A DNA stretch of 64,000 bases from Neopararhizobium haloflavum (GTDB lineage Bacteria; Pseudomonadota; Alphaproteobacteria; Rhizobiales; Rhizobiaceae), in assembly GCF_002750855.1 (NCBI RefSeq), contig NZ_NWUC01000008.1, positions 1 to 64,000 on the forward strand, written 5' to 3'. The position numbers and the translations under genes are program-made. The notes under the pieces were generated by a model. That model saw only the letters and a list, made by a program, of their open reading frames with translations, had not been told where the DNA came from and did not search any database. Shown here piece after piece: positions 1 through 64,000 of this stretch. How positions within the stretch are numbered: position 1 is the first letter of the stretch; each line of letters opens with the position of its first letter.

Positions 1-411
1 CTGAAGCCGGAAAGCGACACGCTCGAGGCTGCCGAACTGGCGGTCTCCGACGCATTGGCCGGCGAGCGCGGCGCGGCTGTCCTGATCGTCGATGTCGGCC
101 CGGCAGGCACGCCGTTGCGGGCCCTTGGCCTCGGCAACATCAAGGGCGAGATCGTCACGGCGAGCGAGCGGCGCGGCATTCCCTCGGCGCCTGGCATTTC
201 GGGCTCCTCGACACGGCGCCCTCAGCCGACTGTCCACGACTGGCCGACGGGCGCGACGCTGGTGCTGTCGACGGACGGGCTGAAAAGCACCGTTCGCCAG
301 CCCGAGCCCCCTGCCCTTTACCACCGCAGCGCGCTGACGATCGCCGCCGCCATCTATGAACGACGCCGCCGGGACACGGACGACTGTGGCATACTGGTGG
401 TGAAGGCGTGA
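1..411 (+). CDS. PP2C/SpoIIE-type protein phosphatase (RsbX-like), C-terminal part
   Basis: The frame is open from the first base of the window, so the 5' end lies outside; 136 residues are visible. The visible part resembles the C-terminal half of small RsbX/SpoIIE-type serine phosphatases, with a segment LRALGLGNIKGEIV, a conserved-looking SGS turn and the segment GATLVLSTDGLKS near the end. Such phosphatases reset partner-switching modules by dephosphorylating the antagonist protein. The stop overlaps the start of the following kinase gene (TGATG), so the two are translationally coupled, and that kinase carries an RsbT-like domain, which supports the assignment. The catalytic Asp residues of the N-terminal half are not in the window, so activity cannot be judged. 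Confidence 0.6.
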   Translation: MKPESDTLEAAELAVSDALAGERGAAVLIVDVGPAGTPLRALGLGNIKGEIVTASERRGIPSAPGISGSSTRRPQPTVHDWPTGATLVLSTDGLKSTVRQPEPPALYHRSALTIAAAIYERRRRDTDDCGILVVKA

Positions 412-1535
412 TGGCCGGCGCGATCGTCACCTCGATCCGCATCGAGAACGACACCGACGTCGCCTATGTGCGCCGCACCGCACGCATCGTATCGAAAAGC
501 GCCGGCACCAAACCACGCGACCAGGCACGATTCGCGACCGCCGTGTCGGAAATCGCCCGAAACGCGCTGCAATACGCGAAGAACGGCGTCGCCGAGTTCT
601 CCTTCGCTTTCGATGAGCGCACGATCGACCTCGTCGCAAAGGTGTCCGACGACGGGCCTGGCATCGAGCGCATCCCCGACGAGGAAGACGACATCGTCCG
701 CCACAGGCCGGGCCTCGGCATTGCCGGCTCGCGCAAGCTCGTCGACGCCTTCGACATCAAGAGCGGGCGGGGCGGAACCGTGGCAACGCTCAAGGTGCAT
801 CTGGGCGCCGGCGCCAGGGAGCAACTCGACGTTTACCTGGAGCGCGCCAAGGAGGCGCTCGGCCTGTCGGCGCAGTTCAGCCCTATGGAGGAACTTGCCG
901 AGCAGAACCGCGCGCTGCGCGAGGCCTTCGCGCAGCAGGAATTCCTGATGCGTGAATTGCACCACCGGACCAAGAACAACCTGGCGCTGATCGGCTCGCT
1001 GGCGACGATCCAGGCACGCAAGGTGCAAAGCCAGGAAGCGCGCGACGAGCTCGAAAAACTCGCCCATCGCATTCGCGCATTCTCCTCGGCACATACCTAT
1101 CTGCACCGTGCCGAGGACGTGACCAAGATCGAGCTCAAGGATCACCTCGACCAGCTGATCGGCATGCTGTCCGATGCCTTCAACAAGGAGAATGTCGCGA
1201 TTGTCAGCGATGTCGAGGGCGCATTGGTCGAATCGGAGACGGCGCTCGATCTCGGCCTGATCGTCAACGAACTCATCACCAACGCGGCCAAGCATGCCCA
1301 TCGCGGTGCGGGCCAGCACTCGACCGTCACCGTGCGCACGCGCACGCAGGGACGCAAGCTCCTGCTGTCCGTCTTTGACGACGGCCCCGGCCTGCCAAAT
1401 GCAGAAGAAGTGCTGCGCAACTCCAATTCGCTGGGCTGGCGCGTCATCGAATCGAGTGCACGCAAACAGAAGGCCTCGGTCCTGATCGACGGCAGCAACG
1501 GGCTGCGCGTCGATTTCGAACTCGATATCGCCTGA
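411..1535 (+). CDS. RsbT-like ATPase fused to HisKA_2 histidine kinase
   Basis: This 374-residue protein appears to carry two ATP-binding modules. Residues ~1-135 look like an RsbT/anti-sigma-type HATPase (N-box-like EIARNALQYAKNG, then DDGPGI and GLGIAGSRKLVD). Residues ~175-260 form a HisKA_2 dimerisation domain with the phospho-acceptor motif ELHHRTKNNLALIGSL, and residues ~275-374 form a second HATPase_c domain (NELITNAAKHA, DDGPGLP, LGWRVIESSARKQ). RsbT domains phosphorylate STAS antagonists; HisKA_2 kinases typically phosphorylate response regulators. The gene overlaps the upstream phosphatase stop by one base when started at ATG 411; GTG 408 is an alternative. No membrane segment is visible, so it is probably cytosolic. 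I infer a role in stress or signal partner switching; the partners lie upstream, out of view. Confidence 0.75.
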   Translation: MAGAIVTSIRIENDTDVAYVRRTARIVSKSAGTKPRDQARFATAVSEIARNALQYAKNGVAEFSFAFDERTIDLVAKVSDDGPGIERIPDEEDDIVRHRPGLGIAGSRKLVDAFDIKSGRGGTVATLKVHLGAGAREQLDVYLERAKEALGLSAQFSPMEELAEQNRALREAFAQQEFLMRELHHRTKNNLALIGSLATIQARKVQSQEARDELEKLAHRIRAFSSAHTYLHRAEDVTKIELKDHLDQLIGMLSDAFNKENVAIVSDVEGALVESETALDLGLIVNELITNAAKHAHRGAGQHSTVTVRTRTQGRKLLLSVFDDGPGLPNAEEVLRNSNSLGWRVIESSARKQKASVLIDGSNGLRVDFELDIA

Positions 1536-1547
1536 AGTCAGACCGTT

Positions 1548-2360
1548 CTATCGGTAGCGCGCCTCGATCGGATCGGCAACGACGCGGCGATAAAGATGCC
1601 AGGTCGCGTGCCCGAGAATCGGCATGACGACGGCAAGACCCGCGAAGAACAGCGAAGCGCCAAGCGCCAGACCGCCCGCCACGATAAGACCCCAAAGGAG
1701 CATCGGGCCGGGATTGGCCATGACCGCGCGCGCCGACGTCGCCACGGCGGCATAGGCGCCGACATCGCGGTCGATCATCAGCGGAAAGGCGATGACCGTC
1801 GTGGAAAGCGCGACGAGCGCGAAGGCCAGGCCGACGAGATTGCCGGCGACGATCAGCGTCCAGCCCGCCTGTGTGGTGAACACCGCGCCGAGGAACGCGC
1901 CGATCGTTTCCGGCGTGAAACCGCCGAACGTCCAGCGATAGATCGCTTCCGCGCTATAGATCCACGCGATGAACAGGAAGACCAGCATGGCGCCGACGGT
2001 CAGGATCGATGGGATTGCGGGTGAGCGCAGCACTGCGAGTGCATCGCGCAGCGAGGCATCCTCCCCCGCCTCGCGCCGGCGGCTGATTTCATAAAGGCCG
2101 ATGGCCGCAAAGGGGCCGATGAGCGCAAAACCCGCCATCAGCGGGAAGACCAGTTGAAATGCGTTCTCCCCCGACGTCGCCGCCATCAGGACGACGCCAA
2201 CGACGGGGTAGATCATGCAAAGAAAGATGTAGTGGGACGGTTTGTGGCGGAAATCGTCGAGGCCGCGCCTGAGCGCCGCCAGAACGTCGGATGTGTCGAT
2301 GTGTCGGATCACGGGGACGATGGGCGTCTCGCGAGAGCCGGCGAAAACATGAAAGGCCAT
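1548..2360 (-). CDS. DUF2189 family integral membrane protein
   Basis: A 270-residue hydrophobic protein with about six transmembrane segments, recognised as the DUF2189 family (cytoplasmic N-terminus with DVLAALRRGLDDFRHKPSH, followed by the segment FLCMIYPVVGVVLM). The biochemical role of the family is unknown. The start at 2360 is supported by a strong GGGAGGA ribosome-binding site. It is convergent with the kinase gene, with only 12 bases between the stop codons, and divergent from repA. It looks like a single-gene unit unrelated to replication. Confidence 0.75.
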   Translation of the reverse strand: MAFHVFAGSRETPIVPVIRHIDTSDVLAALRRGLDDFRHKPSHYIFLCMIYPVVGVVLMAATSGENAFQLVFPLMAGFALIGPFAAIGLYEISRRREAGEDASLRDALAVLRSPAIPSILTVGAMLVFLFIAWIYSAEAIYRWTFGGFTPETIGAFLGAVFTTQAGWTLIVAGNLVGLAFALVALSTTVIAFPLMIDRDVGAYAAVATSARAVMANPGPMLLWGLIVAGGLALGASLFFAGLAVVMPILGHATWHLYRRVVADPIEARYR

Positions 2361-2957
2361 GGTCGGATCCTCCCAGAATGATTCGCGATCAAGCGGGACC
2401 TTGGGCGGCCGAGTGGTGAAATAAGGACACCGCGGCCCTGACCCTGCCTGAAATCAGATCATAGCCGATCGACTCGGTCTTGTCGCGAGGCGACTCGCGC
2501 GGCAGTCTGGATGCCATCTGGCAGATGGCGCACCGCTGCCTGGCGGCGGGCCAGCATGCAAGGCGGGGACGGAAAGTGGATCATGTCCAGCTGGGTATCC
2601 GGCGAGCACCGGAGATTGCGGCGGCCAAATCACTGATTCAGATGGAAAAATATCCGCGAAGTGTCGTTTTCTTGGTTTTCGTGGCGTGTTTCTTCCGGCC
2701 CGAATATTCCCGTTAGGGTTTCGTTAACTAAAAATAGCTTGACCCAAGGCGGTTGTTCACCGACCGTATTTACGCGCCAAGCCCGGTATTGGGCGCTTGC
2801 GGCGTAACAGACGGGGAAACGTGTAGAGGTGGGGTTTGTCGATTTCCACGGCAAGCGTGTGTAGCCGGATTGGCGTCAGCGCCGAATCGGCGCAGATTAT
2901 GGCACGGATCGGCGGGCGGCCCCTGTTCAGGGCGCTCGGCCAGAGGGAGCATTTGGG
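2361..2957. promoter_or_regulatory. Intergenic region carrying the repABC leader
   Basis: No convincing gene lies here; the short frames that exist lack codon-like structure. The right half (from about 2640) is more AT-rich and should hold the repA promoter and its RepA/RepB autoregulatory operators. TTGACC at 2739-2744 is a possible -35, but no well-spaced -10 follows, so no promoter is called. An imperfect inverted repeat occurs at about 2776-2802 (CCAAGCCC and GGGCGCTTGCGG, with bulges), and a second at 2864-2892. RepA starts with GTG at 2958 after a GAGGGAG ribosome-binding site. Confidence 0.5.
2864..2892. repeat. Imperfect inverted repeat upstream of repA (possible operator)
   Basis: The arms GCCGGATTGGCG and CGCCGAATCGGC pair at about 10 of 12 positions around a short centre. 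It lies about 70 bases before the repA start. Rep operons of this family are repressed by RepA with RepB at the promoter, so this is a candidate operator or leader hairpin; the function is inferred only from position. Confidence 0.35.
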
Positions 2958-4235
2958 GTGACAGCTGCACTCGGCACATCGATGGGATCGCACGAGGCGA
3001 CGGTGGCGGCGGACGAGACGATCGCAGCGGATGCCGCGCTGCTGTCGGAGCAGTTGCGCGCGCTGCGTGACCGGCTGTTTCCGCCAACCGCGCAGAAGAC
3101 GCTGCGCACCTTTTCGTCGGGCGAAGCGGCTCGGCTGATCGGCGTGTCGGATGGGTATCTGCGTCAGCTCTCCATAGCCGGCGAAGGACCGCAGCCCGAA
3201 ACGGGCGCTGGTGGCCGGCGCTTCTATTCGCTCGGCGATATCAACGAACTGCGCCGCCATCTGGCCAGCCAGGCGCGTGCCAAGGGCAACACGGCCAAGG
3301 CGCGGTCTTACGTGAAATGGCGCGAGCCTGACGACGAGCATCTGCAGGTCATCGCCGTGACCAATTTCAAGGGCGGCTCGGGCAAGACGACTACAAGCAC
3401 CCACCTTGCCCAGCATCTGGCGCTGTCGGGCTACCGGGTGCTGGCCGTCGATCTCGACCCGCAGGCTTCCATGTCGGCGCTGTTCGGCTACCAGCCGGAA
3501 GTCGACCTCACGGGCAACGATACGCTCTACGGCGCCATCCGCTACGATGACGATCGCCGCGCGCTGACTGACATCATCCGCCCGACCTATTTCGACGGGC
3601 TCGATCTCGTGCCCGGCAATCTCGAACTGCACGAATTCGAGCATACCACGCCGCGCATGCTGGCATCGGGCGCCGGACGCGGCGCGGGCGGGCTCGACGA
3701 TTATTTCTTTGCCCGCGTCCAGGCCGCGCTCGCGACCGTTGCGGACCGATACGATGTCGTTGTCATCGATTGCCCGCCGCAACTGGGCTTTCTCACGCTG
3801 TCGGCACTCTGCGCCGCGACGTCGGTCATCGTCACCGTGCATCCGCAGATGCTGGACGTCGCCTCGATGAGCCAGTTTCTCTATATGACGTCCGACCTGC
3901 TGTCGGTCGTCCGCGAGGCGGGCGGCACGCTGAATTTCGATTTCCTGCGCTATCTGATCACCCGCTACGAGCCCAATGACGGGCCGCAAACGCAGATCGC
4001 CGGCTTCCTTCGCGCCCAGTTCGGAGAACGGGTTCTGACGGCGCCCATGGTCAAATCGACCGCCGTGTCCGACGCAGGGCTGACCAAGCAGACGCTTTAT
4101 GAGGTTGGTCGGGACAATTTCACGCGGGCCACCTACGACCGTGCCATGGAATCGCTCGGTGCGGTGAATGCCGAGATCGAAGGCCTCATTCTCGATGCCT
4201 GGGGCCGGCGCAGCGCCGCGGGGGGCCAGCCATGA
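2958..4235 (+). CDS. repA: RepA, ParA-type plasmid partitioning ATPase
   Basis: A 425-residue ParA/Soj-family ATPase. The N-terminal ~110 residues hold an HTH-like DNA-binding segment (EAARLIGVSDGYLRQL). The deviant Walker A motif FKGGSGKTTTSTHL is near residues 136-148, Walker A' is around AVDLDPQASMSALFG, and Walker B is in VVVIDCPPQLGF. RepA drives segregation of the replicon together with RepB bound at parS, and represses the operon. The GTG start has a GAGGGAG site at 2944-2949. The stop overlaps the repB start (ATGA), the normal repABC arrangement. Confidence 0.96.
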   Translation: MTAALGTSMGSHEATVAADETIAADAALLSEQLRALRDRLFPPTAQKTLRTFSSGEAARLIGVSDGYLRQLSIAGEGPQPETGAGGRRFYSLGDINELRRHLASQARAKGNTAKARSYVKWREPDDEHLQVIAVTNFKGGSGKTTTSTHLAQHLALSGYRVLAVDLDPQASMSALFGYQPEVDLTGNDTLYGAIRYDDDRRALTDIIRPTYFDGLDLVPGNLELHEFEHTTPRMLASGAGRGAGGLDDYFFARVQAALATVADRYDVVVIDCPPQLGFLTLSALCAATSVIVTVHPQMLDVASMSQFLYMTSDLLSVVREAGGTLNFDFLRYLITRYEPNDGPQTQIAGFLRAQFGERVLTAPMVKSTAVSDAGLTKQTLYEVGRDNFTRATYDRAMESLGAVNAEIEGLILDAWGRRSAAGGQP

Positions 4236-5323
4236 GCTCCAAGCGCAAGGATCATCTGAAAGCAATCTTCGGCGGCGAGAGGGCTGCCCCGAAATCTCCT
4301 TTGCCGGCAAAGGAAAGCGAGACGTCCGCACCGCAGCGCGCGCCCGAAACCAAGTCGGCCGAGCCGCCGCGAGCCGCCTCCGGTGCGGTCAAGGCAATGG
4401 GGTTGCAGCTCTCATCGGTATCGCGCGAGCTCGATGCTGCGCGTGCGCTGAAGGAGAGCCTGTCGAGCGGCGACCGGGTGGTCGACGTCGATCCCGCCAT
4501 CATCGATCCATCGATCGTGCGTGATCGACTGAGCCAGGACGAGGATGGCGACGAGACTTTCGCGGACCTTGTCGAGAGCATGCGGGAAAACGGCCAGCAG
4601 GTGCCCGTTCTCCTGCGCCCGCATCCCGACAAGGCCGGCCGCTACCAGGTGGCCTATGGGCATCGCAGGGTCAGTGCGGCCAGGCGGCTGGAGCGACCCG
4701 TCCGCGCCGTCGTGCGTGATCTGGAAGATCATGAACTGGTCATGGCTCAGGGCAAGGAGAACACCGAGCGGCGCAACCTGTCCTTCATCGAGCGCGCCTT
4801 TTTTGCCCAGACGCTTATCCATCGCGGTTTCGATCGCGGCGTGGTCCAACAGGCGCTGTCGCTGCACAAGACGGAGATGACACGCTTCCTGCAGGTTGCT
4901 GCTTTGGTGCCGCCCATGGTCATTCGCGCCATTGGCCCGGCGCCGAAGGCCGGCCGGCCGCGCTGGCTTGAACTGGCAGAGATCTTTCAGAAGCGTCCGG
5001 CGGCGATGGAGATCGCCATCGACGAGATCAATGCGGAGGCCTTCAAGGCAGCCTCATCGGATGAGCGCTTCAAGCGGCTGCACACCCGGCTCGGTAAACG
5101 GCAGTTGCAGAGGGCGAAGGCCGAGCGCGATGCTGCAACGCAGCATTTCAGACGCGGCGACGGCCAGGTCGTTGCCAGCGTGCCGCCTGGCAAGCGCAAG
5201 CGAATCGAATTCGACGAGACGCGCCTTCCCGGTCTGGCCGATTATGTCGCGTCCGCGCTACCGGATCTCATCGCGCGCTACGAGGCGCGTTCGCAAGAGG
5301 AAAGCGATGACGACGCGGTCTGA
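4232..5323 (+). CDS. repB: RepB, ParB-type centromere-binding protein
   Basis: A 363-residue plasmid partitioning protein. A ParB N-terminal domain spans roughly residues 95-200 (ESMRENGQQVPVLLRPHPD, YQVAYGHRRVSAA) with the family box GKENTERRNLSFIERA, followed by an HTH region (QALSLHKTEMTRFLQVA) and a C-terminal dimerisation part. It binds parS sites, here probably the two palindromes behind repC, and acts as RepA's co-repressor. It is translationally coupled to repA by a 4-base overlap. Confidence 0.96.
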   Translation: MSSKRKDHLKAIFGGERAAPKSPLPAKESETSAPQRAPETKSAEPPRAASGAVKAMGLQLSSVSRELDAARALKESLSSGDRVVDVDPAIIDPSIVRDRLSQDEDGDETFADLVESMRENGQQVPVLLRPHPDKAGRYQVAYGHRRVSAARRLERPVRAVVRDLEDHELVMAQGKENTERRNLSFIERAFFAQTLIHRGFDRGVVQQALSLHKTEMTRFLQVAALVPPMVIRAIGPAPKAGRPRWLELAEIFQKRPAAMEIAIDEINAEAFKAASSDERFKRLHTRLGKRQLQRAKAERDAATQHFRRGDGQVVASVPPGKRKRIEFDETRLPGLADYVASALPDLIARYEARSQEESDDDAV

Positions 5324-5375
5324 CCGTAGGTCGACGCGCTGCATCTGAACAGGACGAGAAGAGGAAGACCGCAAG

Positions 5376-5425
5376 AAAAAAGGCCCCCAGAACGTTGCCA
5401 TTCCGGAAGCCCCTTTCGATGTAGC
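5376..5425 (-). ncRNA. Counter-transcribed RNA of the repABC locus (incompatibility RNA)
   Basis: In the repB-repC gap the minus strand carries TTGACT at 5455-5460 (-35) and a weak -10 (TTCTTT, 5432-5437) 17 bases later, placing a start near 5425. The transcript would run about 50 nt into a GC-rich hairpin (GGCTTCC pairing with GGGGGCC, using G-U pairs) followed by six T residues at 5376-5381. This is the position, size and terminator form of repABC ctRNAs, which bind the repC leader and reduce RepC synthesis, so setting copy number and incompatibility. The -10 assignment is approximate. Confidence 0.8.
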
Positions 5426-5517
5426 AATCTGAAAGAATCACTTCCGCACATTAAAGTCAAGCGTCGGCACCGTTCCGGTGAACCCTTTTTCTTGCCTTCA
5501 AGAGAGGGTGGACACAC

Positions 5518-6852
5518 ATGACCGACCGTTTTGCGACCTCGCCATTCGGCGGGCGGGCGATGACGCGCGCGCAATTCATAATCAACGAACAGGTGCGCAA
5601 GGCCCGTCAGGCGCTAATGGCCCGGCGCGGCGAAGACGAGACCTCCGCGCCGGACGATTCCGCCGAAGGTGTCGACAAATGGCGGCTCATTCGCGCGCTG
5701 AGCGAAGGGCGGGCCCATTTCGCCCTCTCCGACCGCACGATTGCGGTCCTGGATGCGCTGACGAGTTTCCATCCGGAACGCATGCTCGATCCGGCCGGCC
5801 CTTTGGTCGTCTTCCCCTCCAATGCGGAATTGTCGATACGCGCTCGTGGCATGGCGCCGGCGACGCTCAGGCGTCACCTCGCCGCGCTCGTCAGCGCCGG
5901 GCTCGTGCTGCGGCGTGACAGCGCCAACGGCAAGCGCTATGCGCGGCGCGACGACACGGGCTCGATCGAGCAGGCCTTCGGCTTCGATCTCGCGCCGCTG
6001 GCGCTGAGAGCCGCGGAAATCGAAGAAGCCGCCGCGGCCCAGCGCCAACTGTCGGCGGCGATCCGCACCGTGCGAGGCGAAATCACGATTCATCTGCGCG
6101 ACATTGCCAAGACGCTGGAAGCTGCTGAGGCAGAGAGACGGCCGATCGACTGGACCGGTCTGCGGGACCGTCTGGAGGCGCTCTCTGGGCGCCTGGCGCG
6201 CAATCTCGATCTTCCAACGCTGTCACGTCGCCTCGACGGTCTTGCGAAGCTGAGGGACGAGGTGGAGAGCGCCTATCTTTCGTCTCTTGGAGACCGGGAA
6301 CTCGACCACAAAGAACAAGAAATGAGCGCCAATGACTCACGGAATGAGCGCCATATTCAGAATTCAAACACAGACTCCCATTCTGAATCCTTCCAGGAAA
6401 AAGAAAGAAGCGGTTGGCCGACTGCCCTGGAGACAAAATCGGCGGTGCAGACCGGGCGGCCATCGGCCGAAAGAGCGAAGGCGCGGCATGAGGCGGTTGG
6501 CGTCACATCGTCTGGTCCGCGGCAAGGGCCGGCGGTGCCGCTCGAAACGGTGCTGCAACGCTGTCCGCAGATGCGCGACTACGCGCCGGGCGGTCTGGCG
6601 GGCTGGCCGGACATGATGCGGGCGGCCGATACGGTGCGTTCCATGCTTGGCATCTCGCCAGACGCTTGGCGCAAGGCGCGGGACGAGATGGGCGAAGCCA
6701 ATGCCGCGATCGCAATCGCCGCGATGCTGGAGCGTGCCGAGGCGATCCGCTCTCCGGGCGGCTATCTCAGGACGCTGACAGAACGGGCCAGCGCCGGGAA
6801 GTTCTCCGTGAAGCCGATGCTGGCGGCACTGGCAAGTGCGAAACATGCGTAA
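5518..6852 (+). CDS. repC: RepC, replication initiator
   Basis: A 444-residue RepC-family initiator. The N-terminus (residues ~1-30, FGGRAMTRAQFIINEQVRKA) and the region LSDRTIAVLDALTSFHPERM with FPSNAELSIRARGMAPATLRRHLAALV, a winged-helix DNA-binding part, are family hallmarks. RepC opens the origin, which in this family lies inside its own gene; an AT-rich repeat block spans codons ~265-295. The start has a GAGAGGGTGG site. Expression should be limited by the minus-strand ctRNA in the 194-base leader after repB. Confidence 0.96.
   Translation: MTDRFATSPFGGRAMTRAQFIINEQVRKARQALMARRGEDETSAPDDSAEGVDKWRLIRALSEGRAHFALSDRTIAVLDALTSFHPERMLDPAGPLVVFPSNAELSIRARGMAPATLRRHLAALVSAGLVLRRDSANGKRYARRDDTGSIEQAFGFDLAPLALRAAEIEEAAAAQRQLSAAIRTVRGEITIHLRDIAKTLEAAEAERRPIDWTGLRDRLEALSGRLARNLDLPTLSRRLDGLAKLRDEVESAYLSSLGDRELDHKEQEMSANDSRNERHIQNSNTDSHSESFQEKERSGWPTALETKSAVQTGRPSAERAKARHEAVGVTSSGPRQGPAVPLETVLQRCPQMRDYAPGGLAGWPDMMRAADTVRSMLGISPDAWRKARDEMGEANAAIAIAAMLERAEAIRSPGGYLRTLTERASAGKFSVKPMLAALASAKHA
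6300..6400. other. Putative oriV inside repC (AT-rich, repeats)
   Basis: This stretch is clearly poorer in GC than the rest of repC. It contains a direct repeat AATGAGCGCC at 6321-6330 and 6343-6352 and a perfect 9-bp inverted repeat ATTCAGAAT (6355-6363) / ATTCTGAAT (6380-6388). In characterised repABC replicons the origin is an AT-rich segment in the middle to 3' half of repC. The location and repeat content fit; function is inferred from the family. Confidence 0.6.
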
Positions 6853-6894
6853 TCATGGCCGCCCTGCCTGCTTTGCTCAGGCTTCGGCCTCCTG

Positions 6895-6910
6895 GTTGAC
6901 AGCTGTCAAC
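6895..6910. other. parS centromere site 1
   Basis: The 16-bp perfect palindrome GTTGACAGCTGTCAAC matches the repABC parS pattern GTTNNNNGCNNNNAAC. It lies 43 bases after the repC stop and 20 bases before an identical second copy. RepB is expected to bind here. Confidence 0.9.
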
Positions 6911-6930
6911 TGCAATGAAAACTGCGCCGA

Positions 6931-6946
6931 GTTGACAGCTGTCAAC
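6931..6946. other. parS centromere site 2
   Basis: A second identical copy of GTTGACAGCTGTCAAC, with a centre-to-centre spacing of 36 bases from the first. Two tandem identical sites behind repC suggest the principal partition site of the replicon. Confidence 0.9.
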
Positions 6947-7040
6947 GCATCGCATGCATCAGCGCCAGGAATCCTTCGGCTGGGATCGATTCACGATCGT
7001 CGTTGGACGCGGCGATCCGGCCAGGTCAATGGTGGCGGTC

Positions 7041-7283
7041 ATGACGAACCGCCCTCCCCTCGCCCACCTGCACCGCTGCGATGGCGCCCGCAACATGGCG
7101 CGCTTCTACCGGCTGCACCTCGAAAGGACGCTGTTCGGAGAATGGGCGCTCGTGCGAACCTTCGGGCGGATCGGCACGCGCGGCCGGTCATTGGCCCTCG
7201 TCTTTCCGACCCGTGCTGCTGCGCTCCTCGCATTCGAACGCCAAAGAGCCGCCAAATTGAAGCGAGGCTACGGTCCGGCCTGA
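7041..7283 (+). CDS. WGR domain protein
   Basis: An 80-residue protein consisting of almost only a WGR-type domain: ARNMARFYRLHLERTLFGEWALVRTFGRIGTRGRSLALVFPTR, here given in part as FGEWALVRTFGRIGTRGR. WGR domains are thought to bind nucleic acids and occur in PARPs and in many small rhizobial plasmid proteins. The frame is open further upstream (to 6954), but ATG 7041 leads directly into the conserved domain; ATG 7029 is an alternative. It directly follows the parS sites, so a plasmid-maintenance role is possible but unproven. Confidence 0.75.
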   Translation: MTNRPPLAHLHRCDGARNMARFYRLHLERTLFGEWALVRTFGRIGTRGRSLALVFPTRAAALLAFERQRAAKLKRGYGPA

Positions 7284-7392
7284 ATACGCGCATTGCACCA
7301 GGGATCAAAACCGGCCGACATGTGTTAACGAACCAACGCACCCTCGCCTGTCCGTGTTCGCATATGCTGGCGGTCGGTGTATAGAATGACGC

Positions 7393-8226
7393 ATGCCATC
7401 GCTCGGATTCATGCTGCACAAAAGCCCGACCCTGCCAGCCTCCATCATCTCCGCCCTCCAGAAGGAACCGCGGCGCTATGCCCATGAGCGCGGCCATGAC
7501 GGGCACGCGACGGTGGCCTCCTACAATGTCCACAAATGCGTCGGCGTCGACGGCCTGTTCGATCCGGATCGGGTCGCCGCGGTGATTGCTGAGATCGATG
7601 CGGACATTCTTGCCTTGCAGGAGGCCGATGCCCGGTTCGGCCGCCGCGCCGGTTTGCTCGATCTTGGCAGCCTCGAAGCGGCAAGCGATCTCGTGCCCGT
7701 GCATCAACCCGAGAGCCAGAGCCACGGCTGGCACGGCAATGTTCTTCTCGTCCGCGAAGGCCTCATCCAGGATGTGCGGCGGATCGCCCTGCCCGGCGTC
7801 GAGCCCCGTGGCGCGCTGCTCGCCGATCTTGAGATCAAGGGTGTGCGCCTGCGCGTCATTGCGGCCCATCTCGGGCTGCTGCGACGCTCGCGGTCGAGGC
7901 AGACAGAATTGCTGCTCGACCTGGCGCGTTCGAAGGATCATCCCACCTTGCTGATGGGCGACCTCAATGAATGGCGCGTGCGCCGTCGCTCTTCGCTCGT
8001 TCCGCTGCTGCCGCATTTTGGCCCGCTGCATGCGCCGCTGCCGAGTTTCCCCTCGCGCATGCCGATCCTCGCGCTCGACCGGATCCTGGCCAGTCCGCAG
8101 CAACTGATCGCCAGCATCGAGGTGCACAATACGCCGCTGGCGCGTCTTGCCTCCGATCACCTGCCGATCAAGGCGCGGCTCGACCTGACGGATTGCGACG
8201 GCTTCGACGCATGCGGCTCGTCCTGA
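7393..8226 (+). CDS. Endonuclease/exonuclease/phosphatase family hydrolase
   Basis: A 277-residue protein with the metal-dependent EEP fold motifs in order: SYNVHKCVG near residue 38, LQEAD near 75, GNVLLV, GDLNEW near 192, LDRILAS and SDHLPIKA near 255. EEP proteins cleave phosphodiester or phosphoester bonds in nucleic acids, lipids or sugars; the substrate cannot be read from sequence. It overlaps the following phospholipase D gene by 16 bases, so the two are probably one transcript and may act together on phosphodiesters. No signal peptide is evident. Confidence 0.8.
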   Translation: MPSLGFMLHKSPTLPASIISALQKEPRRYAHERGHDGHATVASYNVHKCVGVDGLFDPDRVAAVIAEIDADILALQEADARFGRRAGLLDLGSLEAASDLVPVHQPESQSHGWHGNVLLVREGLIQDVRRIALPGVEPRGALLADLEIKGVRLRVIAAHLGLLRRSRSRQTELLLDLARSKDHPTLLMGDLNEWRVRRRSSLVPLLPHFGPLHAPLPSFPSRMPILALDRILASPQQLIASIEVHNTPLARLASDHLPIKARLDLTDCDGFDACGSS

Positions 8227-9761
8227 TCCTCGCGCTGGCGAGCGTCGGTCTCGCCTTTCTCAGCGTGCTGGCCGTCTATGTCTACGGCATGGTGGCACGG
8301 CGTTCGCCCGGCGAACCCTCCCATGCGCTGCCGACCGACGGCGGCAAGGATACGCCGCTGGACGAACTGGTCGACGGGCTGGAGACGCCGGATCCGGACG
8401 ATACGGGCATGCTGCTGATTGCGGACAATCTGGATGCCTTCGCGGCCCGGGTCCTTTCGGCGCGCAATGCCGGGCGCAGCCTCGATCTGATCTACTATCT
8501 CTGGCACGACGATCTGACCGGCGGTCTGCTGGCGCAGGAGGTGATCGCCGCCGCCGATCGCGGCGTGCGCGTACGCCTGCTGCTGGACGATATAAACACC
8601 CGCGGCGCCGATCCGCTCTACTTCGCCCTCGACGTGCACGAGAACATCGAGGTGCGCCTTTTCAATCCGATGCGCGAGCGGGGAGGGGGCCTACGCCGGG
8701 GCATCGAGATGCTGCTTCGCCTGATGTCGATCAATCGCCGGATGCACAACAAGGCGTGGATCGCGGACGGCCGGCTGGCGATCGTCGGTGGACGCAATGT
8801 CGGCGACGAATATTTCGACGCGGCAACCACCAACTTCCGCGATCTCGATCTGTTGCTGCTCGGTGCCGCCGTGCCCGAGGCCGAACAGATATTCGATGCC
8901 TTCTGGAATTGCGGCGGCAGCGTGCCCGCCGATGCGCTGATCCGCCGTCCGAAGAATTTGGATCGTGTGAGAAATCGTTTGAGGCGGCTCGGTTCCGGCG
9001 AGAAGGCAACACCCTATCTGGGGCGCGTGCGCCGCCGGGTCTCGGTATCGCGGCTTCTTGACGATGCGGGACGGCTGCATTGGTCGCATGACGTCAGGGT
9101 GGTCACCGATCCGCCGCAGAAGGCCAATGGAGAGCTGGACGGGCGCTGGCTGACCAGCGATCTCGTTCCGGCCCTCGATGGAGGGACGAAAACGCTGCGC
9201 ATCATCTCTCCCTATTTCATTCCCGGCGCCGAAGGCCTTTCCTGGCTTGCCGGCATGGCGCAGCGGGGCATCGACATTCAGGTGCTGACGAATTCCCTTG
9301 CCGCGACCGACGTTGCAGCGGTGCACGGCGCCTACGCGCCCTATCGACCGGACCTCCTGAAGGCCGGGATCAGGCTATTCGAACTCCAGCCCTTTGCCGC
9401 GCGCAAGGGCATATCGGCGTTCGGCTCCAGAGGCGCCAGCCTGCACACCAAAGCTTTCATGGTCGACGGCAGGAAGGGGTTCATCGGCTCCTTCAATTTC
9501 GATCCCCGTTCCGTCTCTCTCAACACCGAGATGGGCGTTCTGTTCGAAAGCCCCGGCCTTGTGACCGAACTCGATGAAATTTTCGAGACGGAGACCGCGG
9601 CCGATGCAAGCTTTACGGTTAAGATCGCCGGGGACGGCCTTGCCTGGGAGGGCGAGGTGCGAGGCGTGGCGCGCAGCTATCGTCAGGAGCCGGAGGCGGG
9701 CACGGCACGCCGGCTGCTGGCCTTCATCGTCGGATGGTTGCCGATCGAGTCGCAATTATAG
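8211..9761 (+). CDS. Phospholipase D family protein (cardiolipin synthase-like)
   Basis: A 516-residue protein starting with one hydrophobic N-terminal helix (LVLILALASVGLAFLSVLAV), so probably membrane anchored. Two HKD catalytic motifs are present: HNKAWIADGRLAIVGGRN in the first half and HTKAFMVDGRKGFIGSFN in the second, the arrangement of bacterial phosphatidyltransferases and hydrolases of the PLD superfamily. It may act on phospholipids. ATG 8211 is chosen because it begins the membrane anchor; the frame is open further upstream inside the EEP gene. It is co-directional and overlapping with that gene. Confidence 0.85.
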   Translation: MRLVLILALASVGLAFLSVLAVYVYGMVARRSPGEPSHALPTDGGKDTPLDELVDGLETPDPDDTGMLLIADNLDAFAARVLSARNAGRSLDLIYYLWHDDLTGGLLAQEVIAAADRGVRVRLLLDDINTRGADPLYFALDVHENIEVRLFNPMRERGGGLRRGIEMLLRLMSINRRMHNKAWIADGRLAIVGGRNVGDEYFDAATTNFRDLDLLLLGAAVPEAEQIFDAFWNCGGSVPADALIRRPKNLDRVRNRLRRLGSGEKATPYLGRVRRRVSVSRLLDDAGRLHWSHDVRVVTDPPQKANGELDGRWLTSDLVPALDGGTKTLRIISPYFIPGAEGLSWLAGMAQRGIDIQVLTNSLAATDVAAVHGAYAPYRPDLLKAGIRLFELQPFAARKGISAFGSRGASLHTKAFMVDGRKGFIGSFNFDPRSVSLNTEMGVLFESPGLVTELDEIFETETAADASFTVKIAGDGLAWEGEVRGVARSYRQEPEAGTARRLLAFIVGWLPIESQL

Positions 9762-9827
9762 ACATTCGAGTGACCCAAGCGAACGGCGCTCTAGCTTGAG
9801 TATGCGCTGCATGCTATCGATTAATCA

Positions 9828-10928
9828 ATGGTTTACCATATCCTCGATTTTGACCTGCAACGCCTCGTATTGCCGCTCGCGCAGGCGACGGCCGAGCTGG
9901 CTCGCCTGGATGAGCGGGTGGCGCGCTCGCCTGTGCGGGAAGGATGGCTGGCGCGCAACGACTTCGCCGATGCTGTCGCGGCGCTCTGGGTCATGGGCGA
10001 TCTGGTTCACCTGGAAGATCTCGTCCTGCACGACCAGCGCATGGACAATCGCGCGCCGAGCCAGGAGCTGACGCGCGCCGCCGGCGTGCTGAGGGCGCGG
10101 CGCCGCATTGCCGGCCAGCCGCCCGACTGGGCCCTGAGCGCCGCCGGCCTAGCACATCTTCGAAACCGCTCTCCTGTCGTCCCGGTGCGCAGCGCGGATG
10201 GCGAAATCCCGCCTGCGGAAGGGGAGGGGAGCGGCAAGTCTCCTCGCCTTGACGGTGCAGACGGCGCCCTTTCGGCAGCGATCGCCGCGATGGATGCCAC
10301 GCTGGCCCGTTCGGCCGCAACGCTCGTCGCGTCGTCACCAGACCGGCGCGGGCGCGATACGCTGGTCTACGATCTCGACTGGAACGAGGACGCCCGGCTT
10401 AAGGACTGGTGCCAGATCGTCGCCGCGACGACTGCCTTGCCGCCGGTGCTGCGCGCTGCGCTGCTCATTGATGTATGGCGCGAGATCGAGGTTCTCCAGC
10501 ATGGCGGATGGCTGGGTCCGCTGCTGGTGGCGGCGTTGTTGCGCCAGGCCGGAGCGGTCACAGCGCATCTTCCCGCCTTGCATTGCGGCTTGCGGGCCGT
10601 CGAGCGCGAGAAGCGCACGGCGAAGGTGCGCACGGAAAGACTGGGCGCGCTGCTTGCTGCCATCGCCGAAATGGCTCGTCTCGGGATGAAGGAACACGAT
10701 CGTCTCGTTCTGGCAGACACCACCATGCGGCGACGGCTCAAGGGGCGGCGGGCATCCTCGCGCCTGCCGCAGTTGATTGCGCTCGTCCTCGCCCATCCCG
10801 TGGTTTCTGCGCCGATGGTGGAAAAGGCGCTCGGCGTCACCCAGCAGGGTGCCCACACGCTGATCGCCGCACTCGGCCTGCGCGAAGTGACGGGGAGGGG
10901 CCGGTTCCGCGCCTGGGGCATTCTTTAG
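9828..10928 (+). CDS. RHE_PE00001/DUF1612 family protein with C-terminal HTH
   Basis: A 366-residue protein of a family found mostly on rhizobial plasmids. The N-terminal part (WLARNDFADAVAALWVMGDLVHLEDLVLHD) resembles a Fic/DOC-associated region; the middle (RDTLVYDLDWNEDARL through DVWREIEVLQHGGWLG) is the DUF1612 part; the C-terminus (ALVLAHPVVSAPMVEKALGVTQQGAHTLIAALGLRE) reads as a helix-turn-helix. The family's function is unknown; a regulatory role is suggested by the HTH. It stands alone, 66 bases after the phospholipase gene. Confidence 0.75.
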   Translation: MVYHILDFDLQRLVLPLAQATAELARLDERVARSPVREGWLARNDFADAVAALWVMGDLVHLEDLVLHDQRMDNRAPSQELTRAAGVLRARRRIAGQPPDWALSAAGLAHLRNRSPVVPVRSADGEIPPAEGEGSGKSPRLDGADGALSAAIAAMDATLARSAATLVASSPDRRGRDTLVYDLDWNEDARLKDWCQIVAATTALPPVLRAALLIDVWREIEVLQHGGWLGPLLVAALLRQAGAVTAHLPALHCGLRAVEREKRTAKVRTERLGALLAAIAEMARLGMKEHDRLVLADTTMRRRLKGRRASSRLPQLIALVLAHPVVSAPMVEKALGVTQQGAHTLIAALGLREVTGRGRFRAWGIL

Positions 10929-11034
10929 GGCGGCGGGCTGCTTGAGGGTCTTTGGTCCGGCCGCGGCCGATCGTTGCAACCCATGATGTCCATGCCCGTT
11001 AAGTGAGTGGGGCGAGATGGAAGGGAGACTGACG

Positions 11035-11502
11035 ATGCGACATCGCACCATGCTTGCAGCGCTCATCCTGACCGGCGGGCTGGCCGTGCCGGCGCTCGCG
11101 CAGGATGAGGGCGCTGACGCTGGAGCCGAAACCGAAACGGACTGCGGACCACAGGGAACGCCTGACGCCATCTCGGCGCAATCATGGTCGATCGACCTCT
11201 TCGATGCCGACAGCACCGAAGGCGCCGGCTTCGACCTGACGATCGAACTTCAGAACGAGCTGGACGCGGGCTTGAGCGAGATCGAAGCGCGCTATTTCAT
11301 TCGCGATGCCGATGGCGGCCTCGTCACCAGCTTCCAGGTGGAGCCCGAAGCGATGCCGGGTGCCGGCGAGACGTTCGAGACGTTCAACAGTTTCCGCGAC
11401 ACCGCCGCCAGCGAGATCAACGATCCGGAAAGCGACATCGCCACCATTCTCGTTTGCACCAGTCAGGTCGTCTACGAGGATGGAAGCGAGGAGACGTTCT
11501 GA
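11035..11502 (+). CDS. Small secreted protein of unknown function
   Basis: A 155-residue protein with a clear Sec signal peptide (MRHRTMLAALILTGGLAVPALAQD) and an acidic mature part containing two cysteines. ATG 11035 is preferred over 11017 because a GGGAG site precedes it and it starts the signal peptide. The mature part reads like a beta-rich periplasmic domain (FDLTIELQNELDAGLSEIEARYF), possibly immunoglobulin-like, but I do not recognise the family. It ends 103 bases before the SorC regulator gene. Confidence 0.65.
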   Translation: MRHRTMLAALILTGGLAVPALAQDEGADAGAETETDCGPQGTPDAISAQSWSIDLFDADSTEGAGFDLTIELQNELDAGLSEIEARYFIRDADGGLVTSFQVEPEAMPGAGETFETFNSFRDTAASEINDPESDIATILVCTSQVVYEDGSEETF

Positions 11503-11605
11503 GCGGCCGCGTTTGGCCGTTGCCCTTGCCATTGGGCGCGTCTACGATAATCGCTTGGGTGGGCGGACGGCGTGTCCGTGCCGAAAGGTGATTGCGCAGG
11601 ACTGA

Positions 11606-12556
11606 ATGACGACCAATTCGAGCCGCCTGGATGACGCGGCGCGTGCCGGCTGGCTCTACTACGTCGCCGGCAACACGCAGGATCAGATCGCGCGCAAGCT
11701 CAACGTCTCGCGTCAGTCGGCGCAAAGGCTGGTCTCGCTGGCGGTATCAGAGGGTCTCGTCAAGGTTCGCATCGACCATCCGATCGCCCATTGCCTGGAA
11801 TTGGCAAGCCGGCTGAAGAGCCGCTATGGACTGGACCTTGTCGAAGTCGTTCCGAGCGATCCAGGGTCCTCGTCAACGACCGTCGGCGTTGCCGAAGCCG
11901 CCGCCGCGCAGATCGAGCAGCGGCTGAGCGGCCAGGACCCGATCATCATGGCCATCGGGACCGGGCGAACGCTGAAGGCGGCCATCGAGAAGCTGCCCTC
12001 GATGGAATGCCCGCAGCACAAGGTTGTCTCGCTCACCGGCAACATCGCCCCGGACGGCTCCGCCGCCTTCTACAACGTCGTCTTCACCATGGCCGACAAG
12101 GTCAAGTCACGCTCCTTCCCGATGCCGCTTCCGGTCATCGCCTCCTCGCAGGAGGAGCGCGCGTTGCTGCACCAGCAGCCGATGATCCAGGCGACGCTGG
12201 CGCTTTCCGCCAAGGCCGACGTCACCTTCGTCGGGATCGGCGATCTCGGGCCCAACGCGCCATTGTTCGTCGATGGCTTCATCAGCCGTGACGAACTGGC
12301 GGCATTGAACGAGGCGGGGGCGGTCGCCGAGATCGTCGGCTGGGCGATCGACGCCGGAGGCAAGACGCTCGAAGGCATCACCAACGATCGCGTCGCCTCC
12401 TCGCCCATCCCCTCGCGCAAGAGCGGGCTGGTGGTCGGCATCGCGAAGGGGCCGGCCAAACTGCCCGGCATCGCCGCGGCGCTCGCCGGCGGGCTGATCA
12501 ACGGTCTGATCACCGACGAGGAGACCGCCTCTGCGCTGATCGGCCAGGGTCAGTAG
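11606..12556 (+). CDS. SorC/DeoR-type sugar-binding transcriptional regulator
   Basis: A 316-residue SorC-family regulator. An N-terminal HTH (AGNTQDQIARKLNVSRQSAQRLVSLAVSEGLVKVRID, residues ~21-57, shown in part) is followed by a C-terminal sugar-phosphate-isomerase-like effector domain (IMAIGTGRTLKAAIEKLP, VTFVGIGDLGPNAPLF, VGIAKGPAKLPGIAAAL). These regulators respond to phosphorylated sugars or polyols. It sits 5' of and co-directional with the smo operon, and a strong inverted repeat overlaps the smo promoter, making it the probable local controller (SmoC-like). Confidence 0.85.
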   Translation: MTTNSSRLDDAARAGWLYYVAGNTQDQIARKLNVSRQSAQRLVSLAVSEGLVKVRIDHPIAHCLELASRLKSRYGLDLVEVVPSDPGSSSTTVGVAEAAAAQIEQRLSGQDPIIMAIGTGRTLKAAIEKLPSMECPQHKVVSLTGNIAPDGSAAFYNVVFTMADKVKSRSFPMPLPVIASSQEERALLHQQPMIQATLALSAKADVTFVGIGDLGPNAPLFVDGFISRDELAALNEAGAVAEIVGWAIDAGGKTLEGITNDRVASSPIPSRKSGLVVGIAKGPAKLPGIAAALAGGLINGLITDEETASALIGQGQ

Positions 12557-12567
12557 CTCGGGCGCGC

Positions 12568-12756
12568 TCAGGCAATGATCCATTCCGACCCGTGGATCGT
12601 CCTGGCCATGTCGTCGACATAGCTGGTGGCCGCCACATTCTCCTGGCTCGTCGCAAACGCGATCAAAAGATTGGGGCGCGAAGTCTGGCCGCTGGAAACG
12701 GCGCCGACCCAATAGTCGATTCGCGCTTTTCCTCCTGATCGCCGCGACGCGTGGCG
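12568..12756 (-). pseudogene. Possible gene remnant (C-terminal fragment)
   Basis: A minus-strand frame of 62 codons ends with a TGA at 12568-12570 and is closed upstream by TAA at 12757-12759, with no usable ATG. Its codon choice looks coding-like, ending in DDMARTIHGSEWIIA. It may be the 3' end of a decayed gene left between the regulator and the smo operon. The family is not recognised, and chance openness in GC-rich DNA cannot be excluded. Confidence 0.3.
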
Positions 12757-12902
12757 TTACGGGCTTGCCACGCACAAGTCCTCCGAAAGCGGTAGGTCAC
12801 CTGCGAATAGGGGCGTTGGCGGGCGTCAGTGCCTGGTCTCGACAGTCCCACGCATCATGGTCTCTGTCCCGTACTTGCTGCACTGCAGCGACGAATGGGC
12901 GT

Positions 12903-12955
12903 TGACAAATTCCACAGGCTGATGAGTAATTGCCCATGAGATAGGCATTTGCTCA
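12903..12955 (+). promoter_or_regulatory. smo operon promoter with SorC-type operator
   Basis: TTGACA at 12903-12908 (perfect -35) is followed after 17 bases by AGTAAT at 12926-12931 (-10, 4 of 6). Overlapping the -10 and the start region is an inverted repeat with arms TGAGTAATTGCC (12923-12934) and GGCATTTGCTCA (12944-12955), matching at 10 of 12 positions. An operator covering the -10 is typical for control by a SorC-type regulator, whose gene lies just upstream. Confidence 0.75.
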
Positions 12956-12996
12956 ATCTGCAGGGCCGTCACTCACGCTCATCAGGGAGGAATTTC

Positions 12997-14319
12997 ATGA
13001 GGTATCGCTCACTGCTTCTCGGCGCCTGCGCGTCGCTTGTCGCTGCATCCGGCGCCAGCGCCCAGGATGCGACGACGCTGACCATTGCGACGGTCAACAA
13101 CGGCGACATGATTCGCATGCAGGGTCTGACCGAGGATTTCACCGAACAGCATCCCGACATCCAGCTGGAATGGGTCACGCTGGAAGAGAACGTCTTGCGC
13201 CAGCGCGTGACGACCGACATCGCGACCGGCGGCGGTCAGTACGACGTCATGACGATCGGCACGTATGAAGTTCCGATCTGGGCCGAGAACGAATGGCTGC
13301 TGCCGCTCGACGGCCTTGGCGAGGACTATGACGAAGAGGATCTGATCCCGGCGATCCGCGAGGCGCTGTCGATGGACGGCACGCTCTACGCCGCTCCGTT
13401 TTATGCCGAAAGCGCAATGACGCTCTACCGCACCGACCTTTTCGAAGAGGCGGGGCTGGAGATGCCGGAAGCCCCGACATGGGACTTCATCGCCGAGGCC
13501 GCGCAGACGATCTCGGAAGCCAATGAGGACGTCTATGGCATCTGCCTGCGCGGCAAGCCGGGCTGGGGCGAGAACATGGCGTTTCTCGGCGCGATGGCGC
13601 GGTCCTACGGTGCCAACTACTTCAATGCCGACTGGCAGCCGCAATTCGACAGCGAAGGCTGGACGACGGCGGTCAACCAGTATGTCGAACTGATGACCAA
13701 TTACGGCCCTCCCGGCGCAGCCTCGAACGGCTTCAACGAGAACCTGTCGCTGTTCAACCAGGGCCGCTGCGCCATGTGGATGGACGCGACGGTCGCGGCC
13801 TCCTTCGTCTCCAACCCCGACGAGAGCCAGGTCGCCGACAGCGTCGGCTACGCGCCGTTCCCCTGCGGTATCGAGGACTGCCCGAACAGCGGCGCCAACT
13901 GGCTGTGGGCGTGGTCGCTCGCCGTACCGGCAAGCTCGCAGAAGGCGGAAGCCGCGCAGACCTTCATTTCCTGGGCGACATCGAAGGGCTATCTCGATCT
14001 CGTCGCGGAAAAGGAAGGCTGGGCCAACGTGCCGCCCGGAACGCGCACCTCGCTCTACGAAAACGAGGAATATCTGGCCGAGGCTCCGTTCGCAGAGCAG
14101 ACCCTGCAGGCTATCCAGAACGCCGATCCGTCATCGGGCGAAGACAAGCCCTATGTCGGCCTGCAATTCGCCGCGATACCGGAGTTCCAGGGTCTTGGCA
14201 CATCCGTCGGCCAGCAGATGGCAGCCGCCGTCTCCGGCAACATGACGGCCGAACAGGCCCTCCAGGCCGCGCAGCAGACCGCGGTGCGCGAAATGACGAG
14301 GGCAGGCTACATCCAGTAG
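12997..14319 (+). CDS. smoE: Polyol ABC transporter, periplasmic binding protein
   Basis: A 440-residue family 1 extracellular sugar/polyol-binding protein. The signal peptide MRYRSLLLGACASLVAASGASA is followed by the mature domain (LTIATVNNGDMIRMQGLTEDF, YDVMTIGTYEVPIWAENEWL). It resembles the sorbitol/mannitol-binding protein SmoE. ATG 12997 is chosen because it starts the signal peptide and has GGGAGG before it. It is the first gene of the smoEFGK-smoS-mtlK operon and is followed by a 13-bp stem hairpin that may raise its mRNA level over the permease genes. Confidence 0.9.
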   Translation: MRYRSLLLGACASLVAASGASAQDATTLTIATVNNGDMIRMQGLTEDFTEQHPDIQLEWVTLEENVLRQRVTTDIATGGGQYDVMTIGTYEVPIWAENEWLLPLDGLGEDYDEEDLIPAIREALSMDGTLYAAPFYAESAMTLYRTDLFEEAGLEMPEAPTWDFIAEAAQTISEANEDVYGICLRGKPGWGENMAFLGAMARSYGANYFNADWQPQFDSEGWTTAVNQYVELMTNYGPPGAASNGFNENLSLFNQGRCAMWMDATVAASFVSNPDESQVADSVGYAPFPCGIEDCPNSGANWLWAWSLAVPASSQKAEAAQTFISWATSKGYLDLVAEKEGWANVPPGTRTSLYENEEYLAEAPFAEQTLQAIQNADPSSGEDKPYVGLQFAAIPEFQGLGTSVGQQMAAAVSGNMTAEQALQAAQQTAVREMTRAGYIQ

Positions 14320-14336
14320 GGAGGTAGCCGAACCAG

Positions 14337-14373
14337 CCTCCGCCCGGCCCCCAATCCTCCGGCCGGGCGGAGG
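14337..14373 (+). terminator. Strong hairpin after smoE (attenuator or mRNA-stabilising)
   Basis: A perfect 13-bp stem, CCTCCGCCCGGCC (14337-14349) with GGCCGGGCGGAGG (14361-14373), and an 11-base loop. There is no T tract after it, so it is probably not a full terminator. Position behind a binding-protein gene suggests 3' end protection or partial attenuation. Confidence 0.7.
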
Positions 14374-14526
14374 TCTTCAGCCCGGCGCGACTGGCGCCGG
14401 CAGGGCAGGGACCAGGCATCCGGCAGGATCGATGTCCTTTCCTTCAGACCACCAGCGCGCTTCATCCATCTCCGGCAAGGTTTCCCTTTGAGGTGAAGCC
14501 TCGGCAGCAACGAGGAGGGCATCGCC

Positions 14527-15399
14527 ATGGCGACGATGCAGACAAAATCGGCAGCCCGGCTGATGATGGCGCCCGCCGTGATCGCGCTGCTTTTGTGGAT
14601 GGTCGTGCCGCTGTCGATGACGCTCTATTTCTCGACGCTGAACTACAACCTCTTCAATCCGGCACAGACGCCATTCATCGGCTTCACCAATTACAGCTTC
14701 TTTCTTTCCGATCCGGCCTTCTTCACCGCCATCCGCAATACGCTGACGCTGGTTGCCGGCGTTCTCGTCATCACGGTGGGCGGCGGGATCCTGCTGGCGC
14801 TGCTGCTCGACCAGGACTTCTACGGCGTCAACATCGTGCGCCTTCTCGCCATCGCGCCCTTCTTCGTCATGCCGACCGTGGCGGCGCTGGTCTGGAAGAA
14901 CATGATGATGAACCCGGTCTATGGGGTCATCGGCCAGTTCCTCAATTTCATCGGCGTCGGCGCGATCGACTGGTTCTCGAATGCGCCCCTGACGGCGATC
15001 ATCATCATCGTGGCCTGGCAGTGGCTGCCCTTCTCGACGCTGATCCTGCTCACCGCGCTGCAGTCGCTGTCGGAGGAGCAGAAGGAGGCCGCCGAGATGG
15101 ACGGCGCCGGCGCGCTGTCGATCTTCTGGTACATCACGCTGCCGCACATGGCGCGCGCCATCACGGTGGTGATCCTGATCCAGACCATCTTCCTCCTGTC
15201 GATCTTCGCCGAGATATATGTGACGACGAGCGGCGGGCCCGGCCTGCAGACGACGAACCTGCCTTATCTCGTCTATGCCCAGGCGCTCCTGCAGTTCGAC
15301 GTGGGGGGCGCGTCGGCCGGCGGCATCGTGGCGGTCATCCTCGCCAACATCGTCGCCTTCTTCCTCATCCGCATCATCGGCAAGAACCTGGACGCTTGA
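14527..15399 (+). CDS. smoF: Polyol ABC transporter permease
   Basis: A 290-residue inner-membrane permease with six predicted transmembrane segments. The EAA loop EEQKEAAEMDGAGALSIFWY sits in the C-terminal half, the contact site for the ATPase SmoK. It is of the MalF/UgpA class and pairs with SmoG. The start ATG 14527 follows a GAGGAGGG site. The 207-base gap to smoE holds the hairpin only. Confidence 0.9.
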   Translation: MATMQTKSAARLMMAPAVIALLLWMVVPLSMTLYFSTLNYNLFNPAQTPFIGFTNYSFFLSDPAFFTAIRNTLTLVAGVLVITVGGGILLALLLDQDFYGVNIVRLLAIAPFFVMPTVAALVWKNMMMNPVYGVIGQFLNFIGVGAIDWFSNAPLTAIIIIVAWQWLPFSTLILLTALQSLSEEQKEAAEMDGAGALSIFWYITLPHMARAITVVILIQTIFLLSIFAEIYVTTSGGPGLQTTNLPYLVYAQALLQFDVGGASAGGIVAVILANIVAFFLIRIIGKNLDA

Positions 15400-15412
15400 G
15401 GGGAGACCGACC

Positions 15413-16243
15413 ATGGCACGCGCAATCTCCACCCGCCGCAAGCTGACCTTCACCGCCATCGGCTGGGCGGTCGGCCTGCTCATCTTCTTCCCGGTGCTCT
15501 GGACGATCCTCACCTCGTTCAAGACCGAGCTCGATGCGATCTCGATCCCGCCGAAATTCCTGTTCTTCGACTGGACGCTCGAGAACTACGTGACGGTGCA
15601 GGAGCGCTCGAACTATTTCCGTTTCATGATGAATTCGATTTACCTGTCGCTCGGATCGACATTCGTCGGGCTCCTCTTCGCGATCCCCGCAGCCTGGGCG
15701 ATGGCGTTCTCGCCGACGCCGCGCACCAAGGACGTGCTCTTGTGGATGCTGTCGACCAAGATGCTGCCGGCCGTCGGCGTCCTGATCCCGATCTACCTCG
15801 TCTTTCGGGATTTCGGGCTGCTCGACAGCCGCGTCGGGCTGATCGGGGTGCTGTTCCTGATCAACCTGCCGATCATGGTCTGGATGCTCTACACCTACTT
15901 CAAGGAAATCCCCGGTGAGATCCTCGAAGCGGCGCGCATGGACGGTGCGTCGCTGAGCAAGGAGATCACCCATGTCCTGGCGCCGATGTCGGTACCGGGC
16001 ATCGCCTCCACGGTCCTGCTCTCGGTGATCCTTGCCTGGAACGAAGCGTTCTGGACGCTCAACCTGACGACGTCCGACGCGGCGCCGCTCACCACCTTCA
16101 TCGCGTCCTATTCCAGTCCGCAGGGCAACTTCTACGCCAAGCTTTCGGCGGCTTCGACGCTCGCCATCGCACCCATCCTCATTCTCGGCTGGTTCTCCCA
16201 GAAGCAGCTCGTGCGCGGCCTCACCTTCGGCGCGGTCAAATAG
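15413..16243 (+). CDS. smoG: Polyol ABC transporter permease
   Basis: A 276-residue MalG-class inner-membrane permease with the EAA loop [23 protein letters not shown] 15413 is chosen because GGGGAGAC precedes it and the protein begins just before its first membrane helix; the frame is open upstream inside smoF. It forms the transmembrane dimer with SmoF. The gap to smoF is 13 bases, consistent with one operon. Confidence 0.92.
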
Positions 16244-16253
16244 GAGACCAGAC

Positions 16254-17251
<998 letters not shown>

Positions 17252-17255
<4 letters not shown>

Positions 17256-18025
17256 AGCGGCTTGCCGGCAAATCCGCTCTCGTGACGGGATCGGCGCGCG
17301 GCATCGGCCGGGCGTTCGCCGAGGCGTATGTCGCCGAAGGCGCAACGGTGGCGATCGCCGACATCGACCTTGAGCGTGCGACCTCGACGGCCGAGGACCT
17401 CGGGGCGAACGCCTATGCGGTCGCACTCGACGTGACCGACCAGGCGTCGATCGACGCGGCCGTCGCGGCGGTCAGGAAGAGGGCAGGGGGGATCGACATC
17501 CTCGTCAACAACGCCGCGATCTTTGACCTTTCGCCATTCGTCGATATTTCACGCGAAAGCTATGCGCGCGTCTTTCAGATCAATGTCGAAGGCACGCTCT
17601 TCATGATGCAGGCCGTCGCCCGCTCGATGATTGCGCGCGGCAAGGGCGGCAGGATCATCAACATGGCCAGCCAGGCGGGCCGGCGCGGCGAGCCGCTCGT
17701 TGCCGTCTACTGCGCGTCCAAGGCGGCGGTGATCAGCCTGACGCAGTCAGCAGGGCTCGACCTCATCCGCCACGGCATCAACGTCAACGCCATCGCTCCA
17801 GGCGTCGTGGACGGCGAGCACTGGGATGGCGTCGACGCGCTCTTCGCGCGCCATGAGAATCGCCCGCTGGGCGAGAAGAAACGTCTGGTCGGCGAGGCGG
17901 TGCCGTTCGGCCGCATGGGCACGGCGGCCGACCTGACCGGCATGGCGATCTTTCTCGCCGGCCCCGAAAGCGAATACGTCGTTGCCCAGACCTACAATGT
18001 CGACGGCGGCAACTGGATGAGCTGA
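17252..18025 (+). CDS. smoS: Sorbitol (D-glucitol) dehydrogenase, SDR family
   Basis: A 257-residue short-chain dehydrogenase with the NAD-binding motif TGSARGIG near residue 11, NNAA, and the active-site YCASK near residue 153. The SmoS subfamily oxidises sorbitol to fructose (and galactitol to tagatose) with NAD. Position between smoK and mtlK in a polyol operon supports this. It is translationally coupled to smoK through ATGA. Specificity for sorbitol versus another polyol is inferred from the context. Confidence 0.85.
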
Positions 18026-18063
18026 GCGCGTGGCCCGCGTGCCGGCGAAAGGACCGATAGGAA

Positions 18064-19548
18064 ATGCTGACAAGGCTGTCACTCGCCAATCTGAAGACGA
18101 TCGAAAAGACGGCCGCCGTGCCGCGCTATGACCGCGCCGCGCTGAGGGCCGGCATCGTGCATTTCGGCGTGGGCAACTTCCACCGCGCCCATCAGGCCGT
18201 CTATCTCGACGATCTCTTCAACCTCGGCCGCGACCACGATTTTGCCCTTGTGGGCGCCGGTGTCCTTGCGAGCGACCGGCCACTTCGCGACAAGCTTCGC
18301 GATCAGGACTACCTGACGACGGTCGTCGAGCAGGAAGCGGACCGGTCTAAGGCGCGCGTCACCGGCGCCATGATCGACTATGTCGAGCCGGCCGACGCGA
18401 CGTCGATGATCGCTCAACTGGCCGACCCCGCCATCCGCATCGTCTCGCTGACCATCACGGAAGGCGGCTATTTCATCGATCCGGCGACGGGCGAGTTCAA
18501 CCCAGGCCATCCCGACATCCAGCACGATGCGGCATCGCCCGGCGCGCCGAAGACCGTTTTCGGCGTCATCCTGGCCGGACTGAAGGCGCGCTGGGAGGCG
18601 GGCCTTCAGCCATTCACCGTGATGTCATGCGACAACATTCCCGGCAATGGTCATGTCACCGAGAACGCCGTCGCCGGCCTTGCCGATCTCGTCGACCCGG
18701 CGCTCGGCAACCGGGTGCGCGGCGAGGTCGCCTTTCCGAACGGCATGGTCGACCGCATCACCCCTGCGACGGGGACGCGCGAGATCGGCATGCTGGCCGA
18801 CACATTCGGGATCGAGGACAGTTGGCCCGTCTTCTGCGAGGGCTTTCGTCAATGGGTGCTGGAAGACCGTTTTCCACTCGGACGCCCGGCGCTGGAAGAG
18901 GTTGGCGTCACCTTCGTCGACGACGTTGCGCCTTATGAGCTGATGAAGATCCGCATTCTCAACGGCGGACACGCGGCGATCGCCTATCCGGCGGCGCTGA
19001 TGGACATCCATTTCGTCCACGAGGCGATGGAGAACGACCTCATCCGGCGGTTTCTGGAAAAGCTCGAGCGCGAGGAGATCATCCCGGAAGTGCCGCCTGT
19101 TCCCGATACCGATCTGACGGACTATTTCCGCCTCATCGAGCGGCGCTTCGCCAATCCCAAGATCGGCGACACGATCGCCCGGCTGTGCCTCGACGGATCG
19201 AACAGGCAACCGAAATTCATCCTGCCGTCGACGGCGGCGCGGCTGAAGGGCGGGCGTCCCGTCACGGGGCTGGCGCTGGTCTCGGCGCTGTGGTGCCGCT
19301 ATTGCGCGGGCACGAGCGACAGCGGCCGCGAGATCGCACCGAACGATGCCAGCCACGCCCGCCTTAAGGAAGCGGCCCTCAAGGCCAGGGACGAGCCCGA
19401 TGCGTTTCTTGCGCTGTCCGACATTTTCGGCGGTGTCGGCCGAAACGAGCGGTTTGCCGGAGCGTTCGCCGCTGCGCTGGGCTGCGTGTGGACGCATGGC
19501 ACGAAGGAAACGCTGGAGCGCTACCTCAACGGCGCTCTTCAACGATAG
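18064..19548 (+). CDS. mtlK: Mannitol 2-dehydrogenase (polyol-specific long-chain DH)
   Basis: A 494-residue NAD-dependent mannitol dehydrogenase family protein. The N-terminal Rossmann motif GVGNFHRAHQ is near residue 35 and the conserved catalytic lysine lies in KIRILNGGHAAIAY. It oxidises mannitol (and arabinitol or sorbitol in relatives) to the ketose. Length and order (smoS then mtlK) match the rhizobial smo operon. Confidence 0.9.
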   Translation: MLTRLSLANLKTIEKTAAVPRYDRAALRAGIVHFGVGNFHRAHQAVYLDDLFNLGRDHDFALVGAGVLASDRPLRDKLRDQDYLTTVVEQEADRSKARVTGAMIDYVEPADATSMIAQLADPAIRIVSLTITEGGYFIDPATGEFNPGHPDIQHDAASPGAPKTVFGVILAGLKARWEAGLQPFTVMSCDNIPGNGHVTENAVAGLADLVDPALGNRVRGEVAFPNGMVDRITPATGTREIGMLADTFGIEDSWPVFCEGFRQWVLEDRFPLGRPALEEVGVTFVDDVAPYELMKIRILNGGHAAIAYPAALMDIHFVHEAMENDLIRRFLEKLEREEIIPEVPPVPDTDLTDYFRLIERRFANPKIGDTIARLCLDGSNRQPKFILPSTAARLKGGRPVTGLALVSALWCRYCAGTSDSGREIAPNDASHARLKEAALKARDEPDAFLALSDIFGGVGRNERFAGAFAAALGCVWTHGTKETLERYLNGALQR

Positions 19549-19559
19549 GGGAAGCGACG

Positions 19560-20258
19560 GTGCGATCGCGGGGCATGCGCAGTCGTGATGCAGGCACCGG
19601 CACTGGTCTGGTGATCTTCGATTGCGACGGTGTGCTGGTCGACAGCGAGCCGATCTCGATCTCCGTCCTCGTCGATCTCGTGGCCGAGGCGGGGCACGAC
19701 CTTTCCAGCGACGACGCCTATGACCGGTTTCTCGGCAAGAGCATGGCGAGCATCTGCGCGATGCTTGGCGACGATCCGGGGATCGCGGTGACGCCGGCCC
19801 ATCTCGACGCGATGCGGCTTGTCCTCTATCGCCGGTTCCGCGACGAGTTGCGGCCGATCCCCGGCGTCGCGGAGGCACTGGACGCCATCGACGTGCCGCA
19901 CTGCGTCGCCTCTTCCAGCCAGCCCGAGCGCATCGCGCTGTCGCTGGACGTGACGGGACTGTTGCACAGGCTGGAGCCGCACATCTTCAGCGCCACGATG
20001 GTGGAGAATGGCAAGCCGGCACCCGACCTCTTTCTCTATGCGGCGGATAAAATGGGAATCTCGCCCGAGCGTTGTCTGGTGATCGAGGACTCCGTGCCGG
20101 GCATCGAGGCGGCGAAAAGCGCGGGAATGCGGGTGTTCGCCTTTACAGGTGGTTCGCACGCCGCGCCCGTCGGATTGCAATCGAAGGTGGCGGCGCTTGA
20201 GCCGGACTTGATATTCGATAACATGCGCGAACTCCCGGCACTGCTCGGGAAAGAATGA
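19560..20258 (+). CDS. HAD-superfamily hydrolase (sugar phosphatase-like)
   Basis: A 232-residue HAD hydrolase of the beta-phosphoglucomutase/sugar phosphatase type. Motif I is FDCDGVLVDSEP, motif II SSS in VASSSQPERIAL, motif III the lysine in ENGKPAPDLF and motif IV EDSVPGIEAA. GTG 19560 is preferred because AGGGGAAG lies 6-7 bases upstream and it is 12 bases after mtlK; ATG 19575 is the alternative. A HAD gene with a pentulose kinase is usual at this spot in rhizobial polyol operons; the substrate is unknown. Confidence 0.8.
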   Translation: MRSRGMRSRDAGTGTGLVIFDCDGVLVDSEPISISVLVDLVAEAGHDLSSDDAYDRFLGKSMASICAMLGDDPGIAVTPAHLDAMRLVLYRRFRDELRPIPGVAEALDAIDVPHCVASSSQPERIALSLDVTGLLHRLEPHIFSATMVENGKPAPDLFLYAADKMGISPERCLVIEDSVPGIEAAKSAGMRVFAFTGGSHAAPVGLQSKVAALEPDLIFDNMRELPALLGKE

Positions 20259-21880
20259 TCGACGGGAAAGACGACGGTTTGAAGCGCGCATATGTGGTGG
20301 CGGTCGATGTCGGGACGGGAAGCGCCCGCGCGGGCGTACTCGATCGCTCGGGCGTGCTCCTGTCGCGTGCCGAGGAGCCGATCGCAATGAACATGCCGCG
20401 GCCCGGCCATGCCGAGCATGATTCCGGCGACATCTGGCACGCCGTCTGCCGCGCCGTGAAGGCGGCGAGGGAGGCGGCCGGCGTGCCGGCAAGCGCGGTG
20501 GCGGGGATCGGCTTCGACGCGACCTGTTCGACCGTGGTGCTGACGGCGGACGGCGCGCCGGTCAGCGTGTCGACGAGTGGTGAGGCGCGCTGGGACACGA
20601 TCGTGTGGCTCGATCATCGGGCGCTCGCGGAGGCGGACGAGTGCACCGCGACGGGCCACCGGGTGCTCGACTATATCGGTGGCGTCATGTCGCCGGAGAT
20701 GGCGACCCCGAAGCTTGCCTGGCTGAAGCGCAACCTGCCGGACAGCTGGGCGCGCGCCGGACTGCTCTTCGACCTTGCCGATTTTCTCACCTTCAAGGCC
20801 TCGGGCTCGACGGCGCGATCGCAATGCACGCTGACCTGCAAATGGACGTTTCTGGCTCATGAAGCGCCGGGCTGGCAGATGGACTATCTTGCCGCGATCG
20901 GCCTTGATGACCTGATCGAGCGGGGCGGATTGCCCGATGTCGCGACCCCCGTGGGCGCGGACCTTGGACCTTTGACGCGGCAAGCCGCCGACGAGCTCGG
21001 GCTGACGACCGACTGCCGCGTTGCCAGCGGCCTGATCGACGCGCATGCCGGTGCGCTCGGCGTGCTCGGCGGGTTCCTCGAGGCGCCCGCGACGATCGAC
21101 CGGCATCTGGCGCTCGTTGCCGGCACCTCAAGCTGCGTCGCGGCCTTTTCCCTGAAGGCCAAGGCGGTGCGCGGCGTGTGGGGCCCCTATTTCGGCGCCG
21201 GGGTGCCGGATCTCTGGCTGAGCGAGGGCGGGCAGTCTGCGACCGGGGCGCTGCTCGACCACGTGATCCGTATCCATGGCGCGGGCCTTGCGCCCGACCG
21301 CACGGCTCACCGCAAGATCGCCGCCCGGATCGGCGAACTGCGCGCGTCGGAAGGCGAGACATTTGCCGACCGGCTGCACGTGCTGCCCGATTTTCATGGC
21401 AACCGCTCGCCGCTCGGCGATCCGCACGCGCTCGGCGTCGTCAGCGGATTGTCACTCGACGCCTCCTTCGATGCGCTGTGCCGGCTCTATTACCGCACGG
21501 CGGTGTCGATTGCGCTCGGCGTTCGTCATATCCTGGAGCAGCTGAACGCCAACGGCTATACGATCGACACGCTGCACGTCACCGGCGGGCATACCAAGAA
21601 CCCGCTCCTGATGGCGCTTTATGCCGATGCCACGGGCTGTGCCGTCGTGGAGACGGAAAGCGAGGATGCCGTGCTCCTCGGCACCGGCATGCTGGCCGCT
21701 TCCGCCGCGGGCTGGTTCGGCTCGCTGGCGGCGACGGGCGTTGCGATGCATCGCCAGGGACGGGCGCGCCAGCCGGATGTCGCGGCCGCCGCGCGGCTTG
21801 AGCGCGACTATGCCGTCTTCCTCGCCATGCATCGTCATCGGCGCGAACTCGACCGCCTTGCCGTTGGCGATACGGCCTGA
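20255..21880 (+). CDS. FGGY-family pentulose kinase
   Basis: A 541-residue carbohydrate kinase. The N-terminal phosphate loop is VAVDVGTGSARAGVLD; the segment GGVMSPEMATPKLAWLKRNL marks the FGGY pentulose kinase (ribulokinase/FGGY protein) group rather than classical XylB; the C-terminal ATP site includes VTGGHTKNPLLMALYAD. It probably phosphorylates the ketose made from a pentitol (D-ribulose or a related sugar). It is coupled to the HAD gene by ATGA and ends the operon; the next gene converges after 21 bases. Confidence 0.85.
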   Translation: MIDGKDDGLKRAYVVAVDVGTGSARAGVLDRSGVLLSRAEEPIAMNMPRPGHAEHDSGDIWHAVCRAVKAAREAAGVPASAVAGIGFDATCSTVVLTADGAPVSVSTSGEARWDTIVWLDHRALAEADECTATGHRVLDYIGGVMSPEMATPKLAWLKRNLPDSWARAGLLFDLADFLTFKASGSTARSQCTLTCKWTFLAHEAPGWQMDYLAAIGLDDLIERGGLPDVATPVGADLGPLTRQAADELGLTTDCRVASGLIDAHAGALGVLGGFLEAPATIDRHLALVAGTSSCVAAFSLKAKAVRGVWGPYFGAGVPDLWLSEGGQSATGALLDHVIRIHGAGLAPDRTAHRKIAARIGELRASEGETFADRLHVLPDFHGNRSPLGDPHALGVVSGLSLDASFDALCRLYYRTAVSIALGVRHILEQLNANGYTIDTLHVTGGHTKNPLLMALYADATGCAVVETESEDAVLLGTGMLAASAAGWFGSLAATGVAMHRQGRARQPDVAAAARLERDYAVFLAMHRHRRELDRLAVGDTA

Positions 21881-21901
21881 GCGCGCCGCCGCAGCCTGCC
21901 C

Positions 21902-22651
21902 TCATATGCGCACCGTGCCGGGATGCTGGCGCATCAACTGTTCCAGAAAGAGCCCGAAATCCGTGCCGTGCCGGGCGCTGCGGGGCATCGGCACCATCAC
22001 GTCGCCGACGATCCTGGCCGGCCTCCCGTTGATCAGCAGCAACCGGTCGGCCATGCGCGCCGCCTCGCGCACATTGTGGGTGACCATCAGAACGGTGACC
22101 GCATGCATGACGGCAAGGTCGACGAGCAGATCGCGCAGCCGGTCGGCCGTGTGTTCGTCGAGCGAAACGAAGGGCTCGTCCAGCAGCAGGACGTCCGGCA
22201 TGACGGCGAAAGCGCGCGCCAGGGCCACGCGGCGCTCCAGGCCGAGAGACAGCTCGGCGGGATAGCGTGTGCGCATCTCCGCAAGGCCAAGCACGCGGTA
22301 GAGCGTATCGAGATCGGGCGAGGCGCCGTCGGGCAAAGCGAGGCGGACATTCTGGTCGACCGTGCGCCAGGGCAGGAGACGCGGCTCCTGGAAGACGGCG
22401 GCGATGCGCATGTCAGGCTTCGGCCAGCGCACCGTGCCGTCATAATCGCGGTCGAGCCCGAGCAGGATCCGGAGCGTCGTCGTCTTGCCGCAGCCGGACG
22501 GGCCGATCAGACAATTGAATGTCGCCGGCGCCAGGGAAAAGGCCAAGTCGCGCAGAACTTCCGTCTCGCTGCGGTCGGCCGAGGCGAAGGACTTGCGACG
22601 GATCCTGACCTCAAGCGGGCTTGCTCCGCCAACGGGTGAGATGCTGTTCAA
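21902..22651 (-). CDS. ABC transporter ATP-binding protein (NitT/TauT type)
   Basis: A ~249-residue ATPase with Walker A GPSGCGKTTTLR, Q-loop VFQEPRLLPWRTV, a divergent signature LSLGLERRVALARA (canonical LSGG is LSLG here), Walker B VLLLDEPFVSLD and the H-loop in VTHNV. It energises the adjacent permease. The start is uncertain: no ATG/GTG is available near the conserved domain, and TTG 22651, inside the permease 3' end, gives a normal family length. Third gene of a minus-strand operon with the permease and binding protein. Confidence 0.8.
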   Translation of the reverse strand: MNSISPVGGASPLEVRIRRKSFASADRSETEVLRDLAFSLAPATFNCLIGPSGCGKTTTLRILLGLDRDYDGTVRWPKPDMRIAAVFQEPRLLPWRTVDQNVRLALPDGASPDLDTLYRVLGLAEMRTRYPAELSLGLERRVALARAFAVMPDVLLLDEPFVSLDEHTADRLRDLLVDLAVMHAVTVLMVTHNVREAARMADRLLLINGRPARIVGDVMVPMPRSARHGTDFGLFLEQLMRQHPGTVRI

Positions 22652-23360
22652 CGGGCTGGACCACCATGAATTCGATTGCGAGCATGACGACGACGAAGGC
22701 GAGCGCATAGGCGAGCACCGATGCCACGTCGAAGAGCTGGAAATAAAGATGGATCTGGAAGCCGACGCCGTTCGAGCGGCCGAGGAACTCCACGACAAGC
22801 ACGATCTTCCAGATCAGCGACAGCCCGGAGCGGCCGGCCGCGGCGATGAAGGGCTGCATCTGCGGCAGCACCACATGGCGGATCGTCTTCCAGCGCGAGA
22901 AACGGAAGACCGCCGCCATCTCGGACAGTTTGGGATCGAGCGCGCGGGCACCCTCGCGCACCGTGATGATGACGTTCGGCACCTTGTTCAGCGAGACGGC
23001 GAGGATGGCGGCGGTCTCGGTGAGTCCGATCCAGATGTAGCAAAGCACGATGATGACCAGCGCCGGCAGGTTGATCATCAGGATCACCCAGGGATCGAGC
23101 AGCCGATCGGTGACGCGGCTCTGGCCCATGGCGATGCCGATCGCCGATCCGGCGGCCATGGCGAGCGTGAATGCGGCGACGACGCGCGCCAGCGTCGCGC
23201 CGAGGTGAAAGAAGAGGTCGCCCGACTGGGCTTCACGGATGAGGATGGAGAGCACCGTCGATGGCGCCGGCACGTCATGGCGGCCGGCAAGCGCGGCGAG
23301 AGCGGCCCACAGCGCCAGGAAGGCGACGATCGACAGTGATCTGAGCGGCAGGTTCGTCAC
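22611..23360 (-). CDS. ABC transporter permease (NitT/TauT type)
   Basis: A 249-residue BPD-type permease with about six membrane helices and the EAA-type loop MAAVFRFSRWKTIRHVVLPQMQPF, shown in part as FRFSRWKTIRHVVLPQ. GTG 23360 is chosen because it immediately precedes the first helix, lies 4 bases after the binding-protein stop and has GTGAGGCG before it; the frame is open much further. Substrate is unknown; the class carries nitrate, sulfonates, riboflavin precursors and similar anions or heterocycles. Confidence 0.85.
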   Translation of the reverse strand: MTNLPLRSLSIVAFLALWAALAALAGRHDVPAPSTVLSILIREAQSGDLFFHLGATLARVVAAFTLAMAAGSAIGIAMGQSRVTDRLLDPWVILMINLPALVIIVLCYIWIGLTETAAILAVSLNKVPNVIITVREGARALDPKLSEMAAVFRFSRWKTIRHVVLPQMQPFIAAAGRSGLSLIWKIVLVVEFLGRSNGVGFQIHLYFQLFDVASVLAYALAFVVVMLAIEFMVVQPVEQHLTRWRSKPA

Positions 23361-23364
23361 CGCC

Positions 23365-24348
23365 TCACGATCCGTCGGTGAGCGCCGACCAGAAAGTGCC
23401 GTCGGCCATCGTGGTGGCGGGACCGACGAGTTCCTCGCCGCCGATCCTCGCCAGAAGCGCGTAGATCGTCTCGGTGTCCTCCCGCTCCTCGCTGAGCGGA
23501 CGGGCGGGGATGCCCTCGCGGAAGCGGTCGCGCAGCGCGTGAAGCGTCGCGTGGTCCGCGGCACCGGTCAGCGGGCGCAGCGTCTCCCACTCTTCGTCGG
23601 ACGTCGCCAGGATGCGTTTGGCGGCATTGGAGGCTTCGAAGAAACGCTTGACGAGCGCGCTGTTGTCGTTCGCCCATTCCTCGCTGAAGGTCCAGCCGAT
23701 CGCCGAGATGGGGCCTTTCGCGCCGAGCGCCATGGCCGCGTCGTTGGCGCCGATCAGCCGGCGAAAGCCCTCCGCCTCCAGGCGCGCGCCGTAGTGCCAG
23801 TAGTTCAGCACCGCGTCGACCTCGCCGTTGCGGGCCATCTCGGTGAGAAGGGGCGGGGCGCCGAAGACCGGCTCGGCGTCGCGCGTCAGGTCGACGCCGT
23901 GATCGCGCTCGGCAAGCGCGCGCAACAGGAGCCAACCCTTGTCGAGCGGCCCGCCGGCTACCGCGATGGTCTTGCCGGCCAGATCGCCGAGATCCGAGAT
24001 GTCGGAGTCCGGGGGCACCATGATCGCGCCGACGGAGGAGGAAAACGGAGCGAACGTATAGGGTTCGCCGCGCCCCCGCTGGCGCGAGACCCAGAGCCAG
24101 TCCGAGACGATCATGTCGACCTCGCCGGCCTGCAGCGCCACCGTCGTCGCCTGGTTGCTGGCAAGGTCGAGCGTCTGCAGGTCGAAGCCGTTAGCCTCGT
24201 CCAGCCCGTGCCGTTCGATGACGTCGAGTTCCCAGTTGACGGTGCCGTATTGCAGGACGCCGATGCGGATCGTCGCGGCGTCCTGCGCGCTCGCTGGTGC
24301 GCAAAGGACGGCACCCATCATGACGATCGCGGCCAGCAGATGGCGCAT
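23365..24348 (-). CDS. ABC transporter substrate-binding protein (NitT/TauT type)
   Basis: A 327-residue periplasmic protein. The signal peptide MRHLLAAIVMMGAVLCAPASA ends before QDAATIRIGVLQYG. The domain is of the SsuA/NMT1 class (EVDMIVSDWLWVSRQRG, LAGKTIAVAGGPLDKGWLLL). ATG 24348 has a GGAGGAG site. The transporter lies next to a GFA-family gene and the xoxF cluster, so a link to alcohol or C1 metabolism, for example uptake of a cofactor or substrate, is possible; that is inference from position. Confidence 0.82.
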   Translation of the reverse strand: MRHLLAAIVMMGAVLCAPASAQDAATIRIGVLQYGTVNWELDVIERHGLDEANGFDLQTLDLASNQATTVALQAGEVDMIVSDWLWVSRQRGRGEPYTFAPFSSSVGAIMVPPDSDISDLGDLAGKTIAVAGGPLDKGWLLLRALAERDHGVDLTRDAEPVFGAPPLLTEMARNGEVDAVLNYWHYGARLEAEGFRRLIGANDAAMALGAKGPISAIGWTFSEEWANDNSALVKRFFEASNAAKRILATSDEEWETLRPLTGAADHATLHALRDRFREGIPARPLSEEREDTETIYALLARIGGEELVGPATTMADGTFWSALTDGS

Positions 24349-24424
24349 GGTCTCCTCCCTCAATCGGATTCAGACTAGGCGCCGCCTGCCAGCCTGCCTA
24401 TAGGCCGAAAGTGCCAGCACAGAC

Positions 24425-24452
24425 GCAAAGAAGGCCGCCCCGAAGAGCGGCC
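24425..24452 (-). terminator. Terminator after the GFA-family gene
   Basis: On the minus strand GGCCGC - 8-base loop - GCGGCC is followed by TTCTTT. It lies between the GFA gene stop (24476) and the ABC transporter start, so the transporter probably has its own promoter or is reached by read-through. Confidence 0.55.
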
Positions 24453-24475
24453 CTGGATGCTGGTTGCCTGACGGT

Positions 24476-24922
24476 TCAGGCCGCCTGGACAGGGTCTCCG
24501 CTGCCCGCCCAGCCGGGATGGCGCGGCAGCCCGTCATCGGGGATGGTGACCATCGGGTGCTTGGAATTGACGAAAACCCAGCGATCGGGCTTCGCGCCGA
24601 CATCGGCGTCGCGGTCGAGCGTCGGCACATGGATCAGGATATGATCCGGGAAGGCGTCGACATAAAGGAACATGTGGCATCCGCAATCCTTGCAGAAGCG
24701 GCGATGGCAGGTCGGCTTGGTGTCGTAGTTGTGGATCTTGTCCTCACCCTGCGTCACCTTGAACGCGCTGCGCTCGACGACGGCGATCAGCGCCAGCGCG
24801 CCGCCGCATGTGTCGGTGCAATCGGTGCACAGACAGTAATGAACCTCCGCCGGTTCGGCGTTATATTCATAGCGCACAGGATTGGTGTCGCAGCGGCATC
24901 CACCCTTGGCGAGAATGGCCAT
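24476..24922 (-). CDS. GFA/CENP-V family zinc protein
   Basis: A 148-residue glutathione-dependent formaldehyde-activating (GFA) family protein. The zinc-binding cysteines are visible in KGGCRCDTNPVRYEY, VHYCLCTDC and the later FCKDCGCHMF. The family was named for Gfa, proposed to speed formation of S-hydroxymethylglutathione from formaldehyde, though many members have other or unknown roles. Divergent from xoxF, which supports a formaldehyde link. ATG 24922 has a GGAGGAA site. Confidence 0.82.
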   Translation of the reverse strand: MAILAKGGCRCDTNPVRYEYNAEPAEVHYCLCTDCTDTCGGALALIAVVERSAFKVTQGEDKIHNYDTKPTCHRRFCKDCGCHMFLYVDAFPDHILIHVPTLDRDADVGAKPDRWVFVNSKHPMVTIPDDGLPRHPGWAGSGDPVQAA

Positions 24923-25446
24923 TGTCTTTCCTCCTCCGAACAATCGATGAAACAAGCCGCGCCAGCCTTCGGCGGCTGGGCGCTCGCCGGGCTTTGATGC
25001 GGTCCGGTGCCGGGTCGTGACGTCTGTCTGCATGAAAATGCACTCCCAGCCCTGCGCTCTATCCTCGGCTGGTCGCCGGACGATGCTTGCGGCGACGCCG
25101 TTCAGACACGAAAAGCTATGCGCGGGCTGGTATCGGCGACAATAGTACTTAGGGCCGGCGGCGCCGGAACGAAGGTTTCGATGATTATCGACAATGCAAC
25201 GCTGCATCCGCGAAATGAGATTGTTGCGTTGCAACAAAATGGAGCGGAGACGACAAATAAAAGAGGGTCGTCAGGCAAGACGAAGCGCGGTTCCGGTCCG
25301 GCAGTACTAACGTTCTATCGACAACCTCAGGGCCCCATTCCAAACTTCCCGGGCTGCGCTGCACCACGGGCGGAGTGACTTGTTTTGTCTTTGGAAGTTC
25401 GGTCCCGGTGCACAAGAACGCCAACGCGACTAAGGGGATGGAGGAA
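24923..25446. promoter_or_regulatory. Divergent control region between GFA gene and xoxF
   Basis: 524 bases without a gene. The region is locally AT-richer than the flanks around 25140-25260 and 25300-25330. It contains a 17-bp palindrome (25221-25237), two copies of AGTACTWA (25144-25151, 25303-25310) and two copies of TATCGACAA (25186-25194, 25316-25324). These repeats are rare-looking in GC-rich DNA and are candidates for activator or repressor sites of xoxF. No sigma-70-type promoter is convincing by eye. Confidence 0.5.
25221..25237. repeat. 17-bp palindrome upstream of xoxF
   Basis: TTGTTGC-GTT-GCAACAA is a perfect 7-bp inverted repeat with a 3-base centre, 209 bases before the xoxF start. 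The form suits a dimeric HTH regulator. Which protein binds it is unknown. Confidence 0.55.
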
Positions 25447-27315
25447 ATGGACAAAATCACACTCAGGGCTGCGTGCTCAGTATTTGCGCTCGCGGTTGCG
25501 GCGCCGACCGCCGCCTACGCCAACGACGAACTCATCGAGATGCAGAGCGACCCGAAGAACTGGGTCATGCAGCTCGGCAACTATTCGGCGACGCGCTACA
25601 GCGAGCTGGAGGAAATCAACGCGGACAATGTCGGCGACCTGCAGGTGGCCTGGACATTCTCGACGGGTGTGCTGCGCGGCCATGAAGGCGGACCGCTGGT
25701 GATCGATGGCGTCATGTATGTGCACACGCCGTTCCCGAACAAGGTCTTCGCCCTCGATCTCAACGACAGCGGGCGGATCATCTGGAGCTACGAGCCGCAG
25801 CAGGATCCGAACGTCATTCCGGTGATGTGCTGCGATACCGTCAACCGCGGTGTGGCCTATGGCGACGGTAAGATCATCCTGCATCAGGCGGACACCAACG
25901 TGGTGGCGCTGGATGCCGAGACCGGCGAGGAACTCTGGAAGGTTGCCAATGGCGATCCCTCCAAGGGCGAAACCGGCACGATGTCGCCGCTGATCGCCGG
26001 CGACAAGGTGCTCGTCGGCAATTCCGGCGGCGAGTTCGGCGTGCAGGGCCACATGACGGCCTACAACCTGGAAACGGGCGAACAGGAATGGCGCGCCTAT
26101 TCCGTCGGGCCGGACGACCAGATCCTGCTCGACCCGCAAGAGACCACGCATCTCGGCGAGCCGGTGGGCGAGAACTCGAGTGTCGACACCTGGGAAGGCG
26201 ACCAGTGGCAGCTGGGCGGCGGAACGGTGTGGGGCTGGGTGTCCTACGATCCGGAACTCAACCTCGTCTATTACGGCTCGGGCAACCCGGGGACCTGGAA
26301 CCCCTCGCAGCGGCCGGGCGACAACAAGTGGTCGATGACGATCTTCGCCCGCGATCTCGACACCGGCATGGCGAAGTGGGTCTATCAGATGACGCCCCAC
26401 GACGAGTGGGACTATGACGGCGTCAACGAGAACATGCTGGTCGACATCGAGATCGATGGCGAGGAGCGCAAGGTGCTCGTCCACCCCGACCGCAACGGCT
26501 TTGCCTATACGCTCGACCGCGAGACGGGCGAACTGCTGGTAGCCGAGAAATACGATCCGGCCGTCAACTGGGCGACCGAAGTCGTGATGGATCCCGAAAG
26601 CGAGGAATACGGCCGGCCCCAGGTGGTCGCCGAATACTCCACGGAGCAGAACGGCGTCGACGTCAACTCGGAGGGCATCTGCCCGGCCGCGCTTGGCACG
26701 AAGGACCAGCAGCCCTCGTCCTTCTCGCCGGAAACCGGCCTCTTCTACATCCCGACGAACCATGTGTGCATGGATTACGAGCCCTTCCAGGTCTCCTATA
26801 CGGCAGGTCAGCCCTATGTCGGCGCGACGCTGTCGATGTATCCGGCACCGGATAGCCACGGCGGCATGGGCAACTTCATTGCCTGGGATGCTGCTGCCGG
26901 CGAGATCGTCTGGTCCAAGGAAGAGCCGTTCTCGGTCTGGTCGGGCGCTCTGGCGACGGCTGGCGACATCGTGTTCTACGGCACGCTGGAAGGCTATCTG
27001 AAGGCCGTCGACATGGAGTCGGGCGAGGAGCTCTACCGCTTCAAGACACCGTCGGGAATCATCGGCAACGTCACCACCTACGAGCATGAAGGCAAGCAGT
27101 ACATCGCTGTGCTTTCGGGCATCGGCGGTTGGGCCGGCATCGGTCTTGCTGCTGGCCTGACCGAAGGAACCGATGGTCTGGGTGCGGTCGGGGCGTATGC
27201 TTCTCTCTCCGACTATACGCAGCTCGGCGGTCAGCTCACCGTATTTGCCCTCCCAGGCGAAGCCGGCGGCGCCAGCGACATGGATGCGGGTGCCGAGGAA
27301 GACAGTGACGAATGA
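25447..27315 (+). CDS. xoxF: XoxF-type lanthanide-dependent methanol/alcohol dehydrogenase
   Basis: A 622-residue periplasmic PQQ dehydrogenase. After a signal peptide ([20 protein letters not shown]) the eight-blade propeller begins. The vicinal disulfide pair is C128-C129 (VMCCDT). The motif DEWDYDGVN places catalytic Asp at 322 and a second Asp at 324; calcium MxaF enzymes have Ala at that second position, so Asp324 predicts lanthanide binding. It oxidises methanol or other primary alcohols and passes electrons to the cytochrome encoded next. ATG 25447 is preferred over 25438 because TAAGGGG is correctly spaced. The C-terminus has a short acidic tail. Confidence 0.93.
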
Positions 27316-27351
27316 GCGGCTTCACGCCGGTCGGACATAGCTGAACGAGAC

Positions 27352-27380
27352 GCGGTCCGGTGACGACCTCACCGGACCGC
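27352..27380 (+). terminator. Hairpin between xoxF and xoxG
   Basis: A perfect 11-bp stem, GCGGTCCGGTG and CACCGGACCGC, with a 7-base loop and no T tract. It may give more xoxF than xoxG message by partial attenuation or 3' protection. Confidence 0.6.
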
Positions 27381-27454
27381 AAATCACCTTCGGAGCCGCC
27401 GCAGATCACGTCGACGGGCCCGATGAGAAAAGACCATCGCGAGGAGTTCATTGA

Positions 27455-27937
27455 ATGCGTTTGATGTCCAAAGCCGCCGTGCTGATCGGTGGAGCCGTCA
27501 TGCTGTCGCTTGGAGCGGCGGGCGCCCAGGAAGAGGCGGAAGGCGACAATTGGGAGGACAAGCCCTATATCATCGAGGACGGCAAGGTCGACTACGGCGT
27601 CTATAATGGCTTTCGGCGCTACCACAACACATGCCACACCTGCCACGGGCCGGACGCGATGGGCAGCACCTTCGCCCCCGCCCTCGTCGAATCCCTCAAG
27701 GACATGAGCTACGCCGACTTCACCGAGACCGTGGTAAACGGGCGCCAGTCATCCGGCGCCGGCGGCAGCACGTCCGTCATGCCGTCCTTTGGCGAAAACC
27801 CGGACGTGATGCTCTATATCGATCACATCTACGCCTATCTGAAGGCGCGCGCCGACGGCGAGGTCGCTCGCGGGCGTCCGGAACGGCTCGACCCGGAGAA
27901 CGATCCGGTGTTCCAGGAGTATCAGGAAAGCCAGTAA
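27455..27937 (+). CDS. xoxG: XoxG-type cytochrome c (electron acceptor of XoxF)
   Basis: A 160-residue exported class I cytochrome c. The signal peptide covers residues ~1-24; the haem motif C60-H-T-C63-H64 follows RYHNT, and the likely axial Met is M109 in TSVMPSFG. It matches the methanol-metabolism-related cytochrome family and follows xoxF, so it should take electrons from the PQQ enzyme in the periplasm. Confidence 0.9.
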   Translation: MRLMSKAAVLIGGAVMLSLGAAGAQEEAEGDNWEDKPYIIEDGKVDYGVYNGFRRYHNTCHTCHGPDAMGSTFAPALVESLKDMSYADFTETVVNGRQSSGAGGSTSVMPSFGENPDVMLYIDHIYAYLKARADGEVARGRPERLDPENDPVFQEYQESQ

Positions 27938-27956
27938 CCTGCGAAAGGCGCTGCCG

Positions 27957-29444
27957 ATGAGACGCACAATCCGCATGCTCGCCGCCGCGATCCTCGTCAC
28001 GTGGCCGGCTCTTGCATCCGCGCAGACAGACGCACCGCCCCCGCAGAGTGGCGGCGCCCCGGCAACACCCGGCGGCATGGGCGCCGTGGGTGCGATGCAA
28101 GGGGGAGGGGCCGGCGCAATGCAGGGCGGCGGTCAGGTCATCTCGCCCCTTGGCGAGATCGTCGACCGCTCGCGCCTCAGGGTCTGCGCCGATCCGGGCA
28201 ATCTTCCCTATTCGAACGATCGGGGAGAAGGTTTCGAGAACAAGATCGCCGAGCTGGTCGCCGACGAGCTCGGCGTTCCTGTCGAATACACCTGGTTTCC
28301 GCAGACCATCGGCTTCGTGCGCATGACGCTTGGGGCTGCGCGGTGCGATGTCGTGATCGGGGTCGCGACGACCAACGAGCTGATGCAGAACACCAATCCC
28401 TATTACCGCGCTTCCTACATGATCGTGCACAAGCCCGAGCTCGAGCTTCCATCCGGCGATCTTGCGGACCCCGCCTATCAGTCGCTGAGGATCGGCATCC
28501 AGCCGGGAACGCCGGGCGCAACGACAGCGGCGCGCCACGGCCTTCTCGACCAGTCCAAGCACTACCAGCTCGTCGTCGATACGCGGATCGACAAGCCGGC
28601 GCGCGACATGGTGCAGGACGTCTCCGACGGCGTGACCGATGCGGCGCTGGTTTGGGGGCCCCTTGCCGGCTACTGGATTCGCGAGATCGATCCCGGTCTT
28701 GCCATGGAACCCTTGATGGCGGCGTCGGGCACCGAACGCATCGACTACCGGGTGTCGATGGGCATCCGCTATGGCGAGGACGAGTGGAAGGAGGAACTGA
28801 ACCAGATCATCCTGCGCAAGAAGCCCGAGATCGACGCGATCCTGCAAAGTTACAATGTGCCCCTGATCAATAATTCCGGCCAGCTCATCATCCCGATGAC
28901 GCTGCCTGACCGTGCCGATGCGCGCCCGCTTGATGACGCTGTGCCCGAACCGGACGGCTACCGCACCGAAGCCTACGAGGCGCCGGTGCCGCATGGCGTC
29001 AAGGGAGCCGACACGGTCGATCTTGCCGGCATGAAGGATCTCTATGATTCCGGCGAGGCGGTGCTGATCGACGTCATGCCGGCGCAGCGAAAGCCGGCAG
29101 ACCGCCCGGCGGATCAGATCTGGCGCGAGCCGGAGCGCGAGACCATCCGCGGTGCGCACTGGCTCGCCAATTTCGGCTTCGGCGTCCTGGAGAAACGCGA
29201 GGAGGCCGCCTTTCGCAGCGAAATCAACCGGCTCGCCCATGACGGCGACGAGGCGCGGACCCTTGCCTTTTTCTGCGAGCCCGACTGCTGGATGTCGTGG
29301 AACGCGGCCAAGCGCGCCGTCTCCTATGGCGTCGAGCATGTGGCGTGGTTCCCCGGCGGCGTTGCAGAATGGACGAAGGCCGGCCTGCCGCGTGAGAAGG
29401 TGAAGCCATGGCGGCCGGACCCGTCCGTCGCGCTGCGTCACTGA
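27957..29444 (+). CDS. xoxJ: XoxJ-type binding protein fused to a rhodanese-like CxxxCW domain
   Basis: A 495-residue exported two-domain protein. After the signal peptide and a Gly/Gln/Met-rich linker, residues ~60-300 form a family 3-like solute-binding domain of the quinoprotein-associated type (LRVCADPGNLPYSND, ENKIAELVADELGVPVEYTW). Residues ~350-485 are rhodanese-like and contain C440-E-P-D-C444-W445, the motif of the PQQ-dependent-catabolism CXXCW protein family, normally a separate gene. XoxJ is thought to help activate XoxF; the C-terminal domain may handle redox or sulfur chemistry. It overlaps the next gene by 37 bases. Confidence 0.85.
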   Translation: MRRTIRMLAAAILVTWPALASAQTDAPPPQSGGAPATPGGMGAVGAMQGGGAGAMQGGGQVISPLGEIVDRSRLRVCADPGNLPYSNDRGEGFENKIAELVADELGVPVEYTWFPQTIGFVRMTLGAARCDVVIGVATTNELMQNTNPYYRASYMIVHKPELELPSGDLADPAYQSLRIGIQPGTPGATTAARHGLLDQSKHYQLVVDTRIDKPARDMVQDVSDGVTDAALVWGPLAGYWIREIDPGLAMEPLMAASGTERIDYRVSMGIRYGEDEWKEELNQIILRKKPEIDAILQSYNVPLINNSGQLIIPMTLPDRADARPLDDAVPEPDGYRTEAYEAPVPHGVKGADTVDLAGMKDLYDSGEAVLIDVMPAQRKPADRPADQIWREPERETIRGAHWLANFGFGVLEKREEAAFRSEINRLAHDGDEARTLAFFCEPDCWMSWNAAKRAVSYGVEHVAWFPGGVAEWTKAGLPREKVKPWRPDPSVALRH

Positions 29445-30472
29445 TCGGCGCAGCCGGCCACGATCCGCGCATGGCAAAGGCTGCGCCGGGCAACGCCCAT
29501 GCGACGGGCCAGTGGTCCTCGCGAGCGCCGCGACAGCTGACGCGGCGCCGATTTCTGTGCGTGGCGGGTGCCACCAGCCTTTCCATGTGCCTGTGCGATG
29601 GCGCGAGCCTTGCCGCCGAGGCGGATCTTCCGTTTCGTGAGGTGGAGGACGGCGTCTTCGTGCGCTACGGCCTTCAGGAGGCGATGAGCGCGGACAATGG
29701 CGGTGCGATCGCCAACATAGGATTCGTCGTCGGCGAAACTGGCGTTGCCGTGATCGATACCGGCACGACGCGCCAGCAGGGCACGGCCTTGCGTGCGGCC
29801 GTGGCGCGCGTCACCGATCGGCCGGTCACGCATCTGATCGCCACGCATGTTCACCTCGACCACTGCTTCGGCCATGCCGCTTTCGACGATCTGGAACCGA
29901 TGAATATCGGCCATCGCCGGCTGGCCGGCGCGCTCGCCGAACGCGGCCCATTCTACCGTGACCAGATCCGAGCGCTGTCGCCCGATTTCGCCGACACCGA
30001 CTTTCGCCCGCCCGAGGTTGCGGTCGATGACGAAATGGCGATCGACCTCGGCGGCCGGAGGCTGCAACTCAAGGCCTGGCCCGCCGCCCATACCGACACG
30101 GACCTGACGGTTTTCGACGAGGCAAGCGGGCTCCTGTGGGCATCCGATCTGCTGTTCGTCGGGCGTCTGCCGACGATCGACGGCAGCCTCAATGGCTGGA
30201 TAGACGCGATGACGCAGCTGGTTGGCCCGCAGGCTCGCCGGGTCATGCCCGGCCATGGGCCGCTGGTCGATGGGGGCGACCCGGCGATCGAGGCGCAGCG
30301 CGCTTATCTCACGACGTTGCGCGATCAGGTTCGCGCCGCGATCGAGGAGGGCCTCGATATCAGCGAGACGGTCGATTTGCTTTCGCGCGACACCCACTCG
30401 AATTGGCTATTGTATGGCGAGGGTCATGGGCGCAACGTAACGACGGCCTATGCGGAACTGGAGTGGGAATGA
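29408..30472 (+). CDS. Quinoprotein-relay zinc metallohydrolase (MBL fold)
   Basis: A 354-residue metallo-beta-lactamase-fold protein. A twin-arginine signal (LTRRRFLCVAGATSLSMCL, residues 44-62) predicts Tat export of the folded enzyme. The zinc motif H147-V-H149-L-D151-H152 is intact, with later ligands in AAHTDTD and MPGHGPL. It matches the zinc metallohydrolase family found with quinoprotein dehydrogenases and SoxYZ-like carriers; the reaction is not established. ATG 29408 has an upstream GAGAAGG; ATG 29471 is an alternative start with a shorter leader. Confidence 0.82.
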   Translation: MAAGPVRRAASLIGAAGHDPRMAKAAPGNAHATGQWSSRAPRQLTRRRFLCVAGATSLSMCLCDGASLAAEADLPFREVEDGVFVRYGLQEAMSADNGGAIANIGFVVGETGVAVIDTGTTRQQGTALRAAVARVTDRPVTHLIATHVHLDHCFGHAAFDDLEPMNIGHRRLAGALAERGPFYRDQIRALSPDFADTDFRPPEVAVDDEMAIDLGGRRLQLKAWPAAHTDTDLTVFDEASGLLWASDLLFVGRLPTIDGSLNGWIDAMTQLVGPQARRVMPGHGPLVDGGDPAIEAQRAYLTTLRDQVRAAIEEGLDISETVDLLSRDTHSNWLLYGEGHGRNVTTAYAELEWE

Positions 30473-31299
30473 TGCGCATCCTTCTGACCGATACGATCCT
30501 GCGGCAGCCTCTTCTTGCGCTGGCCGCGCTCTGCCTTCTCGCCGTGCCGGCGGCCGCCGAGGACAGCAAGGCCTGGGACGACATCCGCGCCAGCCTCTTC
30601 GGGAGCGACCGCGCGATCCATGACGGGCGGGACGTGATTTCCATGGAAGCGCCCGATCGCGCGCTCGATGCCGCGCTGGTGCCGATCTCCGTCACGGCCG
30701 AAATCGATCAGAGCAAGGATCGCTATATCAAGGCGATAACGCTCGTCATCGACGAGAACCCGGCGCCGGTCGTCGGCACGTTCCATCTGTCGCCCGACAA
30801 CGGCATCGCGGATATCTCCACCCGCGTCAGGGTCAATGCCTACACCAGTGTACGCGCGATCGCGGAGATGAACGATGGTCAGCTCTACATGGCCGAACGG
30901 TTCGTCAAGGCCTCCGGCGGCTGCGCCGCGCCGGCCACCAAGGACGCCGAACTGGCGATGCAGCGTCTCGGCCAGATGCGGATGAAGCAGATCGGGACGT
31001 GGCGCGAGGGCGAGCCGTCCGAAGTGCAGCTGATGGTCAGCCACCCCAATTACAGCGGGCTGCAGACCGATCAGGTGACGCAGCTGTGGATCCCCGCCCA
31101 TTATGTGCGCACGCTGGACGTGACGCTGGGCGATCGCCCGGTGCTGCGCTTCGAAGGCGACATCTCGATGAGCGAAAACCCCACGATCCGCTTCTTCGTC
31201 GAGCCTGAAGGCGAAGGCGCGTTGACCGCACGCGCCGTCGACACGAAGGACAATGTCTTCGAGGAAAGCTGGCCGATCCGGCTCGAGCCGTCGACGTGA
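30469..31299 (+). CDS. Quinoprotein-associated SoxYZ-like carrier protein
   Basis: A 276-residue exported protein (signal LLALAALCLLAVPAAA). The first part resembles SoxY, with a Gly-Gly-Cys segment in VKASGGCAAPATKDAE in place of the SoxY carrier-cysteine tail, and the second part resembles SoxZ (EVQLMVSHPNYSG, FFVEPEGEGALTARAVDTKDNVF). Fused SoxYZ-like proteins occur with PQQ dehydrogenases and the metallohydrolase encoded just before. ATG 30469 and 30472 are both possible; both overlap the previous stop. The carried group is unknown. Confidence 0.82.
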   Translation: MMRILLTDTILRQPLLALAALCLLAVPAAAEDSKAWDDIRASLFGSDRAIHDGRDVISMEAPDRALDAALVPISVTAEIDQSKDRYIKAITLVIDENPAPVVGTFHLSPDNGIADISTRVRVNAYTSVRAIAEMNDGQLYMAERFVKASGGCAAPATKDAELAMQRLGQMRMKQIGTWREGEPSEVQLMVSHPNYSGLQTDQVTQLWIPAHYVRTLDVTLGDRPVLRFEGDISMSENPTIRFFVEPEGEGALTARAVDTKDNVFEESWPIRLEPST

Positions 31300-31823
31300 G
31301 GGGTCTGTGGCGCAAAGGCGCGGTGCTCGCTCTGGTCCTTGCGGGATTGTCGCCGGCCGCTGCCGACGAGGCGCCGGCCGTCGCCGTCTTCGACTTCGAG
31401 CTCTACGACACGAGCCTTGAGGGCGAGATGCGCGGGCCCGACCCCGCGGAAGACGATCGCCTCTTGATGATCACCGATCTCGTTCGCGAGGCTTATCGTG
31501 CGCGCGATGCCGTGCTCGTGGACACGGCGGCGCTGCGCGAAAAGCTGTCGACCAGTCCGCGCCTCTATACGTGCCGCGGCTGCGAGACGGCCTACGCCGA
31601 GGATCTTGGCGCCGATCTCGCCGTCACTGGCTTCGTGCAGAAGATCTCCACCCTCATCCTGTCGCTCAACATCACGGTGCGCGATGTCGACAGCGGCGAG
31701 ATCGTCGAGCGGCTGAGTGCGAGCCTGCGCGGCAACACCGACGACAGCTGGGCGCACGGCGCCAACTATCTCATCCGCAACGAACTCTTTGCCGACGGCA
31801 CGGCGGACGCCTCGGGCGGCTGA
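31296..31823 (+). CDS. DUF3280/DUF2380-type secreted protein
   Basis: A 175-residue exported protein with signal VLALVLAGLSPAAADE and the core AVFDFELYDTSLEGE, plus a C-R-G-C pair (LYTCRGCETAYAEDLGADLAVTG, shown in part) typical of a small family found in PQQ-dehydrogenase clusters. Function unknown. GTG start overlaps the previous stop (GTGA). The stop directly abuts the convergent fghA stop. Confidence 0.7.
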   Translation: MRGLWRKGAVLALVLAGLSPAAADEAPAVAVFDFELYDTSLEGEMRGPDPAEDDRLLMITDLVREAYRARDAVLVDTAALREKLSTSPRLYTCRGCETAYAEDLGADLAVTGFVQKISTLILSLNITVRDVDSGEIVERLSASLRGNTDDSWAHGANYLIRNELFADGTADASGG

Positions 31824-32792
31824 TCAGGCCTGCAGCAGGCGCGCGTGATGGCGCAGGTGGTCCTCGATGAAGCTCGCCACGAAGAAATAGGAATGATCGT
31901 AGCCCGGATGCATGCGCACCTTGGCAGACTGGCCGTTTTCCTTGAGCGCATCGATGAACCGGCTGGTCTGCAATTGCGCGTCCAGGAACGGGTCTGCGCC
32001 GCCCTGGTCGATGAGGATCTGGGTGGGAAAGCCGCGGCGGCGCACGAGATGGGTGGCATCGTGCTCCTGCCAAGCGCGTTCGTCCTGCCCCAGATAGGCG
32101 GCAAAGGCCTTCCGGCCCCAGGGAACCGCGCTAGGCGCGACGATCGGCGCGAAGGCGGACACCGAGCGGAAGCGGTCGGGGTTGCGCATGGCGATGGTGA
32201 GCGCGCCATGCCCGCCCATGGAATGGCCGCAGATGCCCGCCGGTCCCTCACGCACCGCAAATACCGCCTCGATCAGGTCTGGCAGTTCGTGCGCGACATA
32301 GGAATACATCCTGAAATTCGTCGCCCAGGGCGCCTGCGTCGCGTCGACGTAAAACCCGGCGCCCTGACCGAGATCGTTGTCGGCGCTGTCCGGCACATCG
32401 CCGCCGCGCGGGCTGGTATCGGGGGCCACAACGATGAGGCCCAGTTCGGCGGCCATGCGCTGGGCGCCGGCCTTGACGGTGAAGTTTTCTTCGGTGCAGG
32501 TCAGGCCCGACAGATAATAGAGCACAGGAACGTGCCCGCTGCGCGCGCCCGGCGGGACGAAAACGGACAGCTGCATGCGGGTGCCGGTGGTTTCGCTGTG
32601 GTGGGCCAGCGTCAACTGTTCGCCGCCGAAACAGGTGGCGCGCGACACGAGCTGGAAGGGGGCGAGGGACGCCCGGCCGGCCGCATCCTGCGACGCGTCG
32701 GCAGCGTCGAGGCCGACTGCGCCGGCTCCGGCGACCCATCCTTCGGCGTGTCCGTCCGCCCGCTTGCTGCTTGTGTCCTGAGACTGTCCCAT
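31824..32792 (-). CDS. fghA: S-formylglutathione hydrolase
   Basis: An esterase D-family alpha/beta hydrolase of ~322 residues. The conserved N-terminal CFGGEQ, the segment YYLSGLTCTEENF and the nucleophile motif GHSMGGHGAL are present, with catalytic Asp in DQGGADPFLD and His in GYDHSYFF. It hydrolyses S-formylglutathione to formate and glutathione, the second step of glutathione-linked formaldehyde oxidation. ATG 32792 gives ~45 extra residues before the conserved start compared with usual 275-280-residue enzymes; no closer start has a good ribosome site. No glutathione-dependent formaldehyde dehydrogenase gene is in the window. Confidence 0.9.
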   Translation of the reverse strand: MGQSQDTSSKRADGHAEGWVAGAGAVGLDAADASQDAAGRASLAPFQLVSRATCFGGEQLTLAHHSETTGTRMQLSVFVPPGARSGHVPVLYYLSGLTCTEENFTVKAGAQRMAAELGLIVVAPDTSPRGGDVPDSADNDLGQGAGFYVDATQAPWATNFRMYSYVAHELPDLIEAVFAVREGPAGICGHSMGGHGALTIAMRNPDRFRSVSAFAPIVAPSAVPWGRKAFAAYLGQDERAWQEHDATHLVRRRGFPTQILIDQGGADPFLDAQLQTSRFIDALKENGQSAKVRMHPGYDHSYFFVASFIEDHLRHHARLLQA

Positions 32793-33115
32793 TGCCACAC
32801 CCCCGGCGCGGGCATCGGCCCGGCCGCATTGCGTCCGACAGCTTGCCCCGAAGCCCTGCGGCAGGCGGGGTCCAGCCCGGCAAGACCATTCTAGGCAGCG
32901 TGATTCTCCGGCTAAATAGTCCTTAAGTACTTCGGGACATTCAGCATTGCCGGCACCGGCCGAGCACTGGATCTGCCGCGGCAACCCACACTTTTGACCT
33001 ATATCGGCCCTTGGCTTCATCGGCCAATATCGGGTTGAGGAGCAAGGCGGGCCGCAATCGACGGTACCGTTCAGTGAGGAGACGGCTTATCCGGCAACGT
33101 CCGGTGGGAGGAAAA
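32793..33115. promoter_or_regulatory. Divergent region between fghA and PQQ-associated binding protein
   Basis: 323 bases without a supported gene. At 32925-32932 it has the palindrome AAGTACTT within AGTACTTCGGG, which matches AGTACTTAGGG upstream of xoxF at 10 of 11 positions. A GGGAGG ribosome site precedes the GTG at 33116. No promoter is certain. Confidence 0.45.
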
Positions 33116-34297
33116 GTGAAACGTGTCTGGATTGCCGCGGTCTGGATCATGCTGTCCAGCATCGCCGGGGCGCGCGCCATGGATGTGCCAATCGTTTTCA
33201 TGACCCGCGAGGAAGACGAGCGCCTGCCGCTCTCCTTTGTCGATCCGATCGTCGAGGATCCCGGCGTTTGGGGCGCGCGACTGGCGATCGACGACAACAA
33301 GACGACGGGCAGTTTTCTCGGACACAATTACGAGCTGATCGAGGTGGTGCTCGGGCCGGAGGATGACGCCGCCGCGGCGTTCGAGGATGCCTTTTCGGAC
33401 GGCAGCCGCATCTTCATCTCGGACATGCCGCGCGCCGATCTCATGACGCTTGCCGAGCATCCCGACGCTGGCGAGGCGCTGATCTTCAACGGCCGGGTCG
33501 GCGATGATGACCTGCGCACGCAGACCTGCTTCCCGCATGTCTTCCACACCGCGCTCAGCCGATCCATGCGCACCGACGCGCTGATGCAGTTCCTGGTGTG
33601 GAAGCGCTGGCCGCGGCTCTACCTCGTTTCCGGCACGCATGAGGACGACGTCGCCTATGCGGACGCGCTGCGCCGTTCGGCGGAGAAGTTCGGCGCGCAG
33701 ATCGTCGCCGAGGACGATTACGAATACTCCCCCATTTCGCGCCGCACCGACAGCGGCCACGCGCAGATCCAGGATCAGATCCCGCTCGCGACGGAGGGCG
33801 GCGGCGAATACGACGTTCTGGTCGTTGCCGACGAGAACGAGATCTTCGGCGAATATCTCCCCTACAACACCTATGCCGCACGGCCCGTCGCCGGCACGCA
33901 CGGCCTGACGGCGATGTCCTGGCATCGCGTGCAGGAACAGTGGGGCTCGACCCAGATCCAGCGTCGTTTCGAGGAGATCGCCGGGCGGTTCATGGAAGAG
34001 CGCGACTATGGCGCCTGGCTCGGCGTGCGCTCGATCGGTGAGGCGGTGACCCGTCTCAACTCGGTCGAGATCGCCGGCATTCGCGAATACCTGCGCGGCG
34101 AGGATTTCCAGCTTGGCGGCTTCAAGGGCGTCGGCCTGTCGTTCCGCACCTGGAACCAGCAGATGCGCCAGCCCGTGCTTCTGGTCAACAAGCGCGTGCT
34201 GGTCTCGGCCTCGCCGCAGGAGGGCTTCCTGCATGAGCGCACGCCACTCGACAGCCTCGGCTACGACCTGCCGGAAACGGAGTGCCAGCTGGACTAG
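33116..34297 (+). CDS. PQQ-dehydrogenase-associated ABC substrate-binding protein
   Basis: A 393-residue exported protein (signal VWIAAVWIMLSSIAGARA) of the branched-chain-amino-acid-binding fold family that accompanies PQQ-dependent alcohol oxidation. Typical segments are IVFMTREEDERLPLSFV, WGARLAIDDNKTTG, TCFPHVFHTALSRSMRTDAL and AMSWHRVQEQWGSTQIQRRF (partly shown). Usually ATPase and permease genes (PedA/PedC-like) follow; here they do not, and the next gene is the beta-propeller. GTG 33116 has a GGGAGG site. Confidence 0.82.
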   Translation: MKRVWIAAVWIMLSSIAGARAMDVPIVFMTREEDERLPLSFVDPIVEDPGVWGARLAIDDNKTTGSFLGHNYELIEVVLGPEDDAAAAFEDAFSDGSRIFISDMPRADLMTLAEHPDAGEALIFNGRVGDDDLRTQTCFPHVFHTALSRSMRTDALMQFLVWKRWPRLYLVSGTHEDDVAYADALRRSAEKFGAQIVAEDDYEYSPISRRTDSGHAQIQDQIPLATEGGGEYDVLVVADENEIFGEYLPYNTYAARPVAGTHGLTAMSWHRVQEQWGSTQIQRRFEEIAGRFMEERDYGAWLGVRSIGEAVTRLNSVEIAGIREYLRGEDFQLGGFKGVGLSFRTWNQQMRQPVLLVNKRVLVSASPQEGFLHERTPLDSLGYDLPETECQLD

Positions 34298-34348
34298 GAC
34301 AGATCGTTAGGGAACCGGATTATCAACGACAGGGTGGAGGACAAGGGC

Positions 34349-35329
34349 ATGACGGACAGGATGAAGACGCTTCTCGGCAGTGCCGCGCTCATCGCGGGGA
34401 CTGTGGCGATGACGCCGGCAAACGCCTTGACGGTGTATGTCTCCAACGAGCAGGGCAACACGCTGAGCGTGATCGACGGGGAGACCCGCGAGGTCATAGA
34501 GGAGATACCCGTCGGCAACCGGCCGCGCGGCATCGCGCTCGGCCATGACCACAAGTTTCTCTATATCTGCGCCAGCGACGACGACACCATCCAGGTCATG
34601 GACACCGAGACGCTGGAGATCGTCGACACGCTGCCATCGGGACCCGATCCGGAGCTTCTGGTGATCGCACCGGCCGGCGACCGGCTCTATGTCGCCAACG
34701 AGGACGACAACCTCGTCACCGTGGTCGATCTCGAAACCCGCGAGATGATCACCGAAGTGCCCGTCGGCGTGGAGCCGGAAGGCATGGGCGTCAGCCCCGA
34801 CGGCAAGATGGTGGTCAACACGTCCGAAACGACGAACATGGCCCACTTCATCAACACCGACACCTATGAGGTGAGCGGCAACGTGTTGGTCGGCCAGCGC
34901 CCGCGCATCGCCGAATTCACCTCCGATGGGTCCGAGGTCTGGGTCAGCGCCGAGATCGGCGGCACGGTCAGCGTCATCGATCCGCAGGCCCAGGAGGTCA
35001 TTCACGAGATCTCCTTCGAGGTGGCAGGCGTCGAGCCCGAGGCGCTGCAGCCCGTCGGCGTCAAGATTCTCGACGATCGCAGCAAGGCCTATGTCGCGCT
35101 CGGACCGTCGAACCGCGTCGCGGTGATTGACGCGCAGAGCTACGAGGTGTTGGACTACATTCTGGTCGGCCAGCGCGTCTGGCAGCTTGAACTGACGCCC
35201 GACGAGACGACGCTCTATACGTCGAACGGTGTCAGCAACGATGTGACGCTGATCGACACCGAAAGCGACACGGCGATCGAATCCATCCCCGTCGGCAGTT
35301 TCCCCTGGGGCATTGCGATCAAGCCGTGA
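34349..35329 (+). CDS. YVTN-type beta-propeller protein, PQQ-catabolism associated
   Basis: A 326-residue exported protein (signal LLGSAALIAGTVAMTPANA) built of about seven repeats such as VYVSNEQGNTLSVIDGETRE and LYVANEDDNLVTVVDLETRE. It matches the PQQ-dependent-catabolism-associated propeller family. The role is unknown; a periplasmic binding or scaffold function is plausible. ATG 34349 follows GGTGGAGG. It lies 51 bases behind the binding-protein gene. Confidence 0.85.
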   Translation: MTDRMKTLLGSAALIAGTVAMTPANALTVYVSNEQGNTLSVIDGETREVIEEIPVGNRPRGIALGHDHKFLYICASDDDTIQVMDTETLEIVDTLPSGPDPELLVIAPAGDRLYVANEDDNLVTVVDLETREMITEVPVGVEPEGMGVSPDGKMVVNTSETTNMAHFINTDTYEVSGNVLVGQRPRIAEFTSDGSEVWVSAEIGGTVSVIDPQAQEVIHEISFEVAGVEPEALQPVGVKILDDRSKAYVALGPSNRVAVIDAQSYEVLDYILVGQRVWQLELTPDETTLYTSNGVSNDVTLIDTESDTAIESIPVGSFPWGIAIKP

Positions 35330-35378
35330 TGCCGCCCGCAGGGAAGCGTTTCGATCGTTCGATCGGAGGAGACCCGTC

Positions 35379-36077
35379 ATGACACTGAAACGCGCCGGAT
35401 CGACACCATCGCGCTGCGCCCGAAAGGGCGTGGCGCCGCGTGAAATAGCCTCGCGATGGGCGGTCATGTTCGGGGCCGCCTCACTCGTCGCCATGGCCGG
35501 CGTCTTCGGCCCGGCAGCGTCGGGCCCGGCACATGCCGCCAGCAGCGAGAATCCCGACTGGCCGTGCATCCAGCGCCTCGTGCCGCGCATCTCGTCCGCC
35601 CAGGTATGGGCTGGACCGGAGCTGAAACCGGAGGATTGGCTGCGCGATCAGGACGTTCGCGAGGTCGCCACACAGATCGCCGCGCGGCGCCTGTCCGTCG
35701 AAGAGGCATCCGACCTCATCGCCGAATTCGCAGAGGCGCAGCCCGAGGCGGAGCGCAACGCCAAGCTGACGGCGCTTTTCGGCCGCACGCTCGAGATCAT
35801 CAACGGCGATCGTGGCTCGCTCATCGCCGGCATCGGCCGGTTCGCCGAAAGCCAGCGCCAGCGGGCCGAACGCATTCGCTCCGCGCGCGTCGCCGCCCAG
35901 TCGGAGGCAGGCGCGCAGAGCGACACGCAAAGCCTGCCGCAGAACCTGGCGATGGACATCCGCATCTATCAGGAACGCCGCCAGGCGCTGACCTATCTGT
36001 GCGAGCAACCGGTCCTGCTCGACCAGCGCGCTTTCGCGCTTGGCCGTGCGATCAACAGTCATATGGTGCGAGAATGA
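35379..36077 (+). CDS. Exported protein of unknown function
   Basis: A 232-residue protein with a long positively charged N-terminus and one hydrophobic stretch (MFGAASLVAMAGVFGPAASG), read as a signal peptide. The mature part is helical, rich in Glu, Arg and Ala (EAQPEAERNAKLTALFGRTLEI), with a CIQRLVPRIS segment and a late LCEQ cysteine. Family not recognised. ATG 35379 has a GGAGGAGA site; the stop overlaps the next start (ATGA), so it is a member of the xox-linked transcript. Confidence 0.7.
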   Translation: MTLKRAGSTPSRCARKGVAPREIASRWAVMFGAASLVAMAGVFGPAASGPAHAASSENPDWPCIQRLVPRISSAQVWAGPELKPEDWLRDQDVREVATQIAARRLSVEEASDLIAEFAEAQPEAERNAKLTALFGRTLEIINGDRGSLIAGIGRFAESQRQRAERIRSARVAAQSEAGAQSDTQSLPQNLAMDIRIYQERRQALTYLCEQPVLLDQRAFALGRAINSHMVRE

Positions 36078-36787
36078 TGCCGCTCTTCAACCGTGTCGCC
36101 GCGCTGACGCTTCTGGCGCTGTCGTTGCTTGCCGTGCCGGCGCTCGCCATGGACGACACCAGCCGCGAGGATCTCGTAGAGGGTTCGGCCGGCGAAGCGC
36201 TCTATGGTGAGCGTCAGCTCGAAACGCTGCCGGACGCGGGCGAGCTTGTCTTCGACTACGAGATGGACGGCTCGATCCTCGATGCGCCCTATCGGGACGA
36301 GGTGCGGCTGGCGTTCCGCCGGGTTGCGGACGAGGAGGGCGAGGGGACGCATTTCACGTTCGACATCTCGCTCTTTCCGAAGACGCGGGTGCTCAATCTG
36401 CCGACGGTGACCGCCGAGAGCATCAACCCGATCTTTCTCGTCTTCTTCCAGCGCGACGCCAACATGATGAGCCGAAACACCGGCGGCAGCGTCCACTATT
36501 TCCGCAACGCCGTGCGCACGACGCTGAACCAGCCGGGCGAGGTGCGCGATGTCGAAGTGGCGGCCGGTGACAAGGACGCGGTAGACGCCACACAGGTGCG
36601 TTTCACGCCGTTCGGCGACGCGGTCGAGGATCGGCGGATGGCCGCCTTTGCGCAGAAGGCGTATACCATCACGGTGAGCGACGACGTTCCCGGCGGCGTC
36701 GTGGAACTGACCAATGTCGTTCCGGAGGACGACGGGTCCGGCGTCAAGCTGCGCGAGACCTACCGCTTCAGGGAGTTGATCGAATGA
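36074..36787 (+). CDS. Exported protein of unknown function
   Basis: A 237-residue protein with signal LTLLALSLLAVPALA and a mature beta-rich sequence (ELVFDYEMDGSILDAPYRDE, GVVELTNVVPEDDGSG). I do not recognise the family. Overlaps on both sides (ATGA with the gene before and with the gene after) show translational coupling in the xox-associated operon, which argues for a periplasmic accessory role in quinoprotein metabolism. Confidence 0.7.
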   Translation: MMPLFNRVAALTLLALSLLAVPALAMDDTSREDLVEGSAGEALYGERQLETLPDAGELVFDYEMDGSILDAPYRDEVRLAFRRVADEEGEGTHFTFDISLFPKTRVLNLPTVTAESINPIFLVFFQRDANMMSRNTGGSVHYFRNAVRTTLNQPGEVRDVEVAAGDKDAVDATQVRFTPFGDAVEDRRMAAFAQKAYTITVSDDVPGGVVELTNVVPEDDGSGVKLRETYRFRELIE

Positions 36788-37137
36788 GACGGGGTATCGC
36801 CATCGCACTGATCGCGGCCGCGGCCTTTGCGGGTCCGGGCGCGGCGCGCGCGGCCAACGGTTATCCAACGGAGGTGATTGCCGATTATGTTCTCGGCTGC
36901 ATGGCCGCCAACGGCCAGAATGCGGAATCGCTGCGGCGCTGTTCCTGCAGCATCGATGTGGTATCGTCGCTTCTGACCTATGACGACTATGCGGAAGCCG
37001 AAACGGTGCTGCGGATGCGTCAGGTCCATGGCGGCGGCGAGAAGATGATGGTCTTCCGCGAGACCCCCGCGGCGCAGACGAAAGTGGATCGCCTGCGCCA
37101 GAGCCAGGTCGAGGCCGAGGTGCGCTGTTTCTATTGA
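36784..37137 (+). CDS. Small exported cysteine-containing protein of unknown function
   Basis: A 117-residue protein with signal GIAIALIAAAAFAGPGAARA. The mature part has cysteines in VLGCMAANG, RRCSCSID and a terminal RCFY, which could form disulfides. Family not recognised. It is coupled to the previous gene by ATGA and is the last of three overlapping exported proteins. Confidence 0.68.
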   Translation: MRRGIAIALIAAAAFAGPGAARAANGYPTEVIADYVLGCMAANGQNAESLRRCSCSIDVVSSLLTYDDYAEAETVLRMRQVHGGGEKMMVFRETPAAQTKVDRLRQSQVEAEVRCFY

Positions 37138-37277
37138 GCGGCGCGCATGGTCCGCGGCAAGGCCGCCATGCTTGGCGCGGAGGAGACTTTGAACGGCAAG
37201 GCGGGATTGTTGACGGCGGCGCCAGGCGGGACGATGGTTTCCCGTCGCTTCGCCTATGCGGCCTTCAGGGAGCGCGC

Positions 37278-38447
37278 ATGGCCGTGAGCGAAAACCGTGC
37301 GTCCGGCGCCATCGGCATTAAGGCACTGCGCAAGGCATGGTCCGGTGCGCGAAACCCTGCGCATGTGCTGAAGGATCTCATCGCCGGCATATCGGTGGGC
37401 GATCCGGCGATGATCGCACTGTTCGTTTCGTCGTCGCTGCCTTACGAGGAAATCGTCGGGCCGCTCTCGGCCGCCTTTCCCGGCGTCCCGCTGGTCGGCT
37501 GCACCACCGCCGGCAGCCTGACGGAAGACTGCTACGAGGCCGGCGGCGCCATAGCCATCGCCTTCGATCGGTCGGCCTTCTCGTTCGAAGTCGCGCTTTT
37601 GACGAACCTTCGGCAGTATTCCGTCGCGCGCGGCGTCGAGCAGATCGAAACGGCCTATTTCCGGCTGCTGCGCGAGCTCGACCAGGATCGCTCCAGTCTT
37701 TTCGCCATGCTGCTCGTCGATGGGCTTTCGCGACGCGAGGAGGAGATCGCCGCGAGCGCCTATGCCGCGCTCGACGAAGTGCCCGTCTTCGGCGCATCGG
37801 CCGGCGACAACCTGCATTTCGATACGACGCAGATCTTCCACAACGGCTCGATCCTGGAGGACACGGCGCTCGTCGTCATCGGCGCCTCCAACCGCATGCT
37901 CGAAGTTTTCAAGTTCGAGCATTTCCGGCCGATGGAGGAGAAGCTGGTGATCACCTCCGCCGATCCGGAGCGGCGCGTCGTGCATACGATCAACGCCGAA
38001 CCCGCTGCGGAGGAGTATGCGCGCCTCATCGGCGTTGCGCCAGACCAGCTGACGCCGGAACTCTTCGCCGCCAACCCGCTTCTGGCCCGCATCCGCGGCG
38101 ACTACCATGTGCGCGCGATTCAGAAATCGGACGCCAGCGGGGCACTGCATTTCTTCTGTGCCGTCGATGAAGGCATCGTGCTCACACGCGCGGCGCCGGA
38201 GGACATGCGCGACAATCTCGTCGACAACATGGAGCAGATTGCCGACCGTCTCGGGGACCTTGAGCTGGTGCTCTGCTTCGACTGCATCCTGCGGCGCCTG
38301 GAGGCCGAGCGCCTCGGGATCACGAGCGATCTCCTGCCGATCTTCGACCGCTACCGGATGATCGGCTTCAACACCTATGGCGAGCAGTTCCGCTTTCTGC
38401 ATCTGAGCCAGACGCTGACGGGGCTCGCGATCGGGGCGGCGCCATGA
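37278..38447 (+). CDS. FIST-domain sensor protein (NosP-like)
   Basis: A 389-residue cytosolic protein with FIST-N (residues ~20-215; ALFVSSSLPYEEIVGPL, VGCTTAGSLTEDCYEAGG, FGASAGDNLHF) and FIST-C domains (residues ~215-370; EYARLIG, LVLCFDCILRRLEAE). FIST proteins bind small ligands; the NosP subgroup binds haem and senses nitric oxide, controlling a partner kinase encoded next to it. Here the stop overlaps the start of a hybrid histidine kinase, the NosP-NahK arrangement. Haem binding cannot be verified from sequence alone. ATG 37278 follows AGGGAG. Confidence 0.8.
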   Translation: MAVSENRASGAIGIKALRKAWSGARNPAHVLKDLIAGISVGDPAMIALFVSSSLPYEEIVGPLSAAFPGVPLVGCTTAGSLTEDCYEAGGAIAIAFDRSAFSFEVALLTNLRQYSVARGVEQIETAYFRLLRELDQDRSSLFAMLLVDGLSRREEEIAASAYAALDEVPVFGASAGDNLHFDTTQIFHNGSILEDTALVVIGASNRMLEVFKFEHFRPMEEKLVITSADPERRVVHTINAEPAAEEYARLIGVAPDQLTPELFAANPLLARIRGDYHVRAIQKSDASGALHFFCAVDEGIVLTRAAPEDMRDNLVDNMEQIADRLGDLELVLCFDCILRRLEAERLGITSDLLPIFDRYRMIGFNTYGEQFRFLHLSQTLTGLAIGAAP

Positions 38448-40738
38448 CCGTGCCGCCGAGCGGGACCGAGACGCGCGAGGCGCTGGAGGCGGAGGTGCTG
38501 CGCCTGCGCCGGGAAAACGAGAAGCTGACGACGATCCGCGATGCCCTGATTGCCCAGGTCGACCGCAACAACGATCTGTCCGGCCGCGCCTTCAACATCG
38601 TCCGGCCGATCCTGGAGGTGGAAGGCAACGTCGAAAAGCGCATCCAGCGCCTGGCGCGGGCGATGAGCGAGGCCAAGATCGCCCGCCGCCAGTTGCAGCA
38701 GGCGATCGATTCCATCGGCGAGGGCTTCATCCTCTACGATCAGGACGACCGGATCGTCTTGTGCAACCGCACCTATCGCCAGATCTTCCCCGAACTTGAG
38801 AAGCAGTTGCGGCCGGGCACGCATTTCAAGGAGATCATCGAACGAGCCGCCAAGATCGGCGTCATCGTCGAAGCGGTGACCGATCCGGAAGCCTGGATCG
38901 CATCGCGCGAGACCAGCCACAGCCAGCAGCGCTGTCAGTTCCAGCAGCTCTTGAGCGACGGTCGCTGGATACAGATCAGCGAGCAGGCGACGGAGGAAGG
39001 CGGCAAGGTCACGATCGTCAGCGACATCACGCCGTTCAAGCGTCTGGAGGAAACGCGGCGGCTGACCCAGCTTGCCTCGCAGTCCGACGTCTTGGCAACG
39101 ACGATCGCCAGCATCGCGCAGGGCGTCATCGTCTTCGATCGCGACTTCGGTTTCGTCGCCTGGAATTCGCAGGCGGCGATGCTGACGAACCTTCCCTATG
39201 TCGACATGCACGCCGGCACGAATGTGCGCGACCTTTTCCGCCTCATGCTGCGCCATGGCGCCCGGATCGCCCGCGAGAGACGCCGCGACGCGCTGGAGTG
39301 GATCGCCCATGTGCGGCGCCGGCCACCGCTGCGGCTCGAAATCTCCTATCCCGGCGGGCGCACGGTCTCGGCCAATTTCCGCACCATGCCGGACGACGGT
39401 TTCGTCGTGACGCTGACCGACGTCTCGACCCAGTTCGAGGCGGCGCGGATGCTGGAGCGCAGCAAGGAGGAACTGGAAAAGCGCGTCGGTGAACGCACGC
39501 GCGAACTGGTGCGGCTCAACGAGGTGCTGCACGACGAGGTGCGCCGCCACGAGTTGACCGCCGCGGATCTGGAACTGACGCGGCGAGCGGCCGAAGCGGC
39601 GAACCTGTCGAAGACGCAGTTCCTGGCGGCGGCAAGCCACGACCTGCTGCAGCCGCTGAACGCCGCAAGGCTCTATCTCTTCGCACTGGAAAGCGCCGGC
39701 TCGGCAAGCGCACAATCGGGTGAACTGATCGAGGGCATCGCGCAGGCGCTGCAGTCGACCGAAGGAATCCTATCGACGCTGCTCGACATATCGAAGATGG
39801 ACACGGGCGGCTATCAGCCGAAATGCACCGAAATCGTGCTCGCCGACCTGTTCGACACGCTCAAGATCGAGTTCGACGCGCTGGCGGCCGACCGCGGCAT
39901 CGCGTTGCGCATCGTGCCGACATCGGCGATCGTCCATACCGATGCGCATCTGCTGCGCCGTATCGTGCAGAACTTTCTTTCCAACGCCATCAAGTACACG
40001 GAGACCGGCTCGATCCTGCTCGGCGTGCGGCGAAGGGGCCCGGCGCTTTCGATCGAGGTGCATGACACCGGTCCGGGCATCGCGCTGGCCGATCGCCAGG
40101 CGATCTTCCAGGAATTCAAGCGCGCCGCGCCGGCCGCCTCGCGCGCCTCCGGCGTCGGGCTCGGCCTTGCGATCGCCCAGCGCGCCGCCGACCTGCTTCA
40201 TCATACGATCACGCTGCAATCGGAGGTCGGACGGGGCTCGTGCTTCGCACTGCAGCTGCCGGCCAGCGGGCGCGTTGCCGGTCGCGCGGCGGGGTCGCGC
40301 CGAAAGGCCGCGCACCAGCCGCCGGAGCCGCGCGCCGCCGACACGGGAGGACGGCAGATCATCGTTCTGGAGAACGATGAGACGGTCGCCCACGCCATGA
40401 CGACACTGCTCGATCACTGGCAGTTCGAAAGCGTGCTCGCCGCGTCCTTCCCCGCTCTGGAAGCGCTTCTGGCAGAACGGGAGCTTTCGCCGCGCGCCAT
40501 CATCGCCGATCTCCATCTCAATGGTGCGGTGGACGGCATTGAAGCGATCATCGCGCTGCGCAGAATGCTCGACCGCGACGTGCCGGGCATTCTCATCACG
40601 GCGGACCAGTCGCGCGCGGTGCGCGAGCGGGCGCGCCAGGCGGCCATCGAATATTTCTCCAAGCCGGTCAAGCCGGCGCAGCTTCGGGCGTATCTCGCGC
40701 ATCTGTCGCTCGGCGCGACAGACCCCGTCAGGCGTTGA
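38444..40738 (+). CDS. PAS hybrid histidine kinase (NahK/ErcS-like)
   Basis: A 764-residue cytosolic hybrid kinase. An N-terminal coiled coil (residues ~10-80) is followed by two PAS domains (SIGEGFILYDQDDRIVLCNR; SIAQGVIVFDRDFGFVAWNS), a second coiled coil, a HisKA domain with H-box ASHDLLQPLNAARL near residue 400, a HATPase domain (NFLSNAIKYTETGS, VHDTGPGI, GVGLGLAIAQ) and a C-terminal receiver with Asp near residue 689 (IIADLHL) and Lys in FSKPVK. No membrane helices, so the input is cytosolic, fitting control by the coupled FIST protein. It overlaps convergently with the response regulator gene by 11 bases. Confidence 0.85.
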   Translation: MTVPPSGTETREALEAEVLRLRRENEKLTTIRDALIAQVDRNNDLSGRAFNIVRPILEVEGNVEKRIQRLARAMSEAKIARRQLQQAIDSIGEGFILYDQDDRIVLCNRTYRQIFPELEKQLRPGTHFKEIIERAAKIGVIVEAVTDPEAWIASRETSHSQQRCQFQQLLSDGRWIQISEQATEEGGKVTIVSDITPFKRLEETRRLTQLASQSDVLATTIASIAQGVIVFDRDFGFVAWNSQAAMLTNLPYVDMHAGTNVRDLFRLMLRHGARIARERRRDALEWIAHVRRRPPLRLEISYPGGRTVSANFRTMPDDGFVVTLTDVSTQFEAARMLERSKEELEKRVGERTRELVRLNEVLHDEVRRHELTAADLELTRRAAEAANLSKTQFLAAASHDLLQPLNAARLYLFALESAGSASAQSGELIEGIAQALQSTEGILSTLLDISKMDTGGYQPKCTEIVLADLFDTLKIEFDALAADRGIALRIVPTSAIVHTDAHLLRRIVQNFLSNAIKYTETGSILLGVRRRGPALSIEVHDTGPGIALADRQAIFQEFKRAAPAASRASGVGLGLAIAQRAADLLHHTITLQSEVGRGSCFALQLPASGRVAGRAAGSRRKAAHQPPEPRAADTGGRQIIVLENDETVAHAMTTLLDHWQFESVLAASFPALEALLAERELSPRAIIADLHLNGAVDGIEAIIALRRMLDRDVPGILITADQSRAVRERARQAAIEYFSKPVKPAQLRAYLAHLSLGATDPVRR

Positions 40739-41378
40739 GCGCCTGATCGAAGACCCCGCGCTGTGCCATCAGCACGGCCTGCATGCGCGAGGGCACCTCG
40801 AATTTGCGCAGGATTGCCGAGACGTGCCCCTTGACGGTGGATTCGGAAATCGAGAGCTCATAGGCGATCTGCTTGTTGAGCAGACCCTCGCCCAGCATGC
40901 GCAGCACGGTGCGCTGCTGCGGTGTAAGGCTCTCCAGCGCATGGGCGATATGGTCGGCGTCCTCGCCATCCTCGCCGGCCGGACCGTCGCATTCCTCGAT
41001 ATCGAAGGCCGATCCGCCTTCCAGTACGCCGCGCACGGCGCTGATGATGTCCGGGGCACTGGCCTTCTTGCTGAGAAAGCCGAGCGCGCCGCGGGCGCGC
41101 ACCATGTCCACCAGGCGGGCGTCGTCGAGCCCCGATAATACGATCACCGGCAGGCGGGGCGCTGCCCGGCGCAGCCGCATCAAGCCGTCGAGCCCGTTGA
41201 CATCCGGCAGCTTCAGATCGAGCAGCACGAGATCGATATCCGGTTCGCGGCCGATTGCATTGACCGCCTCGCCGGCCGAATGGGCCTGGCGCAGCGTGCA
41301 GTCCGGGATCGCGCTTTTCAATGTCGCCTCAAGCGCCGAACACACCAATGGATGGTCATCGACAATCAAGATCAGCAT
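40728..41378 (-). CDS. LuxR-type response regulator (ErdR/AgmR-like)
   Basis: A 216-residue NarL/FixJ-class regulator. The receiver holds D7-D8 (VDDHP), the phospho-acceptor D54 (LVLLDLKLPD) and Lys in FLSKKAS; the C-terminal LuxR HTH is LTPQQRTVLRMLGEG followed by LSISESTVKGHVSAILRKF. ATG 41378 is chosen because GGAGGAGG lies 8 bases upstream. Similar regulators control PQQ-dependent alcohol oxidation in Pseudomonas. It is the likely phosphorelay output of the neighbouring hybrid kinase. Confidence 0.83.
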   Translation of the reverse strand: MLILIVDDHPLVCSALEATLKSAIPDCTLRQAHSAGEAVNAIGREPDIDLVLLDLKLPDVNGLDGLMRLRRAAPRLPVIVLSGLDDARLVDMVRARGALGFLSKKASAPDIISAVRGVLEGGSAFDIEECDGPAGEDGEDADHIAHALESLTPQQRTVLRMLGEGLLNKQIAYELSISESTVKGHVSAILRKFEVPSRMQAVLMAQRGVFDQALNA

Positions 41379-41860
41379 CGCGTCATCCTCCTCCGACAAC
41401 GTGGTCCTGAAACGCCGCCCGACCGGTCCATCGCTCCGCTCGCCCGCACGAAAGTGCCAAGCCTTCTCCCCGAAGCGCCGATCGGCAACGCCAACGACAG
41501 ATTAGTCGCGCCCCGCCGTGATGCAATGACTTTATGCGTCAGTGGCGGCCGCCGGACTTGGACCAAGATCCATGCCGGCTCTGAGATCGGGTCGCGCATC
41601 GTCATTATGAACCTTGGCGACATAATGTAGTGACATTTGAGAAATTCCATTCATCACCGAGACGGTCTATGGTTGCCGGGCCTTGTCGGTCGTGGCGTTG
41701 GGGGACACGCGACCGGCGAGGCATGTCCGGCTGAACGAATCTCGGCACTTGAGTTTCCGGCAGCAATGGTGGAGGTAGGCCGTCCTTCTCAGAGGCACGA
41801 GGAAAGTGCCCGCAGGGACCAACAACGACGCCAGGACAATCCACAATTGGGAGGCAGGGC
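41379..41860. promoter_or_regulatory. Divergent region between response regulator and TRAP operon
   Basis: 482 bases without a supported gene. It holds inverted repeats around 41603-41637 (see that entry), which probably mark the control site of the TRAP-dehydrogenase operon. The TRAP gene has a GGGAGGCAGGGC ribosome-binding site immediately before its ATG, 220 bases downstream of the repeat. Confidence 0.45.
41603..41637. repeat. Inverted repeats in the TRAP-operon promoter region
   Basis: CATTATG (41603-41609) and CATAATG (41621-41627) form a 7-bp inverted repeat with 11 bases between, and AATGT / ACATT (41624-41628, 41633-41637) a second one. The word ATAATGT recurs twice upstream of the LysR gene at 47732. 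A LysR-type operator is the natural reading, but only by inference. Confidence 0.45.
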
Positions 41861-44071
41861 ATGAGCGAACAAGCACGGCTGGAAGGCAGCGGCGAGGGAA
41901 AGATCGTCGTCGACACCGATCTCGACGAACCCGTCGGTACGAATGAACGCCGCTTTCTCGGGTGGCAGGCCACGGCGATCGCGATCGCCTGTGCCCTTTA
42001 TACCTCGTGGCACCTGGTCGTGCTCAACTATTGGCCGGTGGAAACCTGGACCTACCGCATCATGCATATTGCGGGCGGCCTGATCATCGGCTTCTTCCTC
42101 GTCTCGGCGCGGATGTTCGAGGAAGGTGCCGAAGGCGCCGATCCGCTGCGCCCCCTGCGCATCGCGGTGATGTCGGCGGCAACGGCGCTCGTCGGATATG
42201 CCGCGTTCTGCGTGCTTTACGCCTTCTACCTGCGCTCCTTCGCGGGCGAAGCGAACCCGCCCGAATGGGTCTTCGCGCATTTCGGCTGGACGCTGGCGGC
42301 CGGCTCGCTTCTCGCCATTGTCGGCGGCTGGTTCTTCCGCGGCAAGATGCATCGGGTGCAGTGGGGTGACGTCATCCTCGCGGTCGCGGCCATCGTCGTC
42401 GCGTCCTATCTGATCTTCGTGCTGATGGCCTTCCGCATGCGCGCGGGCACAGGGCTTGCCCAACCCGCCGATTTCTGGGCGGCGATGGTCGGCGCCTTCC
42501 TGATCATGGAACTGACGCGCCGCGTGGCGGGCCTGCCGCTCGTCGTCATCTCGGGCGTCTTCCTGGTCTACACCTTTGCCGGCCCCTATCTGCCGGGCAT
42601 TCTGGGCCACCGGGGCTACGGCGCCGAGCGGTTCTTCACCTATGTCTATACCGACCGCGGCATTCTCGGTCCGGTGACGGCGGTGTCCTCGACCTATATC
42701 ATCCTGTTCATCACCTTTGCGGCGTTCCTGCAGGCATCCAAGGTGGGCGACTATTTCGTCAACTTCGCCTTCGCCTGCGCCGGAACGGCGCGCGGCGGTC
42801 CGGCCAAGGTCGCCGTCTTCGCCTCGGGCCTGATGGGCATGATCAACGGCACGTCGGCCGGCAACGTGGTCGCGACCGGCTCGCTGACGATCCCACTGAT
42901 GAAGCGCGTCGGCTATTCGCCGCGCTCGGCCGGAGCGATCGAGGCCGCGGCCTCGTCGGGCGGGCAGATCATGCCGCCGATCATGGGCGCGGGCGCGTTC
43001 ATCATGGCCGAGGTCACCGGCATCCCCTATACCGAGATCGTCATCGCCGCGACGATTCCGGCCATCCTCTATTTCATCTCGATCTATTTCATGGTCGACC
43101 TCGAAGCGGCCAAGCTCGGCATGCGCGGCCTGCCGCGCAAGGACCTGCCGGACTTCAAGTACCTCGCCAAGCAGGTCTATCTGTTCATCCCGGTCATCAT
43201 CCTCGTCTACACCCTGTTCAACGGTTATTCGGTCATCAGGGCGGGTACGCTGGCGATGGCGGCGGCGGCGGTGGTCAGCTGGGTCTCGCCGGTCAGCCGG
43301 ATGGGGCCGGTGCAGATCTTCAGGGCCCTCGAACTTGCCGCACGCATGTCGATCCAGCTGATCGCGGTCTGCGCCTGCGCCGGCATCATCGTCGGCGTCA
43401 TCGCGATGACCGGCGTCGGCGTCCGCTTCTCCTCCATGCTTCTGGCGATCGCGGATCAGAGCCAGTTCCTGGCGCTGTTCTTCGCCATGTGCATCTCGAT
43501 CGTCCTCGGCATGGGCATGCCGACGACGGCGGCCTATGCCGTGGCGGCTTCGGTCGTTGCGCCGGGCCTGGTGCAGCTCGGCATTCCGCTTCTGGTGGCA
43601 CACTTCTTCGTGTTCTACTTCGCGGTCATGTCGGCGATCACGCCGCCCGTCGCGCTCGCCGCCTTCGCGGCCGCGTCGATTTCGGGCGACAACGCGATGC
43701 GCACATCGGTCGCCTCGTTCAAGATCGGCCTTGCCGCCTTCATCATCCCGTTCATGGCGTTCTACAACACCGCTCTCCTGATGGATGGCACGTGGTTGCA
43801 GATCATCCGTGCGGTGCTGACGGCTTCGGGCGGCGTCTTCCTGCTGTCGGCTGCCGTACAGGGCTGGTTCTTCGGCCGCGCACCGTGGTTCCTGCGCATC
43901 GGCCTTCTGGCCGCGGCACTGATGCTCATCGAGGGCGGCTGGAAGACCGACCTCATCGGCCTGGCCATCGTTGCCGGCATCCTGGTCCTGCAGCGAGTGA
44001 TCGGCCGCGACGAACGTCCCATCGGTGCGCCGAGCGGCGCTACCGGCCCAACGGCGACAGGGGCGGAATAG
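41861..44071 (+). CDS. TRAP transporter fused permease (4TM/12TM, TAXI type)
   Basis: A 736-residue inner-membrane protein joining the small (DctQ-like, ~4 helices) and large (DctM-like, ~12 helices) TRAP permease subunits. Conserved large-subunit segments are GLMGMINGTSAGNVVATGSLTIPLMKR (partly shown as INGTSAGNVVATGS), SSGGQIMPPIMGAGAF and GMGMPTTAAYAVAA. TRAP transporters of this fused form work with TAXI-family binding proteins, and one is encoded at 46462-47442. Together with the two dehydrogenases, tartrate or malate-like dicarboxylic acid import is likely. Confidence 0.92.
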   Translation: MSEQARLEGSGEGKIVVDTDLDEPVGTNERRFLGWQATAIAIACALYTSWHLVVLNYWPVETWTYRIMHIAGGLIIGFFLVSARMFEEGAEGADPLRPLRIAVMSAATALVGYAAFCVLYAFYLRSFAGEANPPEWVFAHFGWTLAAGSLLAIVGGWFFRGKMHRVQWGDVILAVAAIVVASYLIFVLMAFRMRAGTGLAQPADFWAAMVGAFLIMELTRRVAGLPLVVISGVFLVYTFAGPYLPGILGHRGYGAERFFTYVYTDRGILGPVTAVSSTYIILFITFAAFLQASKVGDYFVNFAFACAGTARGGPAKVAVFASGLMGMINGTSAGNVVATGSLTIPLMKRVGYSPRSAGAIEAAASSGGQIMPPIMGAGAFIMAEVTGIPYTEIVIAATIPAILYFISIYFMVDLEAAKLGMRGLPRKDLPDFKYLAKQVYLFIPVIILVYTLFNGYSVIRAGTLAMAAAAVVSWVSPVSRMGPVQIFRALELAARMSIQLIAVCACAGIIVGVIAMTGVGVRFSSMLLAIADQSQFLALFFAMCISIVLGMGMPTTAAYAVAASVVAPGLVQLGIPLLVAHFFVFYFAVMSAITPPVALAAFAAASISGDNAMRTSVASFKIGLAAFIIPFMAFYNTALLMDGTWLQIIRAVLTASGGVFLLSAAVQGWFFGRAPWFLRIGLLAAALMLIEGGWKTDLIGLAIVAGILVLQRVIGRDERPIGAPSGATGPTATGAE

Positions 44072-44079
44072 TTTGATCC

Positions 44080-44109
44080 GGCGCCGCCGGCCAAGGGTTC
44101 GGCGGCGCC
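44080..44109 (+). terminator. Hairpin between TRAP permease and dehydrogenase genes
   Basis: A perfect 10-bp stem GGCGCCGCCG / CGGCGGCGCC with a 10-base loop, no T tract, 8 bases after the TRAP stop. Probably an mRNA-processing or attenuation element within the operon. Confidence 0.55.
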
Positions 44110-44134
44110 ACTTTCGCAAGGGGAAATAACCGAC

Positions 44135-45211
44135 ATGAAGGATTATCGCATTGCTGCCATACCGGGTGACGGTATCGGCAAAGAGGTCATTGCGGCCGGA
44201 ACCGAGGTTCTCGACGTGCTGGCGGAGCGCGATGGCGGCTTCCGCTTCTCGTTCGAAACCTATGACTGGGGCTCGGACTACTACAAGAAGCACGGGCGGA
44301 TGATGCCCGAAGATGGCCGCGAGCAGATCCGCGATGCCGATGCGATCTATTTCGGTGCCGTCGGCGCGCCCGACGTTCCCGATCACATCACGCTGTGGGG
44401 CCTGCGCCTTGCCATCTGCCAGCCCTTCGACCAATACGCCAATGTGCGCCCGACCCGAATCCTGCCGGGTATCAAGAGTCCGTTGAGGAACGTCGGGCCG
44501 GACGATCTCGACTGGGTTATCGTGCGCGAGAACTCCGAAGGCGAATATGCCGGGCAGGGCGGGCGCTCGCATGTCGGCCTGCCGGAGGAAGTGGCGACGG
44601 AAGTCTCCATCTTCACCCGTGCCGGCGTGACGCGCATCATGCGCTTCGCATTCGACCTGGCGCGCTCGCGGCCGCGCAAGAAGCTGACGGTCGTCACCAA
44701 GTCCAACGCCCAGCGCAACGGCATGGTGATGTGGGACGAGATCGCCGCCGAGGTGGCGAAGGACTATCCCGACGTCGAGTGGGACAAGATGCTGGTCGAT
44801 GCGATGACCATGCGCATGACGCTGAAGCCGGAGACGCTGGACACCATCGTCGCGACCAATCTTCACGCCGACATCCTGTCCGACCTGGCCGCCGCGCTTG
44901 CCGGCTCGCTCGGCATCGCGCCGACGGCCAACCTCAACCCGGAGGGCAATTTTCCCTCCATGTTCGAGCCGATCCACGGTTCGGCGTTCGACATCACCGG
45001 CAAAGGCATCGCCAATCCCGTCGCCACCTTCTGGAGCGCGACCATGATGCTGGAGCATCTTGGCGAGAGCGATGCGGCGGGCCGGCTGATGCGGGCCATC
45101 GAGCGCGTTACCGCCGACGAGTCGCTGCATACGCCGGACCTCGGCGGCAAGGCGACGACCCGCCAGGTGACGGACGCCATGCTGGAAGCCCTGCGCGGCG
45201 ACAATCTTTAG
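44135..45211 (+). CDS. Tartrate/D-malate dehydrogenase-like beta-decarboxylating DH (copy 1)
   Basis: A 358-residue member of the isocitrate/isopropylmalate dehydrogenase family, NAD-binding. Motifs: GDGIGKEVI at the N-terminus, RPTRILPG, the family Tyr segment RENSEGEYAGQGG, KSNAQRNGMVMWDE and PIHGSAFDITGKGIANP. It oxidises a 2-hydroxy-dicarboxylate such as tartrate or D-malate. It differs from copy 2 in the substrate-loop region (LWGLRLAICQPFDQYANVRP versus LWGSLLLFRREFDQYVNLRP), so the two may have different substrates. Confidence 0.8.
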   Translation: MKDYRIAAIPGDGIGKEVIAAGTEVLDVLAERDGGFRFSFETYDWGSDYYKKHGRMMPEDGREQIRDADAIYFGAVGAPDVPDHITLWGLRLAICQPFDQYANVRPTRILPGIKSPLRNVGPDDLDWVIVRENSEGEYAGQGGRSHVGLPEEVATEVSIFTRAGVTRIMRFAFDLARSRPRKKLTVVTKSNAQRNGMVMWDEIAAEVAKDYPDVEWDKMLVDAMTMRMTLKPETLDTIVATNLHADILSDLAAALAGSLGIAPTANLNPEGNFPSMFEPIHGSAFDITGKGIANPVATFWSATMMLEHLGESDAAGRLMRAIERVTADESLHTPDLGGKATTRQVTDAMLEALRGDNL

Positions 45212-45247
45212 GGGACGTCACGTCCTTTTCGCATAAGGAGACATGCC

Positions 45248-46327
45248 ATGAGCGGACGTTCGCACCGCATCGCCGTGATTGCCGGGGACGGCATCGGCAA
45301 GGAAGTCATGCCCGAGGGCCTGCGCGCGCTGGAAGCAGCGGCAAAGCGCTTCGACATCGATCTGCAGTTCGATCATTTCGACTTCGCGTCCTGCGATTAC
45401 TACGCCAAGCACGGCGAGATGATGCCGAAGGATTGGAAGGCGAAGATCGTCGGCCACGACGCCATCTTCTTCGGTGCCGTCGGCTGGCCGGACACGGTGC
45501 CGGACCACATCTCGCTCTGGGGTTCGCTGCTGCTGTTCCGGCGCGAGTTCGATCAGTATGTGAACCTGCGCCCGGTTCGGCTGATGCCGGGCGTTCCCTC
45601 GCCGCTTGCCGGCCGCAAGCCCGGCGACATCGACTTCTTCGTCGTGCGCGAGAACACCGAGGGAGAATATTCCTCGATCGGCGGCAAGATGTTCCCCGAC
45701 ACCGACCGCGAAGTCGTGGTCCAGGAAACGGTGATGACGCGCATCGGCGTCGACCGGATCCTGCGCTATGCCTTCGATCTCGCCAAGCGGCGCGATCGCC
45801 GGAAGCTCACCTCGGCGACCAAGTCGAACGGTATCGCGATCACGATGCCCTATTGGGACGAGCGCGTCGCGGCGATGGCGAAGGATTATCCCGATGTCGA
45901 GGTCGACAAGTACCACATCGACATCCTGACCGCCCATTTCGTGCTCAATCCCGACAAGTTCGACGTGGTCGTGGCATCGAACCTCTTCGGCGACATCCTG
46001 TCCGATCTCGGCCCGGCCTGCACGGGCACGATCGGCATCGCGCCGTCCGGCAACATCAATCCGGACAGCCGTTTCCCCTCGCTGTTCGAGCCGGTGCATG
46101 GCTCCGCACCCGACATCGCCGGCAAGGGGATCGCCAACCCCGTCGGCCAGATCTGGGCCGGCGCCATGATGCTGGATCATCTCGGACACGTCGACGCCGG
46201 GGCGGCAATGCTGGCGGCGATCGAGGCGGTGCTGGCGGATGAGCAAAAGCGTACCGGCGACCTCGGCGGCAAGGCCAACACCGAAGCCTGCGGCAAGGCC
46301 ATCGCCGAAGCCATTGCGGCCGGCTGA
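45248..46327 (+). CDS. Tartrate dehydrogenase/decarboxylase (copy 2)
   Basis: A 359-residue paralogue that fits classical tartrate dehydrogenase (TtuC/DmlA type) well: GDGIGKEVMPEGLRALE, LWGSLLLFRREFDQYVNLRP, RENTEGEYSSIGG, TKSNGIAITMPYWDE and PVHGSAPDIAGKGIANPVGQ. It uses NAD and a divalent metal to oxidise tartrate and related acids, or to decarboxylate D-malate to pyruvate. It is 36 bases after copy 1 and is followed by an intrinsic terminator. Confidence 0.87.
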   Translation: MSGRSHRIAVIAGDGIGKEVMPEGLRALEAAAKRFDIDLQFDHFDFASCDYYAKHGEMMPKDWKAKIVGHDAIFFGAVGWPDTVPDHISLWGSLLLFRREFDQYVNLRPVRLMPGVPSPLAGRKPGDIDFFVVRENTEGEYSSIGGKMFPDTDREVVVQETVMTRIGVDRILRYAFDLAKRRDRRKLTSATKSNGIAITMPYWDERVAAMAKDYPDVEVDKYHIDILTAHFVLNPDKFDVVVASNLFGDILSDLGPACTGTIGIAPSGNINPDSRFPSLFEPVHGSAPDIAGKGIANPVGQIWAGAMMLDHLGHVDAGAAMLAAIEAVLADEQKRTGDLGGKANTEACGKAIAEAIAAG

Positions 46328-46358
46328 CGCGCCGCTTCGAAACCGCCTGAAGATGTTT

Positions 46359-46385
46359 GGCCGGGTCCTGGTGCCCGGCCTTTTT
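46359..46385 (+). terminator. Intrinsic terminator of the TRAP-dehydrogenase operon
   Basis: GGCCGGG - 8-base loop - CCCGGCC followed by TTTTT at 46381-46385, 31 bases after the copy 2 stop. A textbook rho-independent form. Confidence 0.88.
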
Positions 46386-46395
46386 CGTGCCGTAG

Positions 46396-46431
46396 GGCAA
46401 AAAGAAACCGCCGCATCCCGGGATGCGGCGG
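46396..46431 (-). terminator. Intrinsic terminator of the TAXI gene
   Basis: A perfect 24-bp palindrome (46408-46431, arms CCGCCGCATCCC) is followed on the minus strand by TTTCTTTTT. It ends the minus-strand TAXI gene and faces the plus-strand terminator. Confidence 0.85.
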
Positions 46432-46461
46432 TCTTTGTCGTTCAGCGTGTTGCCGGCGGGC

Positions 46462-47442
46462 TTATTCGCCGACGAGTTCGTCGGGAATGTCGTAGCCGTT
46501 TTCTTCGAACCAGCGCACGGCACCGGGGTGCCACGGCAGGAAGGTGTTGTATTCGAAGTTTTCCGGCAGCGTCTCGGCAGCGGCCGAGTGAACGCTGACC
46601 ATGCGCTCGTTGTTCTCCATCACGATCTTGGTGACCTGATAGACGAGTTCTTCCGGCACGTCCTTGTGGGCGATCGCCATGTTCCACATCGCGATGGTGT
46701 TGCGGTCTTCGTCGAAGCCGTCATAGGTGCCGCCCGCGATGGTGTAGGGCGAGAACGATGCGTTGGAATCGACCAGCGTCTGCACTTCCTCGTCGGTGAA
46801 GGCGAAGATGTTGACGTCGGTCTGCGCGTTGAGCTCGGCGAAGGCCGCGATCGGCAGGCCGGCTGCGAAGGCGAAGGCGTCGATCAGGCCGTCCTGGACC
46901 TGGCCGGCCTGGTCGGATGCGCCGCCGAAGGAGATTTCGGCGTTGATGCCGAGCGTCTCGAGGATTTCCGGCACATAGGTGCCGGGAGTGCCGCCTGCCG
47001 GGCCGGCGCCAACGCGCTTGCCTTCCAGGTCGGATACGCCCTCGATGCCCGAGCCGGCGAGCGCGATGACTTCGAACGGCGTCTGGTACATCGGGAAGAC
47101 TGCGCGCATGTCGGTGTGCTCTTCGCCCGGTGCGAGCGGGCTTTCACCTTCCCAGGCGGCAAGGGCCGGTCCCATGGTGACCATGCCGAAGTCGACGTCG
47201 CCGGTGTGGACGAGCGTTGCGTTCTGGACCGGGCCGTCGGTCGATTCCGTGCTGGCCTGGATGCCGAGTTCCTCGGCGACGAGGTTGGCCCAGCCGGCGC
47301 CGTAGATGAAGTAGGTGCCGCCCTGGCTCGCCGTCGCGACGGTGAAGGTGTCGGGCAGGTCGCCTTCCTGCGCGAAGGCCGCGCCGCTGATGAGGACGGC
47401 GCCTGCCGTCGCCATGGAAAGTGTCCGGGTGATATGCTTCAT
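46462..47442 (-). CDS. TAXI-family TRAP transporter solute-binding protein
   Basis: A 326-residue exported protein (signal LSMATAGAVLISGAAFA). The family start FTVATASQGGTYFIYGAGWANLV and the segment GKRVGAGPAGGTPGTYVPEIL (shown in part as GKRVGAGPAGGTPGTY) are typical for TAXI proteins (TRAP-associated extracytoplasmic immunogenic). It should deliver substrate to the fused permease at 41861. ATG 47442 has GGGAGGA upstream. It is transcribed away from the LysR gene. Confidence 0.92.
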   Translation of the reverse strand: MKHITRTLSMATAGAVLISGAAFAQEGDLPDTFTVATASQGGTYFIYGAGWANLVAEELGIQASTESTDGPVQNATLVHTGDVDFGMVTMGPALAAWEGESPLAPGEEHTDMRAVFPMYQTPFEVIALAGSGIEGVSDLEGKRVGAGPAGGTPGTYVPEILETLGINAEISFGGASDQAGQVQDGLIDAFAFAAGLPIAAFAELNAQTDVNIFAFTDEEVQTLVDSNASFSPYTIAGGTYDGFDEDRNTIAMWNMAIAHKDVPEELVYQVTKIVMENNERMVSVHSAAAETLPENFEYNTFLPWHPGAVRWFEENGYDIPDELVGE

Positions 47443-47731
47443 GGGGTTCCTCCCTGTTGACCGGTCCATTGTTTGGCGACCGGGTTTGTTGACCTCTTCA
47501 TGTTGGCCGCCACGCAAGCGACCATAAACACAGTGCGCTGCCAGCGCCACCGGGCGAACGGATTTTGGTCCGTTTCGACCGGAACGATCGTGAGATGGCA
47601 CGATCGCAGGCAATTTCAATGGCTTCCCCCTCGACCGCAGGTCGATAGCGGATCGCGTGGTGGACTGTAAATTAATTCGTCTGCGATTATAATGTCGCGC
47701 AACTCATATCTTTGTGTCGTCTGGTTTCATA
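47443..47731. promoter_or_regulatory. Divergent TAXI-LysR control region
   Basis: 289 bases. TATAAT at 47688-47693 is a good -10 for the LysR direction, but the -35 is weak. ATAATGT occurs at 47689-47695 and 47729-47735, the second overlapping the LysR start codon, and also in the TRAP promoter region. These are candidate sites for the LysR protein. Confidence 0.45.
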
Positions 47732-48661
47732 ATGTCCACGCATGGCGATCTCGCCTTCTTCGTCCTCCTGGCGCGCCAGGGCAATTTCTCAACAACGGCG
47801 CTGGAACTCGGGCTGTCGCCCCCGGCGGTCAGCAAGCGCCTCGCCAAGCTGGAGGACCGGCTTGGCGTGCGCCTGGTCAACCGCACGACCCGGCGTGTCA
47901 GCCTGACGAGCGAGGGCGAGGCATACTTTCAAAGTGCCGTTCGGATCATTCGCGACATCGAGGAGATGGAGCACCGCGTTTCGTCCGCGCGCGACACGCC
48001 GAAGGGGCTGCTGAGGGTCAATGCGACCTTCGGGTTCGGCCGCGAACACATCGCCAGCGTGATCTCGGATTTCCTGCGCGTCTATCCGGAGGTCGATTGC
48101 AAACTGGTTCTCAGCGACACGCCGCTCAACCTCGTCGAGGACGGGTTCGATCTCGGCATCCGCTTCGGCAACCTGCCGAACTCGCGGCTGACGGCGCGCA
48201 AAATCCAGAACAACCGCCGCTTCCTGTGCGCAGCGCCGGACTATCTGGAGCGCCACGGTGTCCCGCGGCGACTTTCGGAGCTCGCCCACCACAATTGCGT
48301 CATCCTGCGCCAGGACAACGAGAACTACGATGTCTGGCGCCTGGAGCACGGCAAGCAGACCGAGTCCGTCAAGGTACGCGGCAATCTCAGCAGCAATGAC
48401 GGCGAGATCGCGCTGAAATGGGTGATCGACGGCCATGGCATCATGCTGCGCTCGGAGTGGGACATCACCCGCCATGTCGCAGCCGGACGGCTGAAGGTGA
48501 TCCTGCCGGCCTATGCCCACACCGACGCCGATATCTATGCGGTCTTTCCCGAACGCAACAACCTGTCGGCGAAGGTTCGCATCTTTCTGGATTTTCTTTC
48601 GGTCAAGCTGCGCGAGCGCATGCCGCAGGCCTTTGCCGCCCGGATCGACGATTTCGCTTGA
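47732..48661 (+). CDS. LysR-type transcriptional regulator (DmlR/TtuA-like)
   Basis: A 309-residue LTTR. The winged HTH is LAFFVLLARQGNFSTTALELGLSPPAVSKRLAKLEDRLG (residues 6-44, shown in part as NFSTTALELGLSPPAVSKRL), followed by a periplasmic-binding-like effector domain (VNATFGFGREHIASVI). DmlR-type regulators act on D-malate and tartrate genes, fitting the TDH copies and the TAXI gene that is divergent from it. ATG 47732 is preferred over 47714 by family alignment. Confidence 0.85.
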   Translation: MSTHGDLAFFVLLARQGNFSTTALELGLSPPAVSKRLAKLEDRLGVRLVNRTTRRVSLTSEGEAYFQSAVRIIRDIEEMEHRVSSARDTPKGLLRVNATFGFGREHIASVISDFLRVYPEVDCKLVLSDTPLNLVEDGFDLGIRFGNLPNSRLTARKIQNNRRFLCAAPDYLERHGVPRRLSELAHHNCVILRQDNENYDVWRLEHGKQTESVKVRGNLSSNDGEIALKWVIDGHGIMLRSEWDITRHVAAGRLKVILPAYAHTDADIYAVFPERNNLSAKVRIFLDFLSVKLRERMPQAFAARIDDFA

Positions 48662-48795
48662 GGTGCGGGAGATGCGATGTCACATAGGCTCGCCCGCCGA
48701 CCTTCGGCTTCGCAATCATTTCCTATCCGGCGCCGCAATTTTATGCCGTTTCATCACCTTGCCCGCATCGTCCGAGACGTGAAAGAGTCCCGACC

Positions 48796-49719
48796 ATGAG
48801 CGCCGCGATCGTGATCGCGCTCTTGCCGGTGATCTTCCTGATCGGATTCGGTCATCTCATCCGGCGGACCGGCTTCCTGTCCGAGGCCTTCTGGCCGCAG
48901 GCCGAGCGGCTGAGCTATTTCGTGCTGCTGCCGGCGCTCTTCATGCACGGTCTGGCGACGGCCGATCTGGACGGGCTGCCGGTCGGCAAGCTCGCCGGCA
49001 CGCTCGTCGTCACGCTCTGCATCGTCGGCGCGCTGCTGGCCGTTGCCAACCGCTTTCTCAAGATCGACGGACCGGCCTTCACGTCCGTCTTCCAGGGTGG
49101 CATCCGCTTCAACAACTATGTCGGGGTGACGGCGGCGGTCGGCCTGTTCGGGCCGGGTGCCATCGCGCTTGCCGCCGTTGCCAACGCTTCGATCGTGCCG
49201 ACGGTCAACGTGCTGTGCCTGCTCGTCTTCGCGCGCTACGGGTCGGCCCGTCCGGGATTTTTCGGCGTGGTGCGGACCATCGTCACCAATCCGCTGGTCG
49301 TCTCCTGCGTCATCGGCATCGCGCTGCAGGCCAGCGGTCTCGGCTTGCCGGCAGGGATTGCCGGCTTCTTCAAGGCGCTCGGCCAGGCCTCGCTGCCGCT
49401 CGGGCTCCTGTGCGTCGGGGCGGCGCTCGACTGGGGCGCGCTTGGACGCGGCATGAAGGAGACGCTGACCGCGACGGTAACGAAATTCGCGATCATGCCG
49501 CCGGCGACGGCGTTGATTGCGCTGGCATTCGGCCTGCGCGGCGACGCGGCGCTGCTGGCGGTGATGTTCCAGGCGCTTCCGACGGCGTCCTCGTCCTATG
49601 TGCTCGCCCGCCAGCTCGGCGGCGATGCGCCGCTGATGGCAAGCATCATCGCCTTCCAGACAGTCCTCGCCGCGATCACCGTGCCCGCGACGCTGATCCT
49701 TTATGCCGCGCTGATCTGA
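48796..49719 (+). CDS. AEC family transporter (auxin efflux carrier-like)
   Basis: A 307-residue membrane protein with ten or so helices, of the AEC family (IGFGHLIRRTGFLSEAFWP, MFQALPTASSSYVLARQLGG, shown in part). Bacterial AEC proteins carry organic acids or related anions. It follows the LysR gene by 134 bases in the same direction and may be controlled by it. The stop is 4 bases from the convergent aminotransferase stop. Confidence 0.85.
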   Translation: MSAAIVIALLPVIFLIGFGHLIRRTGFLSEAFWPQAERLSYFVLLPALFMHGLATADLDGLPVGKLAGTLVVTLCIVGALLAVANRFLKIDGPAFTSVFQGGIRFNNYVGVTAAVGLFGPGAIALAAVANASIVPTVNVLCLLVFARYGSARPGFFGVVRTIVTNPLVVSCVIGIALQASGLGLPAGIAGFFKALGQASLPLGLLCVGAALDWGALGRGMKETLTATVTKFAIMPPATALIALAFGLRGDAALLAVMFQALPTASSSYVLARQLGGDAPLMASIIAFQTVLAAITVPATLILYAALI

Positions 49720-49723
49720 CCTG

Positions 49724-51067
49724 TCAGATCGCCGCCAATGTCCGTCGCAGCGCGTCGACGATCTCGTCGATATGGGCGTGTTCGCTGATGAAGGGCGGAG
49801 CGACGATGACTGTGTCTCCGGTGAACTTGGCGTGGCAGCCGTTCCAGAACAGCTTCTTCTGCAACTCGTTGCCGCGCAGGCCCGGCTTGCCGTCCTCCGG
49901 CCACACCTCGACGCCGGCCATCAGGCCGATGCCGCGAATGTCGCGGACAACGTCGAGGTCCGACAGCGACCAGATCGCGTCGAGGAAATAGTCCGAGAGC
50001 TTGGCCGCGCGCTCGAAGAGGCCTTCGTCCTCGTAGATCTTCAATGTCGCCAGGCCGGCGGCGCAGGCGGCGGGGTGGCCGGAATAGGTGTAGCCGTGGA
50101 AGAACTCGATGGCGTTTTCGGCGGCCGCGCCGGTGACGGTTTCGTAGACGGTGTCGGATGCGGCCACCGCGCCCATCGGGATCGCGCCGTTGGTCAGCGC
50201 CTTGGCCATCGTCATGATGTCCGGCGTGACGCCGAAATGCTGGACCGCGAAGGGCGAACCGAGGCGCCCGAAGCCGGTGATGACCTCGTCGAAGACGAGC
50301 AGGATACCGTGCTTGTCGCAGATCGCGCGCAGGCGCTCCAGATAGCCCTTCGGCGGCACGAGCGTGCCTGTGGAGCCGGCCACCGGCTCGACGAAGACGG
50401 CGGCGATGGTCGATCCGCCATAGGTCGCGCAATGACGCTCCAGATCGTCGGCAAGCTCGGCGCCATGCTCGGGCTGGCCGCGCGTGAAGCAGCGGTCGGG
50501 GTCCCAGGTGTGGCGCAGCATCACGACGTTTGGCATGACGACGGGGAAGGTTTCGCGGTTGCGCACCATGCCGGAGAGCGAGACGCCGCCCATGTTGACG
50601 CCGTGATAGGCGCGCTCGCGTGAGACGAAGCGCAGGCGCTGGCTCTCGCCGCGGGCGCGGTGATAGGCCATCACCATCTTCAGCGCCGTGTCGATCGCCT
50701 CGGAACCGGAATTGACGAAGAAGACATGGTTGAACGGATCGGGCAGAAGGTCGGCGAGCTTGTCGGCGAAGGCGAAGGCTTTCGGCTGGCCGAGCTGGAA
50801 CGGTGCGGAATAGTCGTTCTCGAGCATCTGCGCGTGAACCGCGTCGGCGATCTCGCGCCGTCCGTGGCCGCAGGCGACGTTGAAGAGGCCGGACGAGCCG
50901 TCGATCAGCCGGTCGCCGTTCTGGTTCCACAGATAGACACCTTCGCTTTTCGTCACGAGACGCGGCGCGGCCTTGAAGTCCCGGTTGCTGGAGAAGGGCA
51001 TCCAGTGCGCTTCGAGCGCATCGTTGCGCAACTGATCGGCCTGGCCGGGTCTGGCTTGCATGTTCAT
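49724..51067 (-). CDS. tpa: Omega-amino acid (taurine):pyruvate aminotransferase
   Basis: A 447-residue class III PLP aminotransferase of the beta-alanine/taurine:pyruvate group. Visible landmarks are HWMPFSSNRDFK, VNSGSEAIDTALKM, AYHGVNMGG, FDEVITGFGRLG and the PLP lysine in MAKALTNGAIPMGAV. It would move the amino group of taurine to pyruvate, giving sulfoacetaldehyde. Divergence from a TauR-like regulator and nearness of tauABC and xsc support taurine over beta-alanine, but specificity is inferred from context. ATG 51067 follows GAGGAGAC. Confidence 0.78.
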   Translation of the reverse strand: MNMQARPGQADQLRNDALEAHWMPFSSNRDFKAAPRLVTKSEGVYLWNQNGDRLIDGSSGLFNVACGHGRREIADAVHAQMLENDYSAPFQLGQPKAFAFADKLADLLPDPFNHVFFVNSGSEAIDTALKMVMAYHRARGESQRLRFVSRERAYHGVNMGGVSLSGMVRNRETFPVVMPNVVMLRHTWDPDRCFTRGQPEHGAELADDLERHCATYGGSTIAAVFVEPVAGSTGTLVPPKGYLERLRAICDKHGILLVFDEVITGFGRLGSPFAVQHFGVTPDIMTMAKALTNGAIPMGAVAASDTVYETVTGAAAENAIEFFHGYTYSGHPAACAAGLATLKIYEDEGLFERAAKLSDYFLDAIWSLSDLDVVRDIRGIGLMAGVEVWPEDGKPGLRGNELQKKLFWNGCHAKFTGDTVIVAPPFISEHAHIDEIVDALRRTLAAI

Positions 51068-51127
51068 CGGTGTCTCCTCGCGACGGGGGCACGCCGGCAT
51101 TTGCGCGGGCGGGCCCGATGGCAAGTT

Positions 51128-51165
51128 GATCCTAGTGGAATTTTCTGGCCTGATCGTAGTGCCAG
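51128..51165. promoter_or_regulatory. Direct-repeat operator candidate for the MocR/TauR regulator
   Basis: GATCCTAGTG (51128-51137) and GATCGTAGTG (51152-51161) are direct repeats, 9 of 10 identical and 24 bases apart, in the divergent tpa-mocR region. On the other strand the second reads CTGGCACTAC, close to CTGGCGCTAC upstream of tauA. MocR-family regulators including TauR bind direct repeats of this kind. Confidence 0.55.
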
Positions 51166-51194
51166 TTGGGCCGCTTCGTGGTGTCCACGGCGTC

Positions 51195-52691
51195 ATGCGG
51201 CCGCGAGCCCGGAGAGTGCCATTGCGCGATGCGATCTTTCATGTGGACCGGCTGGATCCGCTGACCCTGCAGGCCCAGATCCGCGAGACGCTGGTCTCGG
51301 CGATCCTGTCCGGCCAATTGCCGGCCGGCTCGCCGGTGCCGTCCACCCGCCAGCTGTCGCGCCAGCTCAAGGTGTCGCGCAACACGGTCTCGATCGCCTA
51401 TCAGGCACTGGCGATGGACGGCTATCTGGAATCGCGCGAGCGCTCGGGCTTCTTCGTGGCGCGCGAGCCGGTGGAATTCGCGCGCGCGGCGCCGTCCGAC
51501 AAGGCGGCCGAGCCGACCAACACGCCGGACTGGAACAAATGGCTGACCATGCGCCCGGCGGCCCAGCCCAACATCGTCAAGCCGGCCGACTGGCACGGCT
51601 ATCCCTATCCGTTCCTCTACGGGCAGTCGGACCCGGCGCTCTTTCCCGTGCATGAATGGCAGGACTGCACGCGCCAGGCGGCCGGACGGCGGCTGCTCGA
51701 CGCCTGGACCGACGACAGCATCAATGCCGATGACGCCACCTTCGTCCAGCAGATCCGCCAGCGTCTCCTGCCGCGGCGCGGCATCCGGGCGGAGCCGGAC
51801 GAGATCCTCGTCACGCTCGGCGCGCAGAACGCGCTCTATCTGATCGCCAGCCTCCTGGTGCGGCCCTCCACCGTGGTCGGCCTGGAAGACCCCGGCTATC
51901 CCGACGCGCGCAACATCTTCGCGCTGATGCGCGGGCACCTGCGCATGCTGCCGGTGGATGGCGAGGGGCTGGTGACGGGCAAGGCGCTTGCGGACTGCGA
52001 CCTCGTCTATACCACGCCAAGCCACCAGTTCCCGACAAATGCGACGATGAGCCTTTCGCGCCGCCAGGCCCTGCTCGACTGGGCGGGGCGGGGCAACCGG
52101 CTGATCGTCGAGGACGATTACGAGTTCGAGACGAACTATCTCGGCCAGGCCACGCCGGCGCTGAAGTCGCTCGATCGGAACGACCGCGTGCTCTATGTCG
52201 GCAGCCTTTCCAAATCGCTCGTTCCCGGTCTCAGGATCGGCTATCTGGTCGGCCCGCGCGCGCTGATCCGCGAGGCGCGGGCGCTGAGGCGGCTGATCCT
52301 GCGCCATCCGCCCGGCAACAACCAGCGCGTCGTCGCGCTCTTCCTGGCGCTCGGCCACCACGATACACTGATCGGGCGGCTGCACAGGGCCTATAGAGCC
52401 AGATGGGAAGCGATGGACGCGGCGCTCGAGAAGCATCTGCCCGATTGGGGGCGCAGCCGCAGCTTCGGCGGCACATCCTTCTGGATGAGCGGGCCGCCCG
52501 GTCTGCGCAGCGTGGAACTGGCCCGCAAGGCGGCCGAATACGGTGTCCTGCTGGAGCCCGGCGGCATCTGCTTTGCCGACCCCACCGCGCACGAGAACAG
52601 CTTTCGTCTGGGGTTCTCGGCGATTTCGACCGAGCGCATCGAACCTGGCATCGCCCTTCTGGCGCGGGCGGCGCGCGAGGTCGCTTCCTAA
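51195..52691 (+). CDS. tauR: MocR-family (GntR-aminotransferase) regulator, TauR-like
   Basis: A 498-residue regulator with an N-terminal GntR winged HTH (LQAQIRETLVSAILSGQLPAGSPVPSTRQLSRQLKVSRNTV, residues ~18-60, shown in part as LPAGSPVPSTRQLSRQ) and a fold-type I aminotransferase domain with the PLP lysine in YVGSLSKSLVPGLRIGY. TauR activates taurine aminotransferase genes in related bacteria. It is divergent from the aminotransferase and upstream of tauABC. The start is uncertain: ATG 51195 is used, GTG 51216 is an alternative; neither has a strong ribosome site. Confidence 0.75.
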   Translation: MRPRARRVPLRDAIFHVDRLDPLTLQAQIRETLVSAILSGQLPAGSPVPSTRQLSRQLKVSRNTVSIAYQALAMDGYLESRERSGFFVAREPVEFARAAPSDKAAEPTNTPDWNKWLTMRPAAQPNIVKPADWHGYPYPFLYGQSDPALFPVHEWQDCTRQAAGRRLLDAWTDDSINADDATFVQQIRQRLLPRRGIRAEPDEILVTLGAQNALYLIASLLVRPSTVVGLEDPGYPDARNIFALMRGHLRMLPVDGEGLVTGKALADCDLVYTTPSHQFPTNATMSLSRRQALLDWAGRGNRLIVEDDYEFETNYLGQATPALKSLDRNDRVLYVGSLSKSLVPGLRIGYLVGPRALIREARALRRLILRHPPGNNQRVVALFLALGHHDTLIGRLHRAYRARWEAMDAALEKHLPDWGRSRSFGGTSFWMSGPPGLRSVELARKAAEYGVLLEPGGICFADPTAHENSFRLGFSAISTERIEPGIALLARAAREVAS

Positions 52692-52719
52692 GAGGCTCAT
52701 CCTGGGCGACCGTTGCAAC

Positions 52720-52752
52720 TGGTCCCATGCGCCGCCGAATTCTGGCGCTACC
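52720..52752. promoter_or_regulatory. Candidate TauR boxes upstream of tauA
   Basis: CTGGTCCCAT (52720-52729) and CTGGCGCTAC (52743-52752) are spaced 23 bases apart in the 243-base gap before tauA. The second differs at one position from CTGGCACTAC in the tpa-mocR region. The form CTGGNCNTA resembles published TauR boxes (CTGGAC-type direct repeats). Confidence 0.5.
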
Positions 52753-52934
52753 GCGATCGTCCGTTTGATTGTGAGTTGTCATATGACGCTGGACACTGCC
52801 GCGCGATAACGAGCCTTTGAAGCGTCCTTTCCTCGAAAGGGGGCGCCGAGGCGACACCGACCCGAACGCGGCCATGTTCCCGCTCGCCCGACGTCGGGAT
52901 GAACCGGGCGCCCATAAAGACAAGGGGAACTGTC

Positions 52935-53909
52935 ATGAACATATCGAGATTCGCAGGCGCCTCCATGCTGGCGATCGGTCTGCTGACCGGCGCCGCCGCG
53001 GCGCAGGAGAAGGTGACCGTCGCTTACTTCCTGGAGTGGCCGACGGCCAACCAAGTGGCACAGGTCGAAAAGGCCTATGACGAGGCCATGGGCGTCGAAG
53101 TCGAGTGGCGCGCCTTCGGCAACGGCAACGAGATGACCCAGGCGATGGTCTCGGGCGACGTACAGATCGCCTACAGCCAGGGCTTCGTGCCGTTTGTCGT
53201 GGGCGTCTCGAACGGTGCACCACTCAAGATGGTCGGCGTCGCCGTGACCTATTCGGAAAACGATCTTTGCATCGTGCGCGAGGATTCCGGGATCACGCAG
53301 GAAAACGCGCAGGAACTGGAAGGCAAGCGCGTCGCAACGCCGGTCGGCAACGTCACGCACTACAAGCTCCTGCGCACGCTGGAGCATCTCGGCGTCGATG
53401 CATCCGCCGTCGACATCGTGCAGATGAACCCGGCCGATGCCGCCGTGGCGCTGGTGCGCGGCGACGTCGTGATGGGCTGCGCCTTCGGCGGGCCGATCGA
53501 CCGCATGCGCGAAGTCGGCGCGCCGCTGATGACCGGCGCCGAGCAGGAGGCCGTCGGCATCAACACCTTCGACATCATTTCCGTGACGGAAAGCTTTGCC
53601 GAAGAGCATCCCGATCTCGTCACCAAGTTCCTGGAAGTGACAGAAGAAGCCAACGCCGCTTTCAAGGAAGATCCGGGCGCGGCCTATGAAACGGTTGCGC
53701 AGGCCGCCGGCATGGATGTCGCGGCAACCGAGGCCATGATGTCGAAATTCGGTTTCCCGACTGCGGAGGAACAGAAGGGCGAGAACTGGCTCGGCGGCGG
53801 CGTACAGGAGGCGACCAAGGGCGTTGCCGACGTCATGGCCGAGGCCGGCGGGCTGGAGACGGCGCTCGACGATTATTCCGAGTTCGTCGATCCGAGCTTC
53901 CTGCCATGA
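52935..53909 (+). CDS. tauA: Taurine ABC transporter, substrate-binding protein
   Basis: A 324-residue exported protein; signal FAGASMLAIGLLTGAAAA, then EKVTVAYFLEWPTANQVAQV and SGDVQIAYSQGFVPFVVGVSNGAPL (shown in part as QIAYSQGFVPFVVGVSNG). These are TauA/SsuA-class features, with the TauA-like YFLEWPT start. It delivers taurine to TauBC. ATG 52935 follows AAGGGGAAC. Its stop overlaps the start of tauB. Confidence 0.87.
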   Translation: MNISRFAGASMLAIGLLTGAAAAQEKVTVAYFLEWPTANQVAQVEKAYDEAMGVEVEWRAFGNGNEMTQAMVSGDVQIAYSQGFVPFVVGVSNGAPLKMVGVAVTYSENDLCIVREDSGITQENAQELEGKRVATPVGNVTHYKLLRTLEHLGVDASAVDIVQMNPADAAVALVRGDVVMGCAFGGPIDRMREVGAPLMTGAEQEAVGINTFDIISVTESFAEEHPDLVTKFLEVTEEANAAFKEDPGAAYETVAQAAGMDVAATEAMMSKFGFPTAEEQKGENWLGGGVQEATKGVADVMAEAGGLETALDDYSEFVDPSFLP

Positions 53910-54799
53910 CCATGGCGGCAGCGGCGCGGGCGGCAACCCCGCCGCCCGCCGAACGGGACGAGCCGATCAGCGGAGAGCAGCCGATGTCGGGTATCGAGAT
54001 CGATTCCATCTCAATGGAGTTCACCCTGCCGGACGGCGGGGTGGTGCGGGCGCTGAGCGACGTGTCGCTCGGCATCGCCACCGGCGAGATGGTCTCCGTG
54101 CTCGGCCCGTCCGGCTGCGGCAAGACGACCTTGCTCAACATCGTCGGCGGCTTCCTGTCGCCGACGCGTGGCGCGGTTCGCCTCAATGGCCATACCGTCA
54201 AGGGGCCGGCGGCCGAGCGCGGCGTCGTCTTCCAGCAGGGTGCCTTGTTCGAATGGCTGACGGTCGAACAGAACATCGGCTTCGGCCCGCGCATGGCGGG
54301 CCGACCGAAGGCGGAAATCCGCGACAAGGTGCATGATCTGCTCGGCACCGTTGGGCTGCAGGGCTTTGCCGAAAAGCCGGTCTACCAGCTTTCCGGCGGC
54401 ATGCAGCAGCGCGTCGCGCTGGCAAGGTGCCTTGCCAACGATCCCGATGTCATCTTGATGGACGAACCGCTCGGCGCGCTCGACGCGCTGACGCGCGAGA
54501 AGATGCAGGGCCTCGTGCTGAGGCTGTGGAAGGAGACGGGCAAGACCATTCTCCTCATCACCCACTCGGTGGAAGAGGCGCTCTATCTCGGCCAGCGCCT
54601 TATCGTCATGGCGCCGCGGCCGGGACGCATCATGAAAGAGTTCCGCCTGCCGTTTCCCGAAAGGGGCCTGACCATGCCGCCCCGCGAGGTGAAGGCCTCC
54701 TCCGATTTCGTCGCAACACGCGAGGAAGTGCTGTCGATGATCTGGAGCATGGAAGAGGAAATCATGGGCGAGAACGGTTCCAGCGAGGTGTCGTCATGA
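53906..54799 (+). CDS. tauB: Taurine ABC transporter, ATP-binding protein
   Basis: A 297-residue ATPase with Walker A GPSGCGKTTLLN, Q-loop VFQQGALFEWLTV, signature LSGGMQQRVALARC, Walker B VILMDEPLGALD and H-loop ITHSVEEAL. An N-terminal extension of ~30 Ala/Pro-rich residues precedes the domain, so ATG 53987 is an alternative start. Coupled to tauA and tauC by 4-base overlaps. Confidence 0.9.
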   Translation: MTMAAAARAATPPPAERDEPISGEQPMSGIEIDSISMEFTLPDGGVVRALSDVSLGIATGEMVSVLGPSGCGKTTLLNIVGGFLSPTRGAVRLNGHTVKGPAAERGVVFQQGALFEWLTVEQNIGFGPRMAGRPKAEIRDKVHDLLGTVGLQGFAEKPVYQLSGGMQQRVALARCLANDPDVILMDEPLGALDALTREKMQGLVLRLWKETGKTILLITHSVEEALYLGQRLIVMAPRPGRIMKEFRLPFPERGLTMPPREVKASSDFVATREEVLSMIWSMEEEIMGENGSSEVSS

Positions 54800-55662
54800 G
54801 CGCTCAGGTGAAATCGCCCCGGCTGGCCATCTGGCTCGGCCTTGCGGACAATGCCTTCACCCGGCAGAAGACGGTGAAGTTCGGCGATGCGGCGGCGGTC
54901 AATTCCGGCCGGTTCTATTCGGTGCTCGTTGTCGTCGTTCTGCTTCTGGCCTGGGTCGTGACGTCGGCGCTCAACCTGATCGAGCCGTTCTACTGGCCGA
55001 CGATCCAGGGCACATGGGATCGCTTCACGAAGCTGGTGGCGGAGGGCTATCGCAACGTACCGCTGATCGATCATATCGGCATCAGCGTCTACCGCGTTCT
55101 GTCCGGTGTCGTCTATGGCGCGCTCGTCGGCATCCCGATCGGCTTTGCCATGGGGCTTTCGTCGGTGGCGCGCGGCTTTATGGATCCGATCGTGGAGTTC
55201 ATGCGGCCGATCCCGCCGCTCGCGCTGATCCCGCTGGTGATCCTGTGGTTCGGGATCGACGAGACGGCGAAGATCTTCCTGCTCTTCCTCGCCTCGCTGT
55301 TCATCATGATCCTCGCCGCGCGGGCCGGCGTTTCGAGTGTCCGGGTCTCCAAGGTGCACGCGGCCTATTCGCTGGGTGCGTCGAAGCTTCAGGTGTTGCG
55401 TCACGTCATCCTGCCGAATGCCCTGCCGGAAATCTTCACCGGCCTGCGCACCGCGATGGGCGTGTGCTGGGGAACGGTCGTCGCCGCCGAGCTCGTCGCC
55501 GCCGACCAGGGCCTTGGCTCGATGATCATGATCGCCAAGAACTTCCTGCAGACCGACACCGTCGTCATCGGCATCATCCTGATTGGCCTCATCGGCTACA
55601 CGATCGAGATGGTGATGCGCTGGCTGGAACGCATCCTGATCCCGTGGAAGGGCAAGGGGTGA
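54796..55662 (+). CDS. tauC: Taurine ABC transporter, permease
   Basis: A 288-residue inner-membrane permease with ~6 helices and the EAA loop AAYSLGASKLQVLRHVILPNA. The C-terminal half (AAELVAADQGLGSMIMIAKNFLQTD) is typical of TauC/SsuC. ATG 54796 overlaps the tauB stop. Last gene of the tauABC operon. Confidence 0.9.
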   Translation: MSAQVKSPRLAIWLGLADNAFTRQKTVKFGDAAAVNSGRFYSVLVVVVLLLAWVVTSALNLIEPFYWPTIQGTWDRFTKLVAEGYRNVPLIDHIGISVYRVLSGVVYGALVGIPIGFAMGLSSVARGFMDPIVEFMRPIPPLALIPLVILWFGIDETAKIFLLFLASLFIMILAARAGVSSVRVSKVHAAYSLGASKLQVLRHVILPNALPEIFTGLRTAMGVCWGTVVAAELVAADQGLGSMIMIAKNFLQTDTVVIGIILIGLIGYTIEMVMRWLERILIPWKGKG

Positions 55663-55680
55663 AATTTCCCGGCGGACCCC

Positions 55681-55710
55681 GGTGACCCGCGGCGAAAGCG
55701 GCGGGTCACC
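55681..55710. terminator. Hairpin between tauC and the LysR gene
   Basis: A perfect 10-bp stem GGTGACCCGC / GCGGGTCACC with a 10-base loop, lying between convergent genes and overlapping the LysR stop. No T tract on either side, so termination is likely weak or rho-assisted. Confidence 0.55.
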
Positions 55711-56584
55711 GTTCCGGGATCGCGATCGCCTCGAACATGTCGCAGATGACGTCGCGCGACTTTTTCTTGTGCATCGACTTGCGCGTCAGCATGCCGATAC
55801 GCCGGTAGATCGCCGGCTCGCCGAACTCCACGACACGGTAGGGCTGGGGCGTCATTCCCCGCACGCGAATGTCGGGCAGAACCGATATGCCGAAGCCGAG
55901 CTCGACCATCTTGTGGATTGCTTCCAGCGACTCGATCTCGGCGTTGGTGTCGGGCGATATGCCGAGCATCGCAAGCCGCTCCTCGATCAGCGGCGCCACC
56001 CAGGCTGAGCGGTTGAAGCGGATATAGGGATAGGTGGCGAAAAGCTCCGCCGGGTCGGTCTCGGTGGAATCTGGCGGCGCCACGATGGCGATCTGCTGGC
56101 GGCAGACGTCGCGCCAATCGAAACGGTCGTCGATGCGCTTTGGCCGGTGCATCAGCGCGCCGTCGACCTCACCGATGTCGACGAGGTTCTCCAGCTCTCC
56201 GGACAGGTTCGACGTCACGTTGACGACGAGGTTCGGGTGCGCCGTCTTCAGCGCCATCAGCGTCGTCGTCACGATGCTGATCAAGACGGTCGGCACGGCG
56301 CTCAGGCGGAAATAGTCGCGATAACTGTGCACATCGGCAAGGCGCTCCACCATCGTGTCGTGCTGGTCTACGATGGTGCGCGCATAGTGCAGCACGGTTT
56401 CGCCGACCCGCGTCAGCCGTGGCGGGCGATAGCGCCGGTCGAACAGGACGACCCCGAGCGATTGCTCCAGGGAAACGATCTGCATGCTGATCGCCGAGGG
56501 CGTCATGTTGAGCGCGCGCGCGGCATTGGCGAAGGAATGATGATCGATGATCGCCTTCAGCGACCGCAAGCCTCGCACCGACAT
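55706..56584 (-). CDS. LysR-type regulator of the sulfoacetate-type operon
   Basis: A 292-residue LTTR: HTH with SFANAARALNMTPSAISMQI in residues 17-36, effector domain beginning near residue 90 (YFRLSAVPTVLISIV). It is divergent from the TTT-transporter operon with a 129-base intergenic region containing an inverted repeat, the usual layout of an LTTR and its target. It probably responds to the operon's substrate or an intermediate. Confidence 0.85.
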   Translation of the reverse strand: MSVRGLRSLKAIIDHHSFANAARALNMTPSAISMQIVSLEQSLGVVLFDRRYRPPRLTRVGETVLHYARTIVDQHDTMVERLADVHSYRDYFRLSAVPTVLISIVTTTLMALKTAHPNLVVNVTSNLSGELENLVDIGEVDGALMHRPKRIDDRFDWRDVCRQQIAIVAPPDSTETDPAELFATYPYIRFNRSAWVAPLIEERLAMLGISPDTNAEIESLEAIHKMVELGFGISVLPDIRVRGMTPQPYRVVEFGEPAIYRRIGMLTRKSMHKKKSRDVICDMFEAIAIPER

Positions 56585-56619
56585 CGCCCCTTCCTCCTGT
56601 GCAGCACAAATCCAGATTC

Positions 56620-56637
56620 CTTGAATTTAATACCAAG
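56620..56637. promoter_or_regulatory. Inverted repeat in the LysR-tctC divergent region
   Basis: CTTG-N10-CAAG forms an inverted repeat in an AT-rich centre, the size and form of LTTR boxes. It lies 77 bases before the tctC start and 36 bases before the LysR start on the other strand. Binding is inferred. Confidence 0.4.
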
Positions 56638-56713
56638 ATTTCGCGCTTTGGTTAAAGGGTCTTTCTGTTAGCCTTCCTCCGATCAGTTGAGGAGCTGTAT
56701 CAGGGAGGACTTC

Positions 56714-57715
56714 ATGATGATTTCGAAATGCCGATTTGCAGGCCTTGTAGCGACCGCCGCACTGGTGGCGGGCGGGGCGTTCGCGCAGGAAGCGCAGATG
56801 GAAACGCCGCAGGGGTTCGGTAAACGCCCACTTACAATGATCGTGCCATTCGGTGCCGGTGGGGGGTCCGACCAGCTCGCCCGCGCCATGGCGCAGTCGA
56901 TGAACGAGGTTGCCGGCCTCAACTTCCAGATCGTCACTCGGCCGGGTGGCGGCGGTGTCGCCGCGATTCCGGACTTCATGCTCGCGCCTGCCGACGGCCA
57001 TACGATCCTGCAGCATATCGACCTGATCGTCGCCGCCTATGCCAAAGGCGACATCCAGGAGAACCCGGCGGAAGACTGGGCGCCGCTTTGCACCACGCAG
57101 ATCACGTTCAACCAGCTCTACATCGCCGGCGACGAAGACCGTTTCTCCGACTGGGAAAGCATGGTCGCCTACATGGAGGAAAGCGGTGAGCAGCTGACGG
57201 TCGCCAATCTCGGCCAGGTCGGGTCCATGGAACAGATCACGATGGACATGATGGAGGATGCCGTCGGTCTGGAGTTCCGCAAGGTTGCCTACGACAACCC
57301 GTCCGAGCGCTACGGGTCGCTGATCGGCGGCCATGCCGACGTTCTCTTCGAACAGCCCGGCGATGTGCGCAACTTCATCGAGTCCGGCCAGATGAAGCCG
57401 ATCGTCACCTTCTACGAGGAACGCCCGGAGGTCTTCGCCGACGTCCCCACGCACCGCGATCTCGGCGCCGATTTCGACGCGATGCTGCGGTTTCGCGGCT
57501 TCTACGTCAAAGGCGGCACGCCGCAGGATCGGGTCGACTTCCTCGTGGAGGCTTGCGAACGCGGCTTCAACACGGAGTCCTATCAGGCATTCAATGCCGA
57601 CAACTACATGGATCTGATCGACAGCTTCCGCGACCAGGAAGGCACCCGCCAGCTGATCAACGATACCGTGGCGACCTATCAGGCGATCTACGAGGAGATG
57701 GGCATCCTCGAATAG
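56714..57715 (+). CDS. TTT-family substrate-binding protein (TctC/Bug type)
   Basis: A 333-residue exported Bug/TctC protein; signal FAGLVATAALVAGGAFA. The landmark is LTMIVPFGAGGGSDQLARAM, the ligand-binding segment of this family, followed by RPGGGGVAAIPDFM. Together with the two membrane genes it forms a tripartite tricarboxylate-type transporter. In this operon its substrate is probably sulfoacetate, by inference from the downstream enzymes. ATG 56714 follows AGGGAGGAC. Confidence 0.9.
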   Translation: MMISKCRFAGLVATAALVAGGAFAQEAQMETPQGFGKRPLTMIVPFGAGGGSDQLARAMAQSMNEVAGLNFQIVTRPGGGGVAAIPDFMLAPADGHTILQHIDLIVAAYAKGDIQENPAEDWAPLCTTQITFNQLYIAGDEDRFSDWESMVAYMEESGEQLTVANLGQVGSMEQITMDMMEDAVGLEFRKVAYDNPSERYGSLIGGHADVLFEQPGDVRNFIESGQMKPIVTFYEERPEVFADVPTHRDLGADFDAMLRFRGFYVKGGTPQDRVDFLVEACERGFNTESYQAFNADNYMDLIDSFRDQEGTRQLINDTVATYQAIYEEMGILE

Positions 57716-57728
57716 CCGAGGCTCTGCC

Positions 57729-57766
57729 GGTCGGCGGGCGGCCACCTGGGGGTGCCCCCGCCGACC
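57729..57766 (+). terminator. Long hairpin after tctC (attenuator or mRNA-stabilising)
   Basis: Outer stem GGTCGGCGGG (57729-57738) / CCCGCCGACC (57757-57766), inner stem CACC / GGTG, 4-base loop. Followed by CCTTTCCC, not a run of T. Position after a binding-protein gene parallels the smoE hairpin. Confidence 0.65.
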
Positions 57767-57812
57767 CCTTTCCCATTCATCCTTCAGAACCATGTCCGGG
57801 AGCATTTGTGCC

Positions 57813-58394
57813 ATGGCACGATCGACCGAATTCGACGTGACGACGTCCAGCGGCCCGTCGCCCTATCTTCGTCCCGCTTTGGAATGGGCCGTGTGGGTCG
57901 GCTTCGCGCTGCTTGCTTATTCCCAGACCGGACTCTTCGATCGCGAGATACCCGAATACCGCTTCGGCGCGACGGGCTGGCCGCGTGCCGTCTGCCTCCT
58001 GATGATCGCCGGCGCCACCGGGCAATTCCTGATGCGATGCCTGACGATCGCGCGCGGCGTCGTCGAAACGGACGCGGCCGAGGAAGCGCCGCGGCAAAAG
58101 CTCAGCGGCCGCGAGATCGCGCAGCGCACTGCGATCTTCCTGCTGCCGCTCGTCTATCTCTATGCCGTTCCCTATCTCGGCTTCTACCTGATGACGCCGC
58201 TCTTCATGCTGGCGCTGATGCTGATCCTTGAGGTGCGCTCGCCGGGGCCGCTCATCGGCGTGCCGCTCACCGTCTCGGTGATCTTCCTTCTGGTCTTCAC
58301 CCGCCTTTTCTATGTCGGCATGCCCGTCGGCAATTTGCCGGGCTTCTACGACGTCAACAACGCCATCATCGGGTTCGCCCGGCTGGGCATGTAG
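57813..58394 (+). CDS. TTT transporter small membrane subunit (TctB-like)
   Basis: A 193-residue protein with about four transmembrane helices, the usual size of TctB. The N-terminus is ARSTEFDVTTSSGPSPYLRP; the helices include IFLLPLVYLYAVPYLGFYLM. ATG 57813 has GGGAG 10 bases upstream, preferred over ATG 57792 which has none. The gap of 9 bases to the large subunit indicates one operon. Confidence 0.82.
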   Translation: MARSTEFDVTTSSGPSPYLRPALEWAVWVGFALLAYSQTGLFDREIPEYRFGATGWPRAVCLLMIAGATGQFLMRCLTIARGVVETDAAEEAPRQKLSGREIAQRTAIFLLPLVYLYAVPYLGFYLMTPLFMLALMLILEVRSPGPLIGVPLTVSVIFLLVFTRLFYVGMPVGNLPGFYDVNNAIIGFARLGM

Positions 58395-58403
58395 GAGGAC
58401 GTC

Positions 58404-59927
58404 ATGGAAGCGTTCATCGGCGGTACGATCAGCCTTTTCGGCGACCCCACGTCGCTCATGCTGTTCTTCTTCGGCCTGATCGGCGGCATGCTGTTCGGCG
58501 CCATCCCCGGCGTCAACATGCTGACGCTCGGCGCCGTTCTTCTGCCCTTCACCATCACCATGAATCCCGAAAACGCGGTGATGCTGTTTTCGGTCATCTA
58601 CTGCGCCGGTGTCTTCGGCGGGGCGATCACCGCGATTCTCTTCAACATTCCCGGCGCGCCGGAGAACGCGCCAACCTGTTTCGACGGCTATCCGATGACG
58701 CAGAAGGGCCAGTCCGGCAAGGCGATCGGCGCGGCCGTCATCTGCTCGGCGGCCGGCGGGCTGGCCTCCGTCATCCTGATGATGACCTCGACCGGCATCA
58801 TCGCCGGCTGGGCGATCCGCGCCTTCGGCCCGCCGGAGATCTTCGCGCTGATCTTCTTCGGCCTCGCCGTCTCCGCGTCCGTCGGCGCCAAGACGCTGTG
58901 GAAAGGCTGGCTGTCGGTGATGATCGGCCTCCTGCTTGCCACGGTCGGCACCGATCCCGTCGGCGGCATCCGCCGCTTCAACGAGGGGTCCTTTCTCGGG
59001 CTGGACTACAGTTCCTACTATCTCTCCGCCGGCATTCACTTCATCCCGCTGATCCTCGGCTTCTTCGCCGTGTCGGAAGTGTTGACCCAGGCGATCAACA
59101 TCGCGACGGGAACCCGCGAGCGGCCGAAGGCGGGGCTTGAGTTCCCCACGATCGCCGAGTTCTGGCAGGTGCGCTACACGATGATCCGTTCGACGCTGAT
59201 CGGTTTCTTCGCCGGCGTCCTTCCCGGCATCGGTGCGACGCTCGGCGCGTTCCTGAGCTACACCCAGGCGCTGCGCTGGTCGAAGAACCGCAAGAATTTC
59301 GGCAAGGGCGAACTTGAAGGTGTCGTCGCGTCGGAAACCGCGAACAACGCGGCAACCGGGGCGGCGATGATCCCGCTGCTTGCGCTGGGGCTTCCCGGCG
59401 GCGCGCTGACGGCGATGATCATGGGCATCTTCCAGATTCACGGCATGGAACCGGGGCCGCTCATCTTCATCAATTCCAGCGAGCTCGTCTGGATCACGTT
59501 TGCGGCGATGTTCTGGGCCAACCTGATGATCATCGTGCTCGGCTGGGTGCAGACGAAGACCGTGGTGCATATCCTGAGGGTGCCGTTCCGCTGGCTCGCC
59601 CCCGGTATCCTCGTTCTGGCGATCGTTGGCGCCTATGCGCTGCGCAATCTCTTCGTCGATGTCTGGGTGATGTTCCTGGCCGGCATCGCGGGCTACTTCC
59701 TGCGCTCCACCGGCTATTCGGCGGCCGGCGTCGTGCTCGGCCTCATCCTCGGGGCGATCGGCGAGTCAGCCTTTGCGACCTCGGCGCAACTGCTCGACTA
59801 TTCGATCCTCAATTTCCTCTCACGGCCGATCGCCGCGACGCTCTTCATCCTGGGCGTGCTGACGATCGTGACCAGCGTCATCAACGAACTGCGCGGGGCC
59901 GACCAGCCCAAGGCCCTGATCGACTGA
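58404..59927 (+). CDS. TTT transporter large membrane subunit (TctA-like)
   Basis: A 507-residue permease of the TctA family with ~12 helices. Family segments visible: FGAIPGVNMLTLGAVLLPFT, FNIPGAPENAPTCFDGYPM, SETANNAATGAAMIPLLALG and LPGGALTAMIMG. It completes the tripartite transporter. Start ATG 58404 follows GGAGGAC. The 36-base gap to the dehydrogenase gene keeps it in the same operon. Confidence 0.92.
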   Translation: MEAFIGGTISLFGDPTSLMLFFFGLIGGMLFGAIPGVNMLTLGAVLLPFTITMNPENAVMLFSVIYCAGVFGGAITAILFNIPGAPENAPTCFDGYPMTQKGQSGKAIGAAVICSAAGGLASVILMMTSTGIIAGWAIRAFGPPEIFALIFFGLAVSASVGAKTLWKGWLSVMIGLLLATVGTDPVGGIRRFNEGSFLGLDYSSYYLSAGIHFIPLILGFFAVSEVLTQAINIATGTRERPKAGLEFPTIAEFWQVRYTMIRSTLIGFFAGVLPGIGATLGAFLSYTQALRWSKNRKNFGKGELEGVVASETANNAATGAAMIPLLALGLPGGALTAMIMGIFQIHGMEPGPLIFINSSELVWITFAAMFWANLMIIVLGWVQTKTVVHILRVPFRWLAPGILVLAIVGAYALRNLFVDVWVMFLAGIAGYFLRSTGYSAAGVVLGLILGAIGESAFATSAQLLDYSILNFLSRPIAATLFILGVLTIVTSVINELRGADQPKALID

Positions 59928-59963
59928 TCAGCGGCGCGCGCCGACAAGCCCAAGGAGGCAAAA

Positions 59964-61394
59964 ATGTCAGCAACAGTGGAAAGGCTCGACGAGCGACAGC
60001 CGGACGAAGCCGCAAAGGTGGCCGCACTGATCGATCGCGCCCGCGCCGCCATGGAGGCCTATGAGAACCACGATCAGGCCCGCGTCGACGAGGCGGTGAC
60101 CGCGCTTGCATGGTCGATCTACAAGCCAGAAAACGCGCGCCGGCTGGCCGAACTGGCGGTGGAGGATACCGGGCTCGGCAATGTGGATTCCAAGATCATC
60201 AAGAACACGCGCAAGACCTTCGGTACCCTGCGCGACCTGATGCGGGCGAAGACCGTCGGCGTGATCGACGAACAGCCGGAAAGGGGCCTCGTTCTCTACG
60301 GCAAGCCGGTTGGCGTGGTGGCCGCCGTCTGCCCGTCGACCAACCCTGCGGCAACGCCGGTCAACAAGGCGATGATGGCGCTGAAGGGCGGCAATGCGGT
60401 GATCATCGCGCCCTCGCCGGCCGGTTACCAGACCACGGCGGACACGGTGGCGCTGATGCGGGCGGAACTCGCCAAGGCCGGCCACCCCGAAGACCTGGTG
60501 CAGATCCTGCCCAAGCCCGTCAACAAGGCGATGACGCAGGCGCTTCTCGAAATGGCCGATCTCAACGTCGTCACCGGCTCGCAGAACAACGTCAAACGCG
60601 CCATGCAATCCGGCACGGTGTCGATCGGCGTCGGTGCGGGCAACGCGCCGGTCGTCATCGACAGTTCCGCCGATTTCGACGATGCGGCGGAGAAGATCAC
60701 GGCATCGAAAATCTTCGACAACGCGACCTCATGCTCGTCGGAAAATTCGGTGATCATCCTCGACGACGTCTATGAGGAGGCGATGGCGGCGCTCGAGCGG
60801 GCTGGCGGCTATCGCTGCTCGCCCGAGCAGAAGGACGCCATCGGCGCCACGCTCTGGGTCGACGGCAAGCTCAACCGCCACGTCCTTGCCAAGGATCCTG
60901 CCATCGCCGCAGAGGTGTTCGGCCTGCCGGCCGAAGCCCGCGAACGCAAGTTCTTCATGGTTGAGGAGGCGTCGGTCGGCGGCAAGCATTCCTTTGCCGA
61001 CGAGAAGCTGTCGCTGGTTCTGACGGTCTATCGCGCCAAGGATTTTGATGATGCCAAGCGCATCGTGCGTGACGTGCTGAACGTGACGGGACGCGGTCAC
61101 TCGGTCGGAATCCACACGAGCGACATGAACCATGCGCGGGACCTCGCGGCGGCGACTGATGTCGTGCGCGTGCTGGTCAATCAGGCGCACACCTTCGGCA
61201 ATGGCGGGAGCTTCAACAACGCGCTGCCATTCACCCTTTCGATGGGCGGTGGCACCTGGGCAGGCAACACGATCGACGACAACCTCAACTACCGCTGCTT
61301 CATCAACGTCACGCGGCTCGTCACCACCATCGCGGAGGACAAGCCGGGCGAAGACGAACTCTTCGGGGCCTACTGGGCGAAATTCGGCAAGTGA
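59964..61394 (+). CDS. sauS: Acylating (CoA-dependent) sulfoacetaldehyde dehydrogenase, SauS-like
   Basis: A 476-residue CoA-acylating aldehyde dehydrogenase. The N-terminus AVEDTGLGNVDSKIIKN, KPVGVVAAVCPSTNPAATPVNKAMMAL (shown in part as GVVAAVCPSTNPAATP) and the active-site Cys257 in NATSCSSENSV place it with the EutE/SauS group rather than classical ALDHs. SauS converts sulfoacetyl-CoA and NAD(P)H to sulfoacetaldehyde and CoA. The ligase and xsc genes next to it argue for that substrate over acetyl- or succinyl-CoA. A strong AGGAGG site precedes ATG 59964. Confidence 0.8.
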   Translation: MSATVERLDERQPDEAAKVAALIDRARAAMEAYENHDQARVDEAVTALAWSIYKPENARRLAELAVEDTGLGNVDSKIIKNTRKTFGTLRDLMRAKTVGVIDEQPERGLVLYGKPVGVVAAVCPSTNPAATPVNKAMMALKGGNAVIIAPSPAGYQTTADTVALMRAELAKAGHPEDLVQILPKPVNKAMTQALLEMADLNVVTGSQNNVKRAMQSGTVSIGVGAGNAPVVIDSSADFDDAAEKITASKIFDNATSCSSENSVIILDDVYEEAMAALERAGGYRCSPEQKDAIGATLWVDGKLNRHVLAKDPAIAAEVFGLPAEARERKFFMVEEASVGGKHSFADEKLSLVLTVYRAKDFDDAKRIVRDVLNVTGRGHSVGIHTSDMNHARDLAAATDVVRVLVNQAHTFGNGGSFNNALPFTLSMGGGTWAGNTIDDNLNYRCFINVTRLVTTIAEDKPGEDELFGAYWAKFGK

Positions 61395-61404
61395 GGGACC
61401 AGCG

Positions 61405-62541
61405 ATGAACTTCGAAGAATATGTAGCAAAGCCGCTGCTCGCGGGCGTCGGCATCACCGTTCCCAGGAGCCGCCTTGCCGAGGATCCGGCCGAGGCGGCA
61501 AAGGCCGCGGCCGAAATCGGTGCCTGCGTCGTCAAGGCGCAGGTGCCGACCGGCAAGCGCGGCAAGGCCGGCGGGATCAAGCTGGCTGCGAACCCGGACG
61601 AGGCGCGCGGCCATGCCGAGGCGATCCTCGGAATGGAGATCGACGGCCATCGCGTGATGAAGGTGACCATCGAGGAACAGGTGCCGATCGCCCTGGAACT
61701 CTACGCCAGCATCGTCAGCGATCCGCAGAGCCGCTCGCCCATGCTCCTGTTCTCCGCGATGGGCGGGATGGACGTCGAGGAAGCGGCCGAGACAAATCCC
61801 GATGCCATGCGCCGCCGCGTGATCGACATCACCGAGGGGCTGAGCGAGGAAGACGCGGCGGCGGCCTGCGCCGGACTCGACCTTGGCGGGCAGGAAGCGG
61901 ACGTCGCCAGCACGCTCGTCCGGCTCTACGCGGCCTATCGCATGTTCGACGCCGAGCTTCTTGAGATCAACCCGCTGGTCATCACCAGGGATGGCCGTGT
62001 CGTCGCCCTCGACTGCAAGCTGACGGTCGACGATTCCTCCGCGCCGCGCCAGGGCGAGATCGCCGGCCGGGCCAGCGCTGAGAAGATGAGCGCGCTGGAG
62101 GCCGAGGCGCGCGCAGCCGATCTCAAATATATCGAGCTTGGCGGCGATGTCGGCATCCTGGCCAACGGCGCCGGCCTTACCATGACGACGATGGATGCAG
62201 TGAACCACTATGGCGGCAAGGCGGCGAATTTCCTGGAGGTGGGCGGCGAGGCCTATACCAAGGCGCACACGGCGCTGGCGATCCTTCTGAAGAACCCGGA
62301 GATCAAGAGCCTCCTGGTCAATTTCTGCGGCGCATTCGCGCGCACCGATGTCATGGCGTTGGGCGTCGTGGAGGCCTGGAAGGATCTCAAGCCGGATATC
62401 CCGGTCTTCTTCACCATTCACGGAACCGGCGAGGAAGAGGCCATCGCCCTCGTCAAGCGCGAACTCGGCATCGAACCTTTCGACCGGATGGACGATGCCG
62501 TCAGGGCCGCGGTCGCGGCAACGGGGGCAAGAGCGGCATGA
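61405..62541 (+). CDS. SucC-like ADP-forming CoA ligase beta subunit (sulfoacetate-CoA ligase candidate)
   Basis: A 378-residue ATP-grasp beta subunit: the N-terminal FEEYVAKPLLAGVGI, VVKAQVPTGKRGKAGGIKL (nucleotide region), EINPLVITRDGRVVALDCKL (metal site, partly shown) and LGGDVGILANGAGLTMTTMD, then GGEAYTKAHTALAILLKN. It forms the ligase with the alpha subunit encoded next. Its length matches SucC/MtkA. Context favours sulfoacetate as substrate: ADP-forming sulfoacetate-CoA ligases of the SqwKL type have been reported. Succinate- or malate-CoA ligase is the alternative. Confidence 0.72.
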   Translation: MNFEEYVAKPLLAGVGITVPRSRLAEDPAEAAKAAAEIGACVVKAQVPTGKRGKAGGIKLAANPDEARGHAEAILGMEIDGHRVMKVTIEEQVPIALELYASIVSDPQSRSPMLLFSAMGGMDVEEAAETNPDAMRRRVIDITEGLSEEDAAAACAGLDLGGQEADVASTLVRLYAAYRMFDAELLEINPLVITRDGRVVALDCKLTVDDSSAPRQGEIAGRASAEKMSALEAEARAADLKYIELGGDVGILANGAGLTMTTMDAVNHYGGKAANFLEVGGEAYTKAHTALAILLKNPEIKSLLVNFCGAFARTDVMALGVVEAWKDLKPDIPVFFTIHGTGEEEAIALVKRELGIEPFDRMDDAVRAAVAATGARAA

Positions 62542-63410
62542 TCCTACGCAAGCACCACAAGATCCTCGTCCAAGGGATCACCGGCAAACAGGGCACCTTC
62601 TGGACCGGCGAGATGCAGACCTATGGCGCCAACGTCGTCTGCGGCGTCAATCCGCGCAAGGCGGGCACAACGCATCTGGGCGTTCCGGTCCATGCCAGTG
62701 CCAGGGACGCGGCCGGGCAGTTTGACGTGGCGCTGATGTTCGTGCCGCCGATGATGGCCAGGGATGCCACGATCGACGTATGCGAAGCCGGTGCCAGGCT
62801 CGTGATCTGTCTGGCAGAGCACATTCCCGCCCATGACGTGATGATGATGCATGCCGCGGCGAAGGCAAACGGTGCGCGCATCGTCGGGCCCAACACATCG
62901 GGCCTCGTGACCCCCGGCGAGACGTTCGCGGGCATCATGCCGGCGTTCAATCCCAAGGTGTTCCAGCCAGGCCAGGTCGGCGTCATCTCGCGCTCGGGCA
63001 GTCTCGGCACGCTAGTCAGCCTCATGCTGACCCAGGAGGGCATGGGGCAGTCGGCGTTTTACGGCGTGGGCGGCGATCCGATGATTGGCACGACAACCCG
63101 CGAGGCCCTCGAATTCCTCGATGCGGACGAGCGGACCGAGGCCATCGTGCTGTGCGGCGAGATCGGCGGCAATGCCGAGGAGGAGGCGGCTGACTATGCC
63201 CGCACGATGAAAAAGCCGGTGGTGGCCTTCATCGCGGGCCGCTCCTCTCCGCCCGGCAAGAAGATGGGCCATGCCGGCGCCATCGTTTCCGGCGGCAAGG
63301 GCGACTATGCATCAAAGCGCCGCGCGTTGGAGAAGGCCGGCGTCAGGGTGGCCGACGTGCCGAGCCAGATCCCCGTGATCATCGGCGAGGAGATGCGCGC
63401 CGCGGCCTGA
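62538..63410 (+). CDS. SucD-like CoA ligase alpha subunit (sulfoacetate-CoA ligase candidate)
   Basis: A 290-residue alpha subunit: CoA-binding N-terminus [50 protein letters not shown] and the phosphohistidine H245 in [13 protein letters not shown]. All catalytic features of the SucD family are intact. It overlaps the beta gene by four bases (ATGA). With SauS and Xsc nearby it should complete the activation step sulfoacetate + ATP + CoA to sulfoacetyl-CoA; substrate is inferred. Confidence 0.75.
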
Positions 63411-63418
63411 AAACGTCC

Positions 63419-63437
63419 CATGCCCGCCGAGGGCATG
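63419..63437 (+). terminator. Short hairpin before xsc
   Basis: CATGCCC-5 nt-GGGCATG, 7-bp stem, no T tract, in the 121-base gap before xsc. It may attenuate or process the message; weak evidence. Confidence 0.3.
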
Positions 63438-63531
63438 TCCAATCGCATGTTCCAATCTGGCCTTATGACATCCCCCGCCAAGGCGGCAAGATGGGGCCAG
63501 TCCGTTTCAAGGGAAGAGGTTTGTTTACGCC

Positions 63532-64000
63532 ATGAAGATGACGACCGAGGAAGCATTCATCAAGGTTCTGCAGATGCACGGCATCCGCCAGGCCTTCGGC
63601 ATCATCGGTTCCGCGATGATGCCTGTTTCGGATCTGTTTCCGAAGGCCGGCATCACGTTCTGGGACTGCGCCCATGAGACCAACGCGGCCCTGATCTGCG
63701 ACGGCTACACGCGCACCACCGGCGAGATGGCGATGGCGATCGCGCAGAACGGGCCGGGGGTCACGGGCTTCGTCACTTCGATCAAGACCGCCTACTGGAA
63801 CCATACCCCGATGCTGCTGGTCACGCCGCAGGCGGCGAACAAGACGATCGGACAGGGCGGTTTCCAGGAAGTCGACCAGATGGCGATGTTCGAGGAGATG
63901 GTCTGCTATCAGGAGGAGGTCCGCGACCCCTCGCGCGTCGCCGAGGTCCTCAACCGCGTGATCGAAAAGGCGTGGCGCGGATCGGCGCCGGCGCAGATCA
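63532..64000 (+). CDS. xsc: Sulfoacetaldehyde acetyltransferase, N-terminal part
   Basis: The gene runs off the window after 156 codons. The visible part is a thiamine-diphosphate enzyme N-terminus: TEEAFIKVLQMHGIRQAFGI, IGSAMMPVSDLFPKAGITFW, the ThDP-activating Glu in DCAHETNAALI, then AQNGPGVTGFVTSIKTAYWN and ANKTIGQGGFQEVDQMAMF. This run of segments is specific to Xsc, which converts sulfoacetaldehyde and phosphate to acetyl phosphate and sulfite. ATG 63532 fits the family start. A phosphotransacetylase gene is expected downstream, outside the window. Confidence 0.9.
   Translation, partial: MKMTTEEAFIKVLQMHGIRQAFGIIGSAMMPVSDLFPKAGITFWDCAHETNAALICDGYTRTTGEMAMAIAQNGPGVTGFVTSIKTAYWNHTPMLLVTPQAANKTIGQGGFQEVDQMAMFEEMVCYQEEVRDPSRVAEVLNRVIEKAWRGSAPAQI

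Follow-up and report, generated by a model that had tools for sequence, protein, structure and literature searches.

At the right-hand end of the window, the 64,000-nucleotide stretch of Neopararhizobium haloflavum DNA analysed here, a LysR-type gene faces a run of genes resembling those for sulfoacetate use. The locus raises two questions: whether these genes serve the uptake and mineralisation of sulfoacetate, and whether their arrangement is new. Our analysis makes it highly probable that they form an operon of the SauCD type for taking up and mineralising sulfoacetate. The design of the cluster looks real and common among relatives, but the components, and the greater part of the way in which they are combined, have been described already in other bacteria.

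Gene content and extent of the cluster

The first-pass annotation had listed a LysR gene divergent from genes for TctC, TctB, TctA, SauS, a SucC/SucD-like pair and Xsc. An open-reading-frame check of the window confirmed that all of these are open frames in that order and on those strands, and Pfam and NCBIfam models placed them in the corresponding families. Chance or broken genes are ruled out by the open frames and the family cut-offs passed. The regulator gene (55706..56584, minus strand) encodes HTH_1 (PF00126) and LysR_substrate (PF03466) domains. Of the 52 other SauS loci, 5 (L073, L074, L075, L084 and L089) have a relative with 47-53% identity in the equivalent position, likewise divergent. 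This LysR protein probably controls the operon, and its signal may be sulfoacetate.

From 56714 to the window end, all genes lie on the plus strand. The first three encode a SauXYZ-like tripartite tricarboxylate transporter (TTT): a TctC-type solute-binding protein (56714..57715; PF03401, 70 bits, cut-off 27), a TctB-type small membrane subunit (57792..58394; PF07331, 48 bits, cut-off 29) and a TctA-type large membrane subunit (58404..59927; PF01970, 429 bits), all three above their Pfam cut-offs and adjoining the SauS and ligase genes. The tctC start was read from the sequence as ATG 56714, preceded by CAGGGAGGA, replacing TTG 56687. Next comes the gene for SauS, the acylating sulfoacetaldehyde dehydrogenase (59964..61394), which scored 781 bits against the equivalog NF047625 (cut-off 600); the runner-up NCBIfam family reached 337 bits, under its own cut-off. 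The ligase genes, sauC and sauD, are followed by xsc, encoding sulfoacetaldehyde acetyltransferase, which starts at 63532, crosses the window end at 64000 and continues to C35:65307. Read over this whole frame, Xsc scored 993 bits against TIGR03457 (cut-off 676), and it was the only one of eight TIGR03457 matches in the genome to exceed the cut-off.

Spacing along the run is 76, 9, 36 and 10 nt up to sauC, followed by a 4-nt overlap between sauC and sauD and a gap of 121 nt ahead of xsc. Pta-like and SoeABC-like genes come directly after xsc and take the run to C35:70836. The genes proposed for the span 55706..64000 were upheld, and its right-hand limit proved to be merely the window edge. The Pta-type protein passed the Pfam cut-off for PTA_PTB, with 268 bits against a cut-off of 282 for its best NCBIfam model, and the SoeABC-like genes were assigned from Pfam domains only. 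The whole run may form a single transcript, and a second promoter could lie within the 121-nt gap. A promoter and terminator scan was uninformative (1 promoter-like site against 1.3 expected; 4 terminator-like sites against 5.2 expected), and its failure to find a sigma-70-like site in the sauD-xsc gap proves little. The operon adjoins TauABC-like, MocR-type and omega-aminotransferase genes. Since the only above-cut-off xsc of the genome lies beside them, Xsc is probably shared with taurine use.

The ligase pair and its association with SauS

The SauC-like beta subunit (61405..62541, starting at ATG 61405 as read from the sequence) carries ATP-grasp_2 (PF08442) and Ligase_CoA (PF00549) domains, and the SauD-like alpha subunit (62538..63410) carries CoA_binding (PF02629) and Ligase_CoA (PF00549). 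Alignment revealed an MGHAGA motif in the alpha subunit, whose histidine we take to be the phospho-histidine. The nearest solved structures are SucCD chains. The beta subunit fell under all three matched SucC/MtkA NCBIfam cut-offs (354 against 370, 316 against 376 and 265 against 604), and the alpha subunit under both SucD cut-offs (322 against 353 and 321 against 336). A second SucCD-like pair elsewhere in the host genome shares 38/43% identity with the operon pair.

In the tree, the window's pair and 52 others formed a clade with an SH-aLRT of 100, and AU tests rejected placement of the window's pair with MtkAB (p-AU 1.2e-5) or SucCD (p-AU 1.4e-64). Three incomplete pairs (L081, L111 and L124) were omitted, the E. 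coli SucD row was shortened at its C-terminus, and the identical rows L078/L102 and L100/L104 represent the same organisms in two collections. The clade is set apart at fixed alignment columns: all 53 clade rows read NFCGA where the 10 SucC/MtkA rows read NIFGG, NIFAG or NVFGG, and GTG where those 10 read GTN or GNN. A firm grouping with succinate or malate ligases, named beforehand as the outcome that would tell against the proposal, was thus not observed, and a canonical SucCD or MtkAB is excluded by the sub-cut-off scores, the separate clade and the AU tests. We propose that the pair is an ADP-forming sulfoacetate-CoA ligase.

We then counted the ligase and SauS in 397 genomes of the order. 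Only above-cut-off SauS matches were counted, because a search at E 0.001 gave matches in 14/14 controls and 396/397 genomes. The ligase is present in 35 genomes, 34 of which have SauS above the cut-off; in the 35th, SauS is split between contigs. SauS occurs in 51 genomes overall, which gives a hypergeometric probability of 2.7e-35 for the 34 genomes with kinship ignored. One ligase frame in this count (G032) contains a TGA. Two Hyphomicrobiaceae ligase pairs, L113 and L118, have no SauS inside their 10 kb flanks; both genomes carry SauS elsewhere, and the L118 pair lies among housekeeping genes (FPP synthase, SSB, transglycosylase).

Proposed route and competing readings

The function originally suggested for the cluster is supported by the SauS equivalog, the run of xsc, pta-like and soe-like genes, the separate ligase clade and its co-occurrence with SauS. 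In the proposed route, periplasmic TctC would bind sulfoacetate, and TctA/TctB would import it by secondary transport. SauCD would join sulfoacetate to CoA while converting ATP to ADP and phosphate, and SauS would reduce sulfoacetyl-CoA to sulfoacetaldehyde. Xsc would use phosphate to split sulfoacetaldehyde into sulfite and acetyl phosphate, which Pta would turn into acetyl-CoA, and the SoeABC-like membrane complex may oxidise sulfite to sulfate. ADP-forming activation should save one phosphate bond compared to the AMP-forming SauT.

The specificity of the carrier for sulfoacetate is presumptive. TTT carriers near SauS-SauCD loci fall into at least three identity groups, showing that the carrier is not fixed. 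We nevertheless consider it unlikely that the Tct genes serve another substrate and adjoin the sau genes by accident, given that 30/53 loci have a TctA match no more than 9 kb from SauS, irrespective of ligase type, and that excerpts of PMC12625764 name SauXYZ as the putative sulfoacetate carrier of Bilophila.

Somewhat less probable still is that the pair activates another short acid, such as succinate, malate, malonate or 3-sulfopropionate, which the dehydrogenase would also serve. The substrate is predicted, two named relatives (L113 and L118) lack a nearby SauS, and the SucCD-like HpfYZ is, according to excerpts of PMC11489063, specific for 3-sulfopropionate and does not accept sulfoacetate. 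Against this reading stand the SauS equivalog score, xsc in the same run, the separate sucCD-like pair, the AU tests and the SauS co-occurrence. Carriers with a periplasmic binding protein are known as importers, and the xsc, pta-like and soe-like genes would use up sulfoacetaldehyde and sulfite, which makes it very improbable that the enzymes run in reverse, with SauS converting taurine-derived sulfoacetaldehyde to sulfoacetyl-CoA, the ligase yielding ATP and sulfoacetate being excreted, as the adjoining TauABC-like, MocR-type and omega-aminotransferase genes and the direction reported for SqwD/SqwKL in sulfoquinovose fermenters (excerpts of PMC11489063 and PMC12890257) might suggest.

Relation to known systems and variation among loci

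The proposed sulfoacetate operon had been put forward as an aerobic alphaproteobacterial variant, with Cupriavidus SauSTU and SqwKL as the known systems for comparison. Its novelty is not supported in that form: SauCD, SauS and a TTT carrier together are already attributed to Bilophila and described in a gammaproteobacterial symbiont (excerpts of PMC12625764), and the arrangement is common in the order. In Bilophila wadsworthia, SauCD, SauS and the TTT carrier SauXYZ are attributed to Liu 2023 (JBC) in excerpts of PMC12625764 and PMC12890257. The likeness of sauXYZ/sauSCD to our cluster (TTT carrier, ADP-forming ligase, SauS) is one of description, not of sequence. However, Bilophila is described as routing sulfoacetaldehyde to isethionate and IseG, whereas the present run continues with xsc, pta-like and SoeABC-like genes. 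The 2025 paper PMC12625764 also reports, in its excerpted text, sauSCD and a TTT carrier in OTU3, a sponge symbiont of the Arenicellales (Gammaproteobacteria). Both xsc and pta occur in its genome; its xsc is given there at genome level, not as a cluster member, and soe is unmentioned in that text. Among its non-sponge bins, sauST was found in 4/99 and sauSCD in 3/99, and four sau-bearing bins belong to two alphaproteobacterial orders, sau type unspecified. Therefore, the alphaproteobacterial setting is at most an extension. It adds alphaproteobacteria, among them named isolates of Filomicrobium and Azospirillum, to the anaerobic gut bacterium and the marine symbiont for which the route has been described, and gathers the gene set, from import through sulfite oxidation, at one site.

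Cupriavidus necator sauSTU (Weinitschke 2010, via excerpts of PMC12625764) shares the SauS step but has the ligase SauT and the MFS carrier SauU in place of the ligase pair and TTT. Excerpts of PMC11489063 and PMC12890257 describe SqwD/SqwKL (Chu 2023) as an acylating dehydrogenase and ADP-forming ligase with the same intermediates, a likeness by description, working in the opposite direction to make sulfoacetate and ATP. No SauT lies at the host locus. Genome-wide, the best of 16 matches to a Tateyamaria SauT had 41% identity over residues 148-495 of 495 and was judged an ordinary acyl-CoA synthetase; the 13 SauT proteins of the order for which it served as typing reference reach 47-62%. No SauU-type MFS carrier matching two references (Rhodococcus, Caballeronia) was found within C35:55001-75000.

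Among the 53 SauS loci of the order, SauS-SauCD (30) was commoner than SauS-SauT (14). Typing gave precedence to a SauC or SauD no more than 2.5 kb away from SauS, next SauT and last CoA-transferase; TTT meant a TctA match within 9 kb, and MFS a match to the two reference carriers only, within 5 kb, so that a blank is not proof of absence. Blank and untyped loci are upper bounds, as in 13/52 other loci the sequence flanking SauS is shorter than 5 kb on one or both sides. Xsc matches were strong (80-84%) or weak (46-49%; L049, L050, L092 and L101). Sulfoacetate use in prokaryotes may be modular, a SauS core being combined with one of three interchangeable activators (ADP-forming SauCD, AMP-forming SauT or a family III CoA-transferase) and with MFS carriers or a TTT recruited several times, SauCD being the main route in this order; we advance this tentatively.

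Because some public records label the ligase succinate-CoA ligase, the number of sulfoacetate users may be underestimated. Stretch L128 of an E. gilvus plasmid, considered as HpfYZ, was rejected, as a phosphate acyltransferase and a butyrate kinase adjoin its dehydrogenase instead. At L053, SauT lies on the opposite strand, and L055 has an additional weak SauT-type match (35%). Finally, in support of the proposed operon, plasmids of Azospirillum argentinense and Indioceanicola group a pta-type gene with those for TctCBA, SauS, the ligase pair and SoeABC-like proteins, and xsc lies alongside.

Gene content of the putative sulfoacetate operon

The window covers bases 1-64000 of a 223-kb contig (C35) of a 4.17-Mb genome assembled in 36 contigs. 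A LysR gene (55706-56584) is transcribed divergently from tctC, tctB, tctA, sauS, the genes for the beta and alpha subunits of a ligase, and xsc, which follow one another in this order on the forward strand from 56714 to the end of the window. All genes listed by the first-pass annotation were thus found in the claimed order and orientation. From tctC on, intergenic gaps of 76, 9, 36 and 10 nt precede a 4-nt overlap and a gap of 121 nt ahead of xsc. The 3' end of xsc lies at C35:65307, beyond the window, and is followed by a pta-like gene (C35:65342-66313) and by genes for a molybdopterin oxidoreductase (C35:66336-69170), a 4Fe-4S protein (C35:69158-69910) and a DmsC-type membrane subunit (C35:69910-70836), all three fitting SoeABC. 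A glpR-type gene, then frames reading as glpD and glpK (recognised by eye), lie 3' of the soe-like genes.

SauS scored 781 bits against a cut-off of 600 (NCBIfam equivalog), and Xsc scored 993 bits against 676 (TIGR03457). With both enzymes over their cut-offs and the ligase in a clade apart from SucCD and MtkAB (see below), the proposed function of the operon is very likely correct, and predicted uptake and catabolism of sulfoacetate is our main explanation, held with high confidence. That confidence is tempered slightly by the Pta and Soe assignments of the downstream genes, which are less firm.

A perfect 7-bp hairpin with a loop of 5 and no T run was noticed by eye at 63419-63437, within the 121 nt that separate sauD from xsc; it could tune or separate xsc expression. 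Adjoining the operon, positions 49724-55662 encode an omega-aminotransferase (608 bits for the AptA model, cut-off 500), a MocR-type regulator and a TauABC-like transporter, every subunit of which falls under its taurine equivalog cut-off. Since the genome holds only one xsc over the cut-off, the Xsc of the operon probably also serves the taurine route.

Phylogenetic position of the ligase pair

Pfam assigns SucC- and SucD-type domains to the ligase subunits, but both scored under every cut-off compared among the NCBIfam SucC, SucD and MtkA models. Another SucCD-like pair of the same genome is 38% and 43% identical to them. A quick tree without bootstrap, for which the program warned of long branches, was built from 63 pairs (61 distinct rows): the window pair, 52 relatives and, for reference, 7 SucCD and 3 MtkAB pairs. 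The window pair and its 52 relatives formed one clade on a very long branch (SH-aLRT 100), which persisted when three long-branched rows were removed. Forcing the window pair to group with the three MtkAB rows cost 298 log-likelihood units (p-AU 1.2e-5), and forcing it to group with the seven SucCD rows cost 310 (p-AU 1.4e-64). Run against SucCD and MtkAB, the phylogenetic check suggested by the first-pass annotation therefore yields a separate clade, with both forced groupings rejected. We conclude that the ligase is no misidentified TCA enzyme.

When alignment columns at least 90% uniform within each group were compared, several within the SucC motif regions NIFGG and RLxGTN, which probably lie near the acid-binding site, proved to be fixed differently in 53/53 clade rows. 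The alpha subunit retains the MGHAGA motif, the bearer of the phosphorylated histidine in SucD, and this retention argues for an ADP-forming mechanism.

Candidate activating enzymes and carriers at SauS loci of the order

Among 397 genomes of the order that holds Filomicrobium insigne (NCBI: Hyphomicrobiales), 51 encode SauS over the cut-off, at 53 loci, all of which were fetched with flanking stretches and typed. SauS adjoins a member of the ligase pair at 30 loci, the AMP-forming ligase SauT at 14, a CoA-transferase at one and none of these at 8, the last count being an upper bound, as 13 of the 52 other loci have less than 5 kb on at least one side of SauS. The SauCD form is commoner than the SauT form in the sampled order. 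The same bound applies to loci for which no carrier was found, which number 11 for the ligase pair (TTT, 17; MFS, 2) and one for SauT (TTT, 12; MFS, 1); TTT genes accompany the CoA-transferase at 1 of the 53 loci. An Xsc match lies within 12 kb at 10 of the 17 loci combining TTT and ligase pair, with about 80% identity or more at nine, the window's own included, and 46% at L092. Only the window's own locus and L057, 2 of the 53, have a SoeA match within 12 kb; in this order, soe genes are thus not a typical component of the operon.

The TTT carriers that neighbour the SauS-SauCD core fall into at least three TctA identity groups, at 36-38% or 79-84% to the window's TctA, or at 69-73% to that of Tateyamaria (L054, L055, L076, L078, L080, L090 and L092 compared with L073-L075, L084, L089 and with L095, L100), as if carriers had been exchanged around this core.

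With the ligase as query, 35 of the 397 genomes matched (E ≤1e-90, identity 55-100%), spanning 19 of 142 genera. Thirty-four fall within the 51 SauS genomes (hypergeometric probability 2.7e-35, kinship ignored); in the 35th, G032, SauS is fragmented across two contigs, and the tail fragment lies 5 bases ahead of the ligase. Regarding the loci typed as none, the ligase is elsewhere in the genome for L052, L079, L083 and L086, at a second locus for L046, and L068 is ended by a contig edge. L098 (G073) and L099 (G030) have SauS over the cut-off, no match to the operon ligase in the genome and no SauT within 2.5 kb. Next to SauS at L098 are genes for acetate kinase and for fumarate-reductase-like subunits.

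At L077 (G338:C46, 5761-11556), SauS, which exceeds the cut-off there, stands in a row with TTT genes and a family III CoA-transferase (PF02515). A Haloterrigena plasmid (L126, 6015-11643) has the same row with a SauS-like gene whose product is 50% identical to the window's SauS. Neither row includes a ligase, and CoA transfer is possibly a third route of sulfoacetate activation at these two loci. At L150, another haloarchaeal SauS-like gene lacks a CoA-transferase neighbour.

Published systems and related loci

The excerpts of PMC12625764 attribute SauCD, SauS and the TTT carrier SauXYZ to Bilophila wadsworthia, and describe a sponge symbiont (OTU3; Arenicellales, Gammaproteobacteria) with sauSCD, a TTT, and xsc and pta in its genome, as well as two other symbionts with sauST and a TTT, termed hybrid type. 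They report sauST in 4/99 and sauSCD in 3/99 non-sponge bins, four of the sau-bearing ones being alphaproteobacterial (Puniceispirillales or Rhodobacterales). The excerpts of PMC13372026 hold no mention of SauCD. None of the open-licence papers listed by our searches had an xsc-linked SauCD operon of alphaproteobacteria as its evident subject, which is no proof of absence. The further claim of a new pathway variant mostly falls, because the ligase, the dehydrogenase and this type of carrier have been tied to sulfoacetate before (PMC12625764), an xsc-bearing proteobacterium included, and because SauCD loci outnumber SauT loci in the sampled order. Modestly new are the locus counts, the import-to-sulfite-oxidation set in a single locus and a hint on mis-annotated succinate-CoA ligases.

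Scanning genome contigs with the beta subunit gave 23 loci, including records of Filomicrobium, Azospirillum, Roseomonas, Geminicoccaceae, Hyphomonadaceae, Paracoccaceae and Rhodobacteraceae, and 18 have SauS in the same stretch. The genomes of the other five (L109 and L111, on short contigs, L113, L118 and L124) all have SauS matches elsewhere, three over the cut-off and two fragments. L113 and L118, both Hyphomicrobiaceae records, carry the ligase pair with no SauS in the retrieved stretch; in L118 the pair is flanked by genes for an FPP synthase and an SSB.

Plasmid matches to the beta subunit came from 103 records; among the 40 listed, 11 reached 53.7-61.8% (eight from Azospirillum or Indioceanicola and three from Rhodococcus), and the remaining 29 did not exceed 41.7%. 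A single run on the Azospirillum argentinense plasmid holds a pta-type gene, the genes for TctC, TctB, TctA and SauS, those for both ligase subunits, SoeABC-like genes and xsc. The Indioceanicola plasmid has this set too, with xsc nearby on the opposite strand. In Rhodococcus, the plasmid-borne ligase pair is accompanied by an MFS carrier and xsc, nearby on the opposite strand. Tateyamaria and Ruegeria plasmids combine TTT with an AMP-binding SauT-type protein. Some "succinate-CoA ligase" annotations seem to belong to the 53-pair clade; public plasmid records (L069-L071) label the beta subunit succinate-CoA ligase or simply ATP-grasp protein.
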